DNA of 64,000 nt from Tyzzerella sp. (lineage in GTDB: Bacteria; Bacillota; Clostridia; Lachnospirales; Lachnospiraceae), in the NCBI GenBank assembly GCA_017416155.1, contig JAFQDE010000015.1, forward strand, positions 62,001-126,000, read 5' to 3'. Below, in pieces: positions 1 through 64,000 of the stretch (the first letter of the stretch is position 1; every line of letters starts with the position of its first letter). The position numbers and the translations under genes are program-made. The notes under the pieces were generated by a model. The model saw nothing but the letters and a program-made list of their open reading frames with translations, searched no databases and was not told where the DNA came from.

Positions 1-1
1 A

Positions 2-211
2 CAGATTTCCAAAGATTTGGAAGTTCTTCGCATTTACTTAGAAGAGGTATTGTATTTCCAACAAATGCTTGCAGAGAGACAGAGTGAGCGTCAGGCTTAT
101 GAAGAAGCACAGAAGCTATCTTTAGAGCAGGCTAGGATGGAACGACAAATACGTCAGGCACAAAAGAAGGAAGAAAAGCAAGGAAACAAACGGAGGTTTG
201 GTGTTCGATGA
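2..211 (+). CDS. C-terminal tail of an unidentified protein (5' truncated by window)
   Basis: The reading frame is open from the first bases of the window, so only the last ~69 residues are visible. They are highly charged and rich in Glu, Gln, Lys and Arg, ending in KKEEKQGNKRRFGVR. This reads as a helical, probably coiled-coil or cytoplasmic basic tail. A TTG at 17 could serve as a start, but no Shine-Dalgarno precedes it and the frame continues upstream, so I treat the gene as partial. Its stop overlaps the next ATG (ATGA at 208-211), so it is translationally coupled to, and probably part of, the SipW export operon. No family is recognisable from this fragment. Confidence 0.6.
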   Translation, partial: QISKDLEVLRIYLEEVLYFQQMLAERQSERQAYEEAQKLSLEQARMERQIRQAQKKEEKQGNKRRFGVR

Positions 212-1581
212 AAAAGCCGAATCAAAAACTGATTGCATCTGGCTTTCTGGTACTCGCCACGATATCACTGATAGTTACAGTCAGTTATGCGTGGATTACA
301 TTGTCAGGCTCACCGGCATTAACCGGTGTTGAGATCAATATCGGTGGAACCAATACGATTCAGATTGCGCCGAATATGACGGAAGTGGTGGATGGTGAGA
401 CCCTTCATTACCCGGGAAGATTTCAGGATAGTTTTGATATTGGAGATTATAAAAGTTATGGTTATTTGAATACATTGGCAGGTATGACACCGGTGTCTAC
501 CGCAGACGGCATCCATTGGTTTATGCCGTCAGACGACGCAGAGATGGAAGTGAAAGGAACGTATTCTCTGAATGATTATCTCATGGATAATACGCTTACT
601 CATGCCAACCTGTCTACAACATCCACTTTAGCAGTATTGGATGGCAAGAAGGGCAGTTATGTCTACCTTGACTTTTGGGTAGTATCGCCGATGAGGGACT
701 GCAATCTGCGCGTTTCGATTGGCTCGCAAAATGAAGGAAGTTATGTCGTTGGACTTCCGAAAGTGGTAAAGGATACATCTACTCTTACCGGATATCGCTT
801 GGAAGAAGGCAACGATGAGGTGGCGGCATGCACGAGAGTAGGTTTTTTGGTTAATACGGATGAGGTGACTACAAACACTTTCAAGCAGTATAAGGAAAGT
901 AAGGCGTACAATAGCGACTACAAAGCGTTGAGAGGTACCTATCAGGAACCGGGTCAGACGATAGCTGACATTTCAAAATATAAGTTTACCATTTATGAGC
1001 CAAATGGTGACCAACATAATGACGTGGGTGTGTCGTACATTCACTCAGATGACGGCTTGACCTACACCATCTGTAATGACGGTGATTATGCAATTACAAG
1101 ACCGATTGGTTATGAGAATGGCAAAGCGGTCTTGAAAAATATCAGTAACATTTTGACTGTTCAAAGGAAAAACAGCTGGAAACAAGCAAATAGCGGGGAA
1201 ATGTTACTTGGTCAAATCTTTCAAAGTTCTATGTTAAAACAGGATTTGACGGATAAAACAGAAGAAGAAATTATGCAAAAATTTTATTACGATACATGGC
1301 AACATAATTATTCTGATTATGTGATGCGTGCAGCATTTTGTGACAGCACACGTGAACTCTACTATGCGGGGGATGGAAATGTTGTTACACAGGAGAATAT
1401 GGCGCAGGTAAAGGGAGCAAATACAACTCGAAATGCCATTATCGTGAATTTGGAGCGAAATGTACCTCAGAGAATCCGTATGTATGTATGGCTGGAAGGT
1501 CAGGATGTAGATTGTGTGAGGGAGGCTGCTTTAGAAAATTTTGCAATCGGTATTGAATTAGCAGGGAGTACTTGGGAGTGA
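208..1581 (+). CDS. Exported protein with SipW-type (TasA/camelysin-like) N-terminal anchor
   Basis: 457 residues. A short basic N-terminus (MKKPNQK) is followed by a hydrophobic segment at about residues 9-30 that ends VSYAWITLSGSP. This resembles the signals of TasA/camelysin-type proteins, which are cut by SipW-class signal peptidases rather than by ordinary SipS/SipT. The rest is hydrophilic and beta-rich, with no enzyme motif or sortase signal. The sequence after the signal (AWITLSGSPALTGVEI) closely resembles that of the 1475-residue protein at 5687-10114, so the two are probably related subunits. The gene overlaps its upstream neighbour by ATGA and the downstream peptidase by one base, and a GGAGG site lies at 192-196. 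Inference: it is an extracellular fibre or matrix subunit processed by the adjacent SipW. The exact function is unknown. Confidence 0.75.
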   Translation: MKKPNQKLIASGFLVLATISLIVTVSYAWITLSGSPALTGVEINIGGTNTIQIAPNMTEVVDGETLHYPGRFQDSFDIGDYKSYGYLNTLAGMTPVSTADGIHWFMPSDDAEMEVKGTYSLNDYLMDNTLTHANLSTTSTLAVLDGKKGSYVYLDFWVVSPMRDCNLRVSIGSQNEGSYVVGLPKVVKDTSTLTGYRLEEGNDEVAACTRVGFLVNTDEVTTNTFKQYKESKAYNSDYKALRGTYQEPGQTIADISKYKFTIYEPNGDQHNDVGVSYIHSDDGLTYTICNDGDYAITRPIGYENGKAVLKNISNILTVQRKNSWKQANSGEMLLGQIFQSSMLKQDLTDKTEEEIMQKFYYDTWQHNYSDYVMRAAFCDSTRELYYAGDGNVVTQENMAQVKGANTTRNAIIVNLERNVPQRIRMYVWLEGQDVDCVREAALENFAIGIELAGSTWE

Positions 1582-2270
1582 TGAATCGAAAAGACAAAGT
1601 CATAAATGCAGCAGCAACAGTACTTTTGGTTACAGCAGTAGTTTTGTGCATCACGGTGATTGCACAGACATTAAGTAAAGGATATGTCTCAATGTTTGGA
1701 ACCAGCCTCTTTCGTGTTGTTACGGGGAGTATGGAGCCTACAATTCCGACAGGCGCGCTTCTGATTTCAAGAGAAGTGGATATCGATGAAGTGGAAAAAG
1801 GGGACATTATTTGTTTTCGTTCCATGGAGTCCAATATGCTTGGACAAGTAATTACACACCGCGTTGTGGATGTAATAGAAGGAAAAGATGGAGAGACGTA
1901 TCTGGAAACGCGTGGCGATGCCAATCCGGCATCGGATGGATATTACGTTATGAGCGACAATCTGATTGGTGAAGTCAGCGCCTATACGAAGGAGGGAAAT
2001 CTTTTGGCAAAGATATATTCCGTGGTTACAACACCACTTGGATTCTTGTCATGTATTGTGTTCCCAATCCTATTGGTGGCAGGTTTCATTATGCGGGGCT
2101 CTGTGAACGTGATACGAAAAGAGTTGGATGTGATTTCGCAGGGAATACAGGCAACACCTGTAGAACATGCGATAACACCGGAAGAATATGAACAAATGGT
2201 TGAGCGACTTAGGAAAGAAGTTTTGGAGGAAGTGAAGCAGAGTGTTGAACAGGCAGGAGAGGAACGATAG
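1581..2270 (+). CDS. sipW: SipW-type signal peptidase I (S26B family)
   Basis: 229 residues from the ATG at 1581, which shares one base with the preceding stop (TGATG). An N-terminal membrane segment lies at about residues 8-30 and a second near 147-167, leaving a short cytoplasmic tail. The catalytic Ser is in VTGSMEPTIPTG, and the HRVV motif supplies the His used by archaeal/ER-type (S26B) peptidases in place of Lys. A conserved RGDAN block follows. In Bacillus, SipW specifically matures TasA and TapA. Its position between two genes with TasA-like signals argues for the same dedicated role here: cutting the exported proteins of this operon outside the membrane. A TTG nine bases upstream is a possible but weaker start. 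Confidence 0.93.
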   Translation: MNRKDKVINAAATVLLVTAVVLCITVIAQTLSKGYVSMFGTSLFRVVTGSMEPTIPTGALLISREVDIDEVEKGDIICFRSMESNMLGQVITHRVVDVIEGKDGETYLETRGDANPASDGYYVMSDNLIGEVSAYTKEGNLLAKIYSVVTTPLGFLSCIVFPILLVAGFIMRGSVNVIRKELDVISQGIQATPVEHAITPEEYEQMVERLRKEVLEEVKQSVEQAGEER

Positions 2271-4158
2271 TCCAGACTATATGAAAATCGCAAAAGAGAA
2301 TATATATAAACAGGCAGGCATGGCAGGTATGGCAGTCGTGGTTACGATTGTTCTGATATTTGCAATGACAGTTGCATGGTACAGCAATGTGGTACACACG
2401 GATGACTTGGTGTTTCAGGCATCTTCGTGGAAGTTTGATTTTGAGGGTGCTATTGAGATAGAGACCGAGAAGCAGGAGATTGCTCCGGGAGATTCCGGTA
2501 TTGTGAATCTGCAACTTACAAATGACAGCGATGAAGCAATCACAGTGCTTGTCAATGCAACGAAAGATGCTAATGTGTCGGAACTTATGAGAGAACGTAT
2601 CTACTTCTATGTGGATGACAGCCAGATTATCAATGGTGAAGTAGTAGATCGAATCTATGTCAATGAGACCGATGAATATGCCTATACAGTATTAGGAAAG
2701 AATACTCTTGTTTTGAATGAGACGTATCACAGTGATGCGTACTTGAAATGGGAGTGGGTATATGATGTGCTTGGATACTATGTATCCGGCAGTGTAAAGG
2801 ACAACGGTAGCGTAGCAATCGACGATTATATGCGTCCGGTAGTTTACGATTACGATAAAGCAATGTTTGATGCCAATGGAAATCTCATTACAGTTGAGGG
2901 AGGGGTTTCCAAGGCGGAATTCTTACAGGAATTATTTGAGACAGACGGTTATGCAGGCAGAACCGTCACATCACCTACTGCAAAGGGATACTATCCGGTA
3001 GTTGTCGATGAGGACAGTGGATATGGTATATGGCTCTATCTCTGTACAAAGAGTGAAATCGAGTATGCTACAGGCTGGGATAATCAAATCAGCAAAGGTG
3101 ATACAGATGGCGAGCAGTATGCATTCTCGGGGAGATTGTTGTTATCCGGTCAGCAGAAGCGTGAAGCAGAAGTGCAGGTCACGACAGCAAGTGAACTGGA
3201 GACACAGTTAAATACGAGCGGTATCGATAAGGTAACACTTGGTGGCAATCTCACACTGTCTGACACGATTCAAGTGAGTGATGCCAAGCAGGTTGTATTA
3301 GACCTCAACGGCAAGACATTGACGGTGCCGAGTGGCAAGAACGGCTTTGAAGTACAAGAAGGAAGTGCACTTACGGTAATTAACGGTGATGTGGTCGGCA
3401 GTGGAAGTAATGCAGTGGCATTCCAATCCGCCGGTGGCGAGGTAACACTCAGCAAGGTGACGGTAAGCGATGTATATCGCGCAGTTCATGTTGAGGACTA
3501 TAAAGGAGCCGGAATGGATTCCAGAATTAGAATTACCGATTGTAATCTTGCTGCAAGTGATGTAACAGTCATGCTTCGTGGTAACGGTAATGCTTCCGCA
3601 AGGAAAACATATCTTCTCGTTGAAGACAGCACAATTACAAGTGACAGTATGGGAATTGTCGGTAATGGTAATGATACGCAGAAAGGCACAGATATAGAGA
3701 TTATCGGAAGTAAAATCAGTGGTAAATGGGCCGGTATCTACCATCCGCAGAGAGCAAGTTCGATGAAAATCATAGAAAGCACCATTACCGGTTATACGGC
3801 ACTGGCTATTAAGGGTGGCACTGTTACTATTAAAGATACTACTTTACATGGAACCGGAGACAAACAGGAGCCGGAGATACAAGGTAGTGGATTTACCGAT
3901 ACCGGAGACGCTATATTTGTGGAAACCGGTTATAACACAGATATTATACTCAATATTAGTGGTAACAAGACAGTTGTAAAGAGTGATAAGTCTTATGCGC
4001 TTCAAGTATTTGAAGCAGACTCAAAATATGTGAGCGTATCTATATCCGGAGGAACGTATAGTTCGGATATCACGAAGTATTTGGCGAAGGGATATACATA
4101 CACAACCAACGCAGATGGTACTTGGGTTGTAGGAGCCGAGACGGCTGCTACCGATTAA
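2242..4158 (+). CDS. SipW-type exported protein with beta-helix-like C-terminal half
   Basis: 638 residues from a GTG at 2242. An ATG at 2281 is an alternative start. I prefer GTG because GGAGGA at 2225-2230 is well spaced for it, whereas the ATG has no good site. The N-terminal hydrophobic stretch ends FAMTVAWYSN, a TasA-like signal junction. Residues ~60-320 form a beta-rich region with Asn- and Asp-rich segments. From ~340 to 590 there are irregular ~22-residue turns rich in Val/Ile, Gly and Asn (for example VVLDLNGKTLTV, IEIIGSKISG, TVTIKDTTLHG). These resemble right-handed parallel beta-helix (pectate-lyase-like) coils. No catalytic residues were identified. It overlaps sipW by 29 bases, so the two are co-translated. 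It is probably an extracellular adhesin or matrix component matured by SipW; the ligand is unknown. Confidence 0.75.
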   Translation: MLNRQERNDSPDYMKIAKENIYKQAGMAGMAVVVTIVLIFAMTVAWYSNVVHTDDLVFQASSWKFDFEGAIEIETEKQEIAPGDSGIVNLQLTNDSDEAITVLVNATKDANVSELMRERIYFYVDDSQIINGEVVDRIYVNETDEYAYTVLGKNTLVLNETYHSDAYLKWEWVYDVLGYYVSGSVKDNGSVAIDDYMRPVVYDYDKAMFDANGNLITVEGGVSKAEFLQELFETDGYAGRTVTSPTAKGYYPVVVDEDSGYGIWLYLCTKSEIEYATGWDNQISKGDTDGEQYAFSGRLLLSGQQKREAEVQVTTASELETQLNTSGIDKVTLGGNLTLSDTIQVSDAKQVVLDLNGKTLTVPSGKNGFEVQEGSALTVINGDVVGSGSNAVAFQSAGGEVTLSKVTVSDVYRAVHVEDYKGAGMDSRIRITDCNLAASDVTVMLRGNGNASARKTYLLVEDSTITSDSMGIVGNGNDTQKGTDIEIIGSKISGKWAGIYHPQRASSMKIIESTITGYTALAIKGGTVTIKDTTLHGTGDKQEPEIQGSGFTDTGDAIFVETGYNTDIILNISGNKTVVKSDKSYALQVFEADSKYVSVSISGGTYSSDITKYLAKGYTYTTNADGTWVVGAETAATD

Positions 4159-4182
4159 GAATTACGGAAGGGAGAAATGCCG

Positions 4183-4755
4183 ATGAACAGAAATATAATA
4201 TCGAAGTGGCCGTATCTCGGATTTTTGTCGGCAGTTCTTTTAATCTTGACAGCATTACTTACGCTGGGAACCGCACATGCAAGGTACCAGCAAAGTGTCA
4301 CGAAAGACATACCGTTTCTTGTGCGAGAGCCGGCAAAGTTTAAAGTCACTTTCGGAAAAGGATGGACCACACAGAATGAACGTGAGTCTTTTACGTTTTC
4401 CGTAGATAATCAAGGACATACAGAAGATGCATATTTCACACTTCGACTCGCATCCACGATTGGCACTCAGTACGATAAAGCTGATGTGTGTCTGATTGTC
4501 AAAAACGAGAATGGTGTGGAACGGGCTTATAAAGGAGTTGCAATGAATCGCAAAGATTCCCCGGTGGATTATGAAGATATGGGAGAAGGCAACACATACA
4601 TTTTTTGCAACTCAGAAGGAGAAGAACTTTCTTGGAAATTAGAAGGTTCAAAAAAAGGAGACACTTCGGTTCAAAATTTTGTCCTTCAATTGCAGGGCGC
4701 CAAGGAACCGAATTTGTTAGAACTTATTGTTACAGAGACACTGAGGACAGAATAA
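4183..4755 (+). CDS. Small exported camelysin/TasA-like protein
   Basis: 190 residues from the ATG at 4183, with GGGAG eight bases upstream. An ATG two codons earlier sits too close to that site. A hydrophobic anchor at about residues 9-30 ends in GTAHARYQQSVTKD. This ARY-x-x-SV junction is typical of short TasA/camelysin-like exported proteins of Clostridia. The remainder is a single small beta-rich domain without cysteines or catalytic motifs. It has the same signal architecture as the next gene and lies 19-25 bases from each neighbour, so it belongs to the same operon. A minor subunit or anchor of the surface structure is plausible, comparable in position to TapA beside TasA, but that is inference. 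Confidence 0.7.
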   Translation: MNRNIISKWPYLGFLSAVLLILTALLTLGTAHARYQQSVTKDIPFLVREPAKFKVTFGKGWTTQNERESFTFSVDNQGHTEDAYFTLRLASTIGTQYDKADVCLIVKNENGVERAYKGVAMNRKDSPVDYEDMGEGNTYIFCNSEGEELSWKLEGSKKGDTSVQNFVLQLQGAKEPNLLELIVTETLRTE

Positions 4756-4773
4756 TCACAGAAGGGACACGAT

Positions 4774-5670
4774 ATGAAGAGAATTTCTTTGAACAATCGA
4801 ATATGGGTCATTCCGATGGCGTGTTTATTCCTGTTCATAGGAATCGGTTTTAGTATTCGTGATACATATTCACGTTATCTCAATGAAATATATAGCGTGA
4901 CAACGTATAAAGCAGACGCATATTACCAATGGAAACTTTCTGGTGGTGATATTGTTGGAGCGGAGAAGTCAAGGCGTGAGATTCCAACTGCACCTGCGAC
5001 TGGTAAAACGGGAGTAAAGTTACTTCAACACCCTTCTCCTAATTCACCATTGATTGTTCAGCTTACTTATCCGGAAGGATATAACGAGGTTGCCATTTCA
5101 TTCAATGGCAGTACATTTCCATCGGGAACCAGTTATTCATTTGATGGAGTAGAGCAGTATCAACTGCAGGAGACAGGTTATATTAGTTTGACGGGAGAGA
5201 CCGTGTTTGCGATGGGATTTCCTGATGAATTGTTACAAGTCGGACAGAGTGCAACACTGGGCTTCTATTTCTTCGGAGAGGGTAAAGAGACCACTCTTGT
5301 AGACTTACAGATTAAAAAGGTGGCAAACGAAGCAAGTGGTGTTAGCTTACAGGGAACCTCTAAGCCTATTTTGGGAAAAGAGGGAACTCTAAACTGGAAC
5401 ATCATGAAAACGTTTGCTGATATGGAATATACGGTGCGTCTGGAATATCTATCTGCGGATGGATATGTACAGATACCGGTCGCTGATTCACTGAAAAGCA
5501 ACATTGTTTCCAATAATGATGGAAGTGTTACGGTTACACTTTCGAATACAAAAGCGAATCAGGCATTAGCAGGAACTTATCGAATGGTTGTGGCGCAAAC
5601 GGGCAAGCTGAATGGTCAGACATATCAGTTGCAGTCGATTTGCATTCCATTCTTTGTTTATTACAGATAG
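4774..5670 (+). CDS. Exported protein with TasA-like anchor
   Basis: 298 residues. The basic start (MKRISLNNR) precedes a hydrophobic segment at about 11-30 and the junction RDTYSRYLNEIYSVTTYKAD, similar in pattern to the preceding protein (ARYQQSVTKD). The mature part is beta-rich, with no recognised fold and no cell-wall sorting signal. GAAGGGAC precedes the ATG at 4774. The gene sits 18 bases after its neighbour and 16 bases before the giant gene, consistent with one transcript. It is likely another SipW substrate and structural component. I cannot assign a named family beyond the signal-peptide resemblance. Confidence 0.68.
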   Translation: MKRISLNNRIWVIPMACLFLFIGIGFSIRDTYSRYLNEIYSVTTYKADAYYQWKLSGGDIVGAEKSRREIPTAPATGKTGVKLLQHPSPNSPLIVQLTYPEGYNEVAISFNGSTFPSGTSYSFDGVEQYQLQETGYISLTGETVFAMGFPDELLQVGQSATLGFYFFGEGKETTLVDLQIKKVANEASGVSLQGTSKPILGKEGTLNWNIMKTFADMEYTVRLEYLSADGYVQIPVADSLKSNIVSNNDGSVTVTLSNTKANQALAGTYRMVVAQTGKLNGQTYQLQSICIPFFVYYR

Positions 5671-5686
5671 ACAGGAGGTAGTAGTT

Positions 5687-8600
5687 ATGAGAGAGACAGA
5701 ACGCAGGATTGACGAATATCAGAAAAGATTACCATATCTATATACAAAAGTTACGTCAGTTGCATTATTCTTGCTGATTTCAGTAATTATGATGACTTCT
5801 GCAACTTTTGCATGGGTGACGATATCTAAAAATCCTGAGATTAAAGGAATAGAAACTACTTTGGCGGCGAATGGCAATCTGGAAATTGCACTGTCAAAAA
5901 GTGATGGAGGCAGACCAAATGAATCAATGGTAGGAGATGGGCAGTTGGACATTGCACTTCGTAACCTGACATGGGGTAACTTGATCAACTTATCACATCC
6001 GTCTTATGGCCTTGATGAACTGGTGCTGCGTCCGGCATCGTTGAATACGAGTTCTCTGTTAAACAGCCCGTTGTTTGCAGCAAAATATTCAGAGGATGGC
6101 CGTATTGAAGACCTGACCAGTGAGTTTGCATATACTAATTATGACACGGGTAAAAAGATGTTCATGGTTCCGGGAACAACTCAGTATGGTGTGCGTGCTA
6201 TCTCTAGCGTCACCTATACCTTTGCAGATGGGAAGGAAGTCTTTGCGGAACGACTGCAAGAGGCAGACAGTAAGTTGCGTTTGGCACAGAGCAAATACAC
6301 AGAACTTACAAATAATTCTGATAACATGACCACTATCAGTAAGATTATGGGTGATTATCTTACTGATAAATTTGGTGACAGTAATACAGATTTTCAGCAG
6401 TATGTTCCTCAGATGTACAGCATGTTAAAAGAATTTGAAGCATGTATGGAAATAGCGGGAGAAGCGATAGTGCGTATTGCCAATTTGCAGTTGATGTTGA
6501 AAAAGGGTAGTGAGGTCTCGCCATACACATTGGAAACGTTATTAAGTGCATCAAGCAAAGAATTGCAGGATAATGGTGTTTCAATCGAAGGGTTGGACAC
6601 ATATAAAACTGACCGTTCAACATTTGCGACGCATATGGCAACAATGGAAAAACTAAATACCCAAGTTACACAAAATGGCTCTGCAGTTTATTGGACAGAA
6701 CATGGCTTGGATAAGATTGTCAACTTCCTTGTAAAAGTTGATACAGTAGTAGTAGATGGAATGGAAGTAAAAAGTATTGGAATGTCAGAGGCGGCGTCGA
6801 TGCTAGTGAGTGGCGGCGATCACAAGGCAATTATTATGGAAGGTGCTCTGTTTAATATGGAAAAGCGCCTAGGAACTTATATGTATGCAGAAGATATGCC
6901 GGTTACAGTTACAGCTACAGTTAAGGGATTTCCTATTACTCAGACTTTGAAGGCAGATGTGTATACAGATGCTTTTCCTACAGCATATCTTGAGGATGAA
7001 ATTAAGAAAGTTAAGAATAATAATACCGGGAACTTTATAGGAACAGACCCAGTTGCTGCAGATACTTACGGAATGGCAATTGATTTCTGGGTTCGAACGA
7101 ACGCGGAAAACGATTACCTAATTCTGGAAGGTAATACCTTGACTACGAAGGTTCATAAGACTGATGCTCAGGGCAACAAATATTTTACCAATCAGGAAAC
7201 AGAAGAAGTGATTATTCAGGCTCCGGACGGTAAGTATTATGATACAAATGGCCAGGAAGTGAGTGGGGATAATTTATCCATTACATATGAAGATGTAGTT
7301 ATTGGATATGAAGGTGAAAATCGTGTCTGGGATGATGAAGTGTTGACAGAGCACAGCACTACTCAGGGCGGGGGAAGTTGTTACGTATTCTATGCGGACA
7401 CACCTCAGGACCAGGCGCAGAGCTTGGAAATCTTAAATGCTATGACAGTAGTGTTTGTGGATGACACAGGGAAATTGTTGGCATACGCAGATTTGAACAC
7501 AGAGTCTTTCTATGCAGAGAGTGGTCGTGTGACCGTTCCGTTGAAACTTCGTTCCACTAGTACGAAGTTGGGACAGGACGAAGCCGGCAACGATATCTAT
7601 GCGATTACCGACCTTAATAAAGGCGAAGCAAAGCGAATCACAGCGTTAATCTATATTGATGGAGATAGGGTTGCGAATACAGAAGTGTTATCAGACGGTA
7701 ATATTCAGGGAAAACTGAATTTGCAATTCGGAAGTTACGTAGACCTTGAAGCCATCAAAGACGATGAAGTGTTTGATGAGGAAATTCACATCAGTGGTTC
7801 TGCTACACCAAACACCTTTGATGTTGCAACGCAAACGGATTTAACTTCTGAGGTAAAATTGACGATTACCGGTGTAAAACCAACAAAAGTGGAAGCGAAT
7901 TTTATTCGACAGATTAATAGTACACAAGGTTCTCGTCAGGATACTATCCTCTTTACCCCGGGAGCAAACGATACATATACAGCAAATGTAAGATTCGCAT
8001 CACCGGGTGATTATGTACTCCGAACAGTGTGGCTAGACGGAATAGAGTATAAATTAGACAGTCCGATTACTGTGAAGGTATCTGGTTTCGCTATTGCAGG
8101 TGTCGGCTGGCAACATGACAATAATTATGTAAAGATTCTTCGAGCAGAGAGTTATTACTCTGAGGATATTACGGTACAATTTGGAGGAACTAGTAAACAG
8201 CCAGGTAAGGTACAGGGTATCTTCAGTAATGCTGAAAATCAGCAGATTACGGTAAACTTTAAGAAGGGTACTACTAACTGGGGTGGAACGGCACAGTTTA
8301 CAACCAGTGGTGTCTACACCATGAAGTACTTACTTGTAGATGGAGAATACTACGAGGTTCCGTCTAGTATGCAGAAATCGATAGATTTGTCGTTGGGTAT
8401 GCAGGTGAAAGTACAGGTATCAGAAACAGTTCTTGAGAAGTTCACTGGAAACCCTCCGAAGACATTGGAAGTTTATGCTACCATCTTAGATAATAAGGGT
8501 AATCAGTTAACAGCTCTTGAGAATGTCAGCATTCAATATCTGGCACAGGGATCTGGTCTGACAGAAAATGGTTTGTATAGTATCATGCTGTGGAATGAAG

Positions 8601-10114
8601 ATGAGGGGCGTTACAAGGGAAATTTCGAGGTAAAATATGCAGGAGCTTACCAGTTCGCTTATCTGACCTTTGGAAGCAGTAGTATTAACTCTGCCGAGGC
8701 ACCGGTTATTACTGCAATTCCACCGGTACCACCGTCATACCATAGTAACTTAACGGAAGAAAATATCTTTGCCTTCGGTTCAGAGGTGTATATGAGAGTT
8801 GCTCTTGCAGACTCTGTGGCGATAGCAGATGGTAAGACAATTGCTGTGTTAGAGAAATTGGATGATGATGGCAATGTAGTGGCAGAGATTAGGGTTCCAG
8901 GTACTAAGGCCGCACATATTGAAGAGGGTGTAACGAATGTATCAGACTGGTTGTTTACAATCCCAACAACAGAAGAGTTAGAAACACAATATAATTGTAC
9001 AGGCGTTTCACAGCTTGGTGATTGGCGAATGACAGAATTGCACATCATTGGTGCATATCAGGATGGAGTACTTTCAACAGAAGAGAATCCGATGATTATT
9101 GATGTGAGCAGCAAGAACATTAGGACGAACATTGATGATACGATGACAGTTGTTGTATATGGAGAGGGACAAGAAACCAATGAAACATTCTTATTCTTAG
9201 ATACACGTACAGTAACGAGTGGTCTGTCTGTAAAAGTACAAGGCAAAGGTGGAGTGACTGCTACGGGTGTGAAAGATGTAACTGTTACATATGTATTATC
9301 AGATAGTGATTCTGATTTAGAGACTACTAACAGCACGACAAGTGCGGGTTATTACTTCGACCCTAAGAAGTCTTCTAAGGCAACCTTAACGTCAAACTTA
9401 GTAAGCCATGGAACGGTTACAGTGACACTTATGGAAAATCCAAGTGTTGCAAATGAATTTATTCTTAATACTGATAGTGGTATGGAACTTCCACTGATGG
9501 GAACATATAAATTAGAGGAAGTAACCTTTAAGATTGGAAACACCACTTATACAGCCAATGCAGGTCACAATGACGAAGAAGACATTCACTTAAATGCAGA
9601 CGCAGCACCAAGTTATACACTTACGTGGGATGCGCCGATTGTAAAGATTACTGGAATTTATCCAGAAGGAACAGTAAAAGTTAATAAAGGGAATGGAGCT
9701 TCTCCTATTGAAGGAACAGCTACGAATAAGTTCAATGAATATGAATGTACGGTTAATCTACAGGCAGACATAAAAACCAATGTAGGAGAAGGTTGTGATG
9801 GAGAAGATAAAGTCGAATTGAATGGATATACAAGTTCCACAGTTACAACTACAATCTCCAATATACGTCAGTTTACGTCTGCAAGTGTATTTGTTGGCGG
9901 AAGTGAAACAGATGTTACCTTTAACTATACATCTGCCACGCCAAGTAGTACCATGTCTATAGGGTCTAGTAACTGGATTCTCGCCTGGAATAGACAAACC
10001 ATGGGGAATGGAGCAAAGGGTCAGTATGTAACTATTGATGGAACAACGTCAAATATGAATATAACTTACATATTTAAGTTAGACAATGAAATTACCATCA
10101 ACAACCCATACTAA
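5687..10114 (+). CDS. Giant exported protein (1475 aa) with SipW-type anchor and repeated beta domains
   Basis: The ATG at 5687 is chosen because AGGAGGT lies eight bases upstream; an in-frame ATG at 5612 would lie inside the previous gene. The polar N-terminus carries RRIDEYQKR, followed by a hydrophobic segment (about 25-45) ending TSATFAWVTISKNPEIKGIE. This closely resembles the junction in the 457-residue protein at 208-1581. Residues ~200-340 are helix-rich and may form a coiled region. From ~680 to the C-terminus the sequence is Thr/Ser/Val/Asn-rich with recurring Gly-Asp/Tyr-Thr patterns (for example SGVYTMKYLLVDG and PGDYVLRTVWLDG), reminiscent of tandem Ig-like or fibronectin-like modules. 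There is no LPxTG motif and no C-terminal membrane segment. It is probably the main long surface or fibre protein of the operon. Function unknown. Confidence 0.75.
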   Translation: MRETERRIDEYQKRLPYLYTKVTSVALFLLISVIMMTSATFAWVTISKNPEIKGIETTLAANGNLEIALSKSDGGRPNESMVGDGQLDIALRNLTWGNLINLSHPSYGLDELVLRPASLNTSSLLNSPLFAAKYSEDGRIEDLTSEFAYTNYDTGKKMFMVPGTTQYGVRAISSVTYTFADGKEVFAERLQEADSKLRLAQSKYTELTNNSDNMTTISKIMGDYLTDKFGDSNTDFQQYVPQMYSMLKEFEACMEIAGEAIVRIANLQLMLKKGSEVSPYTLETLLSASSKELQDNGVSIEGLDTYKTDRSTFATHMATMEKLNTQVTQNGSAVYWTEHGLDKIVNFLVKVDTVVVDGMEVKSIGMSEAASMLVSGGDHKAIIMEGALFNMEKRLGTYMYAEDMPVTVTATVKGFPITQTLKADVYTDAFPTAYLEDEIKKVKNNNTGNFIGTDPVAADTYGMAIDFWVRTNAENDYLILEGNTLTTKVHKTDAQGNKYFTNQETEEVIIQAPDGKYYDTNGQEVSGDNLSITYEDVVIGYEGENRVWDDEVLTEHSTTQGGGSCYVFYADTPQDQAQSLEILNAMTVVFVDDTGKLLAYADLNTESFYAESGRVTVPLKLRSTSTKLGQDEAGNDIYAITDLNKGEAKRITALIYIDGDRVANTEVLSDGNIQGKLNLQFGSYVDLEAIKDDEVFDEEIHISGSATPNTFDVATQTDLTSEVKLTITGVKPTKVEANFIRQINSTQGSRQDTILFTPGANDTYTANVRFASPGDYVLRTVWLDGIEYKLDSPITVKVSGFAIAGVGWQHDNNYVKILRAESYYSEDITVQFGGTSKQPGKVQGIFSNAENQQITVNFKKGTTNWGGTAQFTTSGVYTMKYLLVDGEYYEVPSSMQKSIDLSLGMQVKVQVSETVLEKFTGNPPKTLEVYATILDNKGNQLTALENVSIQYLAQGSGLTENGLYSIMLWNEDEGRYKGNFEVKYAGAYQFAYLTFGSSSINSAEAPVITAIPPVPPSYHSNLTEENIFAFGSEVYMRVALADSVAIADGKTIAVLEKLDDDGNVVAEIRVPGTKAAHIEEGVTNVSDWLFTIPTTEELETQYNCTGVSQLGDWRMTELHIIGAYQDGVLSTEENPMIIDVSSKNIRTNIDDTMTVVVYGEGQETNETFLFLDTRTVTSGLSVKVQGKGGVTATGVKDVTVTYVLSDSDSDLETTNSTTSAGYYFDPKKSSKATLTSNLVSHGTVTVTLMENPSVANEFILNTDSGMELPLMGTYKLEEVTFKIGNTTYTANAGHNDEEDIHLNADAAPSYTLTWDAPIVKITGIYPEGTVKVNKGNGASPIEGTATNKFNEYECTVNLQADIKTNVGEGCDGEDKVELNGYTSSTVTTTISNIRQFTSASVFVGGSETDVTFNYTSATPSSTMSIGSSNWILAWNRQTMGNGAKGQYVTIDGTTSNMNITYIFKLDNEITINNPY

Positions 10115-10135
10115 AAATATTTACAGGAGGTATTT

Positions 10136-11929
10136 ATGAAACATTCATTGAAAAATAGAATATTGGCGACAGTTTTTGCCGCCTGCCTCCTGTTTCTTTC
10201 AGTAGAGCTGCCTGCTTTGGCAGCGGATTCAGGAAGTTGTGGAAGTAAGGCAAAGTGGAGTCTAGGTGCTGATGGAACACTTAGTATTACAGGCAAAGGT
10301 TCCATGCAGAACTTCACGGAAGGTAATATGGCACCGTGGTATGAGGATAGGGAGAAGATTACAGCGGTAACCATTAAAGATGGAATTACCAATATCGGTG
10401 ATTTGGCTTTCTATGGATGTACTGCATTGCAGAGTATTTCTCTTCCGGAATCGGTTACAAAGATTGGTGACATGGCTTTTGCAGGATGTACGAATCTTGC
10501 GAGAGTAACGTTGCAGGAGGGCCTGAAGTCCATTGGAGCAAATGCATTTTCACGATGTGAATCATTGCACACGCTAAGGCTTCCGGATGGATTGTTGTAT
10601 ATTGGATATCAGGCATTCTACCGTTGTTCTTCGCTATCCACGATTCGTATACCGGTTACAACGACCAACCTGAGTGAAAGTATTTTTGCTTATTGTGAGA
10701 ATTTGATGCAGGTTGTGATTGAAAGCCCGATTGCAAAATTACCGGAATGGACCTTTTATGGATGTACTTCACTGACAAGTGTTTCTTTACCTTCATCGGT
10801 ACAAGATATTGGTGAATATGCATTCCATGATTGTGATTCGCTGAAGAATGCGTATCATGATGGTACTGATGCGGAACGCGAGCAGATTTCTAATCAAATT
10901 CAGACCCAACTTCCGGATTTTCCGGGCGTGACAGAAGGTGACAGTTCCAATGTCGGTTCAAGCTCAACAGGGTCTGTAACACAGAAGCCGGATGGAAGCG
11001 TGGTTGAGACTGACAGAGAAATCGTAGATACAGACGATTCTACCATTGATGCGACAGTCACTGTCACAAAGCCATCGACCGGCAAAGATGAATACGACAT
11101 TACAATTGATGTCACTATAGATGATAAAGACGGATGGGATGATATGCTTGAATATACAGACAGCTATATCAAATATCCGGAGCGTTTGGAGAGCGATAGC
11201 ACTACTGTCAATAACGTTGAGATTCATGTCAACCTGAACGGCAGCACGAAGTTGCCTGGCAATGTGTTGGAAAGTCTGGCAGGTAAAAAGGTAGACCTTA
11301 CGGTTTCTACAGGAACGAATTCCAGTTGGACCATTGACTGTGAGAATCTGGATGCCGAGCAATTGGGAAAATCTTATGATTTAAAATTTACTTTAAAAAA
11401 GAATACCAAACCAACGAAGGCGCAGAAGAAATTGATTGGCAATGCACAGAGCTATCTGTTGGAATTCGAGGATAATATTCCATTTGAAGTGACGGTGACT
11501 ATTCCAATCGGATATTCTTATGCAAAACATTTGGCAACCATTTGTCAGAAACCTGTTCTGAAGAGTTGGGAAATCATGCAGTCTACAATCATTGATGCGC
11601 AAGGCGATGCACTGTTCTATCTAAGTTCATTGGATAAGCAGACGAAATACTTGGTGGCAATTGATATGGAAGGCATTTCACTAGAAGATGTGCTGATTCC
11701 GGACAGTATGGCCGATGAGTTTGGTAATCTTACAGATGCCGCCGGAAATAAATATGTTCTGACAGGGACACAGTCTTCCTGGGGAATTTCTTTTTGGCAA
11801 TTGACGTTGATTGTCTTTGGTGTGATTATCGTATCGGGCGTTGTAGTCGGTGTTATTATTAAACTACAGCTTAAAACCTCAGCACATAGAGTAAAATTGA
11901 TGGGGAAAAAACGGAAGGACAAGCAATAA
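10136..11929 (+). CDS. BspA-like leucine-rich-repeat surface protein with C-terminal membrane anchor
   Basis: 597 residues. A classical Sec signal (hydrophobic to ~24, cut near ALAAD) contrasts with the SipW-type signals of its neighbours. Residues ~75-240 contain about six BspA/TpLRR repeats with the pattern IGDLAFYGCTALQSISLPESV, in which an invariant AF-x-GC turn recurs about every 23 residues. A linker rich in Ser, Thr and Asp follows, then a region of uncertain fold (~300-540). A hydrophobic segment at ~552-577 ends in a basic tail (MGKKRKDKQ), a stop-transfer anchor. BspA repeats commonly mediate adhesion to host or other cells. AGGAGG lies just before the ATG, and the gene closes the operon; the terminator stem overlaps its stop codon. 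Confidence 0.85.
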   Translation: MKHSLKNRILATVFAACLLFLSVELPALAADSGSCGSKAKWSLGADGTLSITGKGSMQNFTEGNMAPWYEDREKITAVTIKDGITNIGDLAFYGCTALQSISLPESVTKIGDMAFAGCTNLARVTLQEGLKSIGANAFSRCESLHTLRLPDGLLYIGYQAFYRCSSLSTIRIPVTTTNLSESIFAYCENLMQVVIESPIAKLPEWTFYGCTSLTSVSLPSSVQDIGEYAFHDCDSLKNAYHDGTDAEREQISNQIQTQLPDFPGVTEGDSSNVGSSSTGSVTQKPDGSVVETDREIVDTDDSTIDATVTVTKPSTGKDEYDITIDVTIDDKDGWDDMLEYTDSYIKYPERLESDSTTVNNVEIHVNLNGSTKLPGNVLESLAGKKVDLTVSTGTNSSWTIDCENLDAEQLGKSYDLKFTLKKNTKPTKAQKKLIGNAQSYLLEFEDNIPFEVTVTIPIGYSYAKHLATICQKPVLKSWEIMQSTIIDAQGDALFYLSSLDKQTKYLVAIDMEGISLEDVLIPDSMADEFGNLTDAAGNKYVLTGTQSSWGISFWQLTLIVFGVIIVSGVVVGVIIKLQLKTSAHRVKLMGKKRKDKQ

Positions 11930-11944
11930 GACTTGTCCTTTTAA
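11915..11944 (+). terminator. Rho-independent terminator of the SipW/surface operon
   Basis: AAGGACAAG (11915-11923) pairs perfectly with CTTGTCCTT (11932-11940) around an 8-base loop, followed by further T residues. The stem begins inside the last codons of the LRR gene and the stop codon lies in the loop. The 220 bases after it up to the next gene are AT-rich and show no clear feature other than the next gene's ribosome site. Confidence 0.8.
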
Positions 11945-12164
11945 TATGGATGATGCATGATAATAGACTATCTATTTAAAAGGTTATAAAAATACAGGTA
12001 AATTAACGAAAAAAATAGGGATTTAAAGGGAATACAAGCTTATTGCTTCACAAGTGAAAAGAAACTCAAATAGACAGTAGTAAAGAGAAGTATATACGGA
12101 ATGTTTGATAGTAACACTTATGAAACAATCAACGATTAGAAATTAATATGTTAGGAGAAAAAAT

Positions 12165-12983
12165 ATGCTTCAACACCTAAATATAAAGCTAATGGGGATG
12201 GAACTATATGATTTTTTTAATGTGATAAGCTTTTTTTCATTACTTAGTTATAATTTAATACAGCTTAATCAGAAAAAAAAATTATTAAGTCAATGGAGTC
12301 AAAGAATTCAAGGAAATATAGTAAAAAAATCAAAAGGAACATTTCTGCAAGTTTTTGGAGAAACAAATTTCTGGGCACTTTTTGAAGTCATTATTATATC
12401 TATGGCTCAATATTTGCCGGCAGGGTATTTGAATTTCTCTTTTGGAGAACTCTTTGGCACAGGAGCAAATTACTTTGGCTTAGCTTTTTTTTGCCCATTG
12501 ATTGTTATAGCTTTTTGTCTTTGTCTTCGAATTAATCCGCTCAAACAACTCGACTTAATTACACCGGCATATCCTTTGGCATTAAGTTTCTCAAAGTTTG
12601 CCTGTTTTTGTTGTGGTTGTTGTGGAGGAATGGAGTGTTCGTTTGGTATGTATAACTACTACAAAGATGAGCTCCAGTTTCCTGTTCAATTGGTAGAGGT
12701 GGCTTTGGCAGTTTTGCTTTTTTTCTTTTTGCATAATTATCGAAAAATAGCACGAGTCGGAACGATGTATCCGACATATTTAACGCTTTATAGTGTAACT
12801 CGCTTTTTTAGTGAATTTTTAAGGGGTGAAAAAAATGTTTGGGGTATGTTGAAACTCTATCATATCTTTTGTATTGCAGGGATAATTGTAGGAATTGTTG
12901 AGCTTGCCTTGGTGCATAAATTCGGAGAAAAAATTACAACTTCTTTTGAACAGAAAGCAAAAAAGGTGGAGCAACTTGAATAA
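12165..12983 (+). CDS. Divergent Lgt-like (prolipoprotein diacylglyceryl transferase family) membrane protein
   Basis: 272 residues with about six hydrophobic segments. The C-terminal half carries Lgt-family landmarks: FPVQLVEVAL (the HPTQLYE block of Lgt) and RFFSEFLRG (the RFxxExxR block). The usual GR-x-G-C/N-F motif that binds phosphatidylglycerol is replaced by SKFACFCCGCCGG, so Arg has become Lys. The HGG segment with the catalytic His is not visible; GANYFG occupies roughly that position. Lgt normally transfers diacylglycerol to lipoprotein cysteines. With these substitutions it may be inactive or act on another substrate. It stands alone between the surface operon and spoVA, has its own AGGAG site, and is more AT-rich than its neighbours. 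The family call is moderate and the activity is uncertain. Confidence 0.6.
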   Translation: MLQHLNIKLMGMELYDFFNVISFFSLLSYNLIQLNQKKKLLSQWSQRIQGNIVKKSKGTFLQVFGETNFWALFEVIIISMAQYLPAGYLNFSFGELFGTGANYFGLAFFCPLIVIAFCLCLRINPLKQLDLITPAYPLALSFSKFACFCCGCCGGMECSFGMYNYYKDELQFPVQLVEVALAVLLFFFLHNYRKIARVGTMYPTYLTLYSVTRFFSEFLRGEKNVWGMLKLYHIFCIAGIIVGIVELALVHKFGEKITTSFEQKAKKVEQLE

Positions 12984-12991
12984 AAATGTAT

Positions 12992-13029
12992 CTTCTTTCA
13001 AAAAATAACCATACGATTTTTGAAAGAAG
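12992..13029 (+). promoter_or_regulatory. 13-bp perfect inverted repeat with a possible forespore (sigma-G/F) promoter in front of spoVA
   Basis: CTTCTTTCAAAAA (12992-13004) and TTTTTGAAAGAAG (13017-13029) form a perfect stem with a 12-base loop. The right arm ends next to the GGTGGAG ribosome site of the next ORF. The loop contains CATACGA (13010-13016), near the CATnnTA -10 of sigma-G/F. GTATC at 12988-12992 lies 17 bases upstream as a weak -35. It could be the terminator of the Lgt-like gene, the spoVA promoter, or both; the sequence alone does not decide. Confidence 0.45.
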
Positions 13030-13038
13030 GTGGAGTAT

Positions 13039-13206
13039 ATGGAAAAAGCAAAGAAAAGAGTCCGCATATGTCTGTTACTTGTTGTTATGGTGGCAGTCGT
13101 TATGGGGATTCTTTATTATTATCACGAATTAAATGAAGAAGGTATTCAGGCAGAGGGCACACTTGTATCTGCTTCCTACAGGGGATGGAAAAAGTCATGT
13201 CAGTAA
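13039..13206 (+). CDS. Small single-pass membrane protein leading the spoVA operon
   Basis: 55 codons starting at the ATG at 13039, with GGTGGAG five bases upstream. The N-terminus is basic (MEKAKKRVR), followed by about 18 hydrophobic residues (ICLLLVVMVAVVMGILYYY) and a short acidic-to-polar tail ending GWKKSCQ. The stop at 13204-13206 lies inside spoVAA, so the two are translationally coupled. It has no homolog that I recognise. Its strong ribosome site, hydrophobic profile and coupling to spoVAA support expression, presumably in the forespore along with the SpoVA channel. It could also be only a leader whose translation opens the spoVAA start. Confidence 0.6.
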   Translation: MEKAKKRVRICLLLVVMVAVVMGILYYYHELNEEGIQAEGTLVSASYRGWKKSCQ

Positions 13207-13862
13207 CGAAGGAGATTCTATATATAAAAGGTGACCAGAATGTTGAGGTGAAGAGTCAAGACGTGACGTTGGGCGATTTGGTTTCGATGGAATGTGCACA
13301 GGAACATGTATTATCCAAAGTTAAATCACTCAAGTTCCTTAAGATACCCGATCAAGGAAAGCACCGATATGTTGTTTCAATACTCAAAATGATTGAGTGT
13401 ATTCATAAAGAATATCCGAATTTGGAGATTCAGAACGTCGGTGCTACAGATATTATTGTGACTTACGAGGGGACGAAGCAGAAGAATCGTGTATGGGAAG
13501 CGTGCCAGGTCACATTGGTTGTTATTACTTGCTTCATTGGTGCAGCATTTGCAATCATGGCATTTAACAACGACTCCGGTGTTCCGGAAATTTTTGAACA
13601 GATATATGAGCAGTTTATGGGAAAGAAGGCTGCAGGATTCAATATATTGGAGCTGACATACAGCATCGGCTTAGGGCTTGGCATCATCATATTCTTTAAC
13701 CATTTTGGAAAGAAGAAATTCACTGTCGACCCAACTCCGATTGAAGTGGAGATGAGTCTGTATGAAAATGATATTCAGACGACGCTGATTGCACAGAGTT
13801 CGAGAAGGGGGCAGGAGTTAGATGTGGGTAAAACAAATAGTAATGGCTCTCATCGGTCTTAG
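13197..13862 (+). CDS. spoVAA: Stage V sporulation protein AA
   Basis: 221 residues from the ATG at 13197; another ATG at 13185 sits directly on the GGGG of the ribosome site and is less likely. The N-terminal soluble part (to ~105) opens with VTKEILYIKGDQNVEV, the SpoVAA domain start. Two hydrophobic segments follow, near 108-127 and 155-175, with a polar tail. SpoVAA is one of the membrane proteins of the SpoVA complex that moves calcium-dipicolinate into the developing spore and out at germination. It overlaps spoVAB by 41 bases and is overlapped by the small ORF upstream. The order AA-AB-AC is the standard spoVA order. Confidence 0.9.
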   Translation: MSVTKEILYIKGDQNVEVKSQDVTLGDLVSMECAQEHVLSKVKSLKFLKIPDQGKHRYVVSILKMIECIHKEYPNLEIQNVGATDIIVTYEGTKQKNRVWEACQVTLVVITCFIGAAFAIMAFNNDSGVPEIFEQIYEQFMGKKAAGFNILELTYSIGLGLGIIIFFNHFGKKKFTVDPTPIEVEMSLYENDIQTTLIAQSSRRGQELDVGKTNSNGSHRS

Positions 13863-14238
13863 CGCCGGTTCGATTGTTGCAGGGGGGCTATTTGGATTTG
13901 TTGTCAGTCTCGGCATTGTTTCCGACTTCGCAGACCGAACTGGAACTGCTAATAGAATCGGACTCTACGAAGATGCCGTTGCAGTCGGAGGCATCTTAGG
14001 GAATCTAGCCTTGTTGTATGAGTTTCCTTTGACGATGTTTTCTCCGTTTTTAGGACTATTTGGTATATTTTCCGGTGTATTTGTCGGGTGCTGGGCGCTT
14101 GCACTTGCAGAAGTACTCAATGTATTTCCTATATTTCTTAGGCGTATTAACGTTACAAAAGGAATCGGGTTTGTTATTTTAGGAATTGCTGTCGGAAAAG
14201 TGTTGGGCGCATCAGTCTATTTCTTTTTCGGATGGTAG
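13822..14238 (+). CDS. spoVAB: Stage V sporulation protein AB
   Basis: 138 residues, four hydrophobic segments, and no soluble domain. The motif GLSAGSIVAGGLFGF near the N-terminus and the loop DFADRTGTANRIGLYEDA are characteristic of SpoVAB. The ATG at 13822 has GCAGGAG seven bases upstream, inside the end of spoVAA, so the genes are translationally coupled. It is an integral inner-membrane component of the forespore dipicolinate channel. The length matches the family. Confidence 0.9.
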   Translation: MWVKQIVMALIGLSAGSIVAGGLFGFVVSLGIVSDFADRTGTANRIGLYEDAVAVGGILGNLALLYEFPLTMFSPFLGLFGIFSGVFVGCWALALAEVLNVFPIFLRRINVTKGIGFVILGIAVGKVLGASVYFFFGW

Positions 14239-14249
14239 AAAGGACAGTT

Positions 14250-14696
14250 ATGAATAAAGAAAAACAAGAACAATATAAAGCGTATGTCGAGGAGAAGACG
14301 CCAAAGAGTAATCTTCTTGTTAATATGGCGAGGGCATTTGTTACAGGAGGTGCTATCTGTGTCGTAGGGCAGTTTATTCTCGATTTTTGTAAGAAACAAG
14401 GGCTCTCTGAGGACAACGCCGGCGCGTGGACGTCCCTCATCCTTGTGTTAATCAGTGTGCTACTCACTGCGTTTAACGTATATGGAAAACTCGCACAGTG
14501 GGGCGGTGCCGGGGCACTTGTTCCGATTACAGGGTTTGCCAACTCTGTGGCAGCACCTGCCATTGAGTATCAGAAAGAAGGACAGGTCTTTGGGATTGGA
14601 TGTAAGATATTCACTATTGCAGGACCGGTAATCTTGTACGGGATATTTACCAGTTGGGTGCTGGGTGTGATTTATTGGATTACGACGATGTTTTAA
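14250..14696 (+). CDS. spoVAC: Stage V sporulation protein AC
   Basis: 148 residues from the ATG at 14250, placed by GAAAGGA six bases upstream; an in-frame ATG at 14232 lies inside spoVAB and lacks a site. Hydrophobic segments lie at about 29-48, 60-80 and 118-145. The block GKLAQWGGAGALVPITGFANS, with its GAG-x-x-VP-x-x-GFxN core, is the SpoVAC/SpoVAE signature. SpoVAC forms a mechanosensitive pore for dipicolinate release in Bacillus. The operon normally continues directly into spoVAD, but here spoVAD begins 8.4 kb downstream after unrelated genes. Confidence 0.93.
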   Translation: MNKEKQEQYKAYVEEKTPKSNLLVNMARAFVTGGAICVVGQFILDFCKKQGLSEDNAGAWTSLILVLISVLLTAFNVYGKLAQWGGAGALVPITGFANSVAAPAIEYQKEGQVFGIGCKIFTIAGPVILYGIFTSWVLGVIYWITTMF

Positions 14697-14724
14697 TTTT
14701 GAGTAAATTAGGAGAAATACGATA

Positions 14725-15000
14725 ATGTCAGAAGAAGAATTACAGAATATTTCTCGTGCACTCACTCATATGTTATTTCGTAATGTGCCTTTGGTAGAAG
14801 AAATTCATGCAAAACGGCTGGTTATAGACCAAGACTTAATGAAAAGGTTAAATATAGAGATAAATAATCGCATTTATTCTTTGCTTTACATCTGGTTTTG
14901 TGGTTCAGAAGAAGAAATGCAGGAATTATTGAAGCACATTGGATTTAGCAGTATATACGGGAGAGGGACATGGGAAAAAGCAATAAAAGTCGAAATATAA
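14725..15000 (+). CDS. Hypothetical 91-aa protein after spoVAC
   Basis: A short acidic, largely helical protein without membrane segments or cysteine clusters (a single Cys in WFCGSEEEM). TAGGAGA lies about ten bases before the ATG at 14725, and a hairpin terminator follows at 15020. It sits 28 bases after spoVAC in the same direction, so it is probably read from the spoVA promoter. Whether it is native to the operon or the left edge of the inserted block is unclear. I recognise no family. Confidence 0.55.
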   Translation: MSEEELQNISRALTHMLFRNVPLVEEIHAKRLVIDQDLMKRLNIEINNRIYSLLYIWFCGSEEEMQELLKHIGFSSIYGRGTWEKAIKVEI

Positions 15001-15019
15001 TTTATAATGCAAGATTGGA

Positions 15020-15060
15020 GTGTCAGAAAACGCCGAAAAATAGCGGGTTCTGGCACTTTT
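15020..15060 (+). terminator. Terminator-like hairpin after the truncated spoVA front part
   Basis: GTGTCAGAA (15020-15028) pairs with TTCTGGCAC (15048-15056), with one G-T pair, followed by TTTT. If functional it would end transcription coming from spoVAA-AC, so the distant spoVAD-AE would need its own promoter. Confidence 0.65.
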
Positions 15061-15100
15061 GTACATAATATCACACGAGTCTCCTTCTGGTACTCAATAA

Positions 15101-15129
15101 CATTTTCGTGAGGCCACGAAAATGGTAGT
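15101..15129. repeat. Left copy of a hairpin repeat flanking the toxin-antitoxin/dinD segment
   Basis: CATTTTCGTG-AGGC-CACGAAAATG is a perfect 10-bp hairpin with a 4-base loop, followed by GTAGTG. A closely similar arrangement (CATTTCCGTG ... CACGGAAAATGGAAGTG) occurs at 18120-18167. The pair brackets higBA, the orphan gene and dinD, about 3 kb. It may be an insertion-junction duplication or a shared regulatory hairpin. Confidence 0.45.
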
Positions 15130-15234
15130 GCGCCAATAATAATTAAAAAACATGTTGATGAATAATAATAATTGTGATATGATAAATAAAAATATTACCA
15201 AAAAGGTAAAATAAATTCGAAAGGAGGAAGAACT

Positions 15235-15585
15235 ATAGAAGTACGATATCACAATTCAAAGGTTAAGAAATTTTGTCAAGATTACAAGAAGGCAAAAAAA
15301 GAGTTAAATGTGGAAGTGGCTGAAAAATTGCACTCATTAATTGGTGTGTTAGAAAGTGCAGATAATCTTTGGGACATAAATCAGATGCGAATCTATAATC
15401 TTCATCCTTTACATGGTGATAGGGAGGGACAGTACGCATTAGATCTTGGAAGAAGACTAGGTTTTCGTTTGATTATTATACCTTTAGATGAGAATGGGAA
15501 TGAATGGGACGAAAAAGATATAAATATTGTTTATAGAGCCACTAAGATTGTTATAGCGTGGGAGGTAACAAATCATTATGAGTAA
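15235..15585 (+). CDS. higB: HigB/RelE-type toxin, probable ATA (non-canonical or mutated) start
   Basis: Reading from ATA at 15235 gives 116 residues beginning I/M-EVRYHNSKVKKFCQDYKKAKKEL. This is the usual opening strand and Lys-rich helix of RelE-fold host-inhibition (HigB/plasmid maintenance killer) toxins. The conserved NLHPLHGDREGQYAL and GFRLIIIP segments follow. These toxins are ribosome-dependent mRNA endonucleases. A perfect AAGGAGG (15221-15227) sits seven bases before the ATA. The only canonical in-frame start is GTG at 15310, which would delete the first 25 residues of the fold and has no ribosome site. An upstream in-frame stop lies at 15187. The gene overlaps higA by eight bases. 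Either ATA is used inefficiently or the toxin start has been crippled. Confidence 0.72.
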   Translation: MEVRYHNSKVKKFCQDYKKAKKELNVEVAEKLHSLIGVLESADNLWDINQMRIYNLHPLHGDREGQYALDLGRRLGFRLIIIPLDENGNEWDEKDINIVYRATKIVIAWEVTNHYE

Positions 15586-16678
15586 AATTGAATATAAAGA
15601 ATTGATTGCATTTCATCCTGGGTATTATCTAAAAGAAATGATAGAATATGAAGGTATGAATCAAGATGAGTTAGCAAAGCGTCTTAAAACATCTGGGAAA
15701 AATATTAGTGATTTAATAAATGGAAAAGCTAATTTATCTGATGAGATGGCATTAAATCTTTCTATAGTATTTGGGACATCTGTTTCCTTGTGGTTGAATT
15801 TGAATAAAAAATATATAGAGAAAAAGTTGGAAATTGATAAGAGAATGCAAGATGATAAAGAATGCGAATTGCTAAAAAAGATAGATTACAAATTCTGGTC
15901 AGATTTAGGTTTAGTAGAAACAACTACAAGAACAATCGATAAGGTAAAAGCGCTACAATCATATTTTAGGATTGCTTCTTTAGAAGTTTTATGTAGAAGA
16001 GATTTTTTAGTTCAATATCGCACAACTATTACACATCTAGAAGATATTAATGTTATGAATGCTAATGCATGGGTTCAAACAGCAATTAATATAGGAAATC
16101 AAAAACAAGTAAATGTATTTAATAAAAAACTATTAATTGAATATTTACCAGAAATTCGAAAAATGACTTTACAGAATCCAGAAATCTTTTATCCAAGATT
16201 AGAGCAGTTATTAGCTGAATGTGGTGTGGCATTAGTTTTATTGCCGAATCTTAGAAATTGCGGAATTAATGGTGCAGTGAAGTGGGTTAATAAAGAAAAA
16301 GTAATATTAGCTATCAATAACCGTAGAAAATATGCTGATACATTTTGGTTTTCGTTGTTTCATGAATTAGGTCATGTTTTGCAGCAAAGGATAAAAGTAT
16401 TACTTGTAAGTGGCGATGAGGTATTGAATAATTCTGATGAACTATTACAACGTTTAGAAAAAGAAGCAGATATGTTCTCTCAAAATGTTCTTATACCAGA
16501 GCAGGCATATCGTGAATTTTTAAGAAAAACATGGACGATTTATGAAAATGACATAATTAATTTTGCAAGAGAAATAGGTGTACATCCAGGAATAGTTTTG
16601 GGGCGTTTGCAAATGGAAAAAATAGTGCCATATAATACAAAAATGAATTCACTTAAGATAAAATATGAAGTTGCATGA
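15578..16678 (+). CDS. higA: HigA-type antitoxin fused to ImmA/IrrE metallopeptidase domain
   Basis: 366 residues. Residues ~12-75 form an XRE helix-turn-helix (GMNQDELAKRLKTSGKNISDLINGKANLS), the HigA-type antitoxin and DNA-binding domain. Residues ~190-340 form a Zn-peptidase domain of the ImmA/IrrE (COG2856) family, with HELGH at 262-266 as the zinc-binding motif and a downstream LEKEADMFSQN segment supplying the third ligand. In other systems such proteins repress the toxin promoter, and the peptidase cleaves a repressor. It overlaps the end of higB, as expected for a coupled toxin-antitoxin operon. The coding sequence is much richer in A+T than the spoVA genes, which suggests recent acquisition. 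Confidence 0.9.
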   Translation: MSKIEYKELIAFHPGYYLKEMIEYEGMNQDELAKRLKTSGKNISDLINGKANLSDEMALNLSIVFGTSVSLWLNLNKKYIEKKLEIDKRMQDDKECELLKKIDYKFWSDLGLVETTTRTIDKVKALQSYFRIASLEVLCRRDFLVQYRTTITHLEDINVMNANAWVQTAINIGNQKQVNVFNKKLLIEYLPEIRKMTLQNPEIFYPRLEQLLAECGVALVLLPNLRNCGINGAVKWVNKEKVILAINNRRKYADTFWFSLFHELGHVLQQRIKVLLVSGDEVLNNSDELLQRLEKEADMFSQNVLIPEQAYREFLRKTWTIYENDIINFAREIGVHPGIVLGRLQMEKIVPYNTKMNSLKIKYEVA

Positions 16679-16721
16679 TTAATGAGAATTGCAGATGTTT
16701 TTTATAGGAAGAAGGGATAAT

Positions 16722-17153
16722 ATGATACAGGTTGCAACTTATAGTGGCAAAGAGATAAAGTATAATGGGAAATTAGTTGAACAATATTCATTACATGACA
16801 TACGTTCATTGGACGAATATGACATTACGGTGATTGATTTGGGAGCGCCACAACTTTGGAGAAATCAAGAAGGAAACACAAAAGTGATTGATAAAATGGC
16901 AGATTTGAAAAGTATTTCTGAAATGGTGAAGAACAGCATATCATCCCAAATTGTATTTTTATTACCTCAGAATGTAGTGTATGAGTATGATAAATGGTCT
17001 GATGGATATCATCATAGTGTAGAACTGAAAGATATGTTGAACTGTTTGACGAAATCTATTTTATCCAATATATATCAACCTATTTCAAACATGTGCCTCA
17101 TATACGAGAATATAATAAAGAATATAGGGGGAAGAAATATCACTTTAGGGTAG
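16722..17153 (+). CDS. Orphan protein in the toxin-antitoxin/dinD block, possibly a truncated N-terminal domain
   Basis: 143 residues from the ATG at 16722 (GAAGGG nine bases upstream). An upstream in-frame start at 16689 lacks a site. The sequence alternates strands and helices (ITVIDLGAPQLW, SQIVFLLPQNVVYEY) like an alpha/beta domain, but no nucleotide-binding or catalytic motif is visible. It ends abruptly after NIIKNIGGRN, and its end looks like the start of another strand, so it may be the amino-terminal fragment of a longer protein. It lies 43 bases after higA in the same AT-rich stretch and is probably co-transcribed. I do not recognise the family. A role with the toxin-antitoxin pair in phage defence is only a guess. 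Confidence 0.55.
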   Translation: MIQVATYSGKEIKYNGKLVEQYSLHDIRSLDEYDITVIDLGAPQLWRNQEGNTKVIDKMADLKSISEMVKNSISSQIVFLLPQNVVYEYDKWSDGYHHSVELKDMLNCLTKSILSNIYQPISNMCLIYENIIKNIGGRNITLG

Positions 17154-17175
17154 GAAAGAAGAAAAATGTAAATCA

Positions 17176-17204
17176 TTGACAAACGTACGTTCGAATGATA
17201 AAAT
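17176..17204 (+). promoter_or_regulatory. dinD promoter with embedded LexA (SOS) box
   Basis: TTGACA (17176-17181) and TAAAAT (17199-17204) are separated by 17 bases. Overlapping the -35, CAAACGTACGTTCG (17180-17193) matches the Gram-positive SOS box CGAAC-RNRY-GTTCG at all but one specified base. LexA bound here would block the promoter until DNA damage, which fits the identity of the gene it drives. Confidence 0.85.
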
Positions 17205-17234
17205 AAAAACATACTATTGAAAGGACGTGCGTAT

Positions 17235-18101
17235 ATGGATTCGAGAAGAATTGAGCAGATTAAAAAAGAATTTGATAATACAATTCAAATTACGGAAGAT
17301 GAACAGGTTGAATTTTGGTATGCGAGAGATTTGATGAAGCTATTGGGCTATACGGAATGGCGTAACTTTGAAAAGGCTATAACAAGGGCAATGGAATCGT
17401 GTAAAACAGGAAATATAGAGCCTTCAGACCATTTTGTTGAGGTCAACAAAATGGTGCAATTGGGAAGTGGTGCGGCACGTAAAATAAAAGACTATATGCT
17501 TACTCGATATGCATGTTATCTTGTTGCGATGAATGGGGATACAACCAAAGAAGAGATTGCTTTTGCACAGAGTTATTTTGCTGTTCAGACACGTAAACAA
17601 GAGTTGATTGAGGAAAGAATTGCATATATTGAGAGAACTCAGGCAAGAAATAGATTAAAAGAATCTGAGAAAAGATTATCCCAGAACATATATGAACGTG
17701 GAGTAGATGATGATGGCTTTGCAAGGATAAGATCACGGGGAGACCAGGCTTTGTTTGGAGGACATTCTACAAAGGATATGAAAGCAAAGTTAGGTGTCAA
17801 AGATAATAGACCATTGGCTGATTTTCTTCCCACATTAACTATAGCTGCAAAAAACCTTGCGACTGAAATGACAAACTATAATGTTGAAAGTAAAAACTTG
17901 TATGGTGAACTAGCCATTACTGGTGAGCATGTCCAAAACAATACAGAAATTAGAAAAATGCTTGGAGAGCGAGGTATAAAACCAGAAGAACTGCCACCAG
18001 CTGAGGATATTAAGAAATTAGAGCGCAGAACAAAATCGCAAGATAAAAAGATAATGGAAAAATCAGGAAGCTTTGCAAGTATAGAGGCAAGCAAGGAATA
18101 A
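17235..18101 (+). CDS. dinD: DNA damage-inducible protein D
   Basis: 288 residues from the ATG at 17235, with AAAGGA upstream; a TTG at 17217 is the only alternative. The N-terminal BRO-like region (WYARDLMKLLGYTEWRNFEKAI) and the block around AARKIKDYMLTRYACYLVAMNGD are typical of DinD. A charged C-terminus contains RTQARNRLKESEKRLS and LPPAEDIKKLERR. E. coli DinD is SOS-induced and inhibits RecA strand exchange, and it is often carried on mobile or defence islands. The LexA box on its promoter supports SOS control here too. A hairpin follows the stop at 18112-18135. Confidence 0.92.
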   Translation: MDSRRIEQIKKEFDNTIQITEDEQVEFWYARDLMKLLGYTEWRNFEKAITRAMESCKTGNIEPSDHFVEVNKMVQLGSGAARKIKDYMLTRYACYLVAMNGDTTKEEIAFAQSYFAVQTRKQELIEERIAYIERTQARNRLKESEKRLSQNIYERGVDDDGFARIRSRGDQALFGGHSTKDMKAKLGVKDNRPLADFLPTLTIAAKNLATEMTNYNVESKNLYGELAITGEHVQNNTEIRKMLGERGIKPEELPPAEDIKKLERRTKSQDKKIMEKSGSFASIEASKE

Positions 18102-18111
18102 GTATAGAGAA

Positions 18112-18167
18112 ATTCGCCACATTTCCGTGGCGAATAAAAACGTGCATTGTCACGGAAAATGGAAGTG
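18112..18167 (+). promoter_or_regulatory. Two mutually exclusive hairpins before the histidine kinase; right copy of flanking repeat
   Basis: ATTCGCCAC (18112-18120) pairs with GTGGCGAAT (18127-18135). TTTCCGTG (18122-18129) can instead pair with CACGGAAA (18151-18158), just before the kinase ribosome site. The two stems share bases 18127-18129, so only one can form at a time, as in an attenuator. The first may simply be the dinD terminator, although no T-run follows it. The CATTTCCGTG ... CACGGAAAATGGAAGTG portion resembles 15101-15129. Confidence 0.45.
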
Positions 18168-18177
18168 AGGTGCGATC

Positions 18178-20028
18178 ATGAACGATAGAGAAACTAAGTC
18201 TCGCTTTTTTAATATGACAACAATAAAGAGCGTTGGTGTTCTTTTGCTTTTTTTCTCGGCAATTGTGTTGCTGTGGCATGGCAATGCAACCAGTAATCAA
18301 GCTCAACCGGCTTTGGTTGCACAGGTGTATTTCGAAGGAGAGTATCGTGTTGCCGATGGTGAGTGGCATAAGATTGTAAAAGGAAACCACATTCCTTCTA
18401 CTAAGGGAGACGTAACACTGCGAGGATATTTTCACATGCTGACACCCGATGGCGAGTATGTCGGTATTTATAGTGGCGACATGCCAATAGCACTCTACAC
18501 AGACCATATTAGTTTGACTTTTTATGAGGGTGAAAACGAGCCCTATGTATTTGATATGGAAAATCCCTTGTTTGGAGATTCTGCTTGCGGCAAGGATTGG
18601 TCTGCTTATTCTTTTGCAAACAAAAGCGAGGAGCCGGTAGAAATTCTTATTCACAATCCCCATAGCTTTGGTAACGAAACTGCGATTGACGAATTGCTGG
18701 CTAACATAGCGCTTTGGTCAGGGCTTGATTTCGAAAAAGGTGTTCTTGAAAGGGGAGAATCGCAGAGAGATATTGGACTTTTATTTATTATTGTTTCTCT
18801 TCTGTTTTTGGGAACCGCGTTGTTCTCAACCCTTATACATATAAAGAACAGCAATATTATTTGGGTGTTCGGCATCGTTATTTTGTTTGCCGGCACATAC
18901 CTGTCTTATAGTGCTGATGGTGTTTCATTTTGGAGCGAGTCGATTGTATCCAATACAACGATATTAGGATGCTCGATGATGTTCTACATGCTGTTCATTT
19001 CGACGGCACTTGTATACTTACTAAAAGTCACAAAAAAGATTGGTACAATTACAGTTGTTGTTCTGGGGCTTATCAACGCAACACATTTTATTATACCAAT
19101 TTTAACAGACATATTGTTTTATGATACGTGGTTTTATTGGGCAGTTTCGCAAATACTCGCAAATATCATTCTGTTAGGTTGCCTTATAAGAGAGTTTTTG
19201 GTCGCGAAAGGAAAGGAGCGCTGGATTTACATCTGTTCGATTTTGCCGCTTATCTCATTCGTGATTGACGTTGTTATGATTGACCTTGGTATTTGGGATA
19301 ACGGACTTTCTTCTAAATACGTTTTTATTGTTTTCTTCATTGCTGCGATGGTGGCGGTGCTTAAAATTATACCCAACAATATCAATACACTTGCCAAAGC
19401 AAAAGAACTGGAAACGGAAAAAAAGATTTTGAATGTTCGACTTGCCGAGAGTCGCATTTCCACAATGATGAGTCAGATTCGACCGCATTTTATCTATAAT
19501 ACCCTTGGAAGTATCGAGCAACTTTGCGAATTGGACCCTTCAAAAGCAGGTGAACTTGTCCATAACTTTGCGAAATACTTGCGTGGTAATTTTGGTGAAT
19601 TGGATAATCCAAAGCCGATTTTGATGTCGCAAGAGATGGAGCATGTACGTTATTATATTAGTATCGAAAAAGTGCGTTTTCCAGATATGACGTTTTCATT
19701 TGAGATGAAATCTGGAGATTTTCGTTTACCGGCTCTTACTGTTCAACCCATCGTTGAAAACGCTATTAAACACGGATTGATGAAGCTGCAAAAGGGCGGC
19801 TCTATTCGAGTGATCTCCTATGAAACGGATACGGACTACTGTATTTCTGTGGAAGATGACGGTGTGGGATTTGATACAAGCAAACTACTTGATGCAAAGA
19901 AACACATTGGTATTCGTAACATTTGTGATCGATTGAAGGTAATGGTTGGGGGGACACTTGAAATTGAAAGTACACAAGGAGTTGGCACGAAAGTCTTAAT
20001 TACAATACCAAAGGAGGGCGGGAAATGA
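18178..20028 (+). CDS. LytS-type sensor histidine kinase with extracellular sensor and multi-pass membrane region
   Basis: 616 residues. One membrane segment lies near residues 16-36, then an extracellular region to ~195 containing VADGEWHKIVKGNHIPSTKGD, a segment type I associate with Lachnospiraceae sensor proteins. About seven hydrophobic segments follow (200-395) and a short coiled coil. The His_kinase (PF06580) core has RPHFIYNTLGSIEQL at about 436-450, where the His is the phosphorylation site. The ATPase domain has the N-box VQPIVENAIKHGL and the G-box DDGVGFD. It phosphorylates the regulator encoded directly downstream (4-base overlap). The signal is unknown. It lies inside the block interrupting the spoVA operon. 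Confidence 0.88.
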   Translation: MNDRETKSRFFNMTTIKSVGVLLLFFSAIVLLWHGNATSNQAQPALVAQVYFEGEYRVADGEWHKIVKGNHIPSTKGDVTLRGYFHMLTPDGEYVGIYSGDMPIALYTDHISLTFYEGENEPYVFDMENPLFGDSACGKDWSAYSFANKSEEPVEILIHNPHSFGNETAIDELLANIALWSGLDFEKGVLERGESQRDIGLLFIIVSLLFLGTALFSTLIHIKNSNIIWVFGIVILFAGTYLSYSADGVSFWSESIVSNTTILGCSMMFYMLFISTALVYLLKVTKKIGTITVVVLGLINATHFIIPILTDILFYDTWFYWAVSQILANIILLGCLIREFLVAKGKERWIYICSILPLISFVIDVVMIDLGIWDNGLSSKYVFIVFFIAAMVAVLKIIPNNINTLAKAKELETEKKILNVRLAESRISTMMSQIRPHFIYNTLGSIEQLCELDPSKAGELVHNFAKYLRGNFGELDNPKPILMSQEMEHVRYYISIEKVRFPDMTFSFEMKSGDFRLPALTVQPIVENAIKHGLMKLQKGGSIRVISYETDTDYCISVEDDGVGFDTSKLLDAKKHIGIRNICDRLKVMVGGTLEIESTQGVGTKVLITIPKEGGK

Positions 20029-20804
20029 TTGCGATTGCTGTAGACGATGAACCATTGATGCTAGGTGCGTTAGTAAAAGCTGTTAAAGCATCTCCTGATA
20101 TTACTGCCGTTACGAATTTTACCTCTTGTGAGGATGCTCTCGACTTTATTAAAAGTAATCCTGCCGATATTGCTTTTTTGGATATCAATATGCGTGGTAT
20201 GGGTGGCCTTTCTCTCGCGGAAAAGATGATTGGTTTTTGCCCGGATTGTAAGATTGTATTTTGCACCGGTTACGAGGAATATGCCGTTCCGGCTTTTAAA
20301 CTTCACGCTTCTGGCTATTTAATGAAACCTGTATCGGCTGAAGACGTGCAGGTAGAGATTGACAATATAAAAGGGATCCGTCAAAAACAAAAGCCACTTG
20401 AAGTAAAATGCTTCGGCAATTTCGAAGTTTATGCAAAGGGAGAAAAACTAACGTTCAAGCGTACGAAAACAAAGGAGTTGTTGGCCTTTTTGGTAGATCG
20501 TAATGGTGCGGGTGTTACGGTTGCAGAAATAGGGGTTGCACTTTGGGGAAATGATGAAGAACAAAAGAACCAAAATTATATCCACCAATTGTTCCGTGAT
20601 TTGCGCCAATCTCTTAAAGCGGTGGGTATGGAGGAGATTTTTGAGAGGAATAATTATTTCTATTCCATAAATCTCGAAAAAATAGACTGTGATTATTACG
20701 CATACTTAAAAACCGGGAAACCCGAATTCCGTGGTGAGTATATGTCCCAGTACAGTTGGGCAGAAGAAACCTGCGGATTGCTTTGGGAAAAGAAAACCAA
20801 ATAA
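20025..20804 (+). CDS. Response regulator, receiver plus winged-helix (SARP/OmpR-like) output domain
   Basis: 259 residues. The receiver domain (1-118) has the acidic pair VDDEP near the start, the phospho-acceptor Asp in FLDINMRG (about residue 51) and Lys in LMKPVS. Residues ~125-250 carry a DNA-binding domain of the SARP type: EVKCFGNFEVYAKGEKLTFKRTKTKELLAFLV, then ALWGNDEEQKNQNYIHQLFRDLRQSL. This differs from the LytTR domain more usual beside LytS-type kinases. It overlaps the kinase by ATGA, and a strong terminator follows, so the two genes form a complete two-component operon. Targets are unknown; the adjacent diguanylate cyclase gene is a candidate. Confidence 0.9.
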   Translation: MIAIAVDDEPLMLGALVKAVKASPDITAVTNFTSCEDALDFIKSNPADIAFLDINMRGMGGLSLAEKMIGFCPDCKIVFCTGYEEYAVPAFKLHASGYLMKPVSAEDVQVEIDNIKGIRQKQKPLEVKCFGNFEVYAKGEKLTFKRTKTKELLAFLVDRNGAGVTVAEIGVALWGNDEEQKNQNYIHQLFRDLRQSLKAVGMEEIFERNNYFYSINLEKIDCDYYAYLKTGKPEFRGEYMSQYSWAEETCGLLWEKKTK

Positions 20805-20820
20805 ATCTACTTATTAAGGT

Positions 20821-20849
20821 AAGCCGTCAGTTTGACGGCTTATTTTTTT
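20821..20849 (+). terminator. Terminator of the two-component operon
   Basis: AAGCCGTCA (20821-20829) pairs perfectly with TGACGGCTT (20833-20841) around a 3-base loop, followed by a run of seven T residues. Confidence 0.92.
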
Positions 20850-20954
20850 GATGTTTGTAAGAAGTTTGTCATACCTTAAATGATAAAATAAAAATGGTAA
20901 AGTGGATTAAAACTCTTATTGTATTATCCTCTATAGATTGACGGAGAATATGTA

Positions 20955-22565
20955 ATGGACAAAAAGAATTTATTAAAAGAAAAGAAACGAAAATTGAATA
21001 AAACATATTCCATGCAGTTTCGTCTTTTAGCGACGGTTATTTTCGCAATGCTTGCAATAACAGTTTTTATTGGTGGTATCAGTATTTTCGAGGTGGACCA
21101 ATACATACAAGACGAGTCTAGAAACCTTGTTGTGGTTACATGCGAAAACGAGGCAGCACAGATTAACGATATCTTCGACGATATGGAAAAATCAGTAAAG
21201 GTTATGGAAAGTTACGTAATGAGCTTTTTAACCGATGAGGTTGACGTAGAAGATCGAAAGTTACAAGAAAAAATCATTAATAGTGCTGACCAAATGTTTG
21301 TTGACGTTGCCAAACATGCAGGTGGAGCTGTTGCATATTATGTTCGTTTTGATCCTGTCATCTCTGACAGTAAAGCGGGGTTGTTTTACAGCAAAGTGAA
21401 CGGTAGCGATGAATATGTTTCTCTTGAGCCGACCGATATCAAACTTTACGACAAAGAAGACACTGAACACGTGGGTTGGTTTTGGCAGCCTTACAATGCC
21501 GGAAAGCCTGTTTGGATGTTGCCTTACTACAACCAAAACAACAATATTTATATGATTTCATACGTGGTGCCGATGTACCATGAAGAAAAGTTTATCGGTG
21601 TTGTGGGAATGGATTTTGATTATAAGATTTTAGCCGACAAAGTACACGAAATTGAAATTTATGAAAATGGCTTTGCCCACTTGGAAATTGACGGAGTTGT
21701 AATTCATGGTGACAACCTCGAATTCAAGACGGAAATTGAGGATAATTCAAATAAATATCTGCGTGTATCGAAAGAGTTGGCAAACGGAATGACACTTGTT
21801 CTTTCCGCAAGCTATGACGATATTCGGCAGATTAGGTATGAAATCGTCTTCGAGATTTTATTCGTCGTATTAATACTTTCTGCGTTTTTCATGGTAGTGG
21901 CTATTAGTGTTGTGAGAAAAATAGTTACCCCGTTAAAAAAAATAGCCGATGCGTTGGTAAAATTCTCAAATGGGGATTACAATGTGGAATTTGTACATAG
22001 CAACGTTTCTGAAATAGAACTTTTAAATACAGCTTTCAAAAATATGGCAACACATTTGCATGAAAGGGAAAAAGAACTGCACTTTTCCGCTAATCGAGAT
22101 TCGCTTACAGGGCTAAGAAACACCACGTCGTATAAAAGATGGATGGTAGAACTTAACAAAGAGATTGCAAGCAAAACTGCAAATTTCGGCGTTGTTATGT
22201 TTGACGTGAATCGACTTAAGGAAACGAATGATGTGTATGGACATGACGTGGGCGATAAACTTATTGCTTCTGTTGCAAAAGTGATTTCTGATGTTTTTAA
22301 AAGAAGTCCCGTGTTCAGAATCGGCGGAGATGAATTTTTAGCAATTCTTCGACATGGAGATTTGGAAGATTGTGAAAAATTATTTAAACAGTTGGATTTT
22401 GAATGTGCAAATACGTTTGTAGATGAAAAGAGTAAAATTCCTATCAGTATTGCCAGAGGCTTTGCAAGGTTTGATTCAGATAAGGATTTGCACTTTGATG
22501 ACGTATTTAAGCGCGCAGATTATGCTATGTATGAAGATAAAAGAAAAAGTAAAGAATGTGTTTAA
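20955..22565 (+). CDS. Membrane diguanylate cyclase (Cache-HAMP-GGDEF)
   Basis: 536 residues. A membrane segment near 27-47 is followed by an extracellular sensing domain of the Cache type (to ~295; WFWQPYNAGKPVWMLPYYNQ lies in its ligand region). A second membrane segment lies near 298-320, then HAMP and a GGDEF domain. The active site RIGGDEFLAIL is intact (about 455-465), and the Mg/GTP-binding segment MFDVNRLKETNDVYGHDVGD is present. It should make cyclic di-GMP from GTP. No RxxD inhibitory site is obvious five residues before GGDEF (the local sequence is KRSPVFRI). It has its own ribosome site and follows a terminator. The lipoprotein gene downstream is probably co-transcribed. Confidence 0.9.
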   Translation: MDKKNLLKEKKRKLNKTYSMQFRLLATVIFAMLAITVFIGGISIFEVDQYIQDESRNLVVVTCENEAAQINDIFDDMEKSVKVMESYVMSFLTDEVDVEDRKLQEKIINSADQMFVDVAKHAGGAVAYYVRFDPVISDSKAGLFYSKVNGSDEYVSLEPTDIKLYDKEDTEHVGWFWQPYNAGKPVWMLPYYNQNNNIYMISYVVPMYHEEKFIGVVGMDFDYKILADKVHEIEIYENGFAHLEIDGVVIHGDNLEFKTEIEDNSNKYLRVSKELANGMTLVLSASYDDIRQIRYEIVFEILFVVLILSAFFMVVAISVVRKIVTPLKKIADALVKFSNGDYNVEFVHSNVSEIELLNTAFKNMATHLHEREKELHFSANRDSLTGLRNTTSYKRWMVELNKEIASKTANFGVVMFDVNRLKETNDVYGHDVGDKLIASVAKVISDVFKRSPVFRIGGDEFLAILRHGDLEDCEKLFKQLDFECANTFVDEKSKIPISIARGFARFDSDKDLHFDDVFKRADYAMYEDKRKSKECV

Positions 22566-22586
22566 TGTTATCAGGAGGAGAAAGTT

Positions 22587-22976
22587 ATGAAAAAATATTT
22601 TTCTTTGGTAGCTCTAGTTTTGGTATGTGCCATATTGTTTATAGGGTGTGACGGAAACAAAAAAACAAAAGTTCCAAGCATTGATTACAGCAAATATTCG
22701 TTTGTGAACATTTCGTGGACAAGAGATGCTGAGCATGATACAGAAACGATTCGCTTTGGCGAAGACGGCAGTTTCACTTATTATTGCGGTTGCGGAAATC
22801 CTGTGAATGATTCTGACCTATGCGACGGTTATACCTATGATGATGCTACAAAAACTATCACATTAGATTGCATTGAGACTACTGATGAAATGATCACAAT
22901 AATAAAGATTATAAAATGCGATGAAAACAGTTTACATCTTGATTTTGAAGGAGAAATAAGAATTTTTGAAAAATAG
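22587..22976 (+). CDS. Small lipoprotein of unknown function
   Basis: 129 residues. The signal MKKYFSLVALVLVCAILFIGCDG ends in a lipobox (LFIGC), with acylation expected at Cys21. The mature part is small and acidic, with a Cys-x-Cys cluster (YYCGCGNP) and alternating strands, suggesting a single beta-barrel or lipocalin-like domain. AGGAGGAG precedes the ATG, 21 bases after the diguanylate cyclase. It may act with the extracellular sensor of that protein, but this is only positional inference. Confidence 0.75.
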   Translation: MKKYFSLVALVLVCAILFIGCDGNKKTKVPSIDYSKYSFVNISWTRDAEHDTETIRFGEDGSFTYYCGCGNPVNDSDLCDGYTYDDATKTITLDCIETTDEMITIIKIIKCDENSLHLDFEGEIRIFEK

Positions 22977-23073
22977 GCTCGGTGTTCTCGGGGCATATCA
23001 AACAGAACATTTTGATGACATCAACAAAATGATTACTGACAATGCGAAATCAGAATATATTTCAATGTTTTGA
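22960..23073 (+). pseudogene. Possible C-terminal remnant of a lost gene at the right edge of the insertion
   Basis: A short open stretch after an in-frame stop at 22957 reads EFLKNRLGVLGAYQTEHF, continues DDINKMITDNAKSEYISMF and then stops. It has no start codon with a ribosome site, overlaps the lipoprotein end, and has natural-looking protein composition. It could be the 3' end of a gene removed when the block was inserted next to spoVAD, or simply chance. Confidence 0.3.
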
Positions 23074-23128
23074 AAATACTATCATTATACATGTATGAAA
23101 AGTATTTTAAAGGAATGAGGAAAAAACG

Positions 23129-24133
23129 ATGCTAAAGGGAAAGCAAAGTATTTTATTTGATGATGCACCATACATCATTAGCAGTGGTTCAGTTGTGGGA
23201 AAGAAAGAGGGCGAAGGCCCGCTGGGACAACTGTTTGATTTAGTGGAGGAAGAGAATCTGTTTGGAAAGGATACATGGGAAGAGGCAGAGAGTGAGATGC
23301 AGAAGGAAGCCTGCCTTATGGCTCTCGGGAAGGCAAAACTTGACCCGCATGAGGTGCGTTACCTTTTTGGAGGCGACCTCCTTCGCCAAGGCATTGCGAC
23401 ATCTATGGGTTTGGAGGAATTGCACATTCCGCTTTTCGGATTATACGGCGCATGTTCGACTTCCGGAGAAGCTCTCGCCCTTAGTTCTATGAGTGTGGCA
23501 GCAGGTTATGGAGAGTATATACTGGCAGTTACCTCAAGTCATTTTGGAAGCGCCGAGAAGGAGTTTCGTTTTCCTCTTGCTTATGCGAATCAGAGGCCGC
23601 CATCATCTCAGTGGACCGTGACAGGAAGCGGAGCGTTTTTAGTGGGCAGGAAAAAGGCAAATGTCAGAATTGCCGGAGTCACGGTTGGGAAAATTGTGGA
23701 TTACGGACTGAAAGATTCTCAAAATATGGGGGCATGTATGGCTCCTGCAGCATGTGACACGATTATACAGAATTTGTCGGATTTTGGTTATAAATCATCA
23801 GACTATGACCGTATTATTACTGGAGATCTTGGATATGTGGGACAGAGCATTCTATTTGACCTGATGCGTAAACAAGGAAAGGATATTAAGGAAAATCATA
23901 TGGACTGCGGTATGCTTATTTTTGACCAACAGACGCAAGGGACAAATGCGGGTGGAAGTGGTTGTGGCTGTGCAGCCGTCACTTTATCATCGTTTATCCT
24001 GCCAAAGATTTCCACGGGGGAATGGAAGAGGGTATTGTTTGTGCCGACAGGAGCTTTGATGTCTACGGTTAGTTTTAATGAAGGGCAGAGCGTTCCGGGT
24101 ATTGCACACGGAATTGTGCTGGAACACTGTTAG
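23129..24133 (+). CDS. spoVAD: Stage V sporulation protein AD
   Basis: 334 residues with a thiolase-like fold. The segment GLYGACSTSGEAL places a Cys at about 109, the position of the thiolase active-site residue. The conserved ITSSHFGSAEKEFRFPLAY-like stretch (here VTSSHFGSAEKEFRFP) is present. SpoVAD is the soluble component that binds dipicolinic acid and presents it to the SpoVA membrane channel. GGAATGAGG lies about nine bases before the ATG. In this window it is 8.4 kb from spoVAC, so it needs a separate promoter or read-through. CATTATA at about 23083 resembles a sigma-G -10 box, but no convincing -35 is visible. spoVAE follows 12 bases later. Confidence 0.95.
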   Translation: MLKGKQSILFDDAPYIISSGSVVGKKEGEGPLGQLFDLVEEENLFGKDTWEEAESEMQKEACLMALGKAKLDPHEVRYLFGGDLLRQGIATSMGLEELHIPLFGLYGACSTSGEALALSSMSVAAGYGEYILAVTSSHFGSAEKEFRFPLAYANQRPPSSQWTVTGSGAFLVGRKKANVRIAGVTVGKIVDYGLKDSQNMGACMAPAACDTIIQNLSDFGYKSSDYDRIITGDLGYVGQSILFDLMRKQGKDIKENHMDCGMLIFDQQTQGTNAGGSGCGCAAVTLSSFILPKISTGEWKRVLFVPTGALMSTVSFNEGQSVPGIAHGIVLEHC

Positions 24134-24145
24134 GAGGAAAAAGTC

Positions 24146-24502
24146 ATGGATTATTTATATGCATTTTTAATTGGCGGTGCAATCTGTGCAGTGGTGCAGA
24201 TTCTATTGGACCGCACGAAAATGATGCCAGGGCGCGTCATGGTACTTTTGGTGTGCACGGGTGCCGTACTTGGCTTTTTAAATATTTACCAACCGTTTGC
24301 AAAATTTGCGGGAGCAGGGGCAAGTGTTCCTCTTCTTGGATTTGGCAATGTACTTTGGAAGGGCGTGAAGGAGGCTGTGGACAAAGAAGGCTTCTTAGGA
24401 ACATTTCTAGGTGGATTTAAAGCCAGTGCGGCAGGAATCTCGGCAGCGCTTATCTTTGGGTACCTTGCATCATTAATATTTGAGCCGAAAATGAAGAAGT
24501 AA
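24146..24502 (+). CDS. spoVAE: Stage V sporulation protein AE (AEb type)
   Basis: 118 residues, with four hydrophobic segments and a short basic C-terminus (EPKMKK). The KFAGAGASVPLLGFGN block matches the SpoVAC/SpoVAE signature seen in spoVAC. It is the membrane partner that closes the spoVA cluster. AGGAGG stands before the ATG, and the gene is 12 bases after spoVAD, so the two are co-transcribed. No spoVAEa or spoVAF gene is present nearby, consistent with the reduced spoVA sets of Clostridia. Confidence 0.93.
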   Translation: MDYLYAFLIGGAICAVVQILLDRTKMMPGRVMVLLVCTGAVLGFLNIYQPFAKFAGAGASVPLLGFGNVLWKGVKEAVDKEGFLGTFLGGFKASAAGISAALIFGYLASLIFEPKMKK

Positions 24503-24551
24503 AATCTGTGTAAAATTTTAAAGCCGCCGTGTTAAATTTGAGGAAATTCAG

Positions 24552-24580
24552 TTGACTAAGGATTTTTCTGTGGTAATAAT
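24552..24580 (+). promoter_or_regulatory. Predicted sigma-A promoter for the Na/Pi cotransporter gene
   Basis: TTGACT (24552-24557), a 17-base spacer and AATAAT (24575-24580). Its spacing fits the leader of the gene at 24616. Confidence 0.55.
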
Positions 24581-24615
24581 GTGAATTGTGAGAAAAACTT
24601 AGGAGGAAAATTTGT

Positions 24616-26262
24616 ATGGGTTATGAACAATTGTTTTTGTTTGCCGGCGGACTTGGTATGTTTATCTATGGTATGCAGATTATGTCGCAGGGACTTGAAA
24701 ATGCAGCCGGAAACAAAATGAAATCTCTATTGGAAGTATTGACAAAAAATAAATTGATGGGTGTTGCACTTGGAGCATTGATTACTGCAGTTATTCAAAG
24801 TTCCTCTGCAACAACTGTCATGGTAGTCGGTTTTGTGAATGCCGGCATCATGAATTTGACACAGGCAATGGGCGTCATTATGGGTGCTAATATCGGTACA
24901 ACGATGACTGCATGGATTGTATCCATGGGAGAGTGGGCATCGTTTTTGAAGCCATCTACATTGGCACCGGTCGCAATTGCAATTGGTGTAGTAGTTATGA
25001 TGGTAGGAAAGAGACGTGCAACGAAGGATGTGGCAAGCATTGTTGTCGGATTTGGTCTTTTGTTTGTGGGTATTGACAATATGTCAAGTGCAATGTCAGG
25101 ACTCAAAGAAGTTCCTGCTTTCACACAGTTATTTGTTAGCCTCGGAAGCAATCCGATTCTGGGAATATTGGTGGGCGCAGGTGTTACTGCTGTTATCCAA
25201 AGTTCCTCTGCATCAGTTGGTATTTTGCAAAGTTTGGCAGTAGCGGGACTTATCCCATTTAACTCTGCTGTATACATTATCATGGGCCAGAATATCGGTA
25301 CTTGCGTAACTGCAATGTTATCTAGTATGGGAGCAAAGAAAAATGCGAAGACAGCAGCACTTATGCATCTGCTCTTCAACATTATAGGTACGGTTATCTT
25401 CAGTGTGGCATCGATTGCATTCTTCCAGATTGTAAATCCGTCATGGGGCAGAGACATGATTACTGCAACGCAGATTAGTACGGTGCACACAGCGTTTAAT
25501 ATAGCTACAACCTTGTTATTGTTCCCTGCTTCTAATTTGATTATTAAATTGGCGAAGAAGATTGGCAGGGTCAATGAGGAGGAACAGGATGACAGAGTGG
25601 TTTCACTTGACGACCGTATGTTGCAGACACCTACAATTGCGCTTCAGGCAACTATGCGCGAAGTTGGTCGTATGGGAGATTTGGTAAAAGACACCTTAGA
25701 TGTTGCAAGACGTGTTTTGTTTACAAAAACGAAAGAAGATATTCGTTTGCTTCGTGATGATGAAGATAAAGTAGACAAGATGTGTGCAGCAATCTCAGAT
25801 TATGTAATTAAACTTACAAGACTGCAGATTAGCGATAGAGAACATGAAAATGTGACACGTATGCTTCAGGTTGTTTCTGATATTGAACGCGTAGGTGATT
25901 ACTGTGAAAACATTTCTGAGTTTGCGGAAGAGATGTCAGAGAAAAAATTGAGTTTCTCAGACATTGGTACGAACGAATTGAAAGAGATGATTGAGGTCTG
26001 TGCAGACTGTTACGAATATGCGATTCAGGCATTTATGGAAAATGACAAGGAGAAGGCATTAAAGGTTATTGAAAATGAAATCAGGGCCGATGAACTGGAA
26101 GTACAGCTTCGTACGAAACATATCAAACGTCTGACAAATCAGGAATGCAATACAGAGGCGGGTATCGTATTCTTAGATACGGTCATTTGCTTGGAGCGTA
26201 TTTCAGACCATGCAAGAAATATTGCGGAAGAGGTTCTTGGAACAGAAATGGATGATGAATAA
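24616..26262 (+). CDS. Na+/phosphate cotransporter family protein with PhoU-like C-terminal domain
   Basis: 548 residues. Residues 1-310 carry about eight hydrophobic segments and two inverted NptA/PNaS repeats, each with the QSSSAT/QSSSAS motif (ALITAVIQSSSATT near 55-68 and GVTAVIQSSSASV near 194-206) and GANIGTT/GQNIGTC. These glutamine-serine motifs bind Na+ and phosphate. Residues ~345-545 form a helical PhoU-like regulatory domain (MCAAISDYVIKL, VSDIERVGDYCENI, CLERISDHARNIAEEV). It imports inorganic phosphate with sodium. A PhoP-like regulator lies 1.3 kb downstream, which may be functionally relevant. AGGAGG precedes the ATG, and a terminator follows. Confidence 0.93.
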   Translation: MGYEQLFLFAGGLGMFIYGMQIMSQGLENAAGNKMKSLLEVLTKNKLMGVALGALITAVIQSSSATTVMVVGFVNAGIMNLTQAMGVIMGANIGTTMTAWIVSMGEWASFLKPSTLAPVAIAIGVVVMMVGKRRATKDVASIVVGFGLLFVGIDNMSSAMSGLKEVPAFTQLFVSLGSNPILGILVGAGVTAVIQSSSASVGILQSLAVAGLIPFNSAVYIIMGQNIGTCVTAMLSSMGAKKNAKTAALMHLLFNIIGTVIFSVASIAFFQIVNPSWGRDMITATQISTVHTAFNIATTLLLFPASNLIIKLAKKIGRVNEEEQDDRVVSLDDRMLQTPTIALQATMREVGRMGDLVKDTLDVARRVLFTKTKEDIRLLRDDEDKVDKMCAAISDYVIKLTRLQISDREHENVTRMLQVVSDIERVGDYCENISEFAEEMSEKKLSFSDIGTNELKEMIEVCADCYEYAIQAFMENDKEKALKVIENEIRADELEVQLRTKHIKRLTNQECNTEAGIVFLDTVICLERISDHARNIAEEVLGTEMDDE

Positions 26263-26268
26263 AACGGA

Positions 26269-26302
26269 GAGCGGTGCAAGTTGCATCGCTCATGTTTTTT
26301 TA
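26269..26302 (+). terminator. Terminator after the Na/Pi cotransporter gene
   Basis: GAGCGGTGC pairs with GCATCGCTC (one G-T pair), followed by seven T residues. Confidence 0.88.
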
Positions 26303-26388
26303 GAAAAAGGGTTGATTTCTAAAAAATGTTATGATAGACTACTCAAGTGACAAGACAGATGTAAATACAACAGAAGAGAGGCGAAAAT

Positions 26389-27453
26389 ATGAATGGTTTA
26401 AAGAAGTTAACAAATCGAATTTTTATAGAAGGGTTGTCCGGAATGGCGCATGGACTTTTTGCCACATTGATTATCGGAACCATTATTCAGCAGATTGGTA
26501 CACTGATTGGTGGCAATGTCGGCGATTTGATTTTTGTGGTGGGTAAGGTAGCAGCGGCACTTACCGGAGCAGGTATCGGTGTCGGAGTTGCCTATAAGTT
26601 TAAAGAGAGTTCTTTGGTAGTGTTATCAGCAGCAAGCGCAGGTATGGTAGGCGCATTTGCAAGTAAGATATTGGCAGGTGCCGTGTTGGTAGATGGTGCA
26701 ATGGTGTTTGCCGGTCCGGGTGAACCACTTGGCGCATTCTTGGCAGCCTACATAGGTATTGAAGTTGGACGCTTGGTGACTGGAAAGACGAAGGTAGATA
26801 TTATCGTAACGCCACTTATGACAATCGGAGCGGGTTCTGTGGTTGGTATTATTCTTGGACCACCGATCTCAAAATTTATGACAATGCTTGGAGAGTTGAT
26901 TAACTGGGGAACAGAGCAACAGCCATTCCTTATGGGAATTATCGTATCTGTATTGATGGGTATGATTCTGACATTGCCAATCAGTTCAGCAGCGTTGGGT
27001 GTTATTTTAAATCTTTCCGGATTGGCAGCAGGAGCAGCAACGGTTGGATGCTGTTGTAACATGGTAGGCTTTGCAGTGGCAAGTTACCGAGAGAATAAAG
27101 TGGGAGGACTGCTTGCCCAGGGAATCGGAACTTCTATGCTTCAAGTTCCGAACATTGTGAAGAAACCGATTATCTGGCTTCCGGCTATTTTGTCCAGCGC
27201 AATTCTTGGTCCGGTTGGAACAATGGTATTCCAGATGACAAATAATGCAACCGGTTCCGGCATGGGAACGGCAGGACTTGTCGGACAGATTATGACATGG
27301 CAGACTATGATTGGAACAGAGACTCCAGGAGTGCTGCTTGTGAAGATTCTACTTATTCAGGTGATTTTACCGGCAATTGTGACACTTCTCATCTCAGAAT
27401 TTATGAGAAAGAAAAAGTGGATTAAATATGGTGATATGAAATTAGATCTATAA
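26389..27453 (+). CDS. PTS EIIC-like membrane permease (PTS_EIIC_2 family)
   Basis: 354 residues with about ten hydrophobic segments and few charges. The sequence around AGPGEPLGAFLAAYIGIEVGRL and LILTLPISSAALGVI-like stretches (here GMILTLPISSAALGV) matches the stand-alone EIIC family PF13303. No IIA, IIB or phosphorylation domain is fused or adjacent, so whether it performs sugar phosphotransfer is doubtful; the substrate is unknown. GAGAGGCG lies about ten bases before the ATG. It is flanked by terminators on both sides, so it is transcribed alone. Confidence 0.8.
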   Translation: MNGLKKLTNRIFIEGLSGMAHGLFATLIIGTIIQQIGTLIGGNVGDLIFVVGKVAAALTGAGIGVGVAYKFKESSLVVLSAASAGMVGAFASKILAGAVLVDGAMVFAGPGEPLGAFLAAYIGIEVGRLVTGKTKVDIIVTPLMTIGAGSVVGIILGPPISKFMTMLGELINWGTEQQPFLMGIIVSVLMGMILTLPISSAALGVILNLSGLAAGAATVGCCCNMVGFAVASYRENKVGGLLAQGIGTSMLQVPNIVKKPIIWLPAILSSAILGPVGTMVFQMTNNATGSGMGTAGLVGQIMTWQTMIGTETPGVLLVKILLIQVILPAIVTLLISEFMRKKKWIKYGDMKLDL

Positions 27454-27461
27454 GAATATTG

Positions 27462-27503
27462 AACAGACTCGCGCTTACTGATACAAGTGTGAGTCTGTTT
27501 TTT
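27462..27503 (+). terminator. Terminator after the EIIC-like gene
   Basis: AACAGACTC (27462-27470) pairs with GAGTCTGTT (27491-27499), extended inward by weaker pairs, then a T-run. Confidence 0.88.
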
Positions 27504-27542
27504 ACATATTTTTAACAAAGATATGATTTTACATTTTACATG

Positions 27543-27572
27543 TTGCGTCTATAGTGATATAGAGTTTATACT
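27543..27572 (+). promoter_or_regulatory. Predicted promoter of the two-component operon with internal palindrome
   Basis: TTGCGT (27543-27548) and TATACT (27567-27572) lie 18 bases apart. Between them TCTATAGTGATATAGA forms a 6-bp palindrome, a possible operator, perhaps for autoregulation. Confidence 0.45.
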
Positions 27573-27610
27573 AATAGAGTAAGCATTAATATGCGAATGG
27601 AGAAATAAAG

Positions 27611-28291
27611 ATGATATATTGTGTAGAAGATGATGGTAACATTCGAGAATTAGTTGTATATACGCTGAACGCAACGGGAATGAACGCTCGTGGTTTTGGC
27701 GATGGGAAAAGTTTTATGAAGGCTTTAGAAGAAGAGATGCCGGAGCTTGTGCTTCTGGACATCATGCTTCCGGGAGAGGATGGCCTTCACATTTTGAAAA
27801 GATTGAAGGAATCTTCGAAGACAAAGCAAATTCCGGTGATTATGGTGACTGCAAAAGGAAATGAGTATGATAAAGTCATTGGACTTGATACAGGGGCAGA
27901 TGATTATGTGTCAAAGCCGTTTGGTATGATGGAGTTAGTCTCTCGTATCAAAGCAGTACTTCGTAGGACAAAACAGAATCAGGAAGCAGAAGAGTATGTG
28001 CTTGGCAATATCAGAATGGACTTAAAATGCCATGAAGTTTTTGTGGATGATCGGCCGCTTACACTGACTTATAAAGAGTTTGAGTTGCTTAGAAAGTTGA
28101 TGAAATACAGAAAAACCGTGTTGACACGCGACAGGCTGCTGGAAGAAATCTGGGGATATGAGTTTACAGGGGAGACTAGAACTGTCGATGTGCATATACG
28201 GACACTTAGGCAAAAATTGGGGAACGCAGGGGACATGATTGAAACTGTTCGCGGCGTAGGATATCGTATGGGAGAAAATTATGGGGAATGA
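27611..28291 (+). CDS. PhoP/OmpR-family response regulator
   Basis: 226 residues. The receiver domain has VEDD near the N-terminus, the phospho-acceptor Asp in LLDIMLPGEDG (about residue 52) and Lys in VSKPFG. The winged-helix domain (about 128-224) shows the OmpR signature LTYKEFELLRKLM and TRTVDVHIRTLRQKLG, ending in VRGVGYRM. It is closest in layout to PhoP/PhoB. It overlaps the kinase gene by 11 bases. The neighbouring Na/Pi cotransporter makes phosphate control plausible but unproved. Confidence 0.93.
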   Translation: MIYCVEDDGNIRELVVYTLNATGMNARGFGDGKSFMKALEEEMPELVLLDIMLPGEDGLHILKRLKESSKTKQIPVIMVTAKGNEYDKVIGLDTGADDYVSKPFGMMELVSRIKAVLRRTKQNQEAEEYVLGNIRMDLKCHEVFVDDRPLTLTYKEFELLRKLMKYRKTVLTRDRLLEEIWGYEFTGETRTVDVHIRTLRQKLGNAGDMIETVRGVGYRMGENYGE

Positions 28292-28985
28292 TTTGGCGAA
28301 TCGTGTAGAAGACGAAATTGTAAAAATGCGAAAAGAGTTCTCTGCGAATGTGTCGCATGAGCTAAAGACACCGCTTACTTCTATTTCGGGATATGCGGAG
28401 ATTATGAAAAGTGGTATGGTAAATCGCGAGGATATGATTGTGTTTTCTGAACGTATTTACAAAGAAGCAAGTCGTATGATTACATTGATTGATGATATTA
28501 TTAAATTGTCAAGACTTGATGAAGATAGCGTGGAAGTGGAACGTGAGGAAGTTGACTTGTACGAGATGTGTCAGGATATTGTGGAACGCCTCGCTATGTC
28601 TGCAGAGAAGAGAAATGTTCATGTGCATCTGAATGGAGAGCCCACAGTATATTATGGTGTCAAGCAAATGCTGGATGAGATGATTTTTAACCTCTGTGAA
28701 AATGCAATTAAGTATAATGTGCCGGATGGTAAGGTAATGATTAGGATTGAAAATGCGCTGGAGGGTATTAAGGTAATCATTGAAGATACCGGAATCGGGA
28801 TTCCGAAGGACCAGCATGAGCGTGTGTTTGAACGTTTTTATCGCGTGGATAAGAGCCATTCAAAGGAAACAGGAGGAACAGGTCTGGGGCTTTCTATTGT
28901 AAAGCATGCTGCCATTTTTCATCATGCTCAGATTCGAATGGAAAGTGAGGTAGGAGCAGGAACAAAAATGGAGATTGTTTTCTAA
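28281..28985 (+). CDS. PhoR-like histidine kinase core lacking any sensor or membrane domain
   Basis: 234 residues only. It begins about 25 residues before the H-box FSANVSHELKTPLTSISGY and contains a complete HisKA/HATPase_c core: N-box EMIFNLCENAIKYN, G1 EDTGIGIP, F-box FERFYRVDKSH, G2 GGTGLGLSIVKH. Family members beside PhoP-like regulators are usually 400-600 residues, with two membrane segments, an extracellular or PAS domain and sometimes HAMP. None of that exists here, and the preceding regulator ends inside this gene, so the N-terminus has not simply been missed. GGAGA seven bases upstream supports the ATG at 28281. It should be a soluble, catalytically intact kinase taking its input from another protein. 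Confidence 0.88.
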   Translation: MGNDLANRVEDEIVKMRKEFSANVSHELKTPLTSISGYAEIMKSGMVNREDMIVFSERIYKEASRMITLIDDIIKLSRLDEDSVEVEREEVDLYEMCQDIVERLAMSAEKRNVHVHLNGEPTVYYGVKQMLDEMIFNLCENAIKYNVPDGKVMIRIENALEGIKVIIEDTGIGIPKDQHERVFERFYRVDKSHSKETGGTGLGLSIVKHAAIFHHAQIRMESEVGAGTKMEIVF

Positions 28986-29001
28986 AAGTTTTATGAAATG
29001 T

Positions 29002-29030
29002 ATGACAGGGTTCTTCTGATATGATATAAT
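29002..29030 (+). promoter_or_regulatory. Predicted sigma-A promoter for the small alarmone synthetase gene
   Basis: ATGACA (29002-29007), a 17-base spacer and a perfect TATAAT (29025-29030), 42 bases before the start codon. Confidence 0.65.
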
Positions 29031-29071
29031 AATCTTCGGCAAATAGGTGGAAGAATAGAGGAGAAAACTGA

Positions 29072-29722
29072 ATGCATAATGCAATTAAGAACTATGAGGA
29101 CGTGGATAGTTGGAAGACGATTATGTTTCTTTACAACGCAGCCCTCAAAGAAGTAGAGACAAAATTAGAGATTTTAAATGATGAATTTCAACATGTTCAT
29201 CAATATAATCCCATAGAGCACATTAAGACAAGAATCAAGACACCGGAAAGTATCGTTAAAAAACTGAAACGCTACGGATATGAAACGTCAGTGGAAAACA
29301 TGGTGAAATACATTAATGACATCGCAGGTGTGAGACTGATTTGCTCTTTCACATCAGATATCTATCGTCTTGCCAGTATGATTGGTAATCAAAGTGACCT
29401 TAAAGTTATCTCTATCAAGGATTATATTAAAAATCCAAAGGATAGTGGATATAAGAGTTTTCATATGTTGGTATCTGTGCCGGTTTTTCTGTCAGATAGC
29501 GTTGTTGAGACAAAAGTAGAGATTCAGATTCGAACCATTGCGATGGATTTCTGGGCAAGTTTGGAGCACAAGATTTATTACAAATTCGAGGGGCATGCAC
29601 CGGCGTACATTAGCGAAGATCTGAAATCCTGTGCAGAGATGGTTTCTCAGTTAGATGAGAGAATGTTGTTACTCAATGAAGCAATTCAAAAATGTTTGGA
29701 AACGTCGGAAGAAAAGGATTGA
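29072..29722 (+). CDS. Small alarmone synthetase (GTP pyrophosphokinase, RelQ/YjbM type)
   Basis: 216 residues, the size of single-domain synthetases. The RelA/SpoT synthetase motifs are present: RIKTPESIVKKLKR (ATP/GTP-binding basic helix), INDIAGVRLICSF, PKDSGYKSFHMLVSVPV and VEIQIRTIAMDFWASLEHKIYYK, which carries the catalytic Gln/Arg and the C-terminal Glu. No hydrolase or TGS/ACT domain is attached. It transfers pyrophosphate from ATP to GTP or GDP to make (p)ppGpp, tuning growth under stress. GAGGAG lies before the ATG. It is a single-gene transcript bounded by its own promoter and a terminator. Confidence 0.93.
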   Translation: MHNAIKNYEDVDSWKTIMFLYNAALKEVETKLEILNDEFQHVHQYNPIEHIKTRIKTPESIVKKLKRYGYETSVENMVKYINDIAGVRLICSFTSDIYRLASMIGNQSDLKVISIKDYIKNPKDSGYKSFHMLVSVPVFLSDSVVETKVEIQIRTIAMDFWASLEHKIYYKFEGHAPAYISEDLKSCAEMVSQLDERMLLLNEAIQKCLETSEEKD

Positions 29723-29746
29723 TTTTGTCTATTAAAAGAGTAAAAT

Positions 29747-29781
29747 ATACCTATAAGCAGAAATGTTTATAGGTATTTTTT
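29747..29781 (+). terminator. Terminator after the alarmone synthetase gene
   Basis: ATACCTATAA (29747-29756) pairs perfectly with TTATAGGTAT (29767-29776), followed by TTTTTT. Confidence 0.92.
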
Positions 29782-29817
29782 ATGAGTGCATTTTAGCTGC
29801 GCGAGGGGGATAAGCGT

Positions 29818-30696
29818 ATGAAGAAGTACTTAAATAAGCAGTTCGGTATGGAGATGTTGCTTGCGGTTGTTGGTGGAACGCTGTTTTCATGTGGTGTAAA
29901 TATCTTAATTACTCCATTGGGACTATATAATGGTGGTTTCATGGGTATGGCGCAATTGATTCGTACTGGGTTGGTTCAAGGATTAAAGTTATCATTTTTG
30001 AGTAAGTACGACATTGCCGGCATTATTTATTATATTATCAATATTCCACTGTTCTATTGGGCGTGGAAGGAAATGGGAAAGATGTTTTTGTTCAAGTCTC
30101 TTGTGACAGTTACCATTCAAACGTTGTGGATGACATTTTTACCAATTCCAACGGAACCGATTTTCTCAGATTATTTGACATCTTGTATTATTGGAGGTCT
30201 TGTTGTCGGAACAGGTGTCGGAACCATTTTGCGTGGTAGAAGTTCGGGCGGGGGACAGGATATTGTCGGTGTTATCTGTGCGAAGAAGTTTCCGAATTTC
30301 AGCGTTGGCAAGATTACCATTATGATGAATGTAGTGATCTATGCAATCTGTCTGTGGATGTTTGATATTGAGATTGTGGTTTACTCACTTATTTACACAA
30401 CCGTACTTGCAATGGCGTGTGACCGAGTTCATGTGCAGAATATCAATATGAGTGCCATGATTTTCACGAAGAAGGATGGTATTTCTGATGCGGTTCTAAA
30501 GGAAATGAGACGCGGTGTAACTGCATGGGATGGTGTTGGAGCATACACGAAGGAAGACACACACATTTACTATATTATGATTTCAAAATATGAGGTTGAA
30601 AAACTGAAAGAGATTGTACATAGAATTGATCCACAGGCGTTTGTGGTGCTGAACGAAGGCAGTAGAGTCGTGGGGAATTTTGAAAAGAGATTGTAA
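29818..30696 (+). CDS. YitT family membrane protein (DUF161/DUF2179)
   Basis: 292 residues. Five to six hydrophobic segments span 10-205, with the YitT hallmarks ITPLGLYNGGFMGMAQLI near 40 and a Gly-rich GRSSGGGQDIVG loop near 141-152. Residues ~215-290 form a soluble DUF2179 domain (MIFTKKDGISDAVLKEM, KLKEIVHRIDPQAFVVLNE). The family is widespread in Firmicutes and its transport role is not settled. A GCGCGAGGGGG-like site precedes the ATG. The gene converges with the small membrane protein downstream, and the two share a hairpin. Confidence 0.9.
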   Translation: MKKYLNKQFGMEMLLAVVGGTLFSCGVNILITPLGLYNGGFMGMAQLIRTGLVQGLKLSFLSKYDIAGIIYYIINIPLFYWAWKEMGKMFLFKSLVTVTIQTLWMTFLPIPTEPIFSDYLTSCIIGGLVVGTGVGTILRGRSSGGGQDIVGVICAKKFPNFSVGKITIMMNVVIYAICLWMFDIEIVVYSLIYTTVLAMACDRVHVQNINMSAMIFTKKDGISDAVLKEMRRGVTAWDGVGAYTKEDTHIYYIMISKYEVEKLKEIVHRIDPQAFVVLNEGSRVVGNFEKRL

Positions 30697-30706
30697 GTAT
30701 TATGTA

Positions 30707-30726
30707 GGGGCACCCGAGGGTGCTCC
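30707..30726. terminator. Bidirectional hairpin between convergent genes
   Basis: GGGGCACCC (30707-30715) and GGGTGCTCC (30718-30726) form a compact GC-rich stem with one mismatch between the yitT-like gene and the minus-strand gene. T-runs are poor on both sides, so it is a weak terminator at best. Confidence 0.55.
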
Positions 30727-30729
30727 TTG

Positions 30730-31140
30730 TTAGTTGCCACAACCTGCAAGACATTTTGCAAGGCAAGCAGTAGTTGTTATCAGAAGTGAGAAAAAGAAAA
30801 AGAGGGCACCAACCACGATCGCACCGATTACGCTTGTAGCAGCAAACGTAATGGCAAGGAGAATCACCGAGAACAGAATTGTACCCAAGATACCGATCAA
30901 GACGGCATTCAGAGAAGTACAACATCCGTTGCATTCAGCAGTTTCTCTAGAAAGTGATGTGGCGAGGAGTGTTACTGCGAGGTAAACAATGGCGATACCT
31001 AATGCAACGATATAGAATATCGGTGTCAAAGTAATCACAGCTGTGATTTGCAAAAAAGCAGCGATGATACCGATAATTAAACTTGCAACAAGGGCAATGC
31101 CAGAGCAGTCTCGTCTTTTTCCACAGTTAACGATAGACAT
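30730..31140 (-). CDS. Four-helix membrane protein with cysteine-rich ends
   Basis: 136 residues from the ATG at 31140, selected because the minus strand carries AAAGGAGGTGA just upstream. An in-frame extension to 31224 has no site. The N-terminus is MSIVNCGKRRDCSG, four hydrophobic segments follow, and the C-terminus is CLAKCLAGCGN; a CNGCC pair lies in the central loop. The three clusters, with eight Cys in total, could bind a metal or form disulfides. I recognise no characterised family. It is the only minus-strand gene in this region and is divergent from the purine nucleoside phosphorylase gene, whose promoter lies 60-90 bases upstream of it. Confidence 0.72.
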   Translation of the reverse strand: MSIVNCGKRRDCSGIALVASLIIGIIAAFLQITAVITLTPIFYIVALGIAIVYLAVTLLATSLSRETAECNGCCTSLNAVLIGILGTILFSVILLAITFAATSVIGAIVVGALFFFFSLLITTTACLAKCLAGCGN

Positions 31141-31195
31141 AGAATTCACCTCCTTTACAAATAATGTATGCAGAAAGGTTTTGGCGGGTGAAGCC

Positions 31196-31225
31196 TTGAC
31201 AATCTCAATCGCACTTTTATACAAT
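31196..31225 (+). promoter_or_regulatory. Predicted sigma-A promoter of the purine nucleoside phosphorylase gene
   Basis: TTGACA (31196-31201), an 18-base spacer and TACAAT (31220-31225), with the start codon 36 bases further on. Confidence 0.65.
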
Positions 31226-31260
31226 GATAATAACTATAAAGAAATGATGTAGGTGATATT

Positions 31261-32094
31261 ATGAATCCAGTTTATGAAAAACTACAAAAGTGTTATGAAA
31301 GCGTAAAACAAAAGGTTGACTTCCAACCGGAGATTGCCTTGGTGCTTGGCTCTGGTCTAGGTGACTACGGTGAATCGATAGATGTCGTTGCGACAGTTAA
31401 TTACAACGACATTGAAGGATTCCCAGTATCAACAGTGGAGGGTCACAAAGGACGTTTTATCTTTGGATATATCGAGGGTGTCCCGGTTGTGTGTATGCAA
31501 GGCCGTGTGCATTATTATGAAGGATATCCGATGACAGACGTGGTTTTGCCGACGCGCCTTATGAAAATGATGGGGGCAAAGGTACTCTTTTTAACAAATG
31601 CAGCAGGAGGGTTAAATTATGATTTTCAAGCCGGTGATTTTATGATGATTACCGACCATATTATGAATTTTGTTCCGTCACCACTGATTGGACCGAATAT
31701 CAATGAACTTGGTGCACGATTCCCGGATATGAGTGATATCTACAAAAAAGACCTTCAGAAGATTTTGAGAGATACAGCGAAGGAACTTGGAATTAAGCTT
31801 CAGGAAGGTGTGTATATCCAGTTGAGTGGACCAAATTATGAGACGCCGACAGAAGTAAAAATGTGTAGAATACTTGGGGCAGATGCGGCAGGTATGAGTA
31901 CAGCAGCAGAGGCAGTGGCTGCAAACCATATGGGTATGAAGGTGTGCGGAATCTCATGCATTACAAACTTGGGATGCGGTATGCTAGATGTACCATTGTC
32001 ACATACAGAAGTACAGGAGACTGCTGACCGAGTAGCAGTAGATTTTAAGAAATTAGTTACACAAGCTATCATCAACATTTATAAATATATGTAA
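31261..32094 (+). CDS. punA: Purine nucleoside phosphorylase
   Basis: 277 residues, the trimeric PNP type (as PunA/PupG). Motifs include LVLGSGLGDYGES (phosphate loop), GRVHYYEGYPM, FLTNAAGGLNYDFQAGDFMMITDHI and SGPNYETPTEVKM, which contains the purine-site Glu, followed by AAGMSTAAEA. It converts (deoxy)inosine or guanosine plus phosphate to base plus (deoxy)ribose-1-phosphate. A complete nucleoside ABC importer is encoded immediately downstream after a terminator, so uptake and phosphorolysis form one salvage unit. TAGGTGA lies just before the ATG. Confidence 0.95.
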   Translation: MNPVYEKLQKCYESVKQKVDFQPEIALVLGSGLGDYGESIDVVATVNYNDIEGFPVSTVEGHKGRFIFGYIEGVPVVCMQGRVHYYEGYPMTDVVLPTRLMKMMGAKVLFLTNAAGGLNYDFQAGDFMMITDHIMNFVPSPLIGPNINELGARFPDMSDIYKKDLQKILRDTAKELGIKLQEGVYIQLSGPNYETPTEVKMCRILGADAAGMSTAAEAVAANHMGMKVCGISCITNLGCGMLDVPLSHTEVQETADRVAVDFKKLVTQAIINIYKYM

Positions 32095-32098
32095 ATTT

Positions 32099-32134
32099 AT
32101 GGCTCTGCTCCAATTTTGGAGTAGAGCCATATTT
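32099..32134 (+). terminator. Terminator after punA
   Basis: ATGGCTCTGCTCC (32099-32111) pairs with GGAGTAGAGCCAT (32118-32130), with one G-T pair. The T-tract after it is short. Confidence 0.85.
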
Positions 32135-32231
32135 GGTGATTCGAGGTATATACGTCGATGTCAGATGTATGAAATAAGCATTTCTGTGAAAAAATAGATA
32201 GATACAAGTCTATTTTAAAGGAGAAACGATT

Positions 32232-33320
32232 ATGAAACGAGTATTGACAACGGTGATGTGCTTTTTTTTGGCTGCGACGTTGCTCGCAGGTTGCAGAGCA
32301 AGACAAAATAATACAGAAGCGGGGATGAAGATTGCGATTGTAAGTTCTCCTTCCGGAGTAGATGATGGGAGTTTCAACGAGAACATTTACAATGGCATTC
32401 TTTCATTTGTGAAAGAGAATCCGGAGGCAAGTGTCATCCCAATCAGAGAGGAAACTGGTAATGCATCTGCTGCAGTTCAAACTGTTGCTGATATTGTAGC
32501 TGACTATGATGTCATTGTTTGCTGTGGATATCAGTTTACAGGCATCGGAGCCTTGGCGAGAGAAAACCCTAACGTAAAGTTTATCCTTGTAGACTCAAAT
32601 CCATCAGATGAGAGTGGGAAAGAGATTACAAATGGAGTGGACAATATCTATGCAATGACGTTTCGTGAGGAGGAGGCGGGTTTCCTTGCAGGTTTAACAG
32701 CGGCGTTGGAGACAAAAACAGGGAAGGTTGCTGTGGTAAATGGAATTGCATTTCCGTCAAATGTGAATTATCAACAGGGGTTTGAAACCGGCGTAAACTA
32801 TGCGAATCATCAGTACAGCACGAAGACACAACTCATAGAATTGGCGTCGTATGCAGGAATAGACAGTGCGGGTAAAAACGTGGGTGGAAACTATATTGGT
32901 AACTTTTCGGATGAGGCAACCGGGAAAGTAGTAGGAAAGGCACTGATTGACAAAGGTGTGGACATTCTATTTGTGGCAGCCGGTGCTTCGGGCAATGGTG
33001 TACTTACAGCGGCAAAGGAAGCAAAAAATGTGTTTTGCATCGGAAGTGATGTTGATCAGTATGATAATGGTGCAAATGGAAGCCAAAATGTGATGCTGAC
33101 CTCTGTGTTGAAGGTGATGGACATGAATGTAAAGAAGCAGTTGGATGCAATCAAAGAGGGGAGTTTCCAAGGAGGAAATTATCTGCTTGGCGTAGAGACG
33201 GATTCTGCAGGATTTGTAAGCGAAGAGAATAGACAGCAATTATCTGACAGCACAATTGCAAAGCTGAATGACGCATTGGAGCAAATGAAATCCGGTGATA
33301 TTGTTCCGTCAGGGAGATGA
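32232..33320 (+). CDS. BMP-family nucleoside-binding lipoprotein of an ABC importer
   Basis: 362 residues. The signal peptide ends in the lipobox LLAGC (Cys at 21), so the protein is tethered outside the membrane. The mature domain is a BMP/PnrA-type periplasmic-binding fold: KIAIVSSPSGVDDGSFNENIYNGI near the N-terminus, YDVIVCCGYQF, EEEAGFLAGLTAAL and a VDILFVAAGASGNGVL stretch. Family members bind purine nucleosides. Three genes for the matching ATPase and permeases follow within three bases or with overlaps, giving one transport operon next to punA. AAAGGAG precedes the ATG at about ten bases. Confidence 0.93.
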   Translation: MKRVLTTVMCFFLAATLLAGCRARQNNTEAGMKIAIVSSPSGVDDGSFNENIYNGILSFVKENPEASVIPIREETGNASAAVQTVADIVADYDVIVCCGYQFTGIGALARENPNVKFILVDSNPSDESGKEITNGVDNIYAMTFREEEAGFLAGLTAALETKTGKVAVVNGIAFPSNVNYQQGFETGVNYANHQYSTKTQLIELASYAGIDSAGKNVGGNYIGNFSDEATGKVVGKALIDKGVDILFVAAGASGNGVLTAAKEAKNVFCIGSDVDQYDNGANGSQNVMLTSVLKVMDMNVKKQLDAIKEGSFQGGNYLLGVETDSAGFVSEENRQQLSDSTIAKLNDALEQMKSGDIVPSGR

Positions 33321-33323
33321 AAT

Positions 33324-34856
33324 ATGTCAGAATATATTGTCGAGATGAGAAATATAACAAAACGTTTTCCGGGAATTGTTGCAAACGATGATGTGACCAT
33401 TCAGATAAAAAAGGGAGAGGTCTATGCACTCCTCGGTGAAAATGGTGCAGGGAAATCCACGCTTATGAGTATGCTGTTTGGGATGTATGAACCTGATGTG
33501 GGAGAAATTTATGTGAGAGGAAATCGAGAAATCATTTCCTCTCCAAGTTATGCAACGAGTCTCTACATTGGAATGGTGCATCAGCATTTTAAATTAGTGT
33601 CTAATTACACGATTGCAGAAAATATTATTATGGGAATAGAGCCGATGAAGCGATTTCTCGGTTTACTTCCATATGTAGATATTAAGTCGGCAAATGAAGA
33701 GATAGCAAGGTTGTCCTCGGAGTACGGGTTAGAAGTAGATCCAACAAAGCGCATTTGTGATGTTCCCGTTTCTGTACAGCAGCGTGTCGAAATTTTAAAA
33801 ATGCTCTATCGCGATGCGGACATCCTAATATTCGATGAGCCTACAGCAGTTCTGACACCGCAGGAAATTGAGTTTCTTCTCAAAATTATCGAAGGGTTAA
33901 AGAAGGCGGGGAAAACAGTGATTCTAATCACGCATAAGTTAGAAGAGATAAAAAAAGTGGCAGACCGCTGCGCAATTTTAAATAGAGGAAAAGTTATCGA
34001 TGTGATGGATGTGAGAAACACCAGTACCGCAGAGATGGCGAGCAAGATGGTCGGACGGGAAATTTCATCAGAGAGAAAAAAAGCAGGTGCAAGGTATGGA
34101 GAGGAAGTTCTTGTTGTACAACATTTGACGGTGAAGGATGATAATGGATTCGATATTGTAAAAAATGTGTCATTATGTGTGCGACAGGGCGAGATTGTTG
34201 CAGTGGCAGGTGTTGCGGGAAACGGCCAAGTGGAGCTTGCAGATGCAATCGCAGGATTTAAGAAAGTATCATCTGGGAAAATTGTGTTAAATGGAAAGGA
34301 GATTGCGAACAAAACGATACGAGGACGTATTCAGTCAGGAATTTCCTATATACCGGAGGATAGACAGAGTTATGGGCTTGTACTAGATTTTTCACTGGCT
34401 GAAAATCTAGTGTTGAAAAAATATAATCAAGAACCTTATGCAAGAAAAGGGATTCGCAATCAACAGGAAGTGGAACTGTTTTCTGAGCGTTTGCAAAAGA
34501 ATTACGATATTCGAAGTGCAAGGGGGAATCAGACAATCGTTCGTTCCATGAGTGGCGGTAATCAGCAGAAAGCGATTATCGCGCGTGAAGTGGAGCAGGA
34601 TTCGTCCCTTATCATATTTGTGCAACCAACTCGTGGACTGGATGTTGGTGCCATTCACAACATCCATAATCAAATACTTGCGGAACGGGATAAGGGTAAG
34701 GCAATTTTACTTGTTTCTTTGGAACTAGATGAAGTTATGGCACTTGCAGATACCATTGCTGTGATGTATAACGGACAGATTCTGACATGTGAAGATGCGA
34801 CATCCTTGTCAATAGATGAAGTGGGACAGTATATGATGGGGGTAGTAAATATATGA
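33324..34856 (+). CDS. Nucleoside ABC transporter ATP-binding protein (two ABC domains)
   Basis: 510 residues with tandem ABC domains, as in NupO/YufO and RbsA. The first has an intact Walker A GENGAGKST (about 37-45), a signature region PVSVQQRVEIL and Walker B ILIFDEPTAVLTP. The second has the degenerate P-loop GVAGNGQVELADAI usual in this subfamily, the signature MSGGNQQKAIIAREV and LIIFVQPTRGLDVG. It powers nucleoside import through the two permeases encoded next. It starts three bases after the lipoprotein stop and overlaps the first permease by four bases. Confidence 0.94.
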   Translation: MSEYIVEMRNITKRFPGIVANDDVTIQIKKGEVYALLGENGAGKSTLMSMLFGMYEPDVGEIYVRGNREIISSPSYATSLYIGMVHQHFKLVSNYTIAENIIMGIEPMKRFLGLLPYVDIKSANEEIARLSSEYGLEVDPTKRICDVPVSVQQRVEILKMLYRDADILIFDEPTAVLTPQEIEFLLKIIEGLKKAGKTVILITHKLEEIKKVADRCAILNRGKVIDVMDVRNTSTAEMASKMVGREISSERKKAGARYGEEVLVVQHLTVKDDNGFDIVKNVSLCVRQGEIVAVAGVAGNGQVELADAIAGFKKVSSGKIVLNGKEIANKTIRGRIQSGISYIPEDRQSYGLVLDFSLAENLVLKKYNQEPYARKGIRNQQEVELFSERLQKNYDIRSARGNQTIVRSMSGGNQQKAIIAREVEQDSSLIIFVQPTRGLDVGAIHNIHNQILAERDKGKAILLVSLELDEVMALADTIAVMYNGQILTCEDATSLSIDEVGQYMMGVVNI

Positions 34857-35950
34857 AATGGGTAAAACAGTACGAAGAAACTATCATTCCGGTTATTGCA
34901 CTACTTCTCAGTTTAACAGTGGCCGGGATTGTCATCGCACTTTTAGGAAATAATCCGTTTGCAGTTTTTGCAAATTTGTTGCGAGGTTCCGGTATCTTGC
35001 CAAAACTTCGCTATGCCGGTGGAAAGAGTATGCTCACAGACTTATGCAGTTTCCTAAATTATTGGACTCCGATGATATTTGCGGCACTGGGGGTGGCTGT
35101 TGCGCTAAAGGCAGGACTGTTTAATATCGCCATCTCAGGACAAATGTTGGTCGCGGGCTTTACATCTTCCGTCATTGTCGGATACAGTTCAATTCAAAGT
35201 GTGATTGCAAAACCACTTGTCCTCCTCATTTCTATCGTAGCAGGCGGGGCCGTGGGTGCCTTGATTGGCTGGCTGAAATATCGATTCAATATCAACGAGG
35301 TCGTATCTTCTATTATGCTAAACTACATTCTTCAGTATATTGTCGCATTTTTCATCAGCATGTATTATGTAGATCCAATATCCAGACAGTCACGGGCAGT
35401 CAGTGACGAATCACGGCTGACTCTTGCAAATGTAGAGTTTGGTGGATACAGATACGATATTCCGCTCGGCATGATAGTGGCACTTTTTGCTATCGCGGGG
35501 GTTCAATTTGTTTGCAAAAAGACTACCTTAGGATATGAACTCGGGGCGGTTGGCCTCAATCGAAAGGCTGCACGTTACGCAGGAATAAATGTTGGGAGGA
35601 CGATGCTCTTGGCAATGTTTATTTCCGGTGCATTAGCAGGTCTTGCAGGAGCAACCTACTATCTCGGTTACTTCGCATCTATACAGCCAAAGGTACTTGC
35701 TGCAATGGGGTACGATTCCATTGCGGTGGCACTTCTTGGAAACTCCAATCCAATTGGAATTCTATTTGCATCATTTTTAATCTCTGTCATTGGGAAGGGA
35801 AGTACCTACATGAGTTCAACCTCTGGGTTGGATGCGGAGTTATCTTCTGTAATTATCAGTCTAATTTTGCTTTTTAGTGCATGCAAAGTATATATCAGAC
35901 ATAGTATCAATAAGGCAACAGATAAACGGAAAGCGAGGGTAGAGAAATGA
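34853..35950 (+). CDS. Nucleoside ABC transporter permease (first subunit)
   Basis: 365 residues, about nine hydrophobic segments, BPD_transp_2 (RbsC/LivH-like) family. The N-terminal half includes GGKSMLTDLCSFLNYWTPMIFAAL, typical of YufP/NupP, and the conserved NINEVVSSIMLNYI. It forms half of the membrane channel of the nucleoside importer. It overlaps the ATPase and the second permease by ATGA on both sides, so the three are tightly coupled. The C-terminus is basic (DKRKARVEK). Confidence 0.93.
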   Translation: MKWVKQYEETIIPVIALLLSLTVAGIVIALLGNNPFAVFANLLRGSGILPKLRYAGGKSMLTDLCSFLNYWTPMIFAALGVAVALKAGLFNIAISGQMLVAGFTSSVIVGYSSIQSVIAKPLVLLISIVAGGAVGALIGWLKYRFNINEVVSSIMLNYILQYIVAFFISMYYVDPISRQSRAVSDESRLTLANVEFGGYRYDIPLGMIVALFAIAGVQFVCKKTTLGYELGAVGLNRKAARYAGINVGRTMLLAMFISGALAGLAGATYYLGYFASIQPKVLAAMGYDSIAVALLGNSNPIGILFASFLISVIGKGSTYMSSTSGLDAELSSVIISLILLFSACKVYIRHSINKATDKRKARVEK

Positions 35951-36876
35951 TTGAAAATATAATCGGTGAAGGGATGACATTTGCTCTGCCACTTTTTGTG
36001 ATGGCAATCGGGGGAATCTATAGCGAGCGAAGTGGAATTACCAACCTTGCATTAGAAGGGTTGCAGGGTGTAGGTGCCTTTGTAGGTGCTCTCGCAGCAG
36101 TACTTTTAGCACGAGTTTTTGGGGCTCAGTCGCAATTACCGTATTATGCGGCACTTCTGTTTGCCATGCTGGGAGGGACGCTTTATGCCTCGCTACATGC
36201 CCTCCTGTGCGTATATTTCAAGGCAAATCAAGTAATCAACGGTGTGGTTGTCAATATTCTTGCGATGGCACTCACTGCAGTGTTTACAAAAGGAATCAAT
36301 CGTCGATTGTTTGGCACACCTTCGGATAAGTTTGTACTAGGGGTGTCTGAGAGGTGGTCCATATTGGAAAAAAGTGTCTATCCATTTGAGGTGATTATCG
36401 TTGTAGTGGCCATGATTTCATGGTATGTTTTATATCGGACAAAATATGGTCTTCGGCTTCGTGCCTGTGGTGATAATCCGCATGCGGTGGATGCGGCAGG
36501 GATTGACGTGGCAAAAATACGCTTTACGGCAGTTCTTGTGTCCGGAGCACTATCAGGCCTTGCGGGTATCAGTTTTGCCTATTCCGTTTCTGCAAGCTTT
36601 TCTTCAGGAATCTATGTGGGATATGGATATCTTTCCATAGCAGCATTGATATTTGGGAACTGGAAAATTGTTCCGACACTGGTAGCATGTTTGGTTTTTG
36701 GATTTGCCAAGTCAGGAGGCTATCAGCTCGTACAGGCAGCTGGTTTGCCGAGTAGTTATTCAGATCTTATTATGATACTTCCTTATGTTCTGACATTGCT
36801 ACTTTTGGTGTTTTTCTCAAAACACAATCATGCACCGCGAGCCTTGGGGGAAATCTATGACAAAGGGAAAAGATAA
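35947..36876 (+). CDS. Nucleoside ABC transporter permease (second subunit)
   Basis: 309 residues, about eight hydrophobic segments, same BPD_transp_2 family and NupQ/YufQ-like. It opens with GEGMTFALPLFVMAIGGIYSERSGITNLALEG. The segment NQVINGVVVNILAMALT and the cytoplasmic loop TKYGLRLRACGDNPHAVDAAGIDV are the usual ATPase-contact region. It partners the previous gene product in the membrane. It ends 24 bases before glmS with no terminator between, so glmS may be read from the same transcript. Confidence 0.93.
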   Translation: MIENIIGEGMTFALPLFVMAIGGIYSERSGITNLALEGLQGVGAFVGALAAVLLARVFGAQSQLPYYAALLFAMLGGTLYASLHALLCVYFKANQVINGVVVNILAMALTAVFTKGINRRLFGTPSDKFVLGVSERWSILEKSVYPFEVIIVVVAMISWYVLYRTKYGLRLRACGDNPHAVDAAGIDVAKIRFTAVLVSGALSGLAGISFAYSVSASFSSGIYVGYGYLSIAALIFGNWKIVPTLVACLVFGFAKSGGYQLVQAAGLPSSYSDLIMILPYVLTLLLLVFFSKHNHAPRALGEIYDKGKR

Positions 36877-36900
36877 ATAAATGAAAGTTGAGGAATTCAT

Positions 36901-38721
36901 ATGTGTGGAATTGTAGGTTATACAGGGGCAAAAGCAGCGGGTGAACTTTTGCTTGGTTCATTGGAATTATTAGAACATAGAGGTTACGACAGTGTTGGTA
37001 TCGCTTGCAGAGACAGCGAGACTGATGAGATTTGTATCCAAAAATGTGTGGGAAGAGTGCGCGATTTAAAAATGGTGTGCGAGGCGAATCCGGTACATTC
37101 TACTTGCGGTATCGGGCACACCAGATGGGCGACTCATGGGGGCGTATACGAGAAAAATGCCCATCCTCATCAATGCGGGAAAGTGACAATAGTTCATAAT
37201 GGTATTGTGGAAAACTATCGCGAACTAATCGAGGATTACAATTTACAGGGCGTACTTCGCTCAGAGACGGACACGGAGGTCGTTGCTGCTCTCATGGACG
37301 TGTATTATGAAGGAGATGCAGAAACAACTATCAAGAAGGTGGTCCGCAAACTAAGGGGAACCTTTGCGCTTGTTATGATGTTTGAAGATAAGCCTGGGGT
37401 TATCTATGCCATTCGTAACGTCAGTCCAATTGTTGTTGCAAAATGTGAAGATGGTATGATGCTTGCATCGGATTTGACTGCTCTCGGAAATTTTACAAAA
37501 GAATATTTTGTTATGCCGGAATACTCCATCTTAAAGTTGGAACCAAATACAATGAGTATAAAGGATATGGACGGCAACGAAGTGGAACCTGAGATGTTGA
37601 AATTAGATTGGAAAGTAAGTGAACTCGGAAAGAACGGATATCCATTCTACATGGAAAAAGAGATTATGGAGCAGCCAAATGCATTCTACGAGACAATCAA
37701 AACCAGAATTGATAAAGGACTGCCGAACCTTTTGGGCGATGGTGTTCCGGACAGTCTTTTGACAGATTGTAAGAGAATCTGCATTGTCGCATGTGGAACG
37801 GCAATGCATGTAGGACTTGTTACGCAGGCATTGGTAAAATCCGTTCTTCAGATGCATATTGATGTAGAACTGGCATCAGAGTATATGTATTCTGATCCGG
37901 TTATTGACCAAGATACGTTGGTAATTGCGGTATCACAATCTGGCGAGACAGTAGATACCTTGGAAGCTGTTAAATATGCCAAAGCACGTGGGGCAAAATG
38001 TATGGCCGTTTTAAATGTGCGTGGTTCTTCTATCTCGAGAGTGTGCGATTATGTACTTTATACGGAGGCAGGACCTGAGATTGCAGTTGCCAGTACAAAG
38101 GCATATACGACTCAATTGGCTGTCATGTTTATGTTAATTGCAAAGATGGCACAGCTTCGCGGAGTTATGACAGAAGAGGAAGTAAAGACATATATTGCGG
38201 AGCTCCAAAAAGTTCCGGAAAAAATGAAAGCTATTCTTGACAGAAGAAGTGAAATCCATGTGATTGCCAAAGAAGTATTAGAATCCAAAGACTTGTTCAT
38301 GATTGGTAGAGGTATGGATTATTCCATTTTGTTGGAAGGTTCTTTAAAACTGAAAGAAGTTTCTTATATTCATTCTGAGGCATATGCTTCCGGTGAGTTA
38401 AAACACGGTCCGATTGCACTTATTACAGAGGGGATTCCTGTAGTGGCACTTGTGACACAGAGAAAAATCATGTCAAAAGAATTGTCTAACATCAAGGAAG
38501 TAAAAGCGCGTGGTGCAAATGTTGTCCTCTTCATTAAAGAAGAGTTAGGAGCACAGCTCAAAGAAGACTATAACGTAGTGATGCTTCCAAATTTGGAAGA
38601 TAAATTTATGGTATTTCCTGCGGTTGTAGCATTGCAATTGTTGGCGTACTATGTGTCTTCAGATAAAGGATTTGACGTGGATAAGCCAAGAAATCTCGCG
38701 AAAGTAGTAACGGTGGAATAA
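36901..38721 (+). CDS. glmS: Glutamine-fructose-6-phosphate aminotransferase
   Basis: 606 residues. Met removal exposes the catalytic Cys (MCGIVGYTG) of the class II glutaminase domain (to ~230), with HTRWATHGG and HNGIVENYREL. Two SIS isomerase domains follow (CGTAMHVGL, SQSGETVDTL, ASTKAYTTQ), and the protein ends in PRNLAKVVTVE. It makes glucosamine-6-phosphate from fructose-6-phosphate and glutamine, the first step to cell-wall amino sugars. TGAGGA lies seven bases before the ATG. Only 24 bases separate it from the permease gene, so the glmS ribozyme found upstream of many Firmicutes glmS genes is absent here. Confidence 0.97.
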   Translation: MCGIVGYTGAKAAGELLLGSLELLEHRGYDSVGIACRDSETDEICIQKCVGRVRDLKMVCEANPVHSTCGIGHTRWATHGGVYEKNAHPHQCGKVTIVHNGIVENYRELIEDYNLQGVLRSETDTEVVAALMDVYYEGDAETTIKKVVRKLRGTFALVMMFEDKPGVIYAIRNVSPIVVAKCEDGMMLASDLTALGNFTKEYFVMPEYSILKLEPNTMSIKDMDGNEVEPEMLKLDWKVSELGKNGYPFYMEKEIMEQPNAFYETIKTRIDKGLPNLLGDGVPDSLLTDCKRICIVACGTAMHVGLVTQALVKSVLQMHIDVELASEYMYSDPVIDQDTLVIAVSQSGETVDTLEAVKYAKARGAKCMAVLNVRGSSISRVCDYVLYTEAGPEIAVASTKAYTTQLAVMFMLIAKMAQLRGVMTEEEVKTYIAELQKVPEKMKAILDRRSEIHVIAKEVLESKDLFMIGRGMDYSILLEGSLKLKEVSYIHSEAYASGELKHGPIALITEGIPVVALVTQRKIMSKELSNIKEVKARGANVVLFIKEELGAQLKEDYNVVMLPNLEDKFMVFPAVVALQLLAYYVSSDKGFDVDKPRNLAKVVTVE

Positions 38722-38758
38722 AAAGTCAGAAAATTTAAAAATATTTTTAAAAAATGTA

Positions 38759-38786
38759 TTGACAAATGAAAATATAGTGTTATAAT
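38759..38786 (+). promoter_or_regulatory. Strong sigma-A promoter of a short transcript after glmS
   Basis: A perfect TTGACA (38759-38764), a 16-base spacer and a perfect TATAAT (38781-38786). It is followed 140 bases later by a strong terminator with no long gene between them. Confidence 0.85.
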
Positions 38787-38792
38787 GACAGT

Positions 38793-38966
38793 AAGAAAAG
38801 AACAAAAGAGAAAAGAAAACAGAAAAAATAAATATAAGGAGGACGGACCACCAAAAGCGTAAATGAAAAATCAAAAGTCTAGTTATAAAAGGAGATACGA
38901 AAAATGATTGAACCAACAAATTAAAAAGGAGTATCAATTGTAAAGAAAATTGATACTCCTTTTTTA
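38793..38966 (+). ncRNA. Predicted ~170-nt transcript with tiny overlapping ORFs (small RNA or leader/peptide mRNA)
   Basis: It is bounded by the promoter at 38759-38786 and the terminator at 38923-38965. Inside are ATG at 38863 (14 codons: MKNQKSSYKRRYEK, stop 38905-38907) and an overlapping ATG at 38904 (6 codons: MIEPTN). The second has a good AAAAGGAG site nine bases upstream. A perfect AAGGAGG at 38836-38842 has no start codon at the right distance. It may encode a basic micropeptide or act as an RNA. No known sRNA family was recognised. Confidence 0.5.
38923..38965 (+). terminator. Strong terminator of the short transcript
   Basis: GGAGTATCAATT (38928-38939) pairs perfectly with AATTGATACTCC (38948-38959). 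The stem is extended by flanking A/T runs, and the T-run lies at 38960-38965. Confidence 0.93.
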
Positions 38967-38967
38967 A

Positions 38968-39051
38968 TGCGGATAACAGGACTTGAACCTGCACCGAGAA
39001 ACCCCGACTAGAACCTGAATCTAGCGCGTCTGCCTATTCCGCCATATCCGC
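38968..39051 (-). tRNA. tRNA-Leu (anticodon CAG)
   Basis: The minus strand folds as a class II tRNA of 84 nt. The acceptor GCGGATA pairs with TATCCGC, the discriminator is A, and the anticodon arm is CTAGA-TTCAGGT-TCTAG with anticodon CAG for CUG codons. It has a long variable arm and the T-arm core GGTTCAAGTCC. No encoded CCA. It converges with the short transcript, whose terminator ends two bases before it. Confidence 0.97.
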
Positions 39052-39157
39052 TGACAAAACGTATTCTATCATAAAAAAGTGTGTATCGCAAGTAGAAAAT
39101 ATGTTAATATAATAAAGGACAACATTTTTAAAGGGAGCTTTTTATTATAAAAAATTT

Positions 39158-40189
39158 ATGAATGAGAAGTTAAAATACAAATTAGGAAATACAATCTTAT
39201 TATCGGCGAAAATAGGTATTGGTGCGAGTGTTGCAATCTACATCGCAGAGCTCTTGGACCTTCAGTACGCAACGTCAGCAGGAATTATAACATTACTTAC
39301 GCTTATAACAACAAGGTGGGGAACATTCCGGTTATCAGTTCAACGCCTTCTTACTTATATAGCCAGTGTAATTATCTGCTGGCTGGTGTTTAGTATTGTT
39401 CCGAGTATGTGGATTGAGTATGGTATATTTTTATTTTTAGTTGTACTGATGACAGAGTGGCTTGGATGGAAAAGTACGCTCTCAGTCAATGCAGTCATTG
39501 GGACTCATTTTTTGACAACACAAGATTTTTCAATGAAGTTTGCGATCAACGAATTATTGCTCGTTGTTATAGGTATATCAATAGCGATTATTTTAAATTT
39601 GTTCCATATTAACAGTACGCATGAAAATGGAATTATTCACAGCATGCGACATGTGGAGCATGAAATGAAGAAAATTCTCGAAGAAGTGGCCGGATATTTG
39701 CTGCAGCAATCTGCCGGAGTACGCGCATGGGATGATGTGATTAAATTGGAAAAGGAATTAGAGGAATATGTGGAGCTTGCCTCGGAATATCATCATAATA
39801 CATTCCAAACGCATCAAGATTACTATGTGGCATATTTTGAGATGCGCATGAGACAGTGTGGTGCACTCCACAATCTACATTCTGAAATGAGGCGTATGCA
39901 ACAGATGCCAAAGCAGGCGCACATTGTTGCTGATTTTATCATGGATATTACGCAGTATGTGACAGAGATGAATGATCCGAAGAAACAGATTGAACAATTG
40001 GAAAGGATATTGGAACATTTAAGAAATGAACCATTGCCAGAGACACATGAGGAATTTGAAGCGAGAGCAGAACTTTATCATGTGCTTATGGATTTGGAAG
40101 AGTTTCTTTTATATAAGAAGCGATTTGTGGAAGAGATTGATGAGACACAGTTTCGTGTATATTGGAAGCGGGAGATAGAGGGGAAATAA
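39158..40189 (+). CDS. Aromatic acid exporter family (ArAE/DUF939) membrane protein
   Basis: 343 residues. The N-terminal half (about 13-150) has four to five hydrophobic segments, with GIGASVAIYIAELLDLQYATSAGIITLLTL as the ArAE_1 opening. The C-terminal half is cytoplasmic, helical and highly charged, with repeated His and Glu, matching the ArAE_1_C region. Members are putative exporters of aromatic acids, but substrates are mostly untested. The nearest Shine-Dalgarno (AAGGGAG at 39131-39137) is about 20 bases from the ATG, unusually far, so initiation may be weak. A hairpin overlapping the stop is shared with the convergent sdaAA. Confidence 0.85.
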   Translation: MNEKLKYKLGNTILLSAKIGIGASVAIYIAELLDLQYATSAGIITLLTLITTRWGTFRLSVQRLLTYIASVIICWLVFSIVPSMWIEYGIFLFLVVLMTEWLGWKSTLSVNAVIGTHFLTTQDFSMKFAINELLLVVIGISIAIILNLFHINSTHENGIIHSMRHVEHEMKKILEEVAGYLLQQSAGVRAWDDVIKLEKELEEYVELASEYHHNTFQTHQDYYVAYFEMRMRQCGALHNLHSEMRRMQQMPKQAHIVADFIMDITQYVTEMNDPKKQIEQLERILEHLRNEPLPETHEEFEARAELYHVLMDLEEFLLYKKRFVEEIDETQFRVYWKREIEGK

Positions 40190-40199
40190 GCCCCTCTAT
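40175..40199. terminator. Bidirectional terminator overlapping two convergent stop codons
   Basis: ATAGAGGGG (40175-40183) pairs perfectly with CCCCTCTAT (40191-40199) around a 7-base loop. The plus-strand stop TAA lies in the loop and the minus-strand stop TAG in the stem. Confidence 0.85.
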
Positions 40200-41068
40200 T
40201 TACATATATTACATCCCAGATTACATCCGGTCGGAGTTCCGGCACATCCTCCCATCGCTGTTTCACGTAATTCAAAAGGGAGACTTCTTCCGACGCGAAG
40301 CATGGCATCGGCTATCTCGTCAAATGGGATATGATGTTTGACACCGCTTAGCACGAGTTCGGCTGAGGTAATGGCATTAGCTACACCGATGGCATTTCTG
40401 CTTTGGCATGGTGATTCCACAAGTCCTGCAATCGGATCACATACTAAACCGAGAAGGTTAGATAGTGCGAAGCTTGCAGCATCCAGACACATTTCCGGAG
40501 TACCACCCATAATCTCTACAATGGCACTTGCAGCCATAGCACTTGCAGAACCAACTTCTGCCTGACATCCGGCTTCGGCACCAGATACAGAAGCATTTTT
40601 CATCAGAAGGTAGCCGATGGCACTTGCATTTACAAGTCCTTTGCATAGCGATTCATCATTTATATTGTGTTCGTCTGCGAGAGCAAGAAGCACACCCGGA
40701 ACAACACCGGAAGAACCGGCAGTCGGGGCTGCTACGATAAGTCCCATGGACGCGTTGACTTCTAATACCGCCATACTGTACGCGATTGCTTTGGATAGCA
40801 TAGTTCCTGTCACACACTCTGCAGTTTTTCCGTGATCGGAGACCTGTTTTGCCTCGCCGCCAATCAGTCCTCCGATAGATTTCCCGGGATTTTCGAGTGG
40901 CTTTGTTGCAGACTGTTTCATAATAGACAGAACTTTCTTTAATTTCTCATCAACTTTTTCTATCGTAAGGGAGCCTGTAGTAGTCTCTCTCAGTTTCATA
41001 ATGTCAGAGATAGGAGCGTTCATTTCCTGACATTTCTTTAATAAATCTTTTCCATTATAAAAATCCAT
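40196..41068 (-). CDS. sdaAA: L-serine dehydratase, iron-sulfur dependent, alpha subunit
   Basis: 290 residues. Conserved motifs include APTAGSSGVVPGVLLAL, NASVSGAEAGCQAEVGSASAMAA and LGLVCDPIAGLVESPCQSRNA. The Cys residues in these and in the C-terminal GCNLGCNICK would coordinate the 4Fe-4S cluster. With the beta subunit it deaminates L-serine to pyruvate and ammonia in the cytoplasm and is oxygen-labile, which fits an anaerobe. It lies 12 bases after sdaAB on the minus strand, and TATAGGAGGATACC supplies its ribosome site. Confidence 0.97.
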   Translation of the reverse strand: MDFYNGKDLLKKCQEMNAPISDIMKLRETTTGSLTIEKVDEKLKKVLSIMKQSATKPLENPGKSIGGLIGGEAKQVSDHGKTAECVTGTMLSKAIAYSMAVLEVNASMGLIVAAPTAGSSGVVPGVLLALADEHNINDESLCKGLVNASAIGYLLMKNASVSGAEAGCQAEVGSASAMAASAIVEIMGGTPEMCLDAASFALSNLLGLVCDPIAGLVESPCQSRNAIGVANAITSAELVLSGVKHHIPFDEIADAMLRVGRSLPFELRETAMGGCAGTPTGCNLGCNICK

Positions 41069-41080
41069 ATAGGTATCCTC

Positions 41081-41749
41081 CTATAGTTGAATTAACATCA
41101 GATTATCGACATTCGGATTCATGCGAATCTTATCCAATACTTCTTCCGGAATGTTGTGGTCAGACTCTACGACAGTATAAGCGTTAGCCCCCTTGTTTTC
41201 ACGGAAGAGACGCATAAATGCAATGTTAACTTCTTGTTCGCTGAGCGCCTGTGTAATATGAGCTACCACACCAGGCTTGTCCTGTTGATGTACAATCAGA
41301 GTACTGTATTCGCCGGTAAACTCTACGTCTATATTATCAATACGCACTATTTTCATTTTACCACCACCGATGGATTCGCCGCGAACGGAGAGAGTGTGGC
41401 CGTTCTTACCAATGATGTCTATATCTGCGGTGTTCGGATGGTTGGTAGTTGTTGTTTCATCTATTATATAGTCGAATTCCACACCCATTTCTTTGGCATG
41501 TGCAAAGGCATCACGAATACGCTCATCATCAGTTGCAAAGCCAAGCATACCACCGAGCAATGCACGATCCGTACCATGTCCGCGATAGGTTTTTGCAAAG
41601 GAACCATATAAGGTGAAAGTCACCTTCTGTATTGGTTCCGGAAACATTTTGCGCGCCATAAGGGCAATGGAAACTGCACCTGCTGTATGGGAACTGGATG
41701 GACCAATCATGTTTGGACCAATTACGTCAAAAATACTTAAAAAGTTCAT
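41081..41749 (-). CDS. sdaAB: L-serine dehydratase, iron-sulfur dependent, beta subunit
   Basis: 222 residues. The N-terminal serine-dehydratase beta domain (FDVIGPNMIGPSSSHTAGAVSIA, TYRGHGTDRALLGGMLG) is followed by an ACT domain (about 148-220: STLIVHQQDKPGVVAHITQAL) that may sense serine. It is the partner of the alpha subunit encoded immediately downstream. The order beta-alpha is the usual two-gene arrangement in Clostridia and Bacilli. The start region is divergent from nrdG, separated by 154 bases with a 14-bp inverted repeat. Confidence 0.97.
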   Translation of the reverse strand: MNFLSIFDVIGPNMIGPSSSHTAGAVSIALMARKMFPEPIQKVTFTLYGSFAKTYRGHGTDRALLGGMLGFATDDERIRDAFAHAKEMGVEFDYIIDETTTTNHPNTADIDIIGKNGHTLSVRGESIGGGKMKIVRIDNIDVEFTGEYSTLIVHQQDKPGVVAHITQALSEQEVNIAFMRLFRENKGANAYTVVESDHNIPEEVLDKIRMNPNVDNLMLIQL

Positions 41750-41816
41750 AATGTTGATCTCCTTGAAAATCTTCTATGAATTAGTATAACAGAAAAAACA
41801 TTTCACAGTGATTATT

Positions 41817-41856
41817 TTTCAAGAAAAAGTTATTTTCAAATGACTTTTTCTTGAAA
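41817..41856. repeat. 14-bp perfect inverted repeat overlapping the nrdG -35 box
   Basis: TTTCAAGAAAAAGT (41817-41830) and ACTTTTTCTTGAAA (41843-41856) are exact inverses with a 12-base loop. The right arm ends with TTGAAA, which is also the likely -35 of nrdG. It could be an operator or a hairpin; no T-run or gene end makes it a terminator. Confidence 0.6.
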
Positions 41857-41879
41857 TGGAGAGTTTATAAGCGTATATT
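41851..41879 (+). promoter_or_regulatory. Predicted nrdG promoter
   Basis: TTGAAA (41851-41856), a 17-base spacer and TATATT (41874-41879), 25 bases before the start codon. Confidence 0.55.
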
Positions 41880-41903
41880 CTTCTTATATAGGAGAAAAAC
41901 ATT

Positions 41904-42596
41904 ATGAGAATACAAGGTTTACAAAAACTAACACTTTTAGATTATCCAGAGCACACTGCATGCACGGTATTTACAGCAGGCTGCAATTTCCGTTGTCCGT
42001 TCTGTCACAATGCGTCTTTGGTGGTAGATATTCCCAAAGAGGTTTCTGTTAGCGAAGAGGAGTTCTTCACGTTTTTGGGAAAACGAATTGGAATATTGGA
42101 CGGAGTATGTGTGAGTGGGGGAGAGCCGCTTCTGCAACCGGATATTGAATTGTTTATTAAGAAGATAAAGGATATGGGATTCGCGGTGAAGTTGGATACT
42201 AACGGCAGTTTTCCGGACAAGCTGATTCGTTTAGTGGAACAGGGGCTTGTGGACTATGTTGCAATGGATATTAAGAATAGTCCGGAAAGTTATGCAATTA
42301 CAACAGGTCTGGAAGTGCTGGATGTTGAGGTTATTAGGAAAAGTGTTTCTTATTTAAAAGAGGGGCATGTACCTTATGAATTTCGTACAACCGTGGTGAA
42401 GCATTACCATTCAAAAGAAAGTTTTAAAGAGATTGGTAAGTGGCTTCAGGGAACAGAAAAGTATTTCTTGCAGAAATTTGTGGATTCCGGTGATTTGATT
42501 GGAAAACATACTAGGGGTTGTGACGAAAAAGAAATGAAAGAGTTCTTGCAGGTGGTTCAAGCATATATACCTAATGCGAAATTGCGGGGAATGTAA
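41904..42596 (+). CDS. nrdG: Anaerobic ribonucleotide reductase activating enzyme (radical SAM)
   Basis: 230 residues. The motif CNFRCPFCHN near residue 30 is the C-x3-C-x2-C cluster site of radical SAM enzymes, and GVCVSGGEPLLQPD is the SAM-binding GGE motif. It uses SAM and a 4Fe-4S cluster to place the glycyl radical on NrdD, whose gene follows 130 bases later with its own promoter. The length is near that of the longer NrdG-like pyruvate-formate-lyase-activase group. TAGGAG precedes the ATG. The reverse order (nrdD then nrdG) is common elsewhere. Confidence 0.92.
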   Translation: MRIQGLQKLTLLDYPEHTACTVFTAGCNFRCPFCHNASLVVDIPKEVSVSEEEFFTFLGKRIGILDGVCVSGGEPLLQPDIELFIKKIKDMGFAVKLDTNGSFPDKLIRLVEQGLVDYVAMDIKNSPESYAITTGLEVLDVEVIRKSVSYLKEGHVPYEFRTTVVKHYHSKESFKEIGKWLQGTEKYFLQKFVDSGDLIGKHTRGCDEKEMKEFLQVVQAYIPNAKLRGM

Positions 42597-42600
42597 GTTT

Positions 42601-42659
42601 AACAACAAGATATTATGTTTTAGAAATACATAAAAAACACAATATCTTGTTGTTTTTTG
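42601..42659 (+). terminator. 14-bp stem terminator after nrdG, right arm overlapping a NrdR box
   Basis: AACAACAAGATATT (42601-42614) pairs perfectly with AATATCTTGTTGTT (42641-42654), followed by TTTT. The loop is 26 bases. The right arm overlaps the first NrdR box (42637-42652), so the same bases serve RNA and DNA roles. Confidence 0.7.
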
Positions 42660-42690
42660 TATTGACGAACACTATTTATAGTGCTAAAAT
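42637..42690 (+). promoter_or_regulatory. nrdD promoter with two NrdR boxes
   Basis: The -35 TTGACG (42662-42667) and -10 TAAAAT (42685-42690) have a 17-base spacer. Box 2, ACACTATTTATAGTGC (42669-42684), fills that spacer. Box 1, ACACAATATCTTGTTG (42637-42652), lies 32 bases upstream start to start, three helical turns. Both resemble the NrdR consensus ACACWATATATWGTGT. The arrangement matches known NrdR operators, which repress ribonucleotide reductase genes when dATP is high. Confidence 0.85.
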
Positions 42691-42726
42691 AGTCAAACAG
42701 GGGATTGAGTACGGAGGAAGAAAGAA

Positions 42727-45087
42727 ATGTACCAGGTAAAGAAAAGAGACGGAAAGATTGCAGAGTTTAACCTGCAAAAGATTGCGACTGCGATTACAAA
42801 AGCATTCGAAGCCAAAGAAATCGAGACTCATTCGGACATCATTGACATGCTGGCACTTAAAGTAACAGCAGATTTTACTAGCAAGATTAAGGACGGATAT
42901 GTTCGTGTGGAAGACATTCAGGACAGTGTGGAATCTGTTCTGATTCAGGCAGGATATGGCGAAGTTGCGAAGGGCTATATCTTGTATCGTAAGCAAAGAG
43001 AAAGAATTCGTAACATGAAGTCTACAGTTCTCGACTACAAAGAGATTGTGGATAACTATGTTAATGTCAACGACTGGCGTGTAAAAGAGAACTCTACAGT
43101 TACATATTCTGTAGGTGGTTTGATTCTTAGCAACTCAGGAGCGATTACAGCTAACTATTGGTTGTCTGAGATTTATGATGAAGAGATTAGCAACGCACAC
43201 AGAAACGCAGACATTCACATTCATGACTTGTCAATGTTGACAGGTTACTGTGCGGGATGGTCCTTAAAACAACTAATTCAGGAAGGATTAGGGGGAGTTG
43301 TTGGAAAGATTACATCTGCACCTGCAAAACATTTATCAACGCTTTGTAACCAGATGGTTAACTTCTTAGGTATCATGCAGAATGAATGGGCAGGAGCACA
43401 AGCTTTCTCATCATTCGATACATACCTTGCACCATTTGTAAAAGTGGACAACTTAAGCTATGATCAAGTGAAAAAATGTGTGGAATCATTTGTATATGGT
43501 GTGAATACACCTAGCCGTTGGGGAACACAGTCACCATTTACAAACATTACATTGGACTGGACTGTTCCGAATGACCTTGCTGAGCTTCCTGCAATCGTTG
43601 GCGGCAAAGAGATGGATTTCAAATACAAAGATTGTAAGAAAGAAATGGATATGGTTAACAAGGCATTCCTTGAAATCATGATTGAAGGTGATGCGAACGG
43701 CCGTGGATTCCAATATCCGATTCCTACATATTCTATTACAAGAGACTTTGATTGGTCTGATACAGAGAACAACCGTCTGTTATTTGAAATGACAGCAAAA
43801 TACGGAACACCATATTTCTCTAATTATATCAACAGTGATATGGAACCAAGTGATGTAAGAAGTATGTGCTGCCGCCTGAGATTAGACCTTCGTGAACTTC
43901 GCAAGAAATCCGGTGGTTTCTTCGGTAGTGGTGAAAGTACAGGTTCGGTAGGTGTTGTTACAATTAATATGCCGAGAATCGCATATCTTTCAAATGATGA
44001 GAGTGAATTCTACAGAAGATTGGACCGCTTGATGGATATTTCGGCACGTTCACTCAGCGTAAAACGTTCGATTATTACCAAACTTTTGGATGAGGGGCTG
44101 TATCCATATACAAAGAAATATCTAGGAACATTTGCAAATCACTTCTCAACAATCGGTCTTGTCGGTATGAACGAGGCAGGACTTAATGCGAAGTGGTTAC
44201 AGGCAGACATGACTCATGAAAAGACTCAGGAATTCTCAAAACAGGTACTTAACCACATGAGAGAGAGACTTTCAGATTATCAGGAAATGTATGGCGACCT
44301 TTACAACTTGGAAGCTACACCTGCAGAGTCAACAACTTATCGTCTTGCAAAACATGACGTAGCAAGATACCCGGATATTATCACAGCAGCAGAAGAAGGC
44401 GGAGCACCATACTATACAAATAGCTCACACCTTCCGGTTGGATATACATCTGATATTTTCGAAGCCCTTGATATTCAAGATGAACTTCAGACATTGTACA
44501 CATCAGGAACTGTATTCCATGCATTCCTTGGTGAGAAGCTTCCTGATTGGAGAGCAGCAGCAGACCTCGTTCGTAAGATTGCTGAGAACTACAAGCTTCC
44601 ATACTATACAATGTCACCTACATATTCCATCTGTAAGGATCATGGTTATTTAACTGGTGAGCAGTACAGTTGTCCATATTGTGATGCAGTGACGGAAGTC
44701 TACAGCCGTATCACAGGATACTATCGTCCGGTTCAGAACTGGAATGATGGTAAGGCTCAAGAGTACAAAGAGCGTAAGGTTTACGACATTGCTAATTCAA
44801 AGTTAGTAGAGAAAGAAGCAGTAGCTACGAAGGAAGCACCGGTAGTTGCAGATGTGGCAGACAGAACCATGTTATTTACAACAAAGACTTGTCCAAACTG
44901 CAGAATCGTATGTGGTATGCTCGAAGATGCGAACATTGCATACGAGAAAATCGATGCAGAAGAAGCACCGGAATTGGTAGAACAATTCGGAATCAGACAA
45001 GCTCCTACATTGGTAGTAGTGAAGAACGGTGAGGCAAGCATCTATGCAAATGCATCTAATATCATCGGATATATCAGTGAAAACTAA
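42727..45087 (+). CDS. nrdD: Anaerobic (class III) ribonucleoside-triphosphate reductase with C-terminal redoxin domain
   Basis: 786 residues. An ATP-cone allosteric domain (about 1-95: VKKRDGKIAEFNLQKI) senses ATP/dATP. The catalytic barrel follows, then a zinc site with two CxxC-like pairs (ICKDHGYL, YSCPYCDAV) and the glycyl-radical site RITGYYRP (Gly664). The C-terminal ~75 residues (from about 713) form a glutaredoxin/thioredoxin-like domain, TTKTCPNCRIV, with Cys722 and Cys725. E. coli NrdD uses formate and lacks this domain; a fused redoxin suggests a built-in thiol reductant, as reported for the thioredoxin-dependent NrdD subgroup. It reduces NTPs to dNTPs without oxygen. AGGAAG lies upstream of the ATG. 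Confidence 0.96.
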   Translation: MYQVKKRDGKIAEFNLQKIATAITKAFEAKEIETHSDIIDMLALKVTADFTSKIKDGYVRVEDIQDSVESVLIQAGYGEVAKGYILYRKQRERIRNMKSTVLDYKEIVDNYVNVNDWRVKENSTVTYSVGGLILSNSGAITANYWLSEIYDEEISNAHRNADIHIHDLSMLTGYCAGWSLKQLIQEGLGGVVGKITSAPAKHLSTLCNQMVNFLGIMQNEWAGAQAFSSFDTYLAPFVKVDNLSYDQVKKCVESFVYGVNTPSRWGTQSPFTNITLDWTVPNDLAELPAIVGGKEMDFKYKDCKKEMDMVNKAFLEIMIEGDANGRGFQYPIPTYSITRDFDWSDTENNRLLFEMTAKYGTPYFSNYINSDMEPSDVRSMCCRLRLDLRELRKKSGGFFGSGESTGSVGVVTINMPRIAYLSNDESEFYRRLDRLMDISARSLSVKRSIITKLLDEGLYPYTKKYLGTFANHFSTIGLVGMNEAGLNAKWLQADMTHEKTQEFSKQVLNHMRERLSDYQEMYGDLYNLEATPAESTTYRLAKHDVARYPDIITAAEEGGAPYYTNSSHLPVGYTSDIFEALDIQDELQTLYTSGTVFHAFLGEKLPDWRAAADLVRKIAENYKLPYYTMSPTYSICKDHGYLTGEQYSCPYCDAVTEVYSRITGYYRPVQNWNDGKAQEYKERKVYDIANSKLVEKEAVATKEAPVVADVADRTMLFTTKTCPNCRIVCGMLEDANIAYEKIDAEEAPELVEQFGIRQAPTLVVVKNGEASIYANASNIIGYISEN

Positions 45088-45090
45088 GGA

Positions 45091-45119
45091 TTGACGAATG
45101 GGGAAACAAGTAATATAAT
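45091..45119 (+). promoter_or_regulatory. Sigma-A promoter of the thrS leader
   Basis: TTGACG (45091-45096), a 17-base spacer and a perfect TATAAT (45114-45119). The -35 begins four bases after the nrdD stop. Confidence 0.85.
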
Positions 45120-45125
45120 ATTAAC

Positions 45126-45364
45126 ATATGTGAAAGGCGATGACGGAACGAGTAACTATTCGGAACCATCCAGAGAGAGAAGCGTATGCTGAGAGCTTCT
45201 TATGCGGAAGGGTAGTGAAGACCACTCCTGAGCTGTGCGCGATAAGCGTTGCCGTGATTCCGCGTTAAGGAAACCAGAGTGAAATATTAAGGTGGAACCG
45301 TGTGTTAATTAAAACGACGCACCCTTAAGCAATAATCAATTATTGCCTAAGGGTGTTTTTTATT
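45126..45364 (+). promoter_or_regulatory. T-box riboswitch (tRNA-Thr sensing) controlling thrS
   Basis: The leader has the T-box core AAGGTGGAACCGTG (45289-45302), a stem I with an AGAGA-type loop and GCTGAGAGCTTC, and a candidate specifier ACC at 45221-45223 (Thr codon) just before ACTCCTGAGC. The terminator CACCCTTA-x-GCAATAAT (45320-45336) with ATTATTGC-x-TAAGGGTG (45339-45355) is followed by nine T residues. Uncharged tRNA-Thr should stabilise the antiterminator and allow thrS transcription. Confidence 0.93.
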
Positions 45365-45416
45365 TTCATAATAAAAAACATCCGAAGGCTCCAAAAAAAA
45401 TCAAGGAGGATGCAAA

Positions 45417-47384
45417 ATGAAAGTAATGCTAAAAGACGGCTCTAGTATGGAATTCGAAAATGGCATTTCCGTATTAGATGTTGCAAAATCAATCAGCGAG
45501 GGCCTCGGAAGAGCAGCCTGCGCAGCAAAGGTAAATGGTGAAGTAGTGGACATCAGAACAGAACTCGACGGAGACTGTGAACTTGAGATTCTGACATTCC
45601 GTGATGACGAAGGAAAGAAAGCATTCAGACATACAGCATCTCATGTGATGGCTCAGGCTGTTAAGAGATTGTATCCGGATGTTAAATTAGCAATCGGACC
45701 TGCAATTGAAGATGGATTCTACTACGATTTTGACAAAGCCACTGCATTTTCAGCAGACGAGCTTGCCGAAATTGAAAAAGAGATGAAGAAGATTGTAAAA
45801 GAAAATATCAGATTAGAAAGGTTCACACTTCCTAGAGAAGAAGCAATCAAATTTATGGAAGAAAAAGAGGAGCCATATAAAGTGGAATTGATTAAGGACC
45901 TTCCGGAAGGCTCCGTGATTTCCTTCTACAAACAGGGAGATTTTGTAGACCTCTGTGCAGGGCCTCATCTTATGAGTACGAAAGCAATCAAAGCATTCAA
46001 ACTCATTTCATCATCAATGGCTTACTGGAGAGGTGATTCTAACAAGGCACAACTTCAGCGTATCTATGCGACAGCATATGACAACAAAGAGGATTTAGCG
46101 GCTCACATGGAACATTTGGAAGATATCAAGAAACGTGACCATAATAAACTTGGTCGTGAGATGGAACTCTTTGCAACGGTTGATGTAATCGGTCAAGGCC
46201 TTCCTCTTATGCTTCCAAAGGGAACAAAGATGATTATGAAACTCCAGAGATGGATTGAAGATTTGGAAGATAAAGAATGGGGATATGTTCGTACGAAGAC
46301 TCCGCTTATGGCAAAATCTGACCTTTATAAGATTTCAGGACACTGGGATCACTACAAAGATGGCATGTTTGTGTTAGGTGATGAAGAAGTGGACAAAGAA
46401 GTATTTGCACTTCGTCCGATGACATGTCCATTCCAATACTATGTATATAAGAATTCACAGAAATCATACCGTGATCTTCCATATAGAATGGGTGAGACAT
46501 CTACATTATTCCGTAATGAAGATTCCGGTGAAATGCATGGACTTACACGTGTACGCCAATTTACAATCAGTGAAGGTCACAATGTAATTCGTCCGGATCA
46601 GGCAGAAGAAGAACTTCAGAACTGCTTGAACCTTGCAATTCACATTTTAACAACTTTGGGATTGCAGGATGAAGTAACTTACCGCTTGTCAAAATGGGAT
46701 CCGGAAAACAAAACAAAATATCTTGGCGACGAAGCATACTGGGAGAGCACACAGGATGCGCTTCGTCAAATCTTGATTGAAAAAGGAATTAGCTTTACAG
46801 AGGCTGACGGAGAAGCTGCATTCTACGGACCGAAGATTGATATCCAGGCAAAGAACGTATATGGTAAAGAAGATACCATGATTACGATTCAGTTAGACTG
46901 TGCGATTGCAGAGAAATTCGATATGTACTATATCGATCAGAATGGAGAAAAGGTTCGTCCTTACATCATTCATAGAACATCACTTGGATGTTACGAGAGA
47001 ACACTTGCTTGGCTCATTGAAAAATATGCAGGTAAGTTCCCGACATGGCTCTGTCCGGAACAGGTACGTATCCTTCCTATTTCTGAGAAATATGCAGACT
47101 ATGCAGAGAAGGTTCGCAAGGAGCTTGCAAGAAATGATGTGGATGTTACAGTTGACAATCGTTCTGAAAAGATTGGTTACAAGATTCGTGATGCAAGACT
47201 TTCAAGACTTCCATACATGCTCATCGTAGGTGAGAAGGAAGAGGCAGAAGGACTTGTTTCCGTAAGAAGCCGTTTTGCAGGTGATGAAGGTCAGAAGAGC
47301 ATCGAAGCATTTGTAGAACAGATTTGCAAAGAAATCCGTACGAAAGAGATTCGTAAGGAAGAAGTACAAGAAGAGAATAAGTAA
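45417..47384 (+). CDS. thrS: Threonine-tRNA ligase
   Basis: 655 residues with all usual domains: TGS (1-60), the SAD/editing domain with HTASHVMAQ (about 73-81) and CAGPHL, the class II catalytic core with zinc ligands in RPMTCPFQYY, motif 2 (GLTRVRQFTISEGH) and motif 3 (HRTSLGCYERTLAWL), then an anticodon-binding domain (QVRILPISEKYADYA). It charges tRNA-Thr and edits Ser-tRNA-Thr. AAGGAGG lies nine bases before the ATG. Expression is set by the T-box upstream. Confidence 0.98.
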   Translation: MKVMLKDGSSMEFENGISVLDVAKSISEGLGRAACAAKVNGEVVDIRTELDGDCELEILTFRDDEGKKAFRHTASHVMAQAVKRLYPDVKLAIGPAIEDGFYYDFDKATAFSADELAEIEKEMKKIVKENIRLERFTLPREEAIKFMEEKEEPYKVELIKDLPEGSVISFYKQGDFVDLCAGPHLMSTKAIKAFKLISSSMAYWRGDSNKAQLQRIYATAYDNKEDLAAHMEHLEDIKKRDHNKLGREMELFATVDVIGQGLPLMLPKGTKMIMKLQRWIEDLEDKEWGYVRTKTPLMAKSDLYKISGHWDHYKDGMFVLGDEEVDKEVFALRPMTCPFQYYVYKNSQKSYRDLPYRMGETSTLFRNEDSGEMHGLTRVRQFTISEGHNVIRPDQAEEELQNCLNLAIHILTTLGLQDEVTYRLSKWDPENKTKYLGDEAYWESTQDALRQILIEKGISFTEADGEAAFYGPKIDIQAKNVYGKEDTMITIQLDCAIAEKFDMYYIDQNGEKVRPYIIHRTSLGCYERTLAWLIEKYAGKFPTWLCPEQVRILPISEKYADYAEKVRKELARNDVDVTVDNRSEKIGYKIRDARLSRLPYMLIVGEKEEAEGLVSVRSRFAGDEGQKSIEAFVEQICKEIRTKEIRKEEVQEENK

Positions 47385-47440
47385 TAAAAAAGGAGGGGAG
47401 GAAGGTATCTTTCTCGCTTTTTGTTAGAGGAGGTGTTGTT

Positions 47441-48235
47441 ATGAAACTCGGATTTATCGGTTGTGGGAATATGGCAACAGCTATTATCAGGGGTATTATT
47501 TCAAATGGCATTCTGGATGCTGATGAGATTATAGCATCGTGTAAAACTGCGGAAAGCAGAGAAAAGGCAAAAGCAAGTCTTGGGATTGTGATAGCAGAAA
47601 GCAACAGAGAAGTTGTAGAGAAGGCAGAAGTAATTGTGCTTGCTGTGAAACCACAATTTTTTGAAGTAGTAATTGCAGAGATTAAGGATGTTGTTCGTAA
47701 TGACCAGATGGTGATTACGTTGGCACCCGGAAAGGCACTTGCATGGCTCGAGGCACAGTTTGGTAAACAGCTTAAAATCATTCGTACAATGCCGAACACA
47801 CCTGCGATGGTGCAGGAGGGTATGACTGCCGTTTGTCCAAATCCATATGTAACAGAGGATGATTTGGCATATGTGACACGAATTTTGGAAGGCTGTGGTG
47901 CTGTAGAAGTAGTTCCGGAACGACTGATTGACGCAGTGGTTGCTGTCAGCGGAAGCTCACCGGCATATATTTATATACTTATTGAAGCAATGGCAGATGC
48001 GGCTGTAGCGGAGGGAATGCCAAGAAAACAGGCGTATGCATTTGCAGCAAAGGCTGTTATGGGTAGTGCCAAGATGGTTCTTGAGACAGGAAAACATCCG
48101 GGAGAACTCAAAGATATGGTGTGTTCACCGGGAGGAACAACGATTGAGGCCGTAAAGGTCTTGGAAGAGACAGGATTTCGAGGTTCTGTGATGCAGGCAA
48201 TGGAGGTCTGTGCGGAGAAATCAAGAAATATGTAA
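47441..48235 (+). CDS. proC: Pyrroline-5-carboxylate reductase
   Basis: 264 residues. The Rossmann motif GFIGCGNMATAIIRG binds NAD(P)H. RTMPNTPAMVQEGMTAV and the C-terminal signature (VAVSGSSPAYIYILIEAMADAAV, DMVCSPGGTTIEAVKVLEE) are diagnostic of P5C reductase. It catalyses the last step of proline synthesis. TTAGAGGAGGTG precedes the ATG, 56 bases after thrS with no terminator between. sppA follows 12 bases later. Confidence 0.96.
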   Translation: MKLGFIGCGNMATAIIRGIISNGILDADEIIASCKTAESREKAKASLGIVIAESNREVVEKAEVIVLAVKPQFFEVVIAEIKDVVRNDQMVITLAPGKALAWLEAQFGKQLKIIRTMPNTPAMVQEGMTAVCPNPYVTEDDLAYVTRILEGCGAVEVVPERLIDAVVAVSGSSPAYIYILIEAMADAAVAEGMPRKQAYAFAAKAVMGSAKMVLETGKHPGELKDMVCSPGGTTIEAVKVLEETGFRGSVMQAMEVCAEKSRNM

Positions 48236-48247
48236 GAGGACAATATT

Positions 48248-49261
48248 ATGAAGAAGAAACAGATTATAGGAATTATTGTTACCGGACTTGTCATTATTGC
48301 AGTAGGGGTGACAGGTGTTCTTGGAAATGTAATTAAAGCAAAATTCACAGAGACAGAAGAGACAATGGGATTTTGGGAAAGTATTATGAGTGCAGATATA
48401 TCTGAGGAAATTATTCTTCCGGAAGAAGATTTTATTGGTCTTATCAATGTTGAAGGAGAGATTGGTCCAAGCACGGAGAGTCTATGGAGTTACACGGAAA
48501 GCACTTATAATCATGATCTCTATATGGACTATGTTGATTCACTGATTCATGCAGATAATAACAAAGGAATTATGTTATACATAGACAGTCCTGGAGGAAC
48601 AGTCTATGAAAGCGATGAGCTTTATTTAAAACTGATGGAGTATAAAAAGGTTACAGGAAGACCGATTTATGCGTACTTCGCTTCGCAGGCATGCTCCGGA
48701 GGCTATTATATCGCAATGGCGGCAGATTATATTGTGGCCAATCGAAATTGTTGGACGGGTTCTATTGGTGTTATCGTTTCTCTTTTAAATTGTAAAGACT
48801 TGTATGATAAACTTGGCATTGAAGAAATCGATATCACAAGCGGTGCCAATAAGGCAATGGGTTCAGCGGCATTGGATTTGACCGAGGAGCAATATGCTAT
48901 ATTACAAAGTCTTGTAGATGAAGCGTATGACCAATTCGTAGAGATTGTTTGCGATGGGCGTAAGATGGATGATGCTACGGTCCGCTCGTTGGCAGATGGC
49001 AGAATCTATTCGGCAAAACAGGCGGCAGAACATAAACTTGTAGATCTAGTTGGAACAATGGATGAGGCAAAGGCGGCTTTAGAAAAGAAGGCAAAGGTTT
49101 CAGGAGATATTACATATTATGCTCCGGAAAACGGGGCATCCGGAATGTTCTCAGTGTTGTATGGCATGGTGAACCAATGGAAACCGAAGTCCGATACAGA
49201 ATTAGCAACAGATATTATCGAGAATAAAGGAAACGGGGTGCTGAAATACTATGCAAAATAA
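48248..49261 (+). CDS. sppA: Signal peptide peptidase SppA (S49 protease)
   Basis: 337 residues. One N-terminal membrane segment (about 4-24) leaves the protease outside. The S49 domain has VLYIDSPGG-like MLYIDSPGGTVYES (about 113-126), the catalytic Ser in QACSGGYYIAMAADYIVAN (about 155-158) and the Lys-containing segment ITSGANKAMGS. The length suits the short Gram-positive SppA. It degrades signal peptides left in the membrane after export. It is coupled to proC (12 bases) and overlaps the next gene by 11 bases. Confidence 0.94.
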   Translation: MKKKQIIGIIVTGLVIIAVGVTGVLGNVIKAKFTETEETMGFWESIMSADISEEIILPEEDFIGLINVEGEIGPSTESLWSYTESTYNHDLYMDYVDSLIHADNNKGIMLYIDSPGGTVYESDELYLKLMEYKKVTGRPIYAYFASQACSGGYYIAMAADYIVANRNCWTGSIGVIVSLLNCKDLYDKLGIEEIDITSGANKAMGSAALDLTEEQYAILQSLVDEAYDQFVEIVCDGRKMDDATVRSLADGRIYSAKQAAEHKLVDLVGTMDEAKAALEKKAKVSGDITYYAPENGASGMFSVLYGMVNQWKPKSDTELATDIIENKGNGVLKYYAK

Positions 49262-49883
49262 TATGGATCATGTAGTGGATGCAGGCTTCTTTGTACGTCT
49301 GGCAGCATACCTGATTGATCGTGTAATAGTTGGCGTCGCGCTTTGTGTTGTTGTTCGTTTTCCTTTTTGGATATCAACTTTATTCAGTCCAAACAATTTC
49401 TTGGTAAGAGAAGTGATATTTGATTATTCCATAAAAGATATGGTGATATATGTACTGGGTGTATTGTATTTTATCCTACTCACCTATAAAACAGGAATGA
49501 CATTAGGAAAGAAAATGTTACATATCAAAGTAGTGAGCGTGGAAGAAAGAAAAATGACTTTGTTTGAGGTCATTTACAGAGAGACGATAGGAAGATTTTT
49601 GTCAGGTCTTATCTTATACGCAGGTTATCTTTTAATCGGAATTCAAAAAGAGAAAAGAGGACTGCATGATATGATGGCAGATACGAGAGTAGTGTACTGT
49701 CACCGAAAGAGTGTGGAAGTGAAGACTCCGATTGAGTATCAACAGGTTTCACAAACATATACGGTAACTTCTTATATACCGTTACAGCAGGAAGACACCG
49801 CAGAAGAAGTAGACACTGCAGAAGAAGTAGAAACCGCGGAAGAAGTAGAAACCGTGGACAACATAGAGGAGGAATTATCATGA
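49251..49883 (+). CDS. RDD family membrane protein with acidic repeat tail
   Basis: 210 residues. The N-terminal RDD domain (about 8-145) has three hydrophobic segments and the motif RLAAYLIDRVIVG. The core is followed by TGMTLGKKMLHIKVV and RETIGRFLSG. The last ~30 residues are an acidic tail in which AEEVxT repeats three times, encoded by an 18-bp tandem repeat. RDD proteins are mostly uncharacterised, and some act in Na+/H+ exchange. It overlaps sppA by 11 bases and the esterase gene by four bases. Confidence 0.88.
   Translation: MQNNMDHVVDAGFFVRLAAYLIDRVIVGVALCVVVRFPFWISTLFSPNNFLVREVIFDYSIKDMVIYVLGVLYFILLTYKTGMTLGKKMLHIKVVSVEERKMTLFEVIYRETIGRFLSGLILYAGYLLIGIQKEKRGLHDMMADTRVVYCHRKSVEVKTPIEYQQVSQTYTVTSYIPLQQEDTAEEVDTAEEVETAEEVETVDNIEEELS
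49800..49853 (+). repeat. Three 18-bp tandem repeats inside the RDD gene
   Basis: Three nearly identical units of the type GCAGAAGAAGTAGAAACC run in tandem and encode AEEVDT/AEEVET. In-frame copy-number change would lengthen or shorten the acidic tail without disrupting the gene. Confidence 0.85.
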
Positions 49884-50719
49884 TTACGAAGAGATTTTAC
49901 TTTAAAGAACATTTCCCAAAATTGGGTGAAAACGGATGTAATGCTTATATGGATTGTTATATCCCGTCAGCATTTCAAGATGCAGGAGAAGCATTTGCAA
50001 AGAAGAAATATCCTTGTATGATAGTGTGTCCGGGCGGAGGTTATGGGTTTACCAGTGATCGTGAGGCAGAAGGTGTTGCTCTGCAATTTGTGGCAGAGGG
50101 ATATCGAGCAGTTGTTGTTCGCTATTCTGTTGCACCGCACGTATTCCCACAGCATTTGAGAGAAATAGCAGGGGCAATGGAACTGATTTATCAGAATGCA
50201 AAAGAGTGGAATATTGATGTTAATAGAACTGCAATCATGGGATTTTCAGCCGGTGCACATTTGGCGGCTCAATATAGCAATCGTTATGACTGTCCGGAGG
50301 TTCGTGAAATTTTCCCTGAAAGCAAGCCGGTTCAGGCAAGTATTTTAAGCTATCCGGTTATTACAGATGACCCGCAATACAAGCATGCAGGATCTATTCA
50401 GAATTATCTTGGATATGAACCGACCGAACAAAATGAAAAAGGATGTGCAAATGAGTGCGTGGTTTCAGAAAAAACTCCGCCGACATTCATCTGGCATACG
50501 GCTGAGGATAAAGCTGTTCCGGTACAGAACAGCCTTCTGTATGCTAAGGCACTCAGCGATTGTAAGGTGCCATTCGAAATGCATATCTATCCATTCGGTG
50601 AACATGGACTTTCTACAGTGGACGGTGTTGCTTATGTAGAAGAAAAACCACCTCATGTTGCAAGAGTGCGCAAATGGTTGGAAGATGTAAAAACATGGCT
50701 TAAGATGATAGGTGTATAG
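49880..50719 (+). CDS. Alpha/beta-hydrolase (carbohydrate esterase-like)
   Basis: 279 residues, cytoplasmic, with no signal peptide. The oxyanion segment VCPGGGYGFTSDREAEGVA, the nucleophile elbow MGFSAGAHLA (Ser at about 129), the acid in HTAEDKAVP and the catalytic His in FGEHGL make a full triad. This pattern matches acetyl-esterase/xylan-esterase-like BD-FAE hydrolases. The substrate cannot be fixed. It is translationally coupled (ATGA) to the RDD gene, and a perfect hairpin follows the stop. Confidence 0.88.
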   Translation: MITKRFYFKEHFPKLGENGCNAYMDCYIPSAFQDAGEAFAKKKYPCMIVCPGGGYGFTSDREAEGVALQFVAEGYRAVVVRYSVAPHVFPQHLREIAGAMELIYQNAKEWNIDVNRTAIMGFSAGAHLAAQYSNRYDCPEVREIFPESKPVQASILSYPVITDDPQYKHAGSIQNYLGYEPTEQNEKGCANECVVSEKTPPTFIWHTAEDKAVPVQNSLLYAKALSDCKVPFEMHIYPFGEHGLSTVDGVAYVEEKPPHVARVRKWLEDVKTWLKMIGV

Positions 50720-50730
50720 ATAATATAGAA

Positions 50731-50758
50731 GAACCCTGCGAGTTTTCGCAGGGTTCAA
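50731..50758. terminator. Bidirectional terminator between the esterase and TetR genes
   Basis: GAACCCTGCGA (50731-50741) pairs perfectly with TCGCAGGGTTC (50746-50756) around a 4-base loop, with AT-rich flanks on both sides. Confidence 0.88.
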
Positions 50759-50760
50759 TT

Positions 50761-51363
50761 TTATATCAACACACCATCTAAATAATGAGAAATAGAACGT
50801 CTGATATTTTTTTTCATATCTACTTTTCCATTCCGTAGTGCCCATTCAAAGGCATTTCCGATTACCAGCATACGAATATCCGTAACTACTTCCTCAATGG
50901 AAAGTTTCAGTTGAATTGCATTGGCAGCTACAGCCTTTTCCAAATATTGTTGCACGGTGACAATTGGATAAGGACGTTCTGTACGAATGTCGGGATTGAG
51001 GGCCTGGTTTCTTGTGTGATAATATCCGGCAATGAAGTCTACGCCGAGTACATCGCAATAGGATGCATAATTGAGATATACTTCTACAATCGCTTCTTTG
51101 GCACTTTCTTTGTCAGCCGGGATTTCTAAAACTCCGGGGTCAATAGACGGTTGTTCTTCTAAATGATAAGAGAGCAAGTCATCTTTGGACTGAAAGTGGT
51201 GGTAAAAACTTCCGTTTGATACGCCTGCCACTTCACATATATTTTTTATAGAAAGATTTTCATATCCGTTTTTTTGTAAAATCTCTTTCGCGGCTTGGAA
51301 GATTCGTTCTTTCGTTTCTTTTGATTTTTGTTGTTGTCTGGACAGTTTTATATCTGATTGCAT
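50761..51363 (-). CDS. TetR/AcrR-family transcriptional regulator
   Basis: 200 residues. The N-terminal helix-turn-helix is typical: ERIFQAAKEILQKNGYENLSIKNICEVAGVSNGSFYHHFQSKDDLL (given in parts; the recognition helix is around GVSNGSFYHHF). The C-terminal ligand domain is not assignable. It is divergent from the MoxR operon, and a palindrome (ACAGAG-CGCA-CTCTGT) lies between both promoters, so it probably represses itself and perhaps that operon. The ligand is unknown. Confidence 0.92.
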   Translation of the reverse strand: MQSDIKLSRQQQKSKETKERIFQAAKEILQKNGYENLSIKNICEVAGVSNGSFYHHFQSKDDLLSYHLEEQPSIDPGVLEIPADKESAKEAIVEVYLNYASYCDVLGVDFIAGYYHTRNQALNPDIRTERPYPIVTVQQYLEKAVAANAIQLKLSIEEVVTDIRMLVIGNAFEWALRNGKVDMKKNIRRSISHYLDGVLI

Positions 51364-51430
51364 ATTCCCACATCCTTATAACATGTATTTTTTTTATCAT
51401 AGCACAATGAAAAGAATAAAACAAGAAAAA

Positions 51431-51486
51431 ACAGAGCGCACTCTGTAATGTCTGTTATTGACTTTGCTATATGGGGACTATATAAT
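51431..51486 (+). promoter_or_regulatory. MoxR-operon promoter and candidate TetR operator
   Basis: ACAGAG-CGCA-CTCTGT (51431-51446) is a 6-bp palindrome. It ends 11 bases before the -35 TTGACT (51458-51463); the -10 TATAAT (51481-51486) follows a 17-base spacer. The rest of the 162-base gap holds the TetR gene's own promoter, with a likely TATGAT on the minus strand. Confidence 0.65.
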
Positions 51487-51525
51487 TCTATTATGACTTT
51501 TTAAAGAGGTTGGGAGGAGCAGAGA

Positions 51526-52470
51526 ATGCGACAGAAATTAAAAGAGAATATAGAAAAAGTAATTATCGGAAAGAGTGAAGTTATTGACTTAGTTTTAACT
51601 GCATTTATTGCAGGAGGACATGTGCTTTTAGAGGACATGCCGGGAAGTGGAAAGACCATGCTTGCAAAGTCATTGGCGCGCTCACTTGATATGCCATATT
51701 CACGAGTCCAGATGACACCGGATTTATTGCCGTCAGACGTAACGGGACTCAGTATTTATAATATGAAAACAGGAGAGTTTGAATTCCATGAGGGACCTGT
51801 ATTTACCAAGATTTTGTTGGCAGATGAAATTAATCGTGCCACTCCAAGAGCACAGGCTAGTCTTCTTGAGTGTATGGAAGAAAAGCAGGTCACAGTAGAT
51901 GGTGTAACAAGAAAATTGGAGGAGCCATTCTTTGTTATTGCAACACAGAACCCAATCGAGACATCAGGTACTTTTCCATTGCCGGAAGCACAGTTGGACC
52001 GTTTTATGATGCTGCTTAGCATGGGACCAATGGAAGCAGAACAAGAACGTATGATTTTGGAGCAGTATAGATTAAAAAATCCAATCGATGAACTCAAAGC
52101 TGTGGCGAGTGCAGAAGATATCATAGCGATGCAGAAGTCTTATCGTGAGGTATACATACATCCGGAACTGGTGGATTATTTACAAAAAATCTGTATGGCT
52201 ACCCGCAAGCGCAAGGAAGTTAAGGTGGGCGTAAGTGTTCGTGGTACGTTGGCGTTTATGCGTGCTGTTCAAGCATATGCTTGCTTGCAAGGTAGGACAT
52301 ATGTGACACCTGAAGATATTAAAAAGCTTGCAGTTCCTGTATTGGCGCATCGTCTTGTATTAGAAGGAAACTATTATCTCAGAGATGCAGCGACGACACA
52401 AATTGAAATGATTTTGAAAGAAACACCTGTACCTACGGAAGAGTGGGGCGACGTGAAAGGAACATTATGA
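51526..52470 (+). CDS. MoxR-family AAA+ ATPase
   Basis: 314 residues. Walker A MPGSGKTMLAKSL (about 40-52), Walker B ILLADEINRATPRAQASLLECMEE with the sensor region ATQNPIETSGTFPLPEAQLDRFMM, and the C-terminal lid domain. MoxR ATPases act as chaperones for the maturation of protein complexes and are almost always encoded beside a DUF58 protein, as here (4-base overlap). It starts a three-gene operon under the promoter at 51458. GGGAGGAG precedes the ATG. Confidence 0.95.
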   Translation: MRQKLKENIEKVIIGKSEVIDLVLTAFIAGGHVLLEDMPGSGKTMLAKSLARSLDMPYSRVQMTPDLLPSDVTGLSIYNMKTGEFEFHEGPVFTKILLADEINRATPRAQASLLECMEEKQVTVDGVTRKLEEPFFVIATQNPIETSGTFPLPEAQLDRFMMLLSMGPMEAEQERMILEQYRLKNPIDELKAVASAEDIIAMQKSYREVYIHPELVDYLQKICMATRKRKEVKVGVSVRGTLAFMRAVQAYACLQGRTYVTPEDIKKLAVPVLAHRLVLEGNYYLRDAATTQIEMILKETPVPTEEWGDVKGTL

Positions 52471-53642
52471 CACTTATTTATTTAGGAATCGTGGCTTTGG
52501 TCTGCATCTATGTTACGACATTACTTTATCGCAGATTTTGGGATTACGGATTGACAGCGGAGGTTTTATTTTCTCAACATGAGGTTGAGGAGGGACAACG
52601 ACTGTTTTTGAGAGAGAAAGTGGAAAATCGTAAATGGTTGCCACTACCTGTACTTATGGTTAAATTTGAGATGGACCGAAATATTAGGTGCGTGGATGGA
52701 ATGAGTACAAGTATCACGGATAAGCAGTATCGTAGTGACTGGGTGGCTATGATGCCATATAAAAGGGTGACGCGTTCCATAGAAGTAGAGGGAACTCAAA
52801 GAGGTTACTATAGTATTGAGGAGGTTCGTCTCGCGTCAACAGACATCTTGTTTCGTGGTCGATTAAACCAACTGCTTTCCAATCGCACGAGGCTGTATGT
52901 GTACCCATCCAGGTCTAAATTTTTTCGGTTACCTGAGATTTTCTGCCGAATGTACGGAGAATACCTGTTGAATCGACAGATACAAGAGGATTCCATGGAA
53001 TTCATGGGGATTCGCGATTATGTTCAGACTGATTCAATGCGTAAGATTAATTGGAAGGCATCGGCACGTACAGGAAGTCTTAAGGTGAATCAATATCATG
53101 ACAGCACCAGTCAGAGACTTACTATTTTTCTGAATGTATCTCAGACGGGAATACTGCGTTATTATGATTTGATAGAAGAATCCATCAGAATTTGTCGTAA
53201 TTTTCTCGAAGAGTTCGTGCATAAAGGAATTCCGGTGCGTATTGTAAGCAATGGTGTAGACAAATTGACAGGGCAAGAGATATTTATTCGAGAGGGAGCA
53301 GGACTTTCGCATATTGACGCGTGTCTGAAGGAGTTGGCAAGAATGGACATTCATGCACCATCTCGTAATATGGCAGAACTGATCCGGGAGCAGAGTTTGC
53401 AGAAATCAAATCACGCTTCTCGCGGGGAAGTATCGCTTCTCATTTCCGCGGAGCAAGGTGCGGAATTGGGAGATGCATATATGGATTTCGTCGGAGAAGA
53501 TGGTAGCGCCAATTGGCTGATACCGATTCACGAGTCCATGAAGGGATATTTGACAGAGCATGTCAGTGATACGACGTTGCGCGGAAATAGTGGTAATTAT
53601 ATACATACGGAGTATCTTGTGATGGAGGAATTGGGACAATGA
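52467..53642 (+). CDS. DUF58 domain protein
   Basis: 391 residues from the ATG at 52467 (GAAAGGA upstream and ATGA overlap with the MoxR gene). One hydrophobic segment lies at the N-terminus (about 1-20). Residues ~195-240 carry the DUF58 signature: MEFMGIRDYVQTDSMRKINWKASARTGSLKVNQY (in parts), followed by a von Willebrand A-like fold. It is the customary partner of MoxR. The biological substrate is unknown; links to transglutaminase-like or cell-envelope functions exist in other bacteria. Confidence 0.92.
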   Translation: MTLIYLGIVALVCIYVTTLLYRRFWDYGLTAEVLFSQHEVEEGQRLFLREKVENRKWLPLPVLMVKFEMDRNIRCVDGMSTSITDKQYRSDWVAMMPYKRVTRSIEVEGTQRGYYSIEEVRLASTDILFRGRLNQLLSNRTRLYVYPSRSKFFRLPEIFCRMYGEYLLNRQIQEDSMEFMGIRDYVQTDSMRKINWKASARTGSLKVNQYHDSTSQRLTIFLNVSQTGILRYYDLIEESIRICRNFLEEFVHKGIPVRIVSNGVDKLTGQEIFIREGAGLSHIDACLKELARMDIHAPSRNMAELIREQSLQKSNHASRGEVSLLISAEQGAELGDAYMDFVGEDGSANWLIPIHESMKGYLTEHVSDTTLRGNSGNYIHTEYLVMEELGQ

Positions 53643-54853
53643 AGCATTTCATTAAAATTTTAACATATATGATTGTCAGCGCCACCATCATGTTACTTTT
53701 TTTAAAAACATTTGATTCGCCATGGGAATTTGCAGGATATATCGTAATAACAATGTTACTTTCCATGTTGCTTTATTTTCTTCGCAACAAAACAGAATCA
53801 TTTTGGCTATTCTTAGGAAGTCATTTGGTCTTGCTTTTGGGAGGAATTTTTCTGATAGCAATTGTCAGCGATTATAAATGGTATATTGCAATATGGAGTT
53901 TTTGGGTTTTATATTCTGCAATTTTAAGACTTGTTCCGGCAGCTGAGAACTTAGATGAGCCATGCCTTGCATATGTGTTAGTAAGTGCAATCGTGTATTT
54001 TGGTACTGGCGCTTTCGAAGTGGGAAGTGTTGCAGAACTTTTGAGCTTGATAGGTACCGTGCTTCTGCTATTGCTACACTTATTGTATGGAAATCTAGAG
54101 GCTATGGATGAATTCATTTATATCGGTAGTTTTTCAAACAAGGTGGATGAACAGGGTGTCAGCGCATTAAATAGACGAATTTCACTTTGCTATACGGGGG
54201 CGTTGGGAGTACTTTTGGCGATAGCCGGTTTGTTTCGTATAGATGGTTTGTGGCGAACTGTTTCAGGATGGATTCGTATTTTTATCCGTTTTTTGGCAAG
54301 TCTTATTCCGTTAGGAGAACAGATGCCACCGGAAGAGGAAGCCGAGGCAGAAAAGGAGATGTCTGAAATACTTCAACAGACGATGCCGGAGCATGAGATA
54401 CCGGCATGGAGACAGTTGTTGCAAGAAATCTTTCGAGGTATCATAACATTCGTGATTGTAGCAATTATCATAGCCATCATTATCTACGCGATGATTTATG
54501 TGTATCGTCATTTCTACAATAAAAAGAATCGCGAAGAAGGAGATAAAGTGATAGAATCACTCTCTTTTGGTAAGGAGATTACAGAGGAAAAGAAAACTAG
54601 ATTTTTTGAGAGAACCGAGAAACATGCTGCAAAACGTATTCGCAGAATATACAAAAAAAGATTAAAACGGGCAGGTGCAAAGAATATATCTTCTTTTTGG
54701 TATATGGCACCGGATGAACAGGTAAAGATTTTACGCAAGCAGGGAGTTCCGGAAGAAACCATAGACGAAATGAAGGATTTGTATGAAAAAGCACGATATG
54801 GTGCGGATTTGGTAACAGATGTGGAAGTAGAGCGTATGCGAACAATCACATAA
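53639..54853 (+). CDS. Multi-pass membrane protein of the MoxR-DUF58 operon (DUF4129-like)
   Basis: 404 residues. Six hydrophobic segments lie between 8 and 220, then a seventh (about 274-296). The C-terminal cytoplasmic region (300-404) is basic and helical, with the pattern KRIRRIYKKRLKR and WYMAPDEQVKIL, reminiscent of the DUF4129 tail that often ends transglutaminase-like proteins in MoxR operons. No transglutaminase Cys-His-Asp triad is visible, so that domain is missing. It overlaps the DUF58 gene by ATGA. Function unknown. Confidence 0.75.
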   Translation: MKHFIKILTYMIVSATIMLLFLKTFDSPWEFAGYIVITMLLSMLLYFLRNKTESFWLFLGSHLVLLLGGIFLIAIVSDYKWYIAIWSFWVLYSAILRLVPAAENLDEPCLAYVLVSAIVYFGTGAFEVGSVAELLSLIGTVLLLLLHLLYGNLEAMDEFIYIGSFSNKVDEQGVSALNRRISLCYTGALGVLLAIAGLFRIDGLWRTVSGWIRIFIRFLASLIPLGEQMPPEEEAEAEKEMSEILQQTMPEHEIPAWRQLLQEIFRGIITFVIVAIIIAIIIYAMIYVYRHFYNKKNREEGDKVIESLSFGKEITEEKKTRFFERTEKHAAKRIRRIYKKRLKRAGAKNISSFWYMAPDEQVKILRKQGVPEETIDEMKDLYEKARYGADLVTDVEVERMRTIT

Positions 54854-54880
54854 CAAAGAAACAAGATTGAGGAAATTAGT

Positions 54881-57031
54881 ATGGACATTATTCAGAAATT
54901 GACAGAAGAATTAGAAGTGAAGAAATGGCAGGTGGAAGCTGCCGTAGGACTGATCGACGAGGGGAATACGATACCGTTTATTTCCCGTTATCGTAAAGAA
55001 GTGACGGGTTCTTTAAACGATGAACAGCTCCGTAAATTACATGAGAGATTACAGTATCTGCGTAACCTGGAGGAAAAGAAGGATCAGGTGCTTGCAACGA
55101 TAGAAGAACAGGGGAATCTCACAGAAGAATTAAAAGCCCAGATTCTTGCCGCGGAGACATTGGTGATGGTAGAAGACTTATATCGTCCTTATCGTCCGAA
55201 GAGAAGAACGAGAGCGACAATTGCGAAAGAAAAAGGATTAGAACCACTAGCAGCGCTCATTATGCTTCAGCGATTGGAGATACCATTGGAACAAGCAGCA
55301 GCAGAATATATTTCAGAGGAAAAAGAAGTAGCTTCCGCAGAAGAGGCAATAGAGGGTGCAAAGGATATTATTGCAGAATCCATTTCCGATGAAGCGGACT
55401 ATCGTATCTACATTCGTGAACTGACAACAAAACAGGGTAAAATTACTTCTGTTGCAAAGGATGAAGAGCAGCAGTCTGTATATGAGATGTACTACAACTT
55501 TGAAGAGCCGATTACGAAGTTGGCAGGCCATCGAGTGCTTGCGCTTAACCGTGGTGAGAAAGAGAAATTCTTGACTGTGAAGGTGGAGGCACCGGAAGAG
55601 AAAGTACTTCAATATCTCGAAAAACAGGTGCTTGTTTCAGATAACCAATATACGAAGCCGGTCCTTCAAGAAGTTATCGCAGATAGTTACAAGCGTCTTA
55701 TTGCACCTGCAATTGAACGTGAGATTCGAAATGCCTTAACTGAAAAGGCAGAGGATGGAGCAATCGAAGTGTTTGGCAAGAACCTCGAGCAACTCCTGAT
55801 GCAGCCGCCAATCGCGGGACAGACCGTGCTTGGCTGGGATCCGGCGTTCCGTACCGGTTGTAAGCTGGCAGTTGTAGATGCGACAGGAAAGGTGCTTGAT
55901 ACGACAGTCATCTATCCGACAGCTCCGACGACAGAGCAGAAGATTGTAGCGGCAAAAGAGACATTGAAGAAATTGATTCGCAAATACAATATTACGCTGT
56001 TCTCAGTCGGCAATGGAACTGCATCCCGTGAATCAGAGCAGATTATCGTAGAACTTTTCAAGGAGATTCCGGAGAAAGTACAATATATTATCACGAATGA
56101 GGCAGGGGCTTCGGTATACTCTGCAAGTAAGCTTGCAACGGAAGAATTCCCGAACTTTGATGTTGGACAGAGAAGTGCAGCGTCTATCGCAAGAAGACTC
56201 CAGGACCCACTTGCAGAACTTGTTAAGATTGATCCGAAATCCATCGGTGTCGGTCAGTATCAGCACGATATGAATCAGAAGAAACTGAGCGAGGCTCTTT
56301 CTGGAGTAGTAGAGGATTGTGTAAATAAGGTTGGCGTGGATCTTAACACAGCATCGGCACCACTCCTTGCATACATTTCCGGTATTTCCGGAACCTTAGC
56401 GAAGAACATCGTGGCATACCGCGAGGAGAATGGTACATTTACAGACCGCAAGGAACTTTTGAAGGTTGCAAAACTTGGACCAAAAGCTTACGAGCAGTGT
56501 GCAGGTTTCATGCGTATTCAAGGTGGCAAAAATCCATTGGATGGAACGAGTGTGCATCCGGAAAGCTATGAAGCAGCAGAAAAGTTGTTGATGAAATTGG
56601 GTTATACAACAGAAGATATCGCAGGCGGCAACTTGAGCGGATTATCTAAATCTGTGAAAGATTACAAGAAACTTGCCGAGGAGCTGGAAATCGGTGAGAT
56701 TACACTTCGCGATATAGTAAAAGAGTTGGAAAAACCGGCGCGTGACCCACGTGATGAGATGCCAAAGCCAATCCTTAGAACAGATGTCTTGGAGATGAAG
56801 GATTTGACGGAGGGCATGATTCTTAAAGGTACTGTCCGCAATGTCATTGACTTTGGTGTATTCGTGGATATTGGTGTACATCAGGATGGTCTCGTACACA
56901 TTTCACAGATTACAGACAAGAAATTTATCAAGCATCCATTGGAAGTGGTAAGCGTCGGTGATATTGTGGAAGTGAAAGTTATGAGTGTGGATTTGCAGAA
57001 GAAGCGAATTCAGTTGACGATGAAACTCTAA
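54881..57031 (+). CDS. tex: Tex-family RNA-binding protein (transcription accessory)
   Basis: 716 residues. The Tex N-terminal domain (from QKLTEELEVKKWQVEAAVGLIDEGNTIPFISRYRKEVTG, in parts), the YqgF/RNase H-like domain (TVLGWDPAFRTGCKLAVVD near 315), the HhH domains (NKVGVDLNTASAPLLAYISG near 488) and a C-terminal S1 domain (about 643-714: GMILKGTVRNVIDFGVFVDIG). It binds nucleic acids and influences transcription and toxin expression in several pathogens. It is probably monocistronic after the MoxR operon (27-base gap). Confidence 0.97.
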   Translation: MDIIQKLTEELEVKKWQVEAAVGLIDEGNTIPFISRYRKEVTGSLNDEQLRKLHERLQYLRNLEEKKDQVLATIEEQGNLTEELKAQILAAETLVMVEDLYRPYRPKRRTRATIAKEKGLEPLAALIMLQRLEIPLEQAAAEYISEEKEVASAEEAIEGAKDIIAESISDEADYRIYIRELTTKQGKITSVAKDEEQQSVYEMYYNFEEPITKLAGHRVLALNRGEKEKFLTVKVEAPEEKVLQYLEKQVLVSDNQYTKPVLQEVIADSYKRLIAPAIEREIRNALTEKAEDGAIEVFGKNLEQLLMQPPIAGQTVLGWDPAFRTGCKLAVVDATGKVLDTTVIYPTAPTTEQKIVAAKETLKKLIRKYNITLFSVGNGTASRESEQIIVELFKEIPEKVQYIITNEAGASVYSASKLATEEFPNFDVGQRSAASIARRLQDPLAELVKIDPKSIGVGQYQHDMNQKKLSEALSGVVEDCVNKVGVDLNTASAPLLAYISGISGTLAKNIVAYREENGTFTDRKELLKVAKLGPKAYEQCAGFMRIQGGKNPLDGTSVHPESYEAAEKLLMKLGYTTEDIAGGNLSGLSKSVKDYKKLAEELEIGEITLRDIVKELEKPARDPRDEMPKPILRTDVLEMKDLTEGMILKGTVRNVIDFGVFVDIGVHQDGLVHISQITDKKFIKHPLEVVSVGDIVEVKVMSVDLQKKRIQLTMKL

Positions 57032-57059
57032 AACTATATAATATATAAGATAAAATAAA

Positions 57060-57168
57060 ATCTTCGGGGCGGGGCGTGATTCCCCACCGGCGGTAAAGTC
57101 CGCGACCCGCGAAAGCGGTTGAACCGGTGTGATTCCGGTACCGACAGTTAAAGTCTGGATGGGAGGAG
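57060..57168 (+). promoter_or_regulatory. FMN riboswitch (RFN element)
   Basis: The conserved core CGGGGCGGGGCGTGATTCCC opens it, followed by CCGGCGGTAAAG, GACCCGCGAAAGCGG and ACCGGTGTGATTCCGG, ending in GTCTGGATGGGAG. It ends at the GGAGGAG ribosome site of the next gene with no separate terminator, so FMN binding probably blocks translation initiation. It fits the downstream riboflavin transporter gene. Confidence 0.97.
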
Positions 57169-57174
57169 AAAGAT

Positions 57175-57771
57175 ATGAAGACAAAATTAGGAACAAGAGA
57201 AATTGTAACAATAGGAATGTTAGGCGCAATCGCAGTGGTACTCATGTTATTTGAGATACCGTTGCCATTTGCGCCACCGTTTTATGAGATTGATTTCAGC
57301 GAAGTGCCGGTTCTTGTCGGCTGCTTTGCATTGGGACCGGTTGCGGGAATTCTCATTGAATTTGTGAAGATTCTGCTCAATCTTGTAATTAACGGAACTG
57401 CAACAGCCGGAGTCGGAGAGCTTGCCAACTTCTGCATCGGATGCTCTTTCTGTATTCCGGCAGGAATCATTTATAAAAGAAAGAAAACAAAGAAGGGTGC
57501 AATGATTGGCCTTATATCGGGAACACTGATTATGACGTTTCTGGGATGTTTTATCAATGCGTACATCATGCTTCCTACTTATGCGAAAGCTTTCAAGATT
57601 CCAATTGAAGGATTAATTGAAATGGGTACTAAGGTGAATGCCTCAATTACGGATTTATTTACGTTTGTTATGTTTGCGGTTGTTCCATTTAATTTATTAA
57701 AAGGTGTACTGGTGTCTATTATTGTGATTTTGATTTACAAGAAAATCAGTCCGATTATCAAAAGACATTAG
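57175..57771 (+). CDS. ribU: Riboflavin ECF transporter S component
   Basis: 198 residues, six hydrophobic segments. The family signature IPLPFAPPFYEIDFSEVPVLVGCFALGP (in parts) and the loop NGTATAGVGELANF match RibU; the FMN riboswitch confirms riboflavin as the substrate class. It binds riboflavin and works with the shared ECF energising module, which is not encoded in this window. The ATG lies nine bases after GGGAGGAG, inside the riboswitch control zone. Confidence 0.95.
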   Translation: MKTKLGTREIVTIGMLGAIAVVLMLFEIPLPFAPPFYEIDFSEVPVLVGCFALGPVAGILIEFVKILLNLVINGTATAGVGELANFCIGCSFCIPAGIIYKRKKTKKGAMIGLISGTLIMTFLGCFINAYIMLPTYAKAFKIPIEGLIEMGTKVNASITDLFTFVMFAVVPFNLLKGVLVSIIVILIYKKISPIIKRH

Positions 57772-57784
57772 TTAGGAGATTGCT

Positions 57785-58291
57785 ATGTCAGTAAAGTTTC
57801 AAGTACAAATGACAGATAAATATATGTATGATTTTATGCTGTATCACAACTACACGCACGCGAGTGGGCTTATGAGTGCTATTGCCGGCGTACTTTGTTT
57901 CGCAGTGTTTTTAACCAAAATCAGTAATGGAGATATGCAGTCATCTATATTGTGGTTGATGTGTGCAATCTTAATGTTGGTTATCAATCCGCAGAACATG
58001 AAGGCTAGAGCGAAGACGCAAGTGAAGAACACACCAATGTTTCAAAAGCCTTTGGAATATGAGATTCATGAAGAGGGTATTACGGTCAGACAGGATGACC
58101 AGGAAGTGAAGAATACTTGGGAAGAATTCACGAAGGCAGTCAGCACTGGGAAAAGCATACTTTTATATATGGGACGAATTCGTGCAATTATTCTTCCGAA
58201 GGAGTGCATGGGTGAACAGTATGAGGAAGTGATGAAGATGATTCACACACATATGTCGCCGAAAAAGGTGAAGATTCGTCATATTCATTAG
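57785..58291 (+). CDS. YcxB-like membrane protein
   Basis: 168 residues. Two adjacent hydrophobic segments (about 28-45 and 50-66) form a hairpin. The C-terminal soluble domain (85-165) reads PLEYEIHEEGITVRQDDQEVKNTWEEFTKAV, then LYMGRIRAIILPKECM, the YcxB-like (PF14317) pattern. No function is known for the family. TTAGGAG precedes the ATG, 14 bases after ribU. tsaE follows 12 bases later, so it joins the ribU-tsaE run. Confidence 0.75.
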   Translation: MSVKFQVQMTDKYMYDFMLYHNYTHASGLMSAIAGVLCFAVFLTKISNGDMQSSILWLMCAILMLVINPQNMKARAKTQVKNTPMFQKPLEYEIHEEGITVRQDDQEVKNTWEEFTKAVSTGKSILLYMGRIRAIILPKECMGEQYEEVMKMIHTHMSPKKVKIRHIH

Positions 58292-58303
58292 AAGAGGTTA
58301 GAG

Positions 58304-58732
58304 ATGATTATTGAGACAAGAAGTGCAGAAGAGACTTACCAATTGGGAATAGAGATTGGCCGAAAGGCAACAAAAGGACAAGTCTACACGCTAGTGGGCG
58401 ACCTGGGTGTTGGCAAAACGGTTTTCACGCAGGGGTTGGCGAAAGGACTTGAGATTGAAGAGCCAATCAGCAGTCCGACATTTACAATCGTACAGGTGTA
58501 TGATGAGGGACGTCTTCCGTTCTATCATTTTGATGTATATCGTATTGGTGACATCAGTGAGATGGATGAGATTGGATTTGAGGATTACGTGTATGGCGAA
58601 GGTGTATCATTGATTGAGTGGGCAAATATGATTGAAGATATATTGCCGGAAGAACGCATTGCCATCACGATTGAAAAAGATTTGGAGCAAGGATTTGACT
58701 ACCGAAAGATTACGATAGAAGAGGAGGCATAA
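58304..58732 (+). CDS. tsaE: tRNA threonylcarbamoyladenosine biosynthesis ATPase
   Basis: 142 residues. P-loop VGDLGVGKTVFTQG (about 32-45), then EEPISSPTFTIVQVY and FYHFDVYRIGDISEMDEIGFEDY, the TsaE signature, and LIEWAN. It couples ATP hydrolysis to the TsaB-TsaD complex that makes t6A at position 37 of ANN-decoding tRNAs. tsaB begins two bases after its stop, and tsaD lies 2.4 kb downstream on the same strand. Confidence 0.97.
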   Translation: MIIETRSAEETYQLGIEIGRKATKGQVYTLVGDLGVGKTVFTQGLAKGLEIEEPISSPTFTIVQVYDEGRLPFYHFDVYRIGDISEMDEIGFEDYVYGEGVSLIEWANMIEDILPEERIAITIEKDLEQGFDYRKITIEEEA

Positions 58733-58734
58733 GA

Positions 58735-59442
58735 ATGCGCATACTTGCATTAGACAGTTCGGGATTGGTTGCTACGGTTGCGATTGTGGAGGATGACCAG
58801 ACCATCGCAGAATATACAGTGAATTATAAGAAGACGCATTCTCAGACATTGCTTCCGATGTTGGATGAGATTGTAAAAATGACAGAGTTTGATTTGAGTA
58901 CCATTGATGCAATTGCAGTTGCAGGAGGTCCAGGGTCTTTTACAGGTCTTCGAATCGGTTCAGCAACGGCTAAAGGCTTGGGACTTGCGCTTAACAAGCC
59001 ACTGATCCATGTGCCGACTGTAGACGGAATGGCGTACAACCTGTTTGGGTGTAGGGGACTTATCTGTCCGATGATGGATGCAAGAAGAAATCAGGTCTAT
59101 ACCGGTATCTATCGTTTTGAGCGTGAGTTTGAGATAGTAGAAGAGCAGATGGCAATTGCAGTTCAGGAACTAATAGAGAAACTCAATGCTTACGGGCAGA
59201 AAGTGACTTTCCTAGGAGACGGTGTTCCGGTCTACGCAAAACAGTTGGAAGAAGGTCTTACTGTTCCGTATAGTTTTGCACCGGCTCATGTCAACAGACA
59301 GCGTGCGGCAGCAGTCGGGACCCTGGGTATGAAATATGCTTTAGAGGGCAAGCTGGAGACGGCAACCGAACATCAGCCGAATTATCTCCGTGTGTCACAA
59401 GCAGAACGGGAGCGTGCAGAGAAGAATGCCAATCTTTCGTAA
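58735..59442 (+). CDS. tsaB: tRNA threonylcarbamoyladenosine biosynthesis protein TsaB
   Basis: 235 residues with the ASKHA fold. ILALDSSGLVATVAI starts the N-terminal lobe. KKTHSQTLLPMLDEI and the conserved AVAGGPGSFTGLRIG follow; CPMMDARRNQVYTGIY is a TsaB block. It is a non-catalytic scaffold for TsaD and TsaE in t6A synthesis. The rimI start lies inside its 3' end, so the three genes are coupled. Confidence 0.97.
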   Translation: MRILALDSSGLVATVAIVEDDQTIAEYTVNYKKTHSQTLLPMLDEIVKMTEFDLSTIDAIAVAGGPGSFTGLRIGSATAKGLGLALNKPLIHVPTVDGMAYNLFGCRGLICPMMDARRNQVYTGIYRFEREFEIVEEQMAIAVQELIEKLNAYGQKVTFLGDGVPVYAKQLEEGLTVPYSFAPAHVNRQRAAAVGTLGMKYALEGKLETATEHQPNYLRVSQAERERAEKNANLS

Positions 59443-59866
59443 AGGAACAGAAATAGATATTAAATATATTGCTGAATTAGAGGAGAAGATCTTCTCGGAT
59501 GCTTGGACAGAAAAGAGCGTTCAAGATACATTTGAGCAGAAACAGGCGTTTATCACAGTTGCAGAAGATGAAGGTGAAATTGTCGGCTACTGTATTATTT
59601 ACTATGTGATGGACGAAGCGGAAATTGCCCGTGTCGCAACATGTGAAACTGTGAGAAGGAAAGGTATTGGAAAAGGTCTGTTGCAATACACCTGTGATTG
59701 TTGCAGAGAAAAGCAGATAGAGCGACTTATGCTGGATGTGAGAGAAAGCAATGAAGGTGCGATTGCATTTTACAAAAAACATGGCTTTCAAACGGATGGA
59801 ATACGCAAGCATTTTTATGAGATGCCAAAGGAAAATGCGGTGCTGATGAGCATGCCGTTGGTGTAG
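59426..59866 (+). CDS. rimI: Ribosomal protein S18-alanine N-acetyltransferase
   Basis: 146 residues from the ATG at 59426, which overlaps tsaB by 17 bases; a GTG at 59390 would lengthen it without family support. The GNAT fold is evident: EEKIFSDAWTEKSVQDTF, VGYCIIYYVMDEAEIARVAT, the acetyl-CoA loop VRRKGIGKGLL and MLDVRESNEGAIAFYKKHGF. It acetylates the N-terminal Ala of S18. The tsaE-tsaB-rimI grouping is standard in Firmicutes. Confidence 0.95.
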   Translation: MPIFRKGTEIDIKYIAELEEKIFSDAWTEKSVQDTFEQKQAFITVAEDEGEIVGYCIIYYVMDEAEIARVATCETVRRKGIGKGLLQYTCDCCREKQIERLMLDVRESNEGAIAFYKKHGFQTDGIRKHFYEMPKENAVLMSMPLV

Positions 59867-59960
59867 CATTGGCAACTGATACAACGTTTTCCACTAGGAA
59901 CAAAAGTAGGAAAATATTATAATTAGACGTAGCAACTTCAAATTCAAAGGAGGAAATTGT

Positions 59961-60191
59961 ATGCGTCACTATAAGATAGAAGAGATTAAGACGATAAGAA
60001 AAATTATTTGTAATAAATGCGGAAAAGAAATTCCTATGAAAGGCGAGATTGCACAGGAGGATGTGCTTGATGTAGTGAAGAGATGGGGATACTTTTCGAA
60101 GAGGGACAACGAAGTGCATAAGTTTGATCTGTGCGAACAATGCTATGACGAACTGATTGCAACATTTCAGATTCCGATAGAGATAGAATAG
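59961..60191 (+). CDS. Small zinc-ribbon-like protein
   Basis: 76 residues. Two Cys pairs, CNKCGKEI (about 17-20) and CEQCYDEL (about 58-61), lie in the right geometry for a Zn ribbon separated by a helical stretch. No membrane segment. AAAGGAGG is about ten bases before the ATG. It is 12 bases from rnz. No specific function is assigned; binding of nucleic acid or a protein partner is common for such folds. Confidence 0.78.
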   Translation: MRHYKIEEIKTIRKIICNKCGKEIPMKGEIAQEDVLDVVKRWGYFSKRDNEVHKFDLCEQCYDELIATFQIPIEIE

Positions 60192-60203
60192 GCAGGGGAA
60201 AAT

Positions 60204-61115
60204 ATGTTAGATGTTTGTTTACTTGGTTGTGGCGGAATGATGCCGCTACCATATCGCTGGCTGACGGCCCTTATGACACGATTTAACGGCAGCAGTTTGC
60301 TCATTGACTGCGGCGAGGGGACTCAGGTGGCAATAAAAGAAAAAGGATGGAGTTTCAAACCAATCGATGTGATATGTTTCACACATTATCACGGAGATCA
60401 CATCAGCGGACTTCCGGGACTTTTGCTCACCATGGGAAATGCAGACCGTACGGACCCGTTGACGTTGATTGGACCAAAAGGATTGGAGCGTGTGGTGAAT
60501 GCACTTCGCGTCATTGCGCCGGAGCTTCCGTTTGAAATTAAGTTCATAGAGATTACACAGCCGGAAGAAACTTTTGAAATGAACGGATATCGCTTGAAAG
60601 CGTTTCGTGTGAATCACAATGTAGTTTGCTATGGTTATACTCTTGAGATAGACAGGGCAGGCAAGTTTGATTTGGAGAGAGCGATGGAGCAGGAGATTCC
60701 AAAGCAGTACTGGAAACACCTCCAAAAGGGTGAAACCATCGAGGATAACGGCAAAGTTTATACGCCGGATATGGTGCTCGGACCGACGCGCAAAGGAATC
60801 AAGTTGACATACACTACAGATACTAGACCGACAAACTCTATTCGTGAGAATGCGAAGGGTTCAGACCTTTTCGTTTGTGAAGGAATGTACGGGGAAGAAG
60901 AGAAGGATGCAAAAGCAGCGGAGTATAAACACATGACCATGTATGAGGCGGCTGAATTGGCAAAAGCTGCTGAAGTAGAAGAAATGTGGCTGACGCATTA
61001 TAGTCCGTCGCTGAACAGACCGGAGGAATATATGGACAAAGTTCGCGAAATCTTCCCGAATGCGAAGGCAGGGAAGGATGCTATGACAGTGGAACTTGTG
61101 TTTCCTGAAGAGTAG
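60204..61115 (+). CDS. rnz: Ribonuclease Z
   Basis: 303 residues. The metallo-beta-lactamase motif HYHGDHISGLPG (about 63-74) binds the two Zn ions. LLIDCGEGTQ, YTTDTRP, the EKDAKAAEYKHMTMYEAAELAK helix with its His, and LTHYSP supply further ligands. It matures the 3' ends of tRNA precursors, needed here because the tRNA genes in this window do not encode CCA. GGCAGGGG precedes the ATG. tsaD follows 30 bases on. Confidence 0.96.
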   Translation: MLDVCLLGCGGMMPLPYRWLTALMTRFNGSSLLIDCGEGTQVAIKEKGWSFKPIDVICFTHYHGDHISGLPGLLLTMGNADRTDPLTLIGPKGLERVVNALRVIAPELPFEIKFIEITQPEETFEMNGYRLKAFRVNHNVVCYGYTLEIDRAGKFDLERAMEQEIPKQYWKHLQKGETIEDNGKVYTPDMVLGPTRKGIKLTYTTDTRPTNSIRENAKGSDLFVCEGMYGEEEKDAKAAEYKHMTMYEAAELAKAAEVEEMWLTHYSPSLNRPEEYMDKVREIFPNAKAGKDAMTVELVFPEE

Positions 61116-61145
61116 GGACACGTATTTAGATAAGAGGAAGAGCAA

Positions 61146-62174
61146 ATGACAGAGCAGAAAGACATATTGATATTGGCAATCGAGAGTTCCTGTGATGAGA
61201 CAGCGGCATCGGTTGTGAAGAATGGACGCGAGGTGTTATCGAATGTCATCTCGTCTCAGATTGAGCTCCACAAATTATATGGTGGGGTGGTGCCTGAGAT
61301 TGCGTCTCGCAAACATATTGAGAAAATCAATCAAGTAATCGAAGAGGCATTGGAAGTAGCAGGTGTGACTTTAGATGATCTTGATGCAATTGGGGTGACT
61401 TATGGACCGGGATTGGTTGGAGCACTCCTTGTTGGCGTCGCTGAGGCGAAGGCAATTGCTTATGCTAAGAACCTTCCGCTTGTAGGTGTACATCACATTG
61501 AAGGACACATTTCTGCAAACTATATAGAGAACTTAGAACTGGAACCGCCGTTTATCTGTCTGGTGGTTTCCGGCGGACATACCCATCTCGTATGCGTGAA
61601 GGATTATGGACAATATGAGATTATCGGAAGAACCAGAGACGATGCGGCAGGTGAAGCATTTGACAAGGTTGCGCGTGCAATTGGACTCGGATATCCGGGT
61701 GGCCCAAAGATTGACAAGTTATCCAAAGAAGGAAATGCGGATGCGATTGTATTTCCAAAGGCACATATTACAGATTCTCCGTATGACTTCAGCTTCAGTG
61801 GTGTAAAGTCGGCAGTGCTCAACTACATCAATGGTTGCAAGATGAAAGGCGAAGAGTACAACAATGCGGATATTGCGGCATCCTTTCAAAAAGCAGTTAC
61901 AGATGTACTTGTTGAAAATGCCATGCGTGCGGTGAAGGAGTATGGACTTAACAAGTTTGCAATCGCAGGCGGTGTTGCGTCTAACGGCACACTGCGTGTT
62001 GCCATGCAGGAAGCATGCGAGGGAAACGGCGTGGAATTCTATCATCCATCACCGATTTACTGTACAGACAATGCAGCTATGATTGGCGTGGCTGCCTACT
62101 ATGAATATATCAATGGAACAAGACATGGATGGGACCTCAATGCGGTTCCGAATCTCAAGTTGGGAGAGCGTTAG
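61146..62174 (+). CDS. tsaD: tRNA N6-threonylcarbamoyladenosine transferase TsaD
   Basis: 342 residues. The opening [15 protein letters not shown] is invariant in Tsa[10 protein letters not shown] (about 116-124) binds the metal, and [35 protein letters not shown] and [10 protein letters not shown] follow. It transfers the threonylcarbamoyl group to A37 of tRNA together with TsaB and TsaE, whose genes lie upstream. AGAGGAAG precedes the ATG. ispD starts just after its stop. Confidence 0.98.
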
Positions 62175-62175
62175 G

Positions 62176-62880
62176 ATGCAAAAGAAGAAATGTACAGCGA
62201 TTGTTCTTGCAGCAGGACAGGGCAGGCGCATGGGTACAAAGGTTCAAAAGCAATATTTGGAAATTGATGGCAAGCCGGTTTTATATTACTCGCTTCATAC
62301 ATTTGAACAGTCGGAAATCATCGATGAGATTATCTTGGTAGTCGGTGACAATCAGGCAGAGTATTGTCAGAATGAGATTGTTTCCAAGTACGGATTTTCT
62401 AAAGTCCGAAGGATTGTGCAGGGTGGTGCAGAGCGATACATTTCTGTATGGAATGGATTGCAGGAAGTGGATGATGGCGGCTATGTTTTTATTCATGACG
62501 GGGCAAGACCATTTATCAATGAAGAAATTTTAAATCGTGCGTATAATGATGTGCAATTATGTAAATCCTGTGTGGTAGGGATGCCGGTAAAGGATACCAT
62601 TAAACTGGCTGACAGCGAAGGATTTGTAAATGAGACGCCAGACAGAAGTCTGGTGTGGATGATTCAGACACCACAAGTATTTGAAAGCAGTCTTGTGAAG
62701 CAAGCATATGCGCTACTTATGGAGCAGGAACATATACAAGTGACAGATGATGCAATGGTGGTAGAGCAGATGTTGGGACATAAAGTGAAGCTAACCATGG
62801 GCTCTTATGAGAATATCAAAATTACAACCCCAGAGGATTTGGAAATCGCAGAAATCTTCGTGAAAAATCTTGAAAAATAA
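62176..62880 (+). CDS. ispD: 2-C-methyl-D-erythritol 4-phosphate cytidylyltransferase
   Basis: 234 residues from the ATG at 62176, two bases after the tsaD stop; GGGAGAG upstream lies within tsaD. The CTP-binding motif VLAAGQGRRMGTKVQKQYLEI is near the N-terminus. FIHDGARPFI, DTIKLAD and TPQVFESSLVKQAY match IspD. It is the third step of the non-mevalonate isoprenoid pathway (CDP-methylerythritol formation). The next pathway gene, ispF, is not adjacent. Confidence 0.96.
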   Translation: MQKKKCTAIVLAAGQGRRMGTKVQKQYLEIDGKPVLYYSLHTFEQSEIIDEIILVVGDNQAEYCQNEIVSKYGFSKVRRIVQGGAERYISVWNGLQEVDDGGYVFIHDGARPFINEEILNRAYNDVQLCKSCVVGMPVKDTIKLADSEGFVNETPDRSLVWMIQTPQVFESSLVKQAYALLMEQEHIQVTDDAMVVEQMLGHKVKLTMGSYENIKITTPEDLEIAEIFVKNLEK

Positions 62881-62892
62881 TTTGAAAAAGTG

Positions 62893-62921
62893 TTGACAGT
62901 GTCCGCCTGGCATGGTATTAT
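62893..62921 (+). promoter_or_regulatory. Promoter of tRNA-Ser
   Basis: TTGACA (62893-62898), a 17-base spacer and TATTAT (62916-62921), 41 bases before the tRNA. Confidence 0.85.
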
Positions 62922-62962
62922 TAGATTCGTCGCTGAGCGGATGCGACAACAATAGAATATAT

Positions 62963-63048
62963 GCAGAGGTATCGAAGTGGTCATAACGAGGCGGTCTTGA
63001 AAACCGTTTGTCCGAGAGGGCGCGTGGGTTCGAATCCCACCCTCTGCG
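62963..63048 (+). tRNA. tRNA-Ser (anticodon TGA)
   Basis: 86 nt, class II. The acceptor GCAGAGG pairs with CCTCTGC, discriminator G. The anticodon stem-loop GCGGT-CTTGAAA-ACCGT carries anticodon TGA (UCA codons). There is a long variable arm, and GGTTCGAATCC forms the T-arm. CCA is not encoded. Confidence 0.97.
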
Positions 63049-63053
63049 TTAGA

Positions 63054-63097
63054 AAGCCTGTAATTCCAAATGGAATTGCAGGCTTTTGATTTTTTGA
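63054..63097 (+). terminator. Terminator after tRNA-Ser
   Basis: AAGCCTGTAATTCC (63054-63067) pairs with GGAATTGCAGGCTT (63072-63085), one G-T pair, followed by T-rich sequence. Confidence 0.92.
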
Positions 63098-63135
63098 TAG
63101 AGATTAGGGTGCTGCGCCTCTTGGTATAGATATTT

Positions 63136-63381
63136 TACGGTGCATAGTGGGATTTGGCGATTTTGCACCGTAGAGGATTTTAGTGTGTTTATGAATTTAC
63201 GGCGCATTTTAAAGAAATCAAATTTCACACCGTGAATTTCAGGTAAAAATCACATATTTTCGAATAGAAATGATTAGGTTTACGGTGAACATTGAGACTT
63301 TTGTATAAGGCACCGTAATCCCAAATATTTTTGTCTAATATATACGGTGTATATATTTAAAATGAGCATTTAAACCGTAAA
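63136..63381. repeat. Phased array of four ACGGTG-N23-CACCGT inverted pairs
   Basis: This gene-free interval holds eight copies of ACGGTG in alternating orientation. Forward copies start at 63137, 63199 (ACGGCG), 63282 and 63344; reverse copies (CACCGT) start at 63166, 63228, 63311 and 63373 (AACCGT). Every pair is offset by exactly 29 bases, giving 23 between hexamers. Gaps between pairs are 27, 48 and 27, so the layout is symmetrical. Flanks extend to TTTACGGTGCA, but the 23-base centres share no sequence. The rest of 63098-63430 is AT-rich. Confidence 0.85.
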
Positions 63382-63429
63382 CATGCAAAAAGACTCTCGA
63401 TCATTGACTATAGCCTTATACGTAATTCG

Positions 63430-63458
63430 TTGAAAGATAATGAGTTTTATAGTACAAT
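63430..63458 (+). promoter_or_regulatory. Predicted promoter of the terminal membrane-protein gene
   Basis: TTGAAA (63430-63435), a 17-base spacer and TACAAT (63453-63458), starting 49 bases after the last repeat hexamer. Confidence 0.65.
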
Positions 63459-63491
63459 GATGAAAAGAAAATAGTTAGAGGTGAAAAGAAT

Positions 63492-64000
63492 ATGTTTGAT
63501 TGGAAAAACAAAAAATCAAGATTTCACTTTTGGGGAATGGTAATCAGTTTGGCTATATTGTTAATCGTATTCTATGCTACAGATGGATGGACTGGAGATA
63601 AAGAATTTTCGGAATATACTCGCTATGATTGGTCGATTGCCATATTACCGCTGTCAATTATGGCTGTTTCAGGTATTTCTACTTTGGTTTTTTCTTTAAT
63701 TATAATAATTCCAATAATAAGAATATATCCAGCGTTAATGAATTATGTAATAAACAAGAAATTTTCTGATATAGATCCGGGAACAGAATTTTTTGTTTTT
63801 GACCATAATGAATTAAAACGTGCTTGTTGTCGCACAGAAAAGCAAAACGGGATCTGGATTTCCATCAAAGAATATAGTTTAAAGACAAAAAGTTGGACAA
63901 TTATTGAAGAAGGTCGCCATATTGAAAAAAAGGATGACTTGATTTGTACATTACAAGAAGAATATAAGTATGATAAGGTGAAGTTTTACAGTAGGAAAAA
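63492..64000 (+). CDS. Partial membrane protein gene (runs off the window)
   Basis: 169 complete codons with no stop before the end. The ATG at 63492 has AGAGGTG ten bases upstream. Two hydrophobic segments (about 15-30 and 51-78) are followed by a polar cytoplasmic part with a Cys pair (RACCRTEKQ). The composition is AT-rich, unlike the tsa-isp genes before it, and the gene lies after a tRNA and the repeat array, a typical place for acquired DNA. No family is recognised. Confidence 0.7.
   Translation, partial: MFDWKNKKSRFHFWGMVISLAILLIVFYATDGWTGDKEFSEYTRYDWSIAILPLSIMAVSGISTLVFSLIIIIPIIRIYPALMNYVINKKFSDIDPGTEFFVFDHNELKRACCRTEKQNGIWISIKEYSLKTKSWTIIEEGRHIEKKDDLICTLQEEYKYDKVKFYSRK

Follow-up and report, generated by a model that had tools for sequence, protein, structure and literature searches.

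Plasmid centromere arrays such as sopC, and parS sites, are tandem protein-binding units made of inverted half-sites at a whole-turn pitch; centromeres occupy a single locus, consist of conserved repeats, lie beside par genes, and, where of the ParB type, are bound by ParB. CRISPR arrays are built of identical direct repeats of ~23-47 bp with unique spacers. Among dispersed repeats, the BIMEs of enterobacteria are described as intergenic units with regular spacing, alternating orientation, and variable copy number, which are bound by DNA gyrase and IHF (PMC2817692), and their units, the REPs, as imperfect palindromes of 20-40 bp (PMC3733652). The REPINs of Pseudomonas are inverted REP doublets with conserved ends and a less conserved middle whose length matters; they are scattered between genes, their middles fold with compensatory changes, and their ordered clusters are nearly identical copies (PMC3116915). 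Both BIMEs and REPINs consist of REPs and are linked to RAYT transposases (PMC2817692, PMC3116915). Finally, the stoperators of mycobacteriophages are asymmetric sites for one protein, many of them scattered over a phage genome (PMC9283540). In searches of the open-licence literature, we found no description of the arrays that are the subject of this report.

The array that raised the question lies in a stretch of 64,000 nucleotides (the window) from a Tyzzerella sp. draft genome, here G000 (2.07 Mb, 84% complete). Its parts and flanks are as follows.

62962..63049, + strand: tRNA-Ser (tga), the upstream flank, thought to be outside the array
63053..63086, + strand: hairpin with 16-nt arms, directly 3' of the tRNA, read as an ordinary terminator
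63136..63172, no strand: pair 1, TACGGTG-N23-CACCGTA, half-sites at 63136 and 63166, both exact (positions 5137 and 5167 of locus L047)
63198..63234, no strand: pair 2, TACGGCG-N23-CACCGTG, half-sites at 63198 and 63228, 1 mismatch in each
63281..63317, no strand: pair 3, TACGGTG-N23-CACCGTA, half-sites at 63281 and 63311, both exact
63343..63379, no strand: pair 4, TACGGTG-N23-AACCGTA, half-sites at 63343 and 63373, the second with 1 mismatch
63492..63998, + strand: ORF for a putative membrane protein, a downstream neighbour only, which extends beyond the window end (174 aa in L047, 5493-6017)

The original prediction described eight ACGGTG hexamers, of which six are exact, the third reading ACGGCG and the eighth ACGGTT; the extended half-site TACGGTG fits the window sites better than the hexamer does. 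The arrays of G000 are degraded, as the mismatches in pairs 2 and 4 attest. The reported 29-base offset (N23) is true of all four pairs, and the gaps of 27, 48, and 27 bases, with pair starts 62, 83, and 62 apart, are correct. The mirror symmetry drawn from these numbers is incidental; other arrays mix distances of ~62, 73, 83, and 94. Rfam models run against window positions 61000-64000 gave four matches, the tRNA alone above its gathering score; the three sub-gathering matches extend no further than 63117, short of the array, and no Rfam match falls inside it. Pairs of the form ACGGTG-N8..38-CACCGT are commoner in the window than in shuffled sequence, as had been expected (2 versus a mean of 0.05 over 100 shuffles, one of which reached 2). 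Over the whole of G000, the same pattern occurs at 11 places versus 3 for its control, with exactly N23 at 8 of the 11, and exact ACGGTG-N23-CACCGT occurs at 8 places versus 0 for the reversed control. Chance was rejected on that last count, on the shuffles, and on the phase of the spacings described next.

How constrained is the geometry? In a set of 87 pairs with at most 1 mismatch, from 25 loci, the gap is N23 in 74, N24 in 11, and N22 in 2. This preference is not forced by the search, because a pattern permitting total gaps of 18-26 gave only 22-24 among the 53 matches listed. Distances between successive pairs, measured centre to centre where below 140 bp and with 2-mismatch pairs kept if near a better one, cluster at 61-63.5, 71-74, 82-84, 94, 114, and 125 bp. 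Among periods from 5 to 20 bp, 10.50 bp fits best (R 0.927, n=66 distances), and the largest R among 2000 uniform nulls, scanned from 9.5 to 11.5 bp, is 0.36. Over 34 arrays or single pairs (106 pairs), 71 of 72 distances lie at most 1.5 bp from n x 10.5 - 0.8, where 20.6 would be expected. Arrays inside one genome may share history, and some equal spacings, above all in genome G062 (below), are tandem duplications and non-independent; when each of 25 arrays contributes a single distance, R is 0.92 (Rayleigh ~6e-10), and a bootstrap over arrays gives a period of 10.46 bp (10.38-10.60). All six distances from two arrays added later fit the phase, a small subset with just two multi-pair arrays. 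The helical repeat of B-DNA is ~10.5 bp. Thus, spacings read from 25 arrays by sequence alone return the helical repeat, which we regard as unusually direct evidence of selection for assembly on one face of the DNA. The near-whole-turn spacing noted in the window is therefore a property of many arrays, and the quantised distances strongly support the suggestion that conserved geometry without conserved filler points to protein binding on DNA.

Across 61 genomes, TACGGTG-N23-CACCGTA occurs 7 times in G000, 35 times in G008 (same genus, from goat colon), 3 times in G009, once in G031, and in none of the other 57; the single pair in G031 is taken as chance, its control also being 1. The N23 offset, then, does recur in relatives, the 35 strict pairs of G008 being the clearest case. 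Over ten same-genus genomes, ACGGTG-N22..24-CACCGT gave 43 matches in G008, 9 in G000, 4 in G009, 1 in G004, and none in six, and its reversed control gave 0 in G000, G008, and G007, 1 in six others, and 3 in G002. A pattern of three half-sites run over one genome per species (~85,000 species, a scan that may omit the window's own genome) returned 17 stretches in three MAGs only: Tyzzerella sp. RGIG2081 (goat colon), Tyzzerella sp. RGIG4687 (roe deer), and Lachnospiraceae RGIG7268 (water buffalo). A similar pattern over 397 genomes of the family was positive in two, G000 and G395, the G395 match being identical to that of RGIG7268. The half-site TTACGGTGYR exceeds its control in G008 (71 versus 27) and G000 (34 versus 22) and shows no clear excess in G009 (15 versus 12) or G395 (14 versus 16), each of which has one array by the patterns used; among seven other genomes, it is above control in G001 (20 versus 15) and below it in six. 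These presence calls rest on exact or near-exact half-sites, which decayed arrays would escape, and on array-bearing genomes that are incomplete drafts (65-93%), three of them titled MAG, the exception being G062 (100% complete). In viral contigs, the array patterns built on TACGGTG and on TACGGTTC both gave 0 matches, and carriage by phages or viruses was rejected on that ground; a looser core pattern found 40 viral stretches with scattered gaps, about the chance number by estimate alone.

This layout departs from three of the systems introduced above. Compared by sequence layout alone, the arrays resemble sopC and parS in their tandem units of inverted half-sites at whole-turn pitch and differ in occupying tens of chromosomal loci with unrelated filler. 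Judged on the repeats alone, they are unlike CRISPR arrays: the unit is 7 bp and alternates in orientation. Stoperators share the proposed scheme of one protein with many sites scattered over a genome and differ in that the sites here are paired, phased, and chromosomal.

Comparison of junctions between relatives indicates that pairs have been gained. Between gltX and uvrD, 7 of 10 genomes (G001, G003, G004, G005, G006, G007, and G009) have a short gap free of pairs, G000 has one pair, G008 has five, and G002 has a different upstream gene and no pair. Between potD and rluD, no pair is present in G003, G005, or G006, against one in G000 and six in G008, two of these six with 2 mismatches; G001, G002, G007, and G395 have a different upstream gene there, and G004 and G009 offer weak paralogs only. 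Because relatives are empty at these two junctions, the pairs there are additions and not old intergenic sequence. The region upstream of dgt holds four pairs in G000 and three in G008; the seven other close-match genomes have none in the 500 bp preceding the gene (423 bp in G004), and the dgt query in G009 gave a weak match only. Of the genomes read, only the window's own shows its array: 8 of 10 others have tRNA-Ser(tga), and in none of the 8 does a pair follow within the 354-700 bp inspected. The sequence 3' of this tRNA differs in the relatives inspected, which have other DNA there than the window's 174-aa ORF. Empty, one-pair, and five-pair states of a single junction, gltX-uvrD, make the birth and growth of the system testable.

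A five-protein tree groups G000 and G008 with G007 at 78%. Another tree gives 100% for that grouping, with a gltX set included that may mix genes, and a TsaD tree places G000 with G002 and G009 (83/83). The array sites common to G000 and G008 may reflect common origin or independent gain, since both would fit the 78% grouping.

Where do the arrays sit? The position between a tRNA terminator and a gene, correctly described for the window, is one instance of a general intergenic placement. By a census on uncurated ORFs of at least 90 aa, with RNA genes left out, 19 of 34 arrays or single pairs lie between tandem ORFs, 8 between convergent and 5 between divergent ones, and 2 overlap a predicted ORF, one of these overlaps (L068) arising from an early start codon chosen by the script. 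The flanking genes belong to the ordinary core set and share neither a theme nor a target function; by our own reading of the sequences, we take them to be serA, rluD, dgt-dnaG, gltX-uvrD, luxS, prfA, ispF, the atp operon, and others. In several cases a tRNA gene (Ser, Cys, Leu, Thr) stands next to the array or a short way before it, at 62962-63379 in the window, L042:2211-2705, L038:3870-4307, and L250:1628-2046. No dedicated candidate for a binder gene stood out in the array neighbourhoods examined. Regulators that we take to be of MocR type (L042) and TrpR/YerC-like (L035) occur beside arrays once each, and a presumed XRE-type regulator (L037) stands one gene further from its array.

Within the pairs, symmetrised composition (74 pairs) is nearly invariant over TACGGTG, followed by Y and R and by A-rich positions -9 to -7. 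The pair centre is AT-rich (AAAWTTT), with 6% GC at the middle base versus 28% in the filler, a composition that suggests a half-site flanking an AT-rich, bendable middle. The filler is otherwise unconserved: between arrays, its 19 inner bases agree at a mean of 7.45 versus 7.47 (sd 0.03) for a column-shuffled null, and the best cross-array pair agrees at 15/19 where the mean best of 100 nulls is 14.2. Whole-array copying between loci was rejected on this ground, different arrays' fillers being on average no closer than column-shuffled ones. Within arrays, agreement is higher (mean 7.87), with clear tandem duplication remnants such as L033 4182/4255 (16/19). The original prediction had set selection against recent duplication, and this was partly right: the window's intervening bases are unrelated, but some related arrays keep 62/73-bp tandem duplication remnants. 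In L033:4182-4362 (G008:C14), three adjacent pairs at 72-73-bp pitch have the common filler GCGAAAAAAGAAAAT...AGTCTG-like, which is a tandem duplication remnant; weaker traces occur at L031 4084/4157 and L035 3940/4002.

Could the pairs be mobile DNA of REPIN or MITE kind, that is, small inverted repeats that fold as single-stranded DNA or RNA and are moved by a transposase? Their intergenic dispersal, the filled and empty sites among relatives, the unequal copy number between relatives, and a minority of near-palindromic pairs would all be expected of such elements, and, as in BIMEs, the arrays are intergenic, alternate in orientation, and are regularly spaced. Like REPINs, they also have two inverted ends round a less conserved middle. 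We nonetheless consider this explanation unlikely. The halves of the filler are no more complementary than permuted halves (74 N23 pairs; Watson-Crick p 0.33, with G-U p 0.43), and no difference in RNA folding energy separates 87 pairs from chimeras (p 0.37), so that an RNA or cruciform hairpin was rejected as a general explanation. Where REPIN middles fold and clusters are copies, fillers here pair no better than null on average, and different arrays are not copies. There is a small tail of 4 pairs in 87 with at least 8 of 11 complementary positions (expected 0.98, P 0.0125), namely L067:4002, L039:3808, L029:3694, and L046:3930, near-palindromic through the filler; these may have arisen recently or serve a second purpose, and a hairpin role is possible for a minority of pairs. 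In place of a REP, the unit is a non-palindromic half-site of 7-10 bp (TACGGTG plus weak flanks) with fixed pair spacing and a quantised pitch, and mobility would not predict spacings quantised at 10.5 bp. Nor does the Y1 transposase domain PF01797 follow the arrays, and it was rejected as the mover: G000 has one match (a 153-aa frame), G008 one that is interrupted by a stop, and G009 and G395 none, both being array-bearing genomes among those 65-93% complete, which makes absence uncertain; longer forms occur in array-free G002, G003, and G005. Open frames of 256-268 aa with the Y1 domain lie in G002:C57, G003:C22, and G005:C7, and none so long was found in G000, G008, G009, or G395. The surroundings of the Y1 gene in G000 (L175) hold no half-site nearby. 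On the tests of hairpin, unit, and RAYT, the arrays are neither BIMEs nor REPINs. Less probable still is a role as transcription terminators or RNA stem-loops at gene ends, stem-loops of constrained size having been the original prediction's alternative to protein binding; several arrays do begin at most 15 bases from an ORF end, and each exact pair could form a stem of 6-7 bp, but the loops would be 22-24 nt, generally without extended pairing, up to six copies stand in a row with spacing quantised at the DNA helical repeat, and the window's array, as noted, drew no Rfam match. The stem-loop alternative is thus unsupported as a general rule.

The reading that we prefer is that each array is a row of phased sites for one putative sequence-specific DNA-binding protein, and we consider this likely. 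We posit that a symmetrical dimer would grip two half-sites in inverted orientation, each a TTACGGTGYR core with an A-rich inner edge, at a distance of 30 bp, that the AT-rich centre between them could bend toward the dimer, and that neighbouring dimers, whole turns apart, would stand on the same DNA face and be able to touch. Binding would presumably be cooperative and the sites kept by selection. Such arrays may serve to anchor or insulate stretches of the chromosome and not to control particular genes. Would an ordinary regulon do as well, in which a transcription factor has several operator sites at each promoter? Cooperative regulators typically use inverted half-sites in helical phase, and some arrays are upstream of genes. 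Set against this, the neighbours appear, by our own reading, to be unrelated housekeeping genes, 8 of the 34 arrays lie between convergent ORFs, and at three junctions the other relatives that could be read lack the array, so a regulon seems improbable to us. Given the unrelated neighbours and the lack of any required orientation, we favour an architectural or insulating role over a regulon, though only tentatively; it is the weakest step of the proposal, and the single arrays in G009 and G395 fit a chromosome-wide role poorly. The overall interpretation in the original prediction is partly supported. The proposal predicts a sequence-specific, probably architectural protein in gut Lachnospiraceae, for which the array supplies an exact bait.

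To generalize the question further, does the layout exist with other half-sites? We used a motif-free detector that reports any 6-mer with an inverted copy at one spacing at least 3 times within 400 bp; it was positive at 7 of 7 control loci (L033 at another spacing) and also recovered the window array. In a sample of 80 loci (1.25 Mb; 40 family genomes with one stretch of at most 20 kb each, plus same-genus and G395 samples), the sole new array came from G062, which belongs to a different Lachnospiraceae genus. It has six units, TACGG(T/C)T-N23-(A/G)ACCGTA, 52-53 bp apart, the sixth with one extra change, and its fillers are similar in five of the six. Among fourteen further stretches of the same contig, the core pattern caught a second array, L250, which the motif-free detector did not: its five units stand 52-53 bp apart, carry 0 to 2 mismatches, and vary more in filler, and it lies ~100 bp behind a tRNA-Thr. 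In 300 kb of G062, the core TACGGT-N25-ACCGTA occurs exactly 5 times versus 0 for the control (18 versus 10 with up to 2 mismatches), and among 45 further sampled loci (0.71 Mb) there is one exact core, with 0 for the control. A pooled scan for other motifs with the same layout found nothing at a four-copy threshold in samples of 18-107 kb from nine genomes (seven array-free same-genus genomes plus G009 and G395), a scan insensitive to a single array, as the sampled known array of G009 also fell below that threshold.

The G062 units have the same 37-bp frame as the TACGGTG arrays, with T in place of G after TACGGT (half-site TACGGTT). Somewhat more tentatively than the architectural role, we speculate that both belong to a previously undescribed class of chromosomal element, in which dispersed, helix-phased arrays of paired half-sites would seed empty intergenic gaps, grow by whole-turn tandem duplication, and be read by a dedicated, lineage-variable chromosome-organising protein, Lachnospiraceae genera varying the half-site (TACGGTGY, TACGGTTC) on the common frame. 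The 53-bp pitch in G062 corresponds to 5.05 turns, and its regularity is owed in part to tandem duplication. One pair stands outside the array class: L006:1501-1523 (G000:C35:11018), ACGGTG-N11-CACCGT, resembles an ordinary terminator hairpin. The centre of the G062 units is again AT-rich, with an AAAA core and A at positions 17-18 in 11 of 11 units and at 16 and 19 in 10 of 11.
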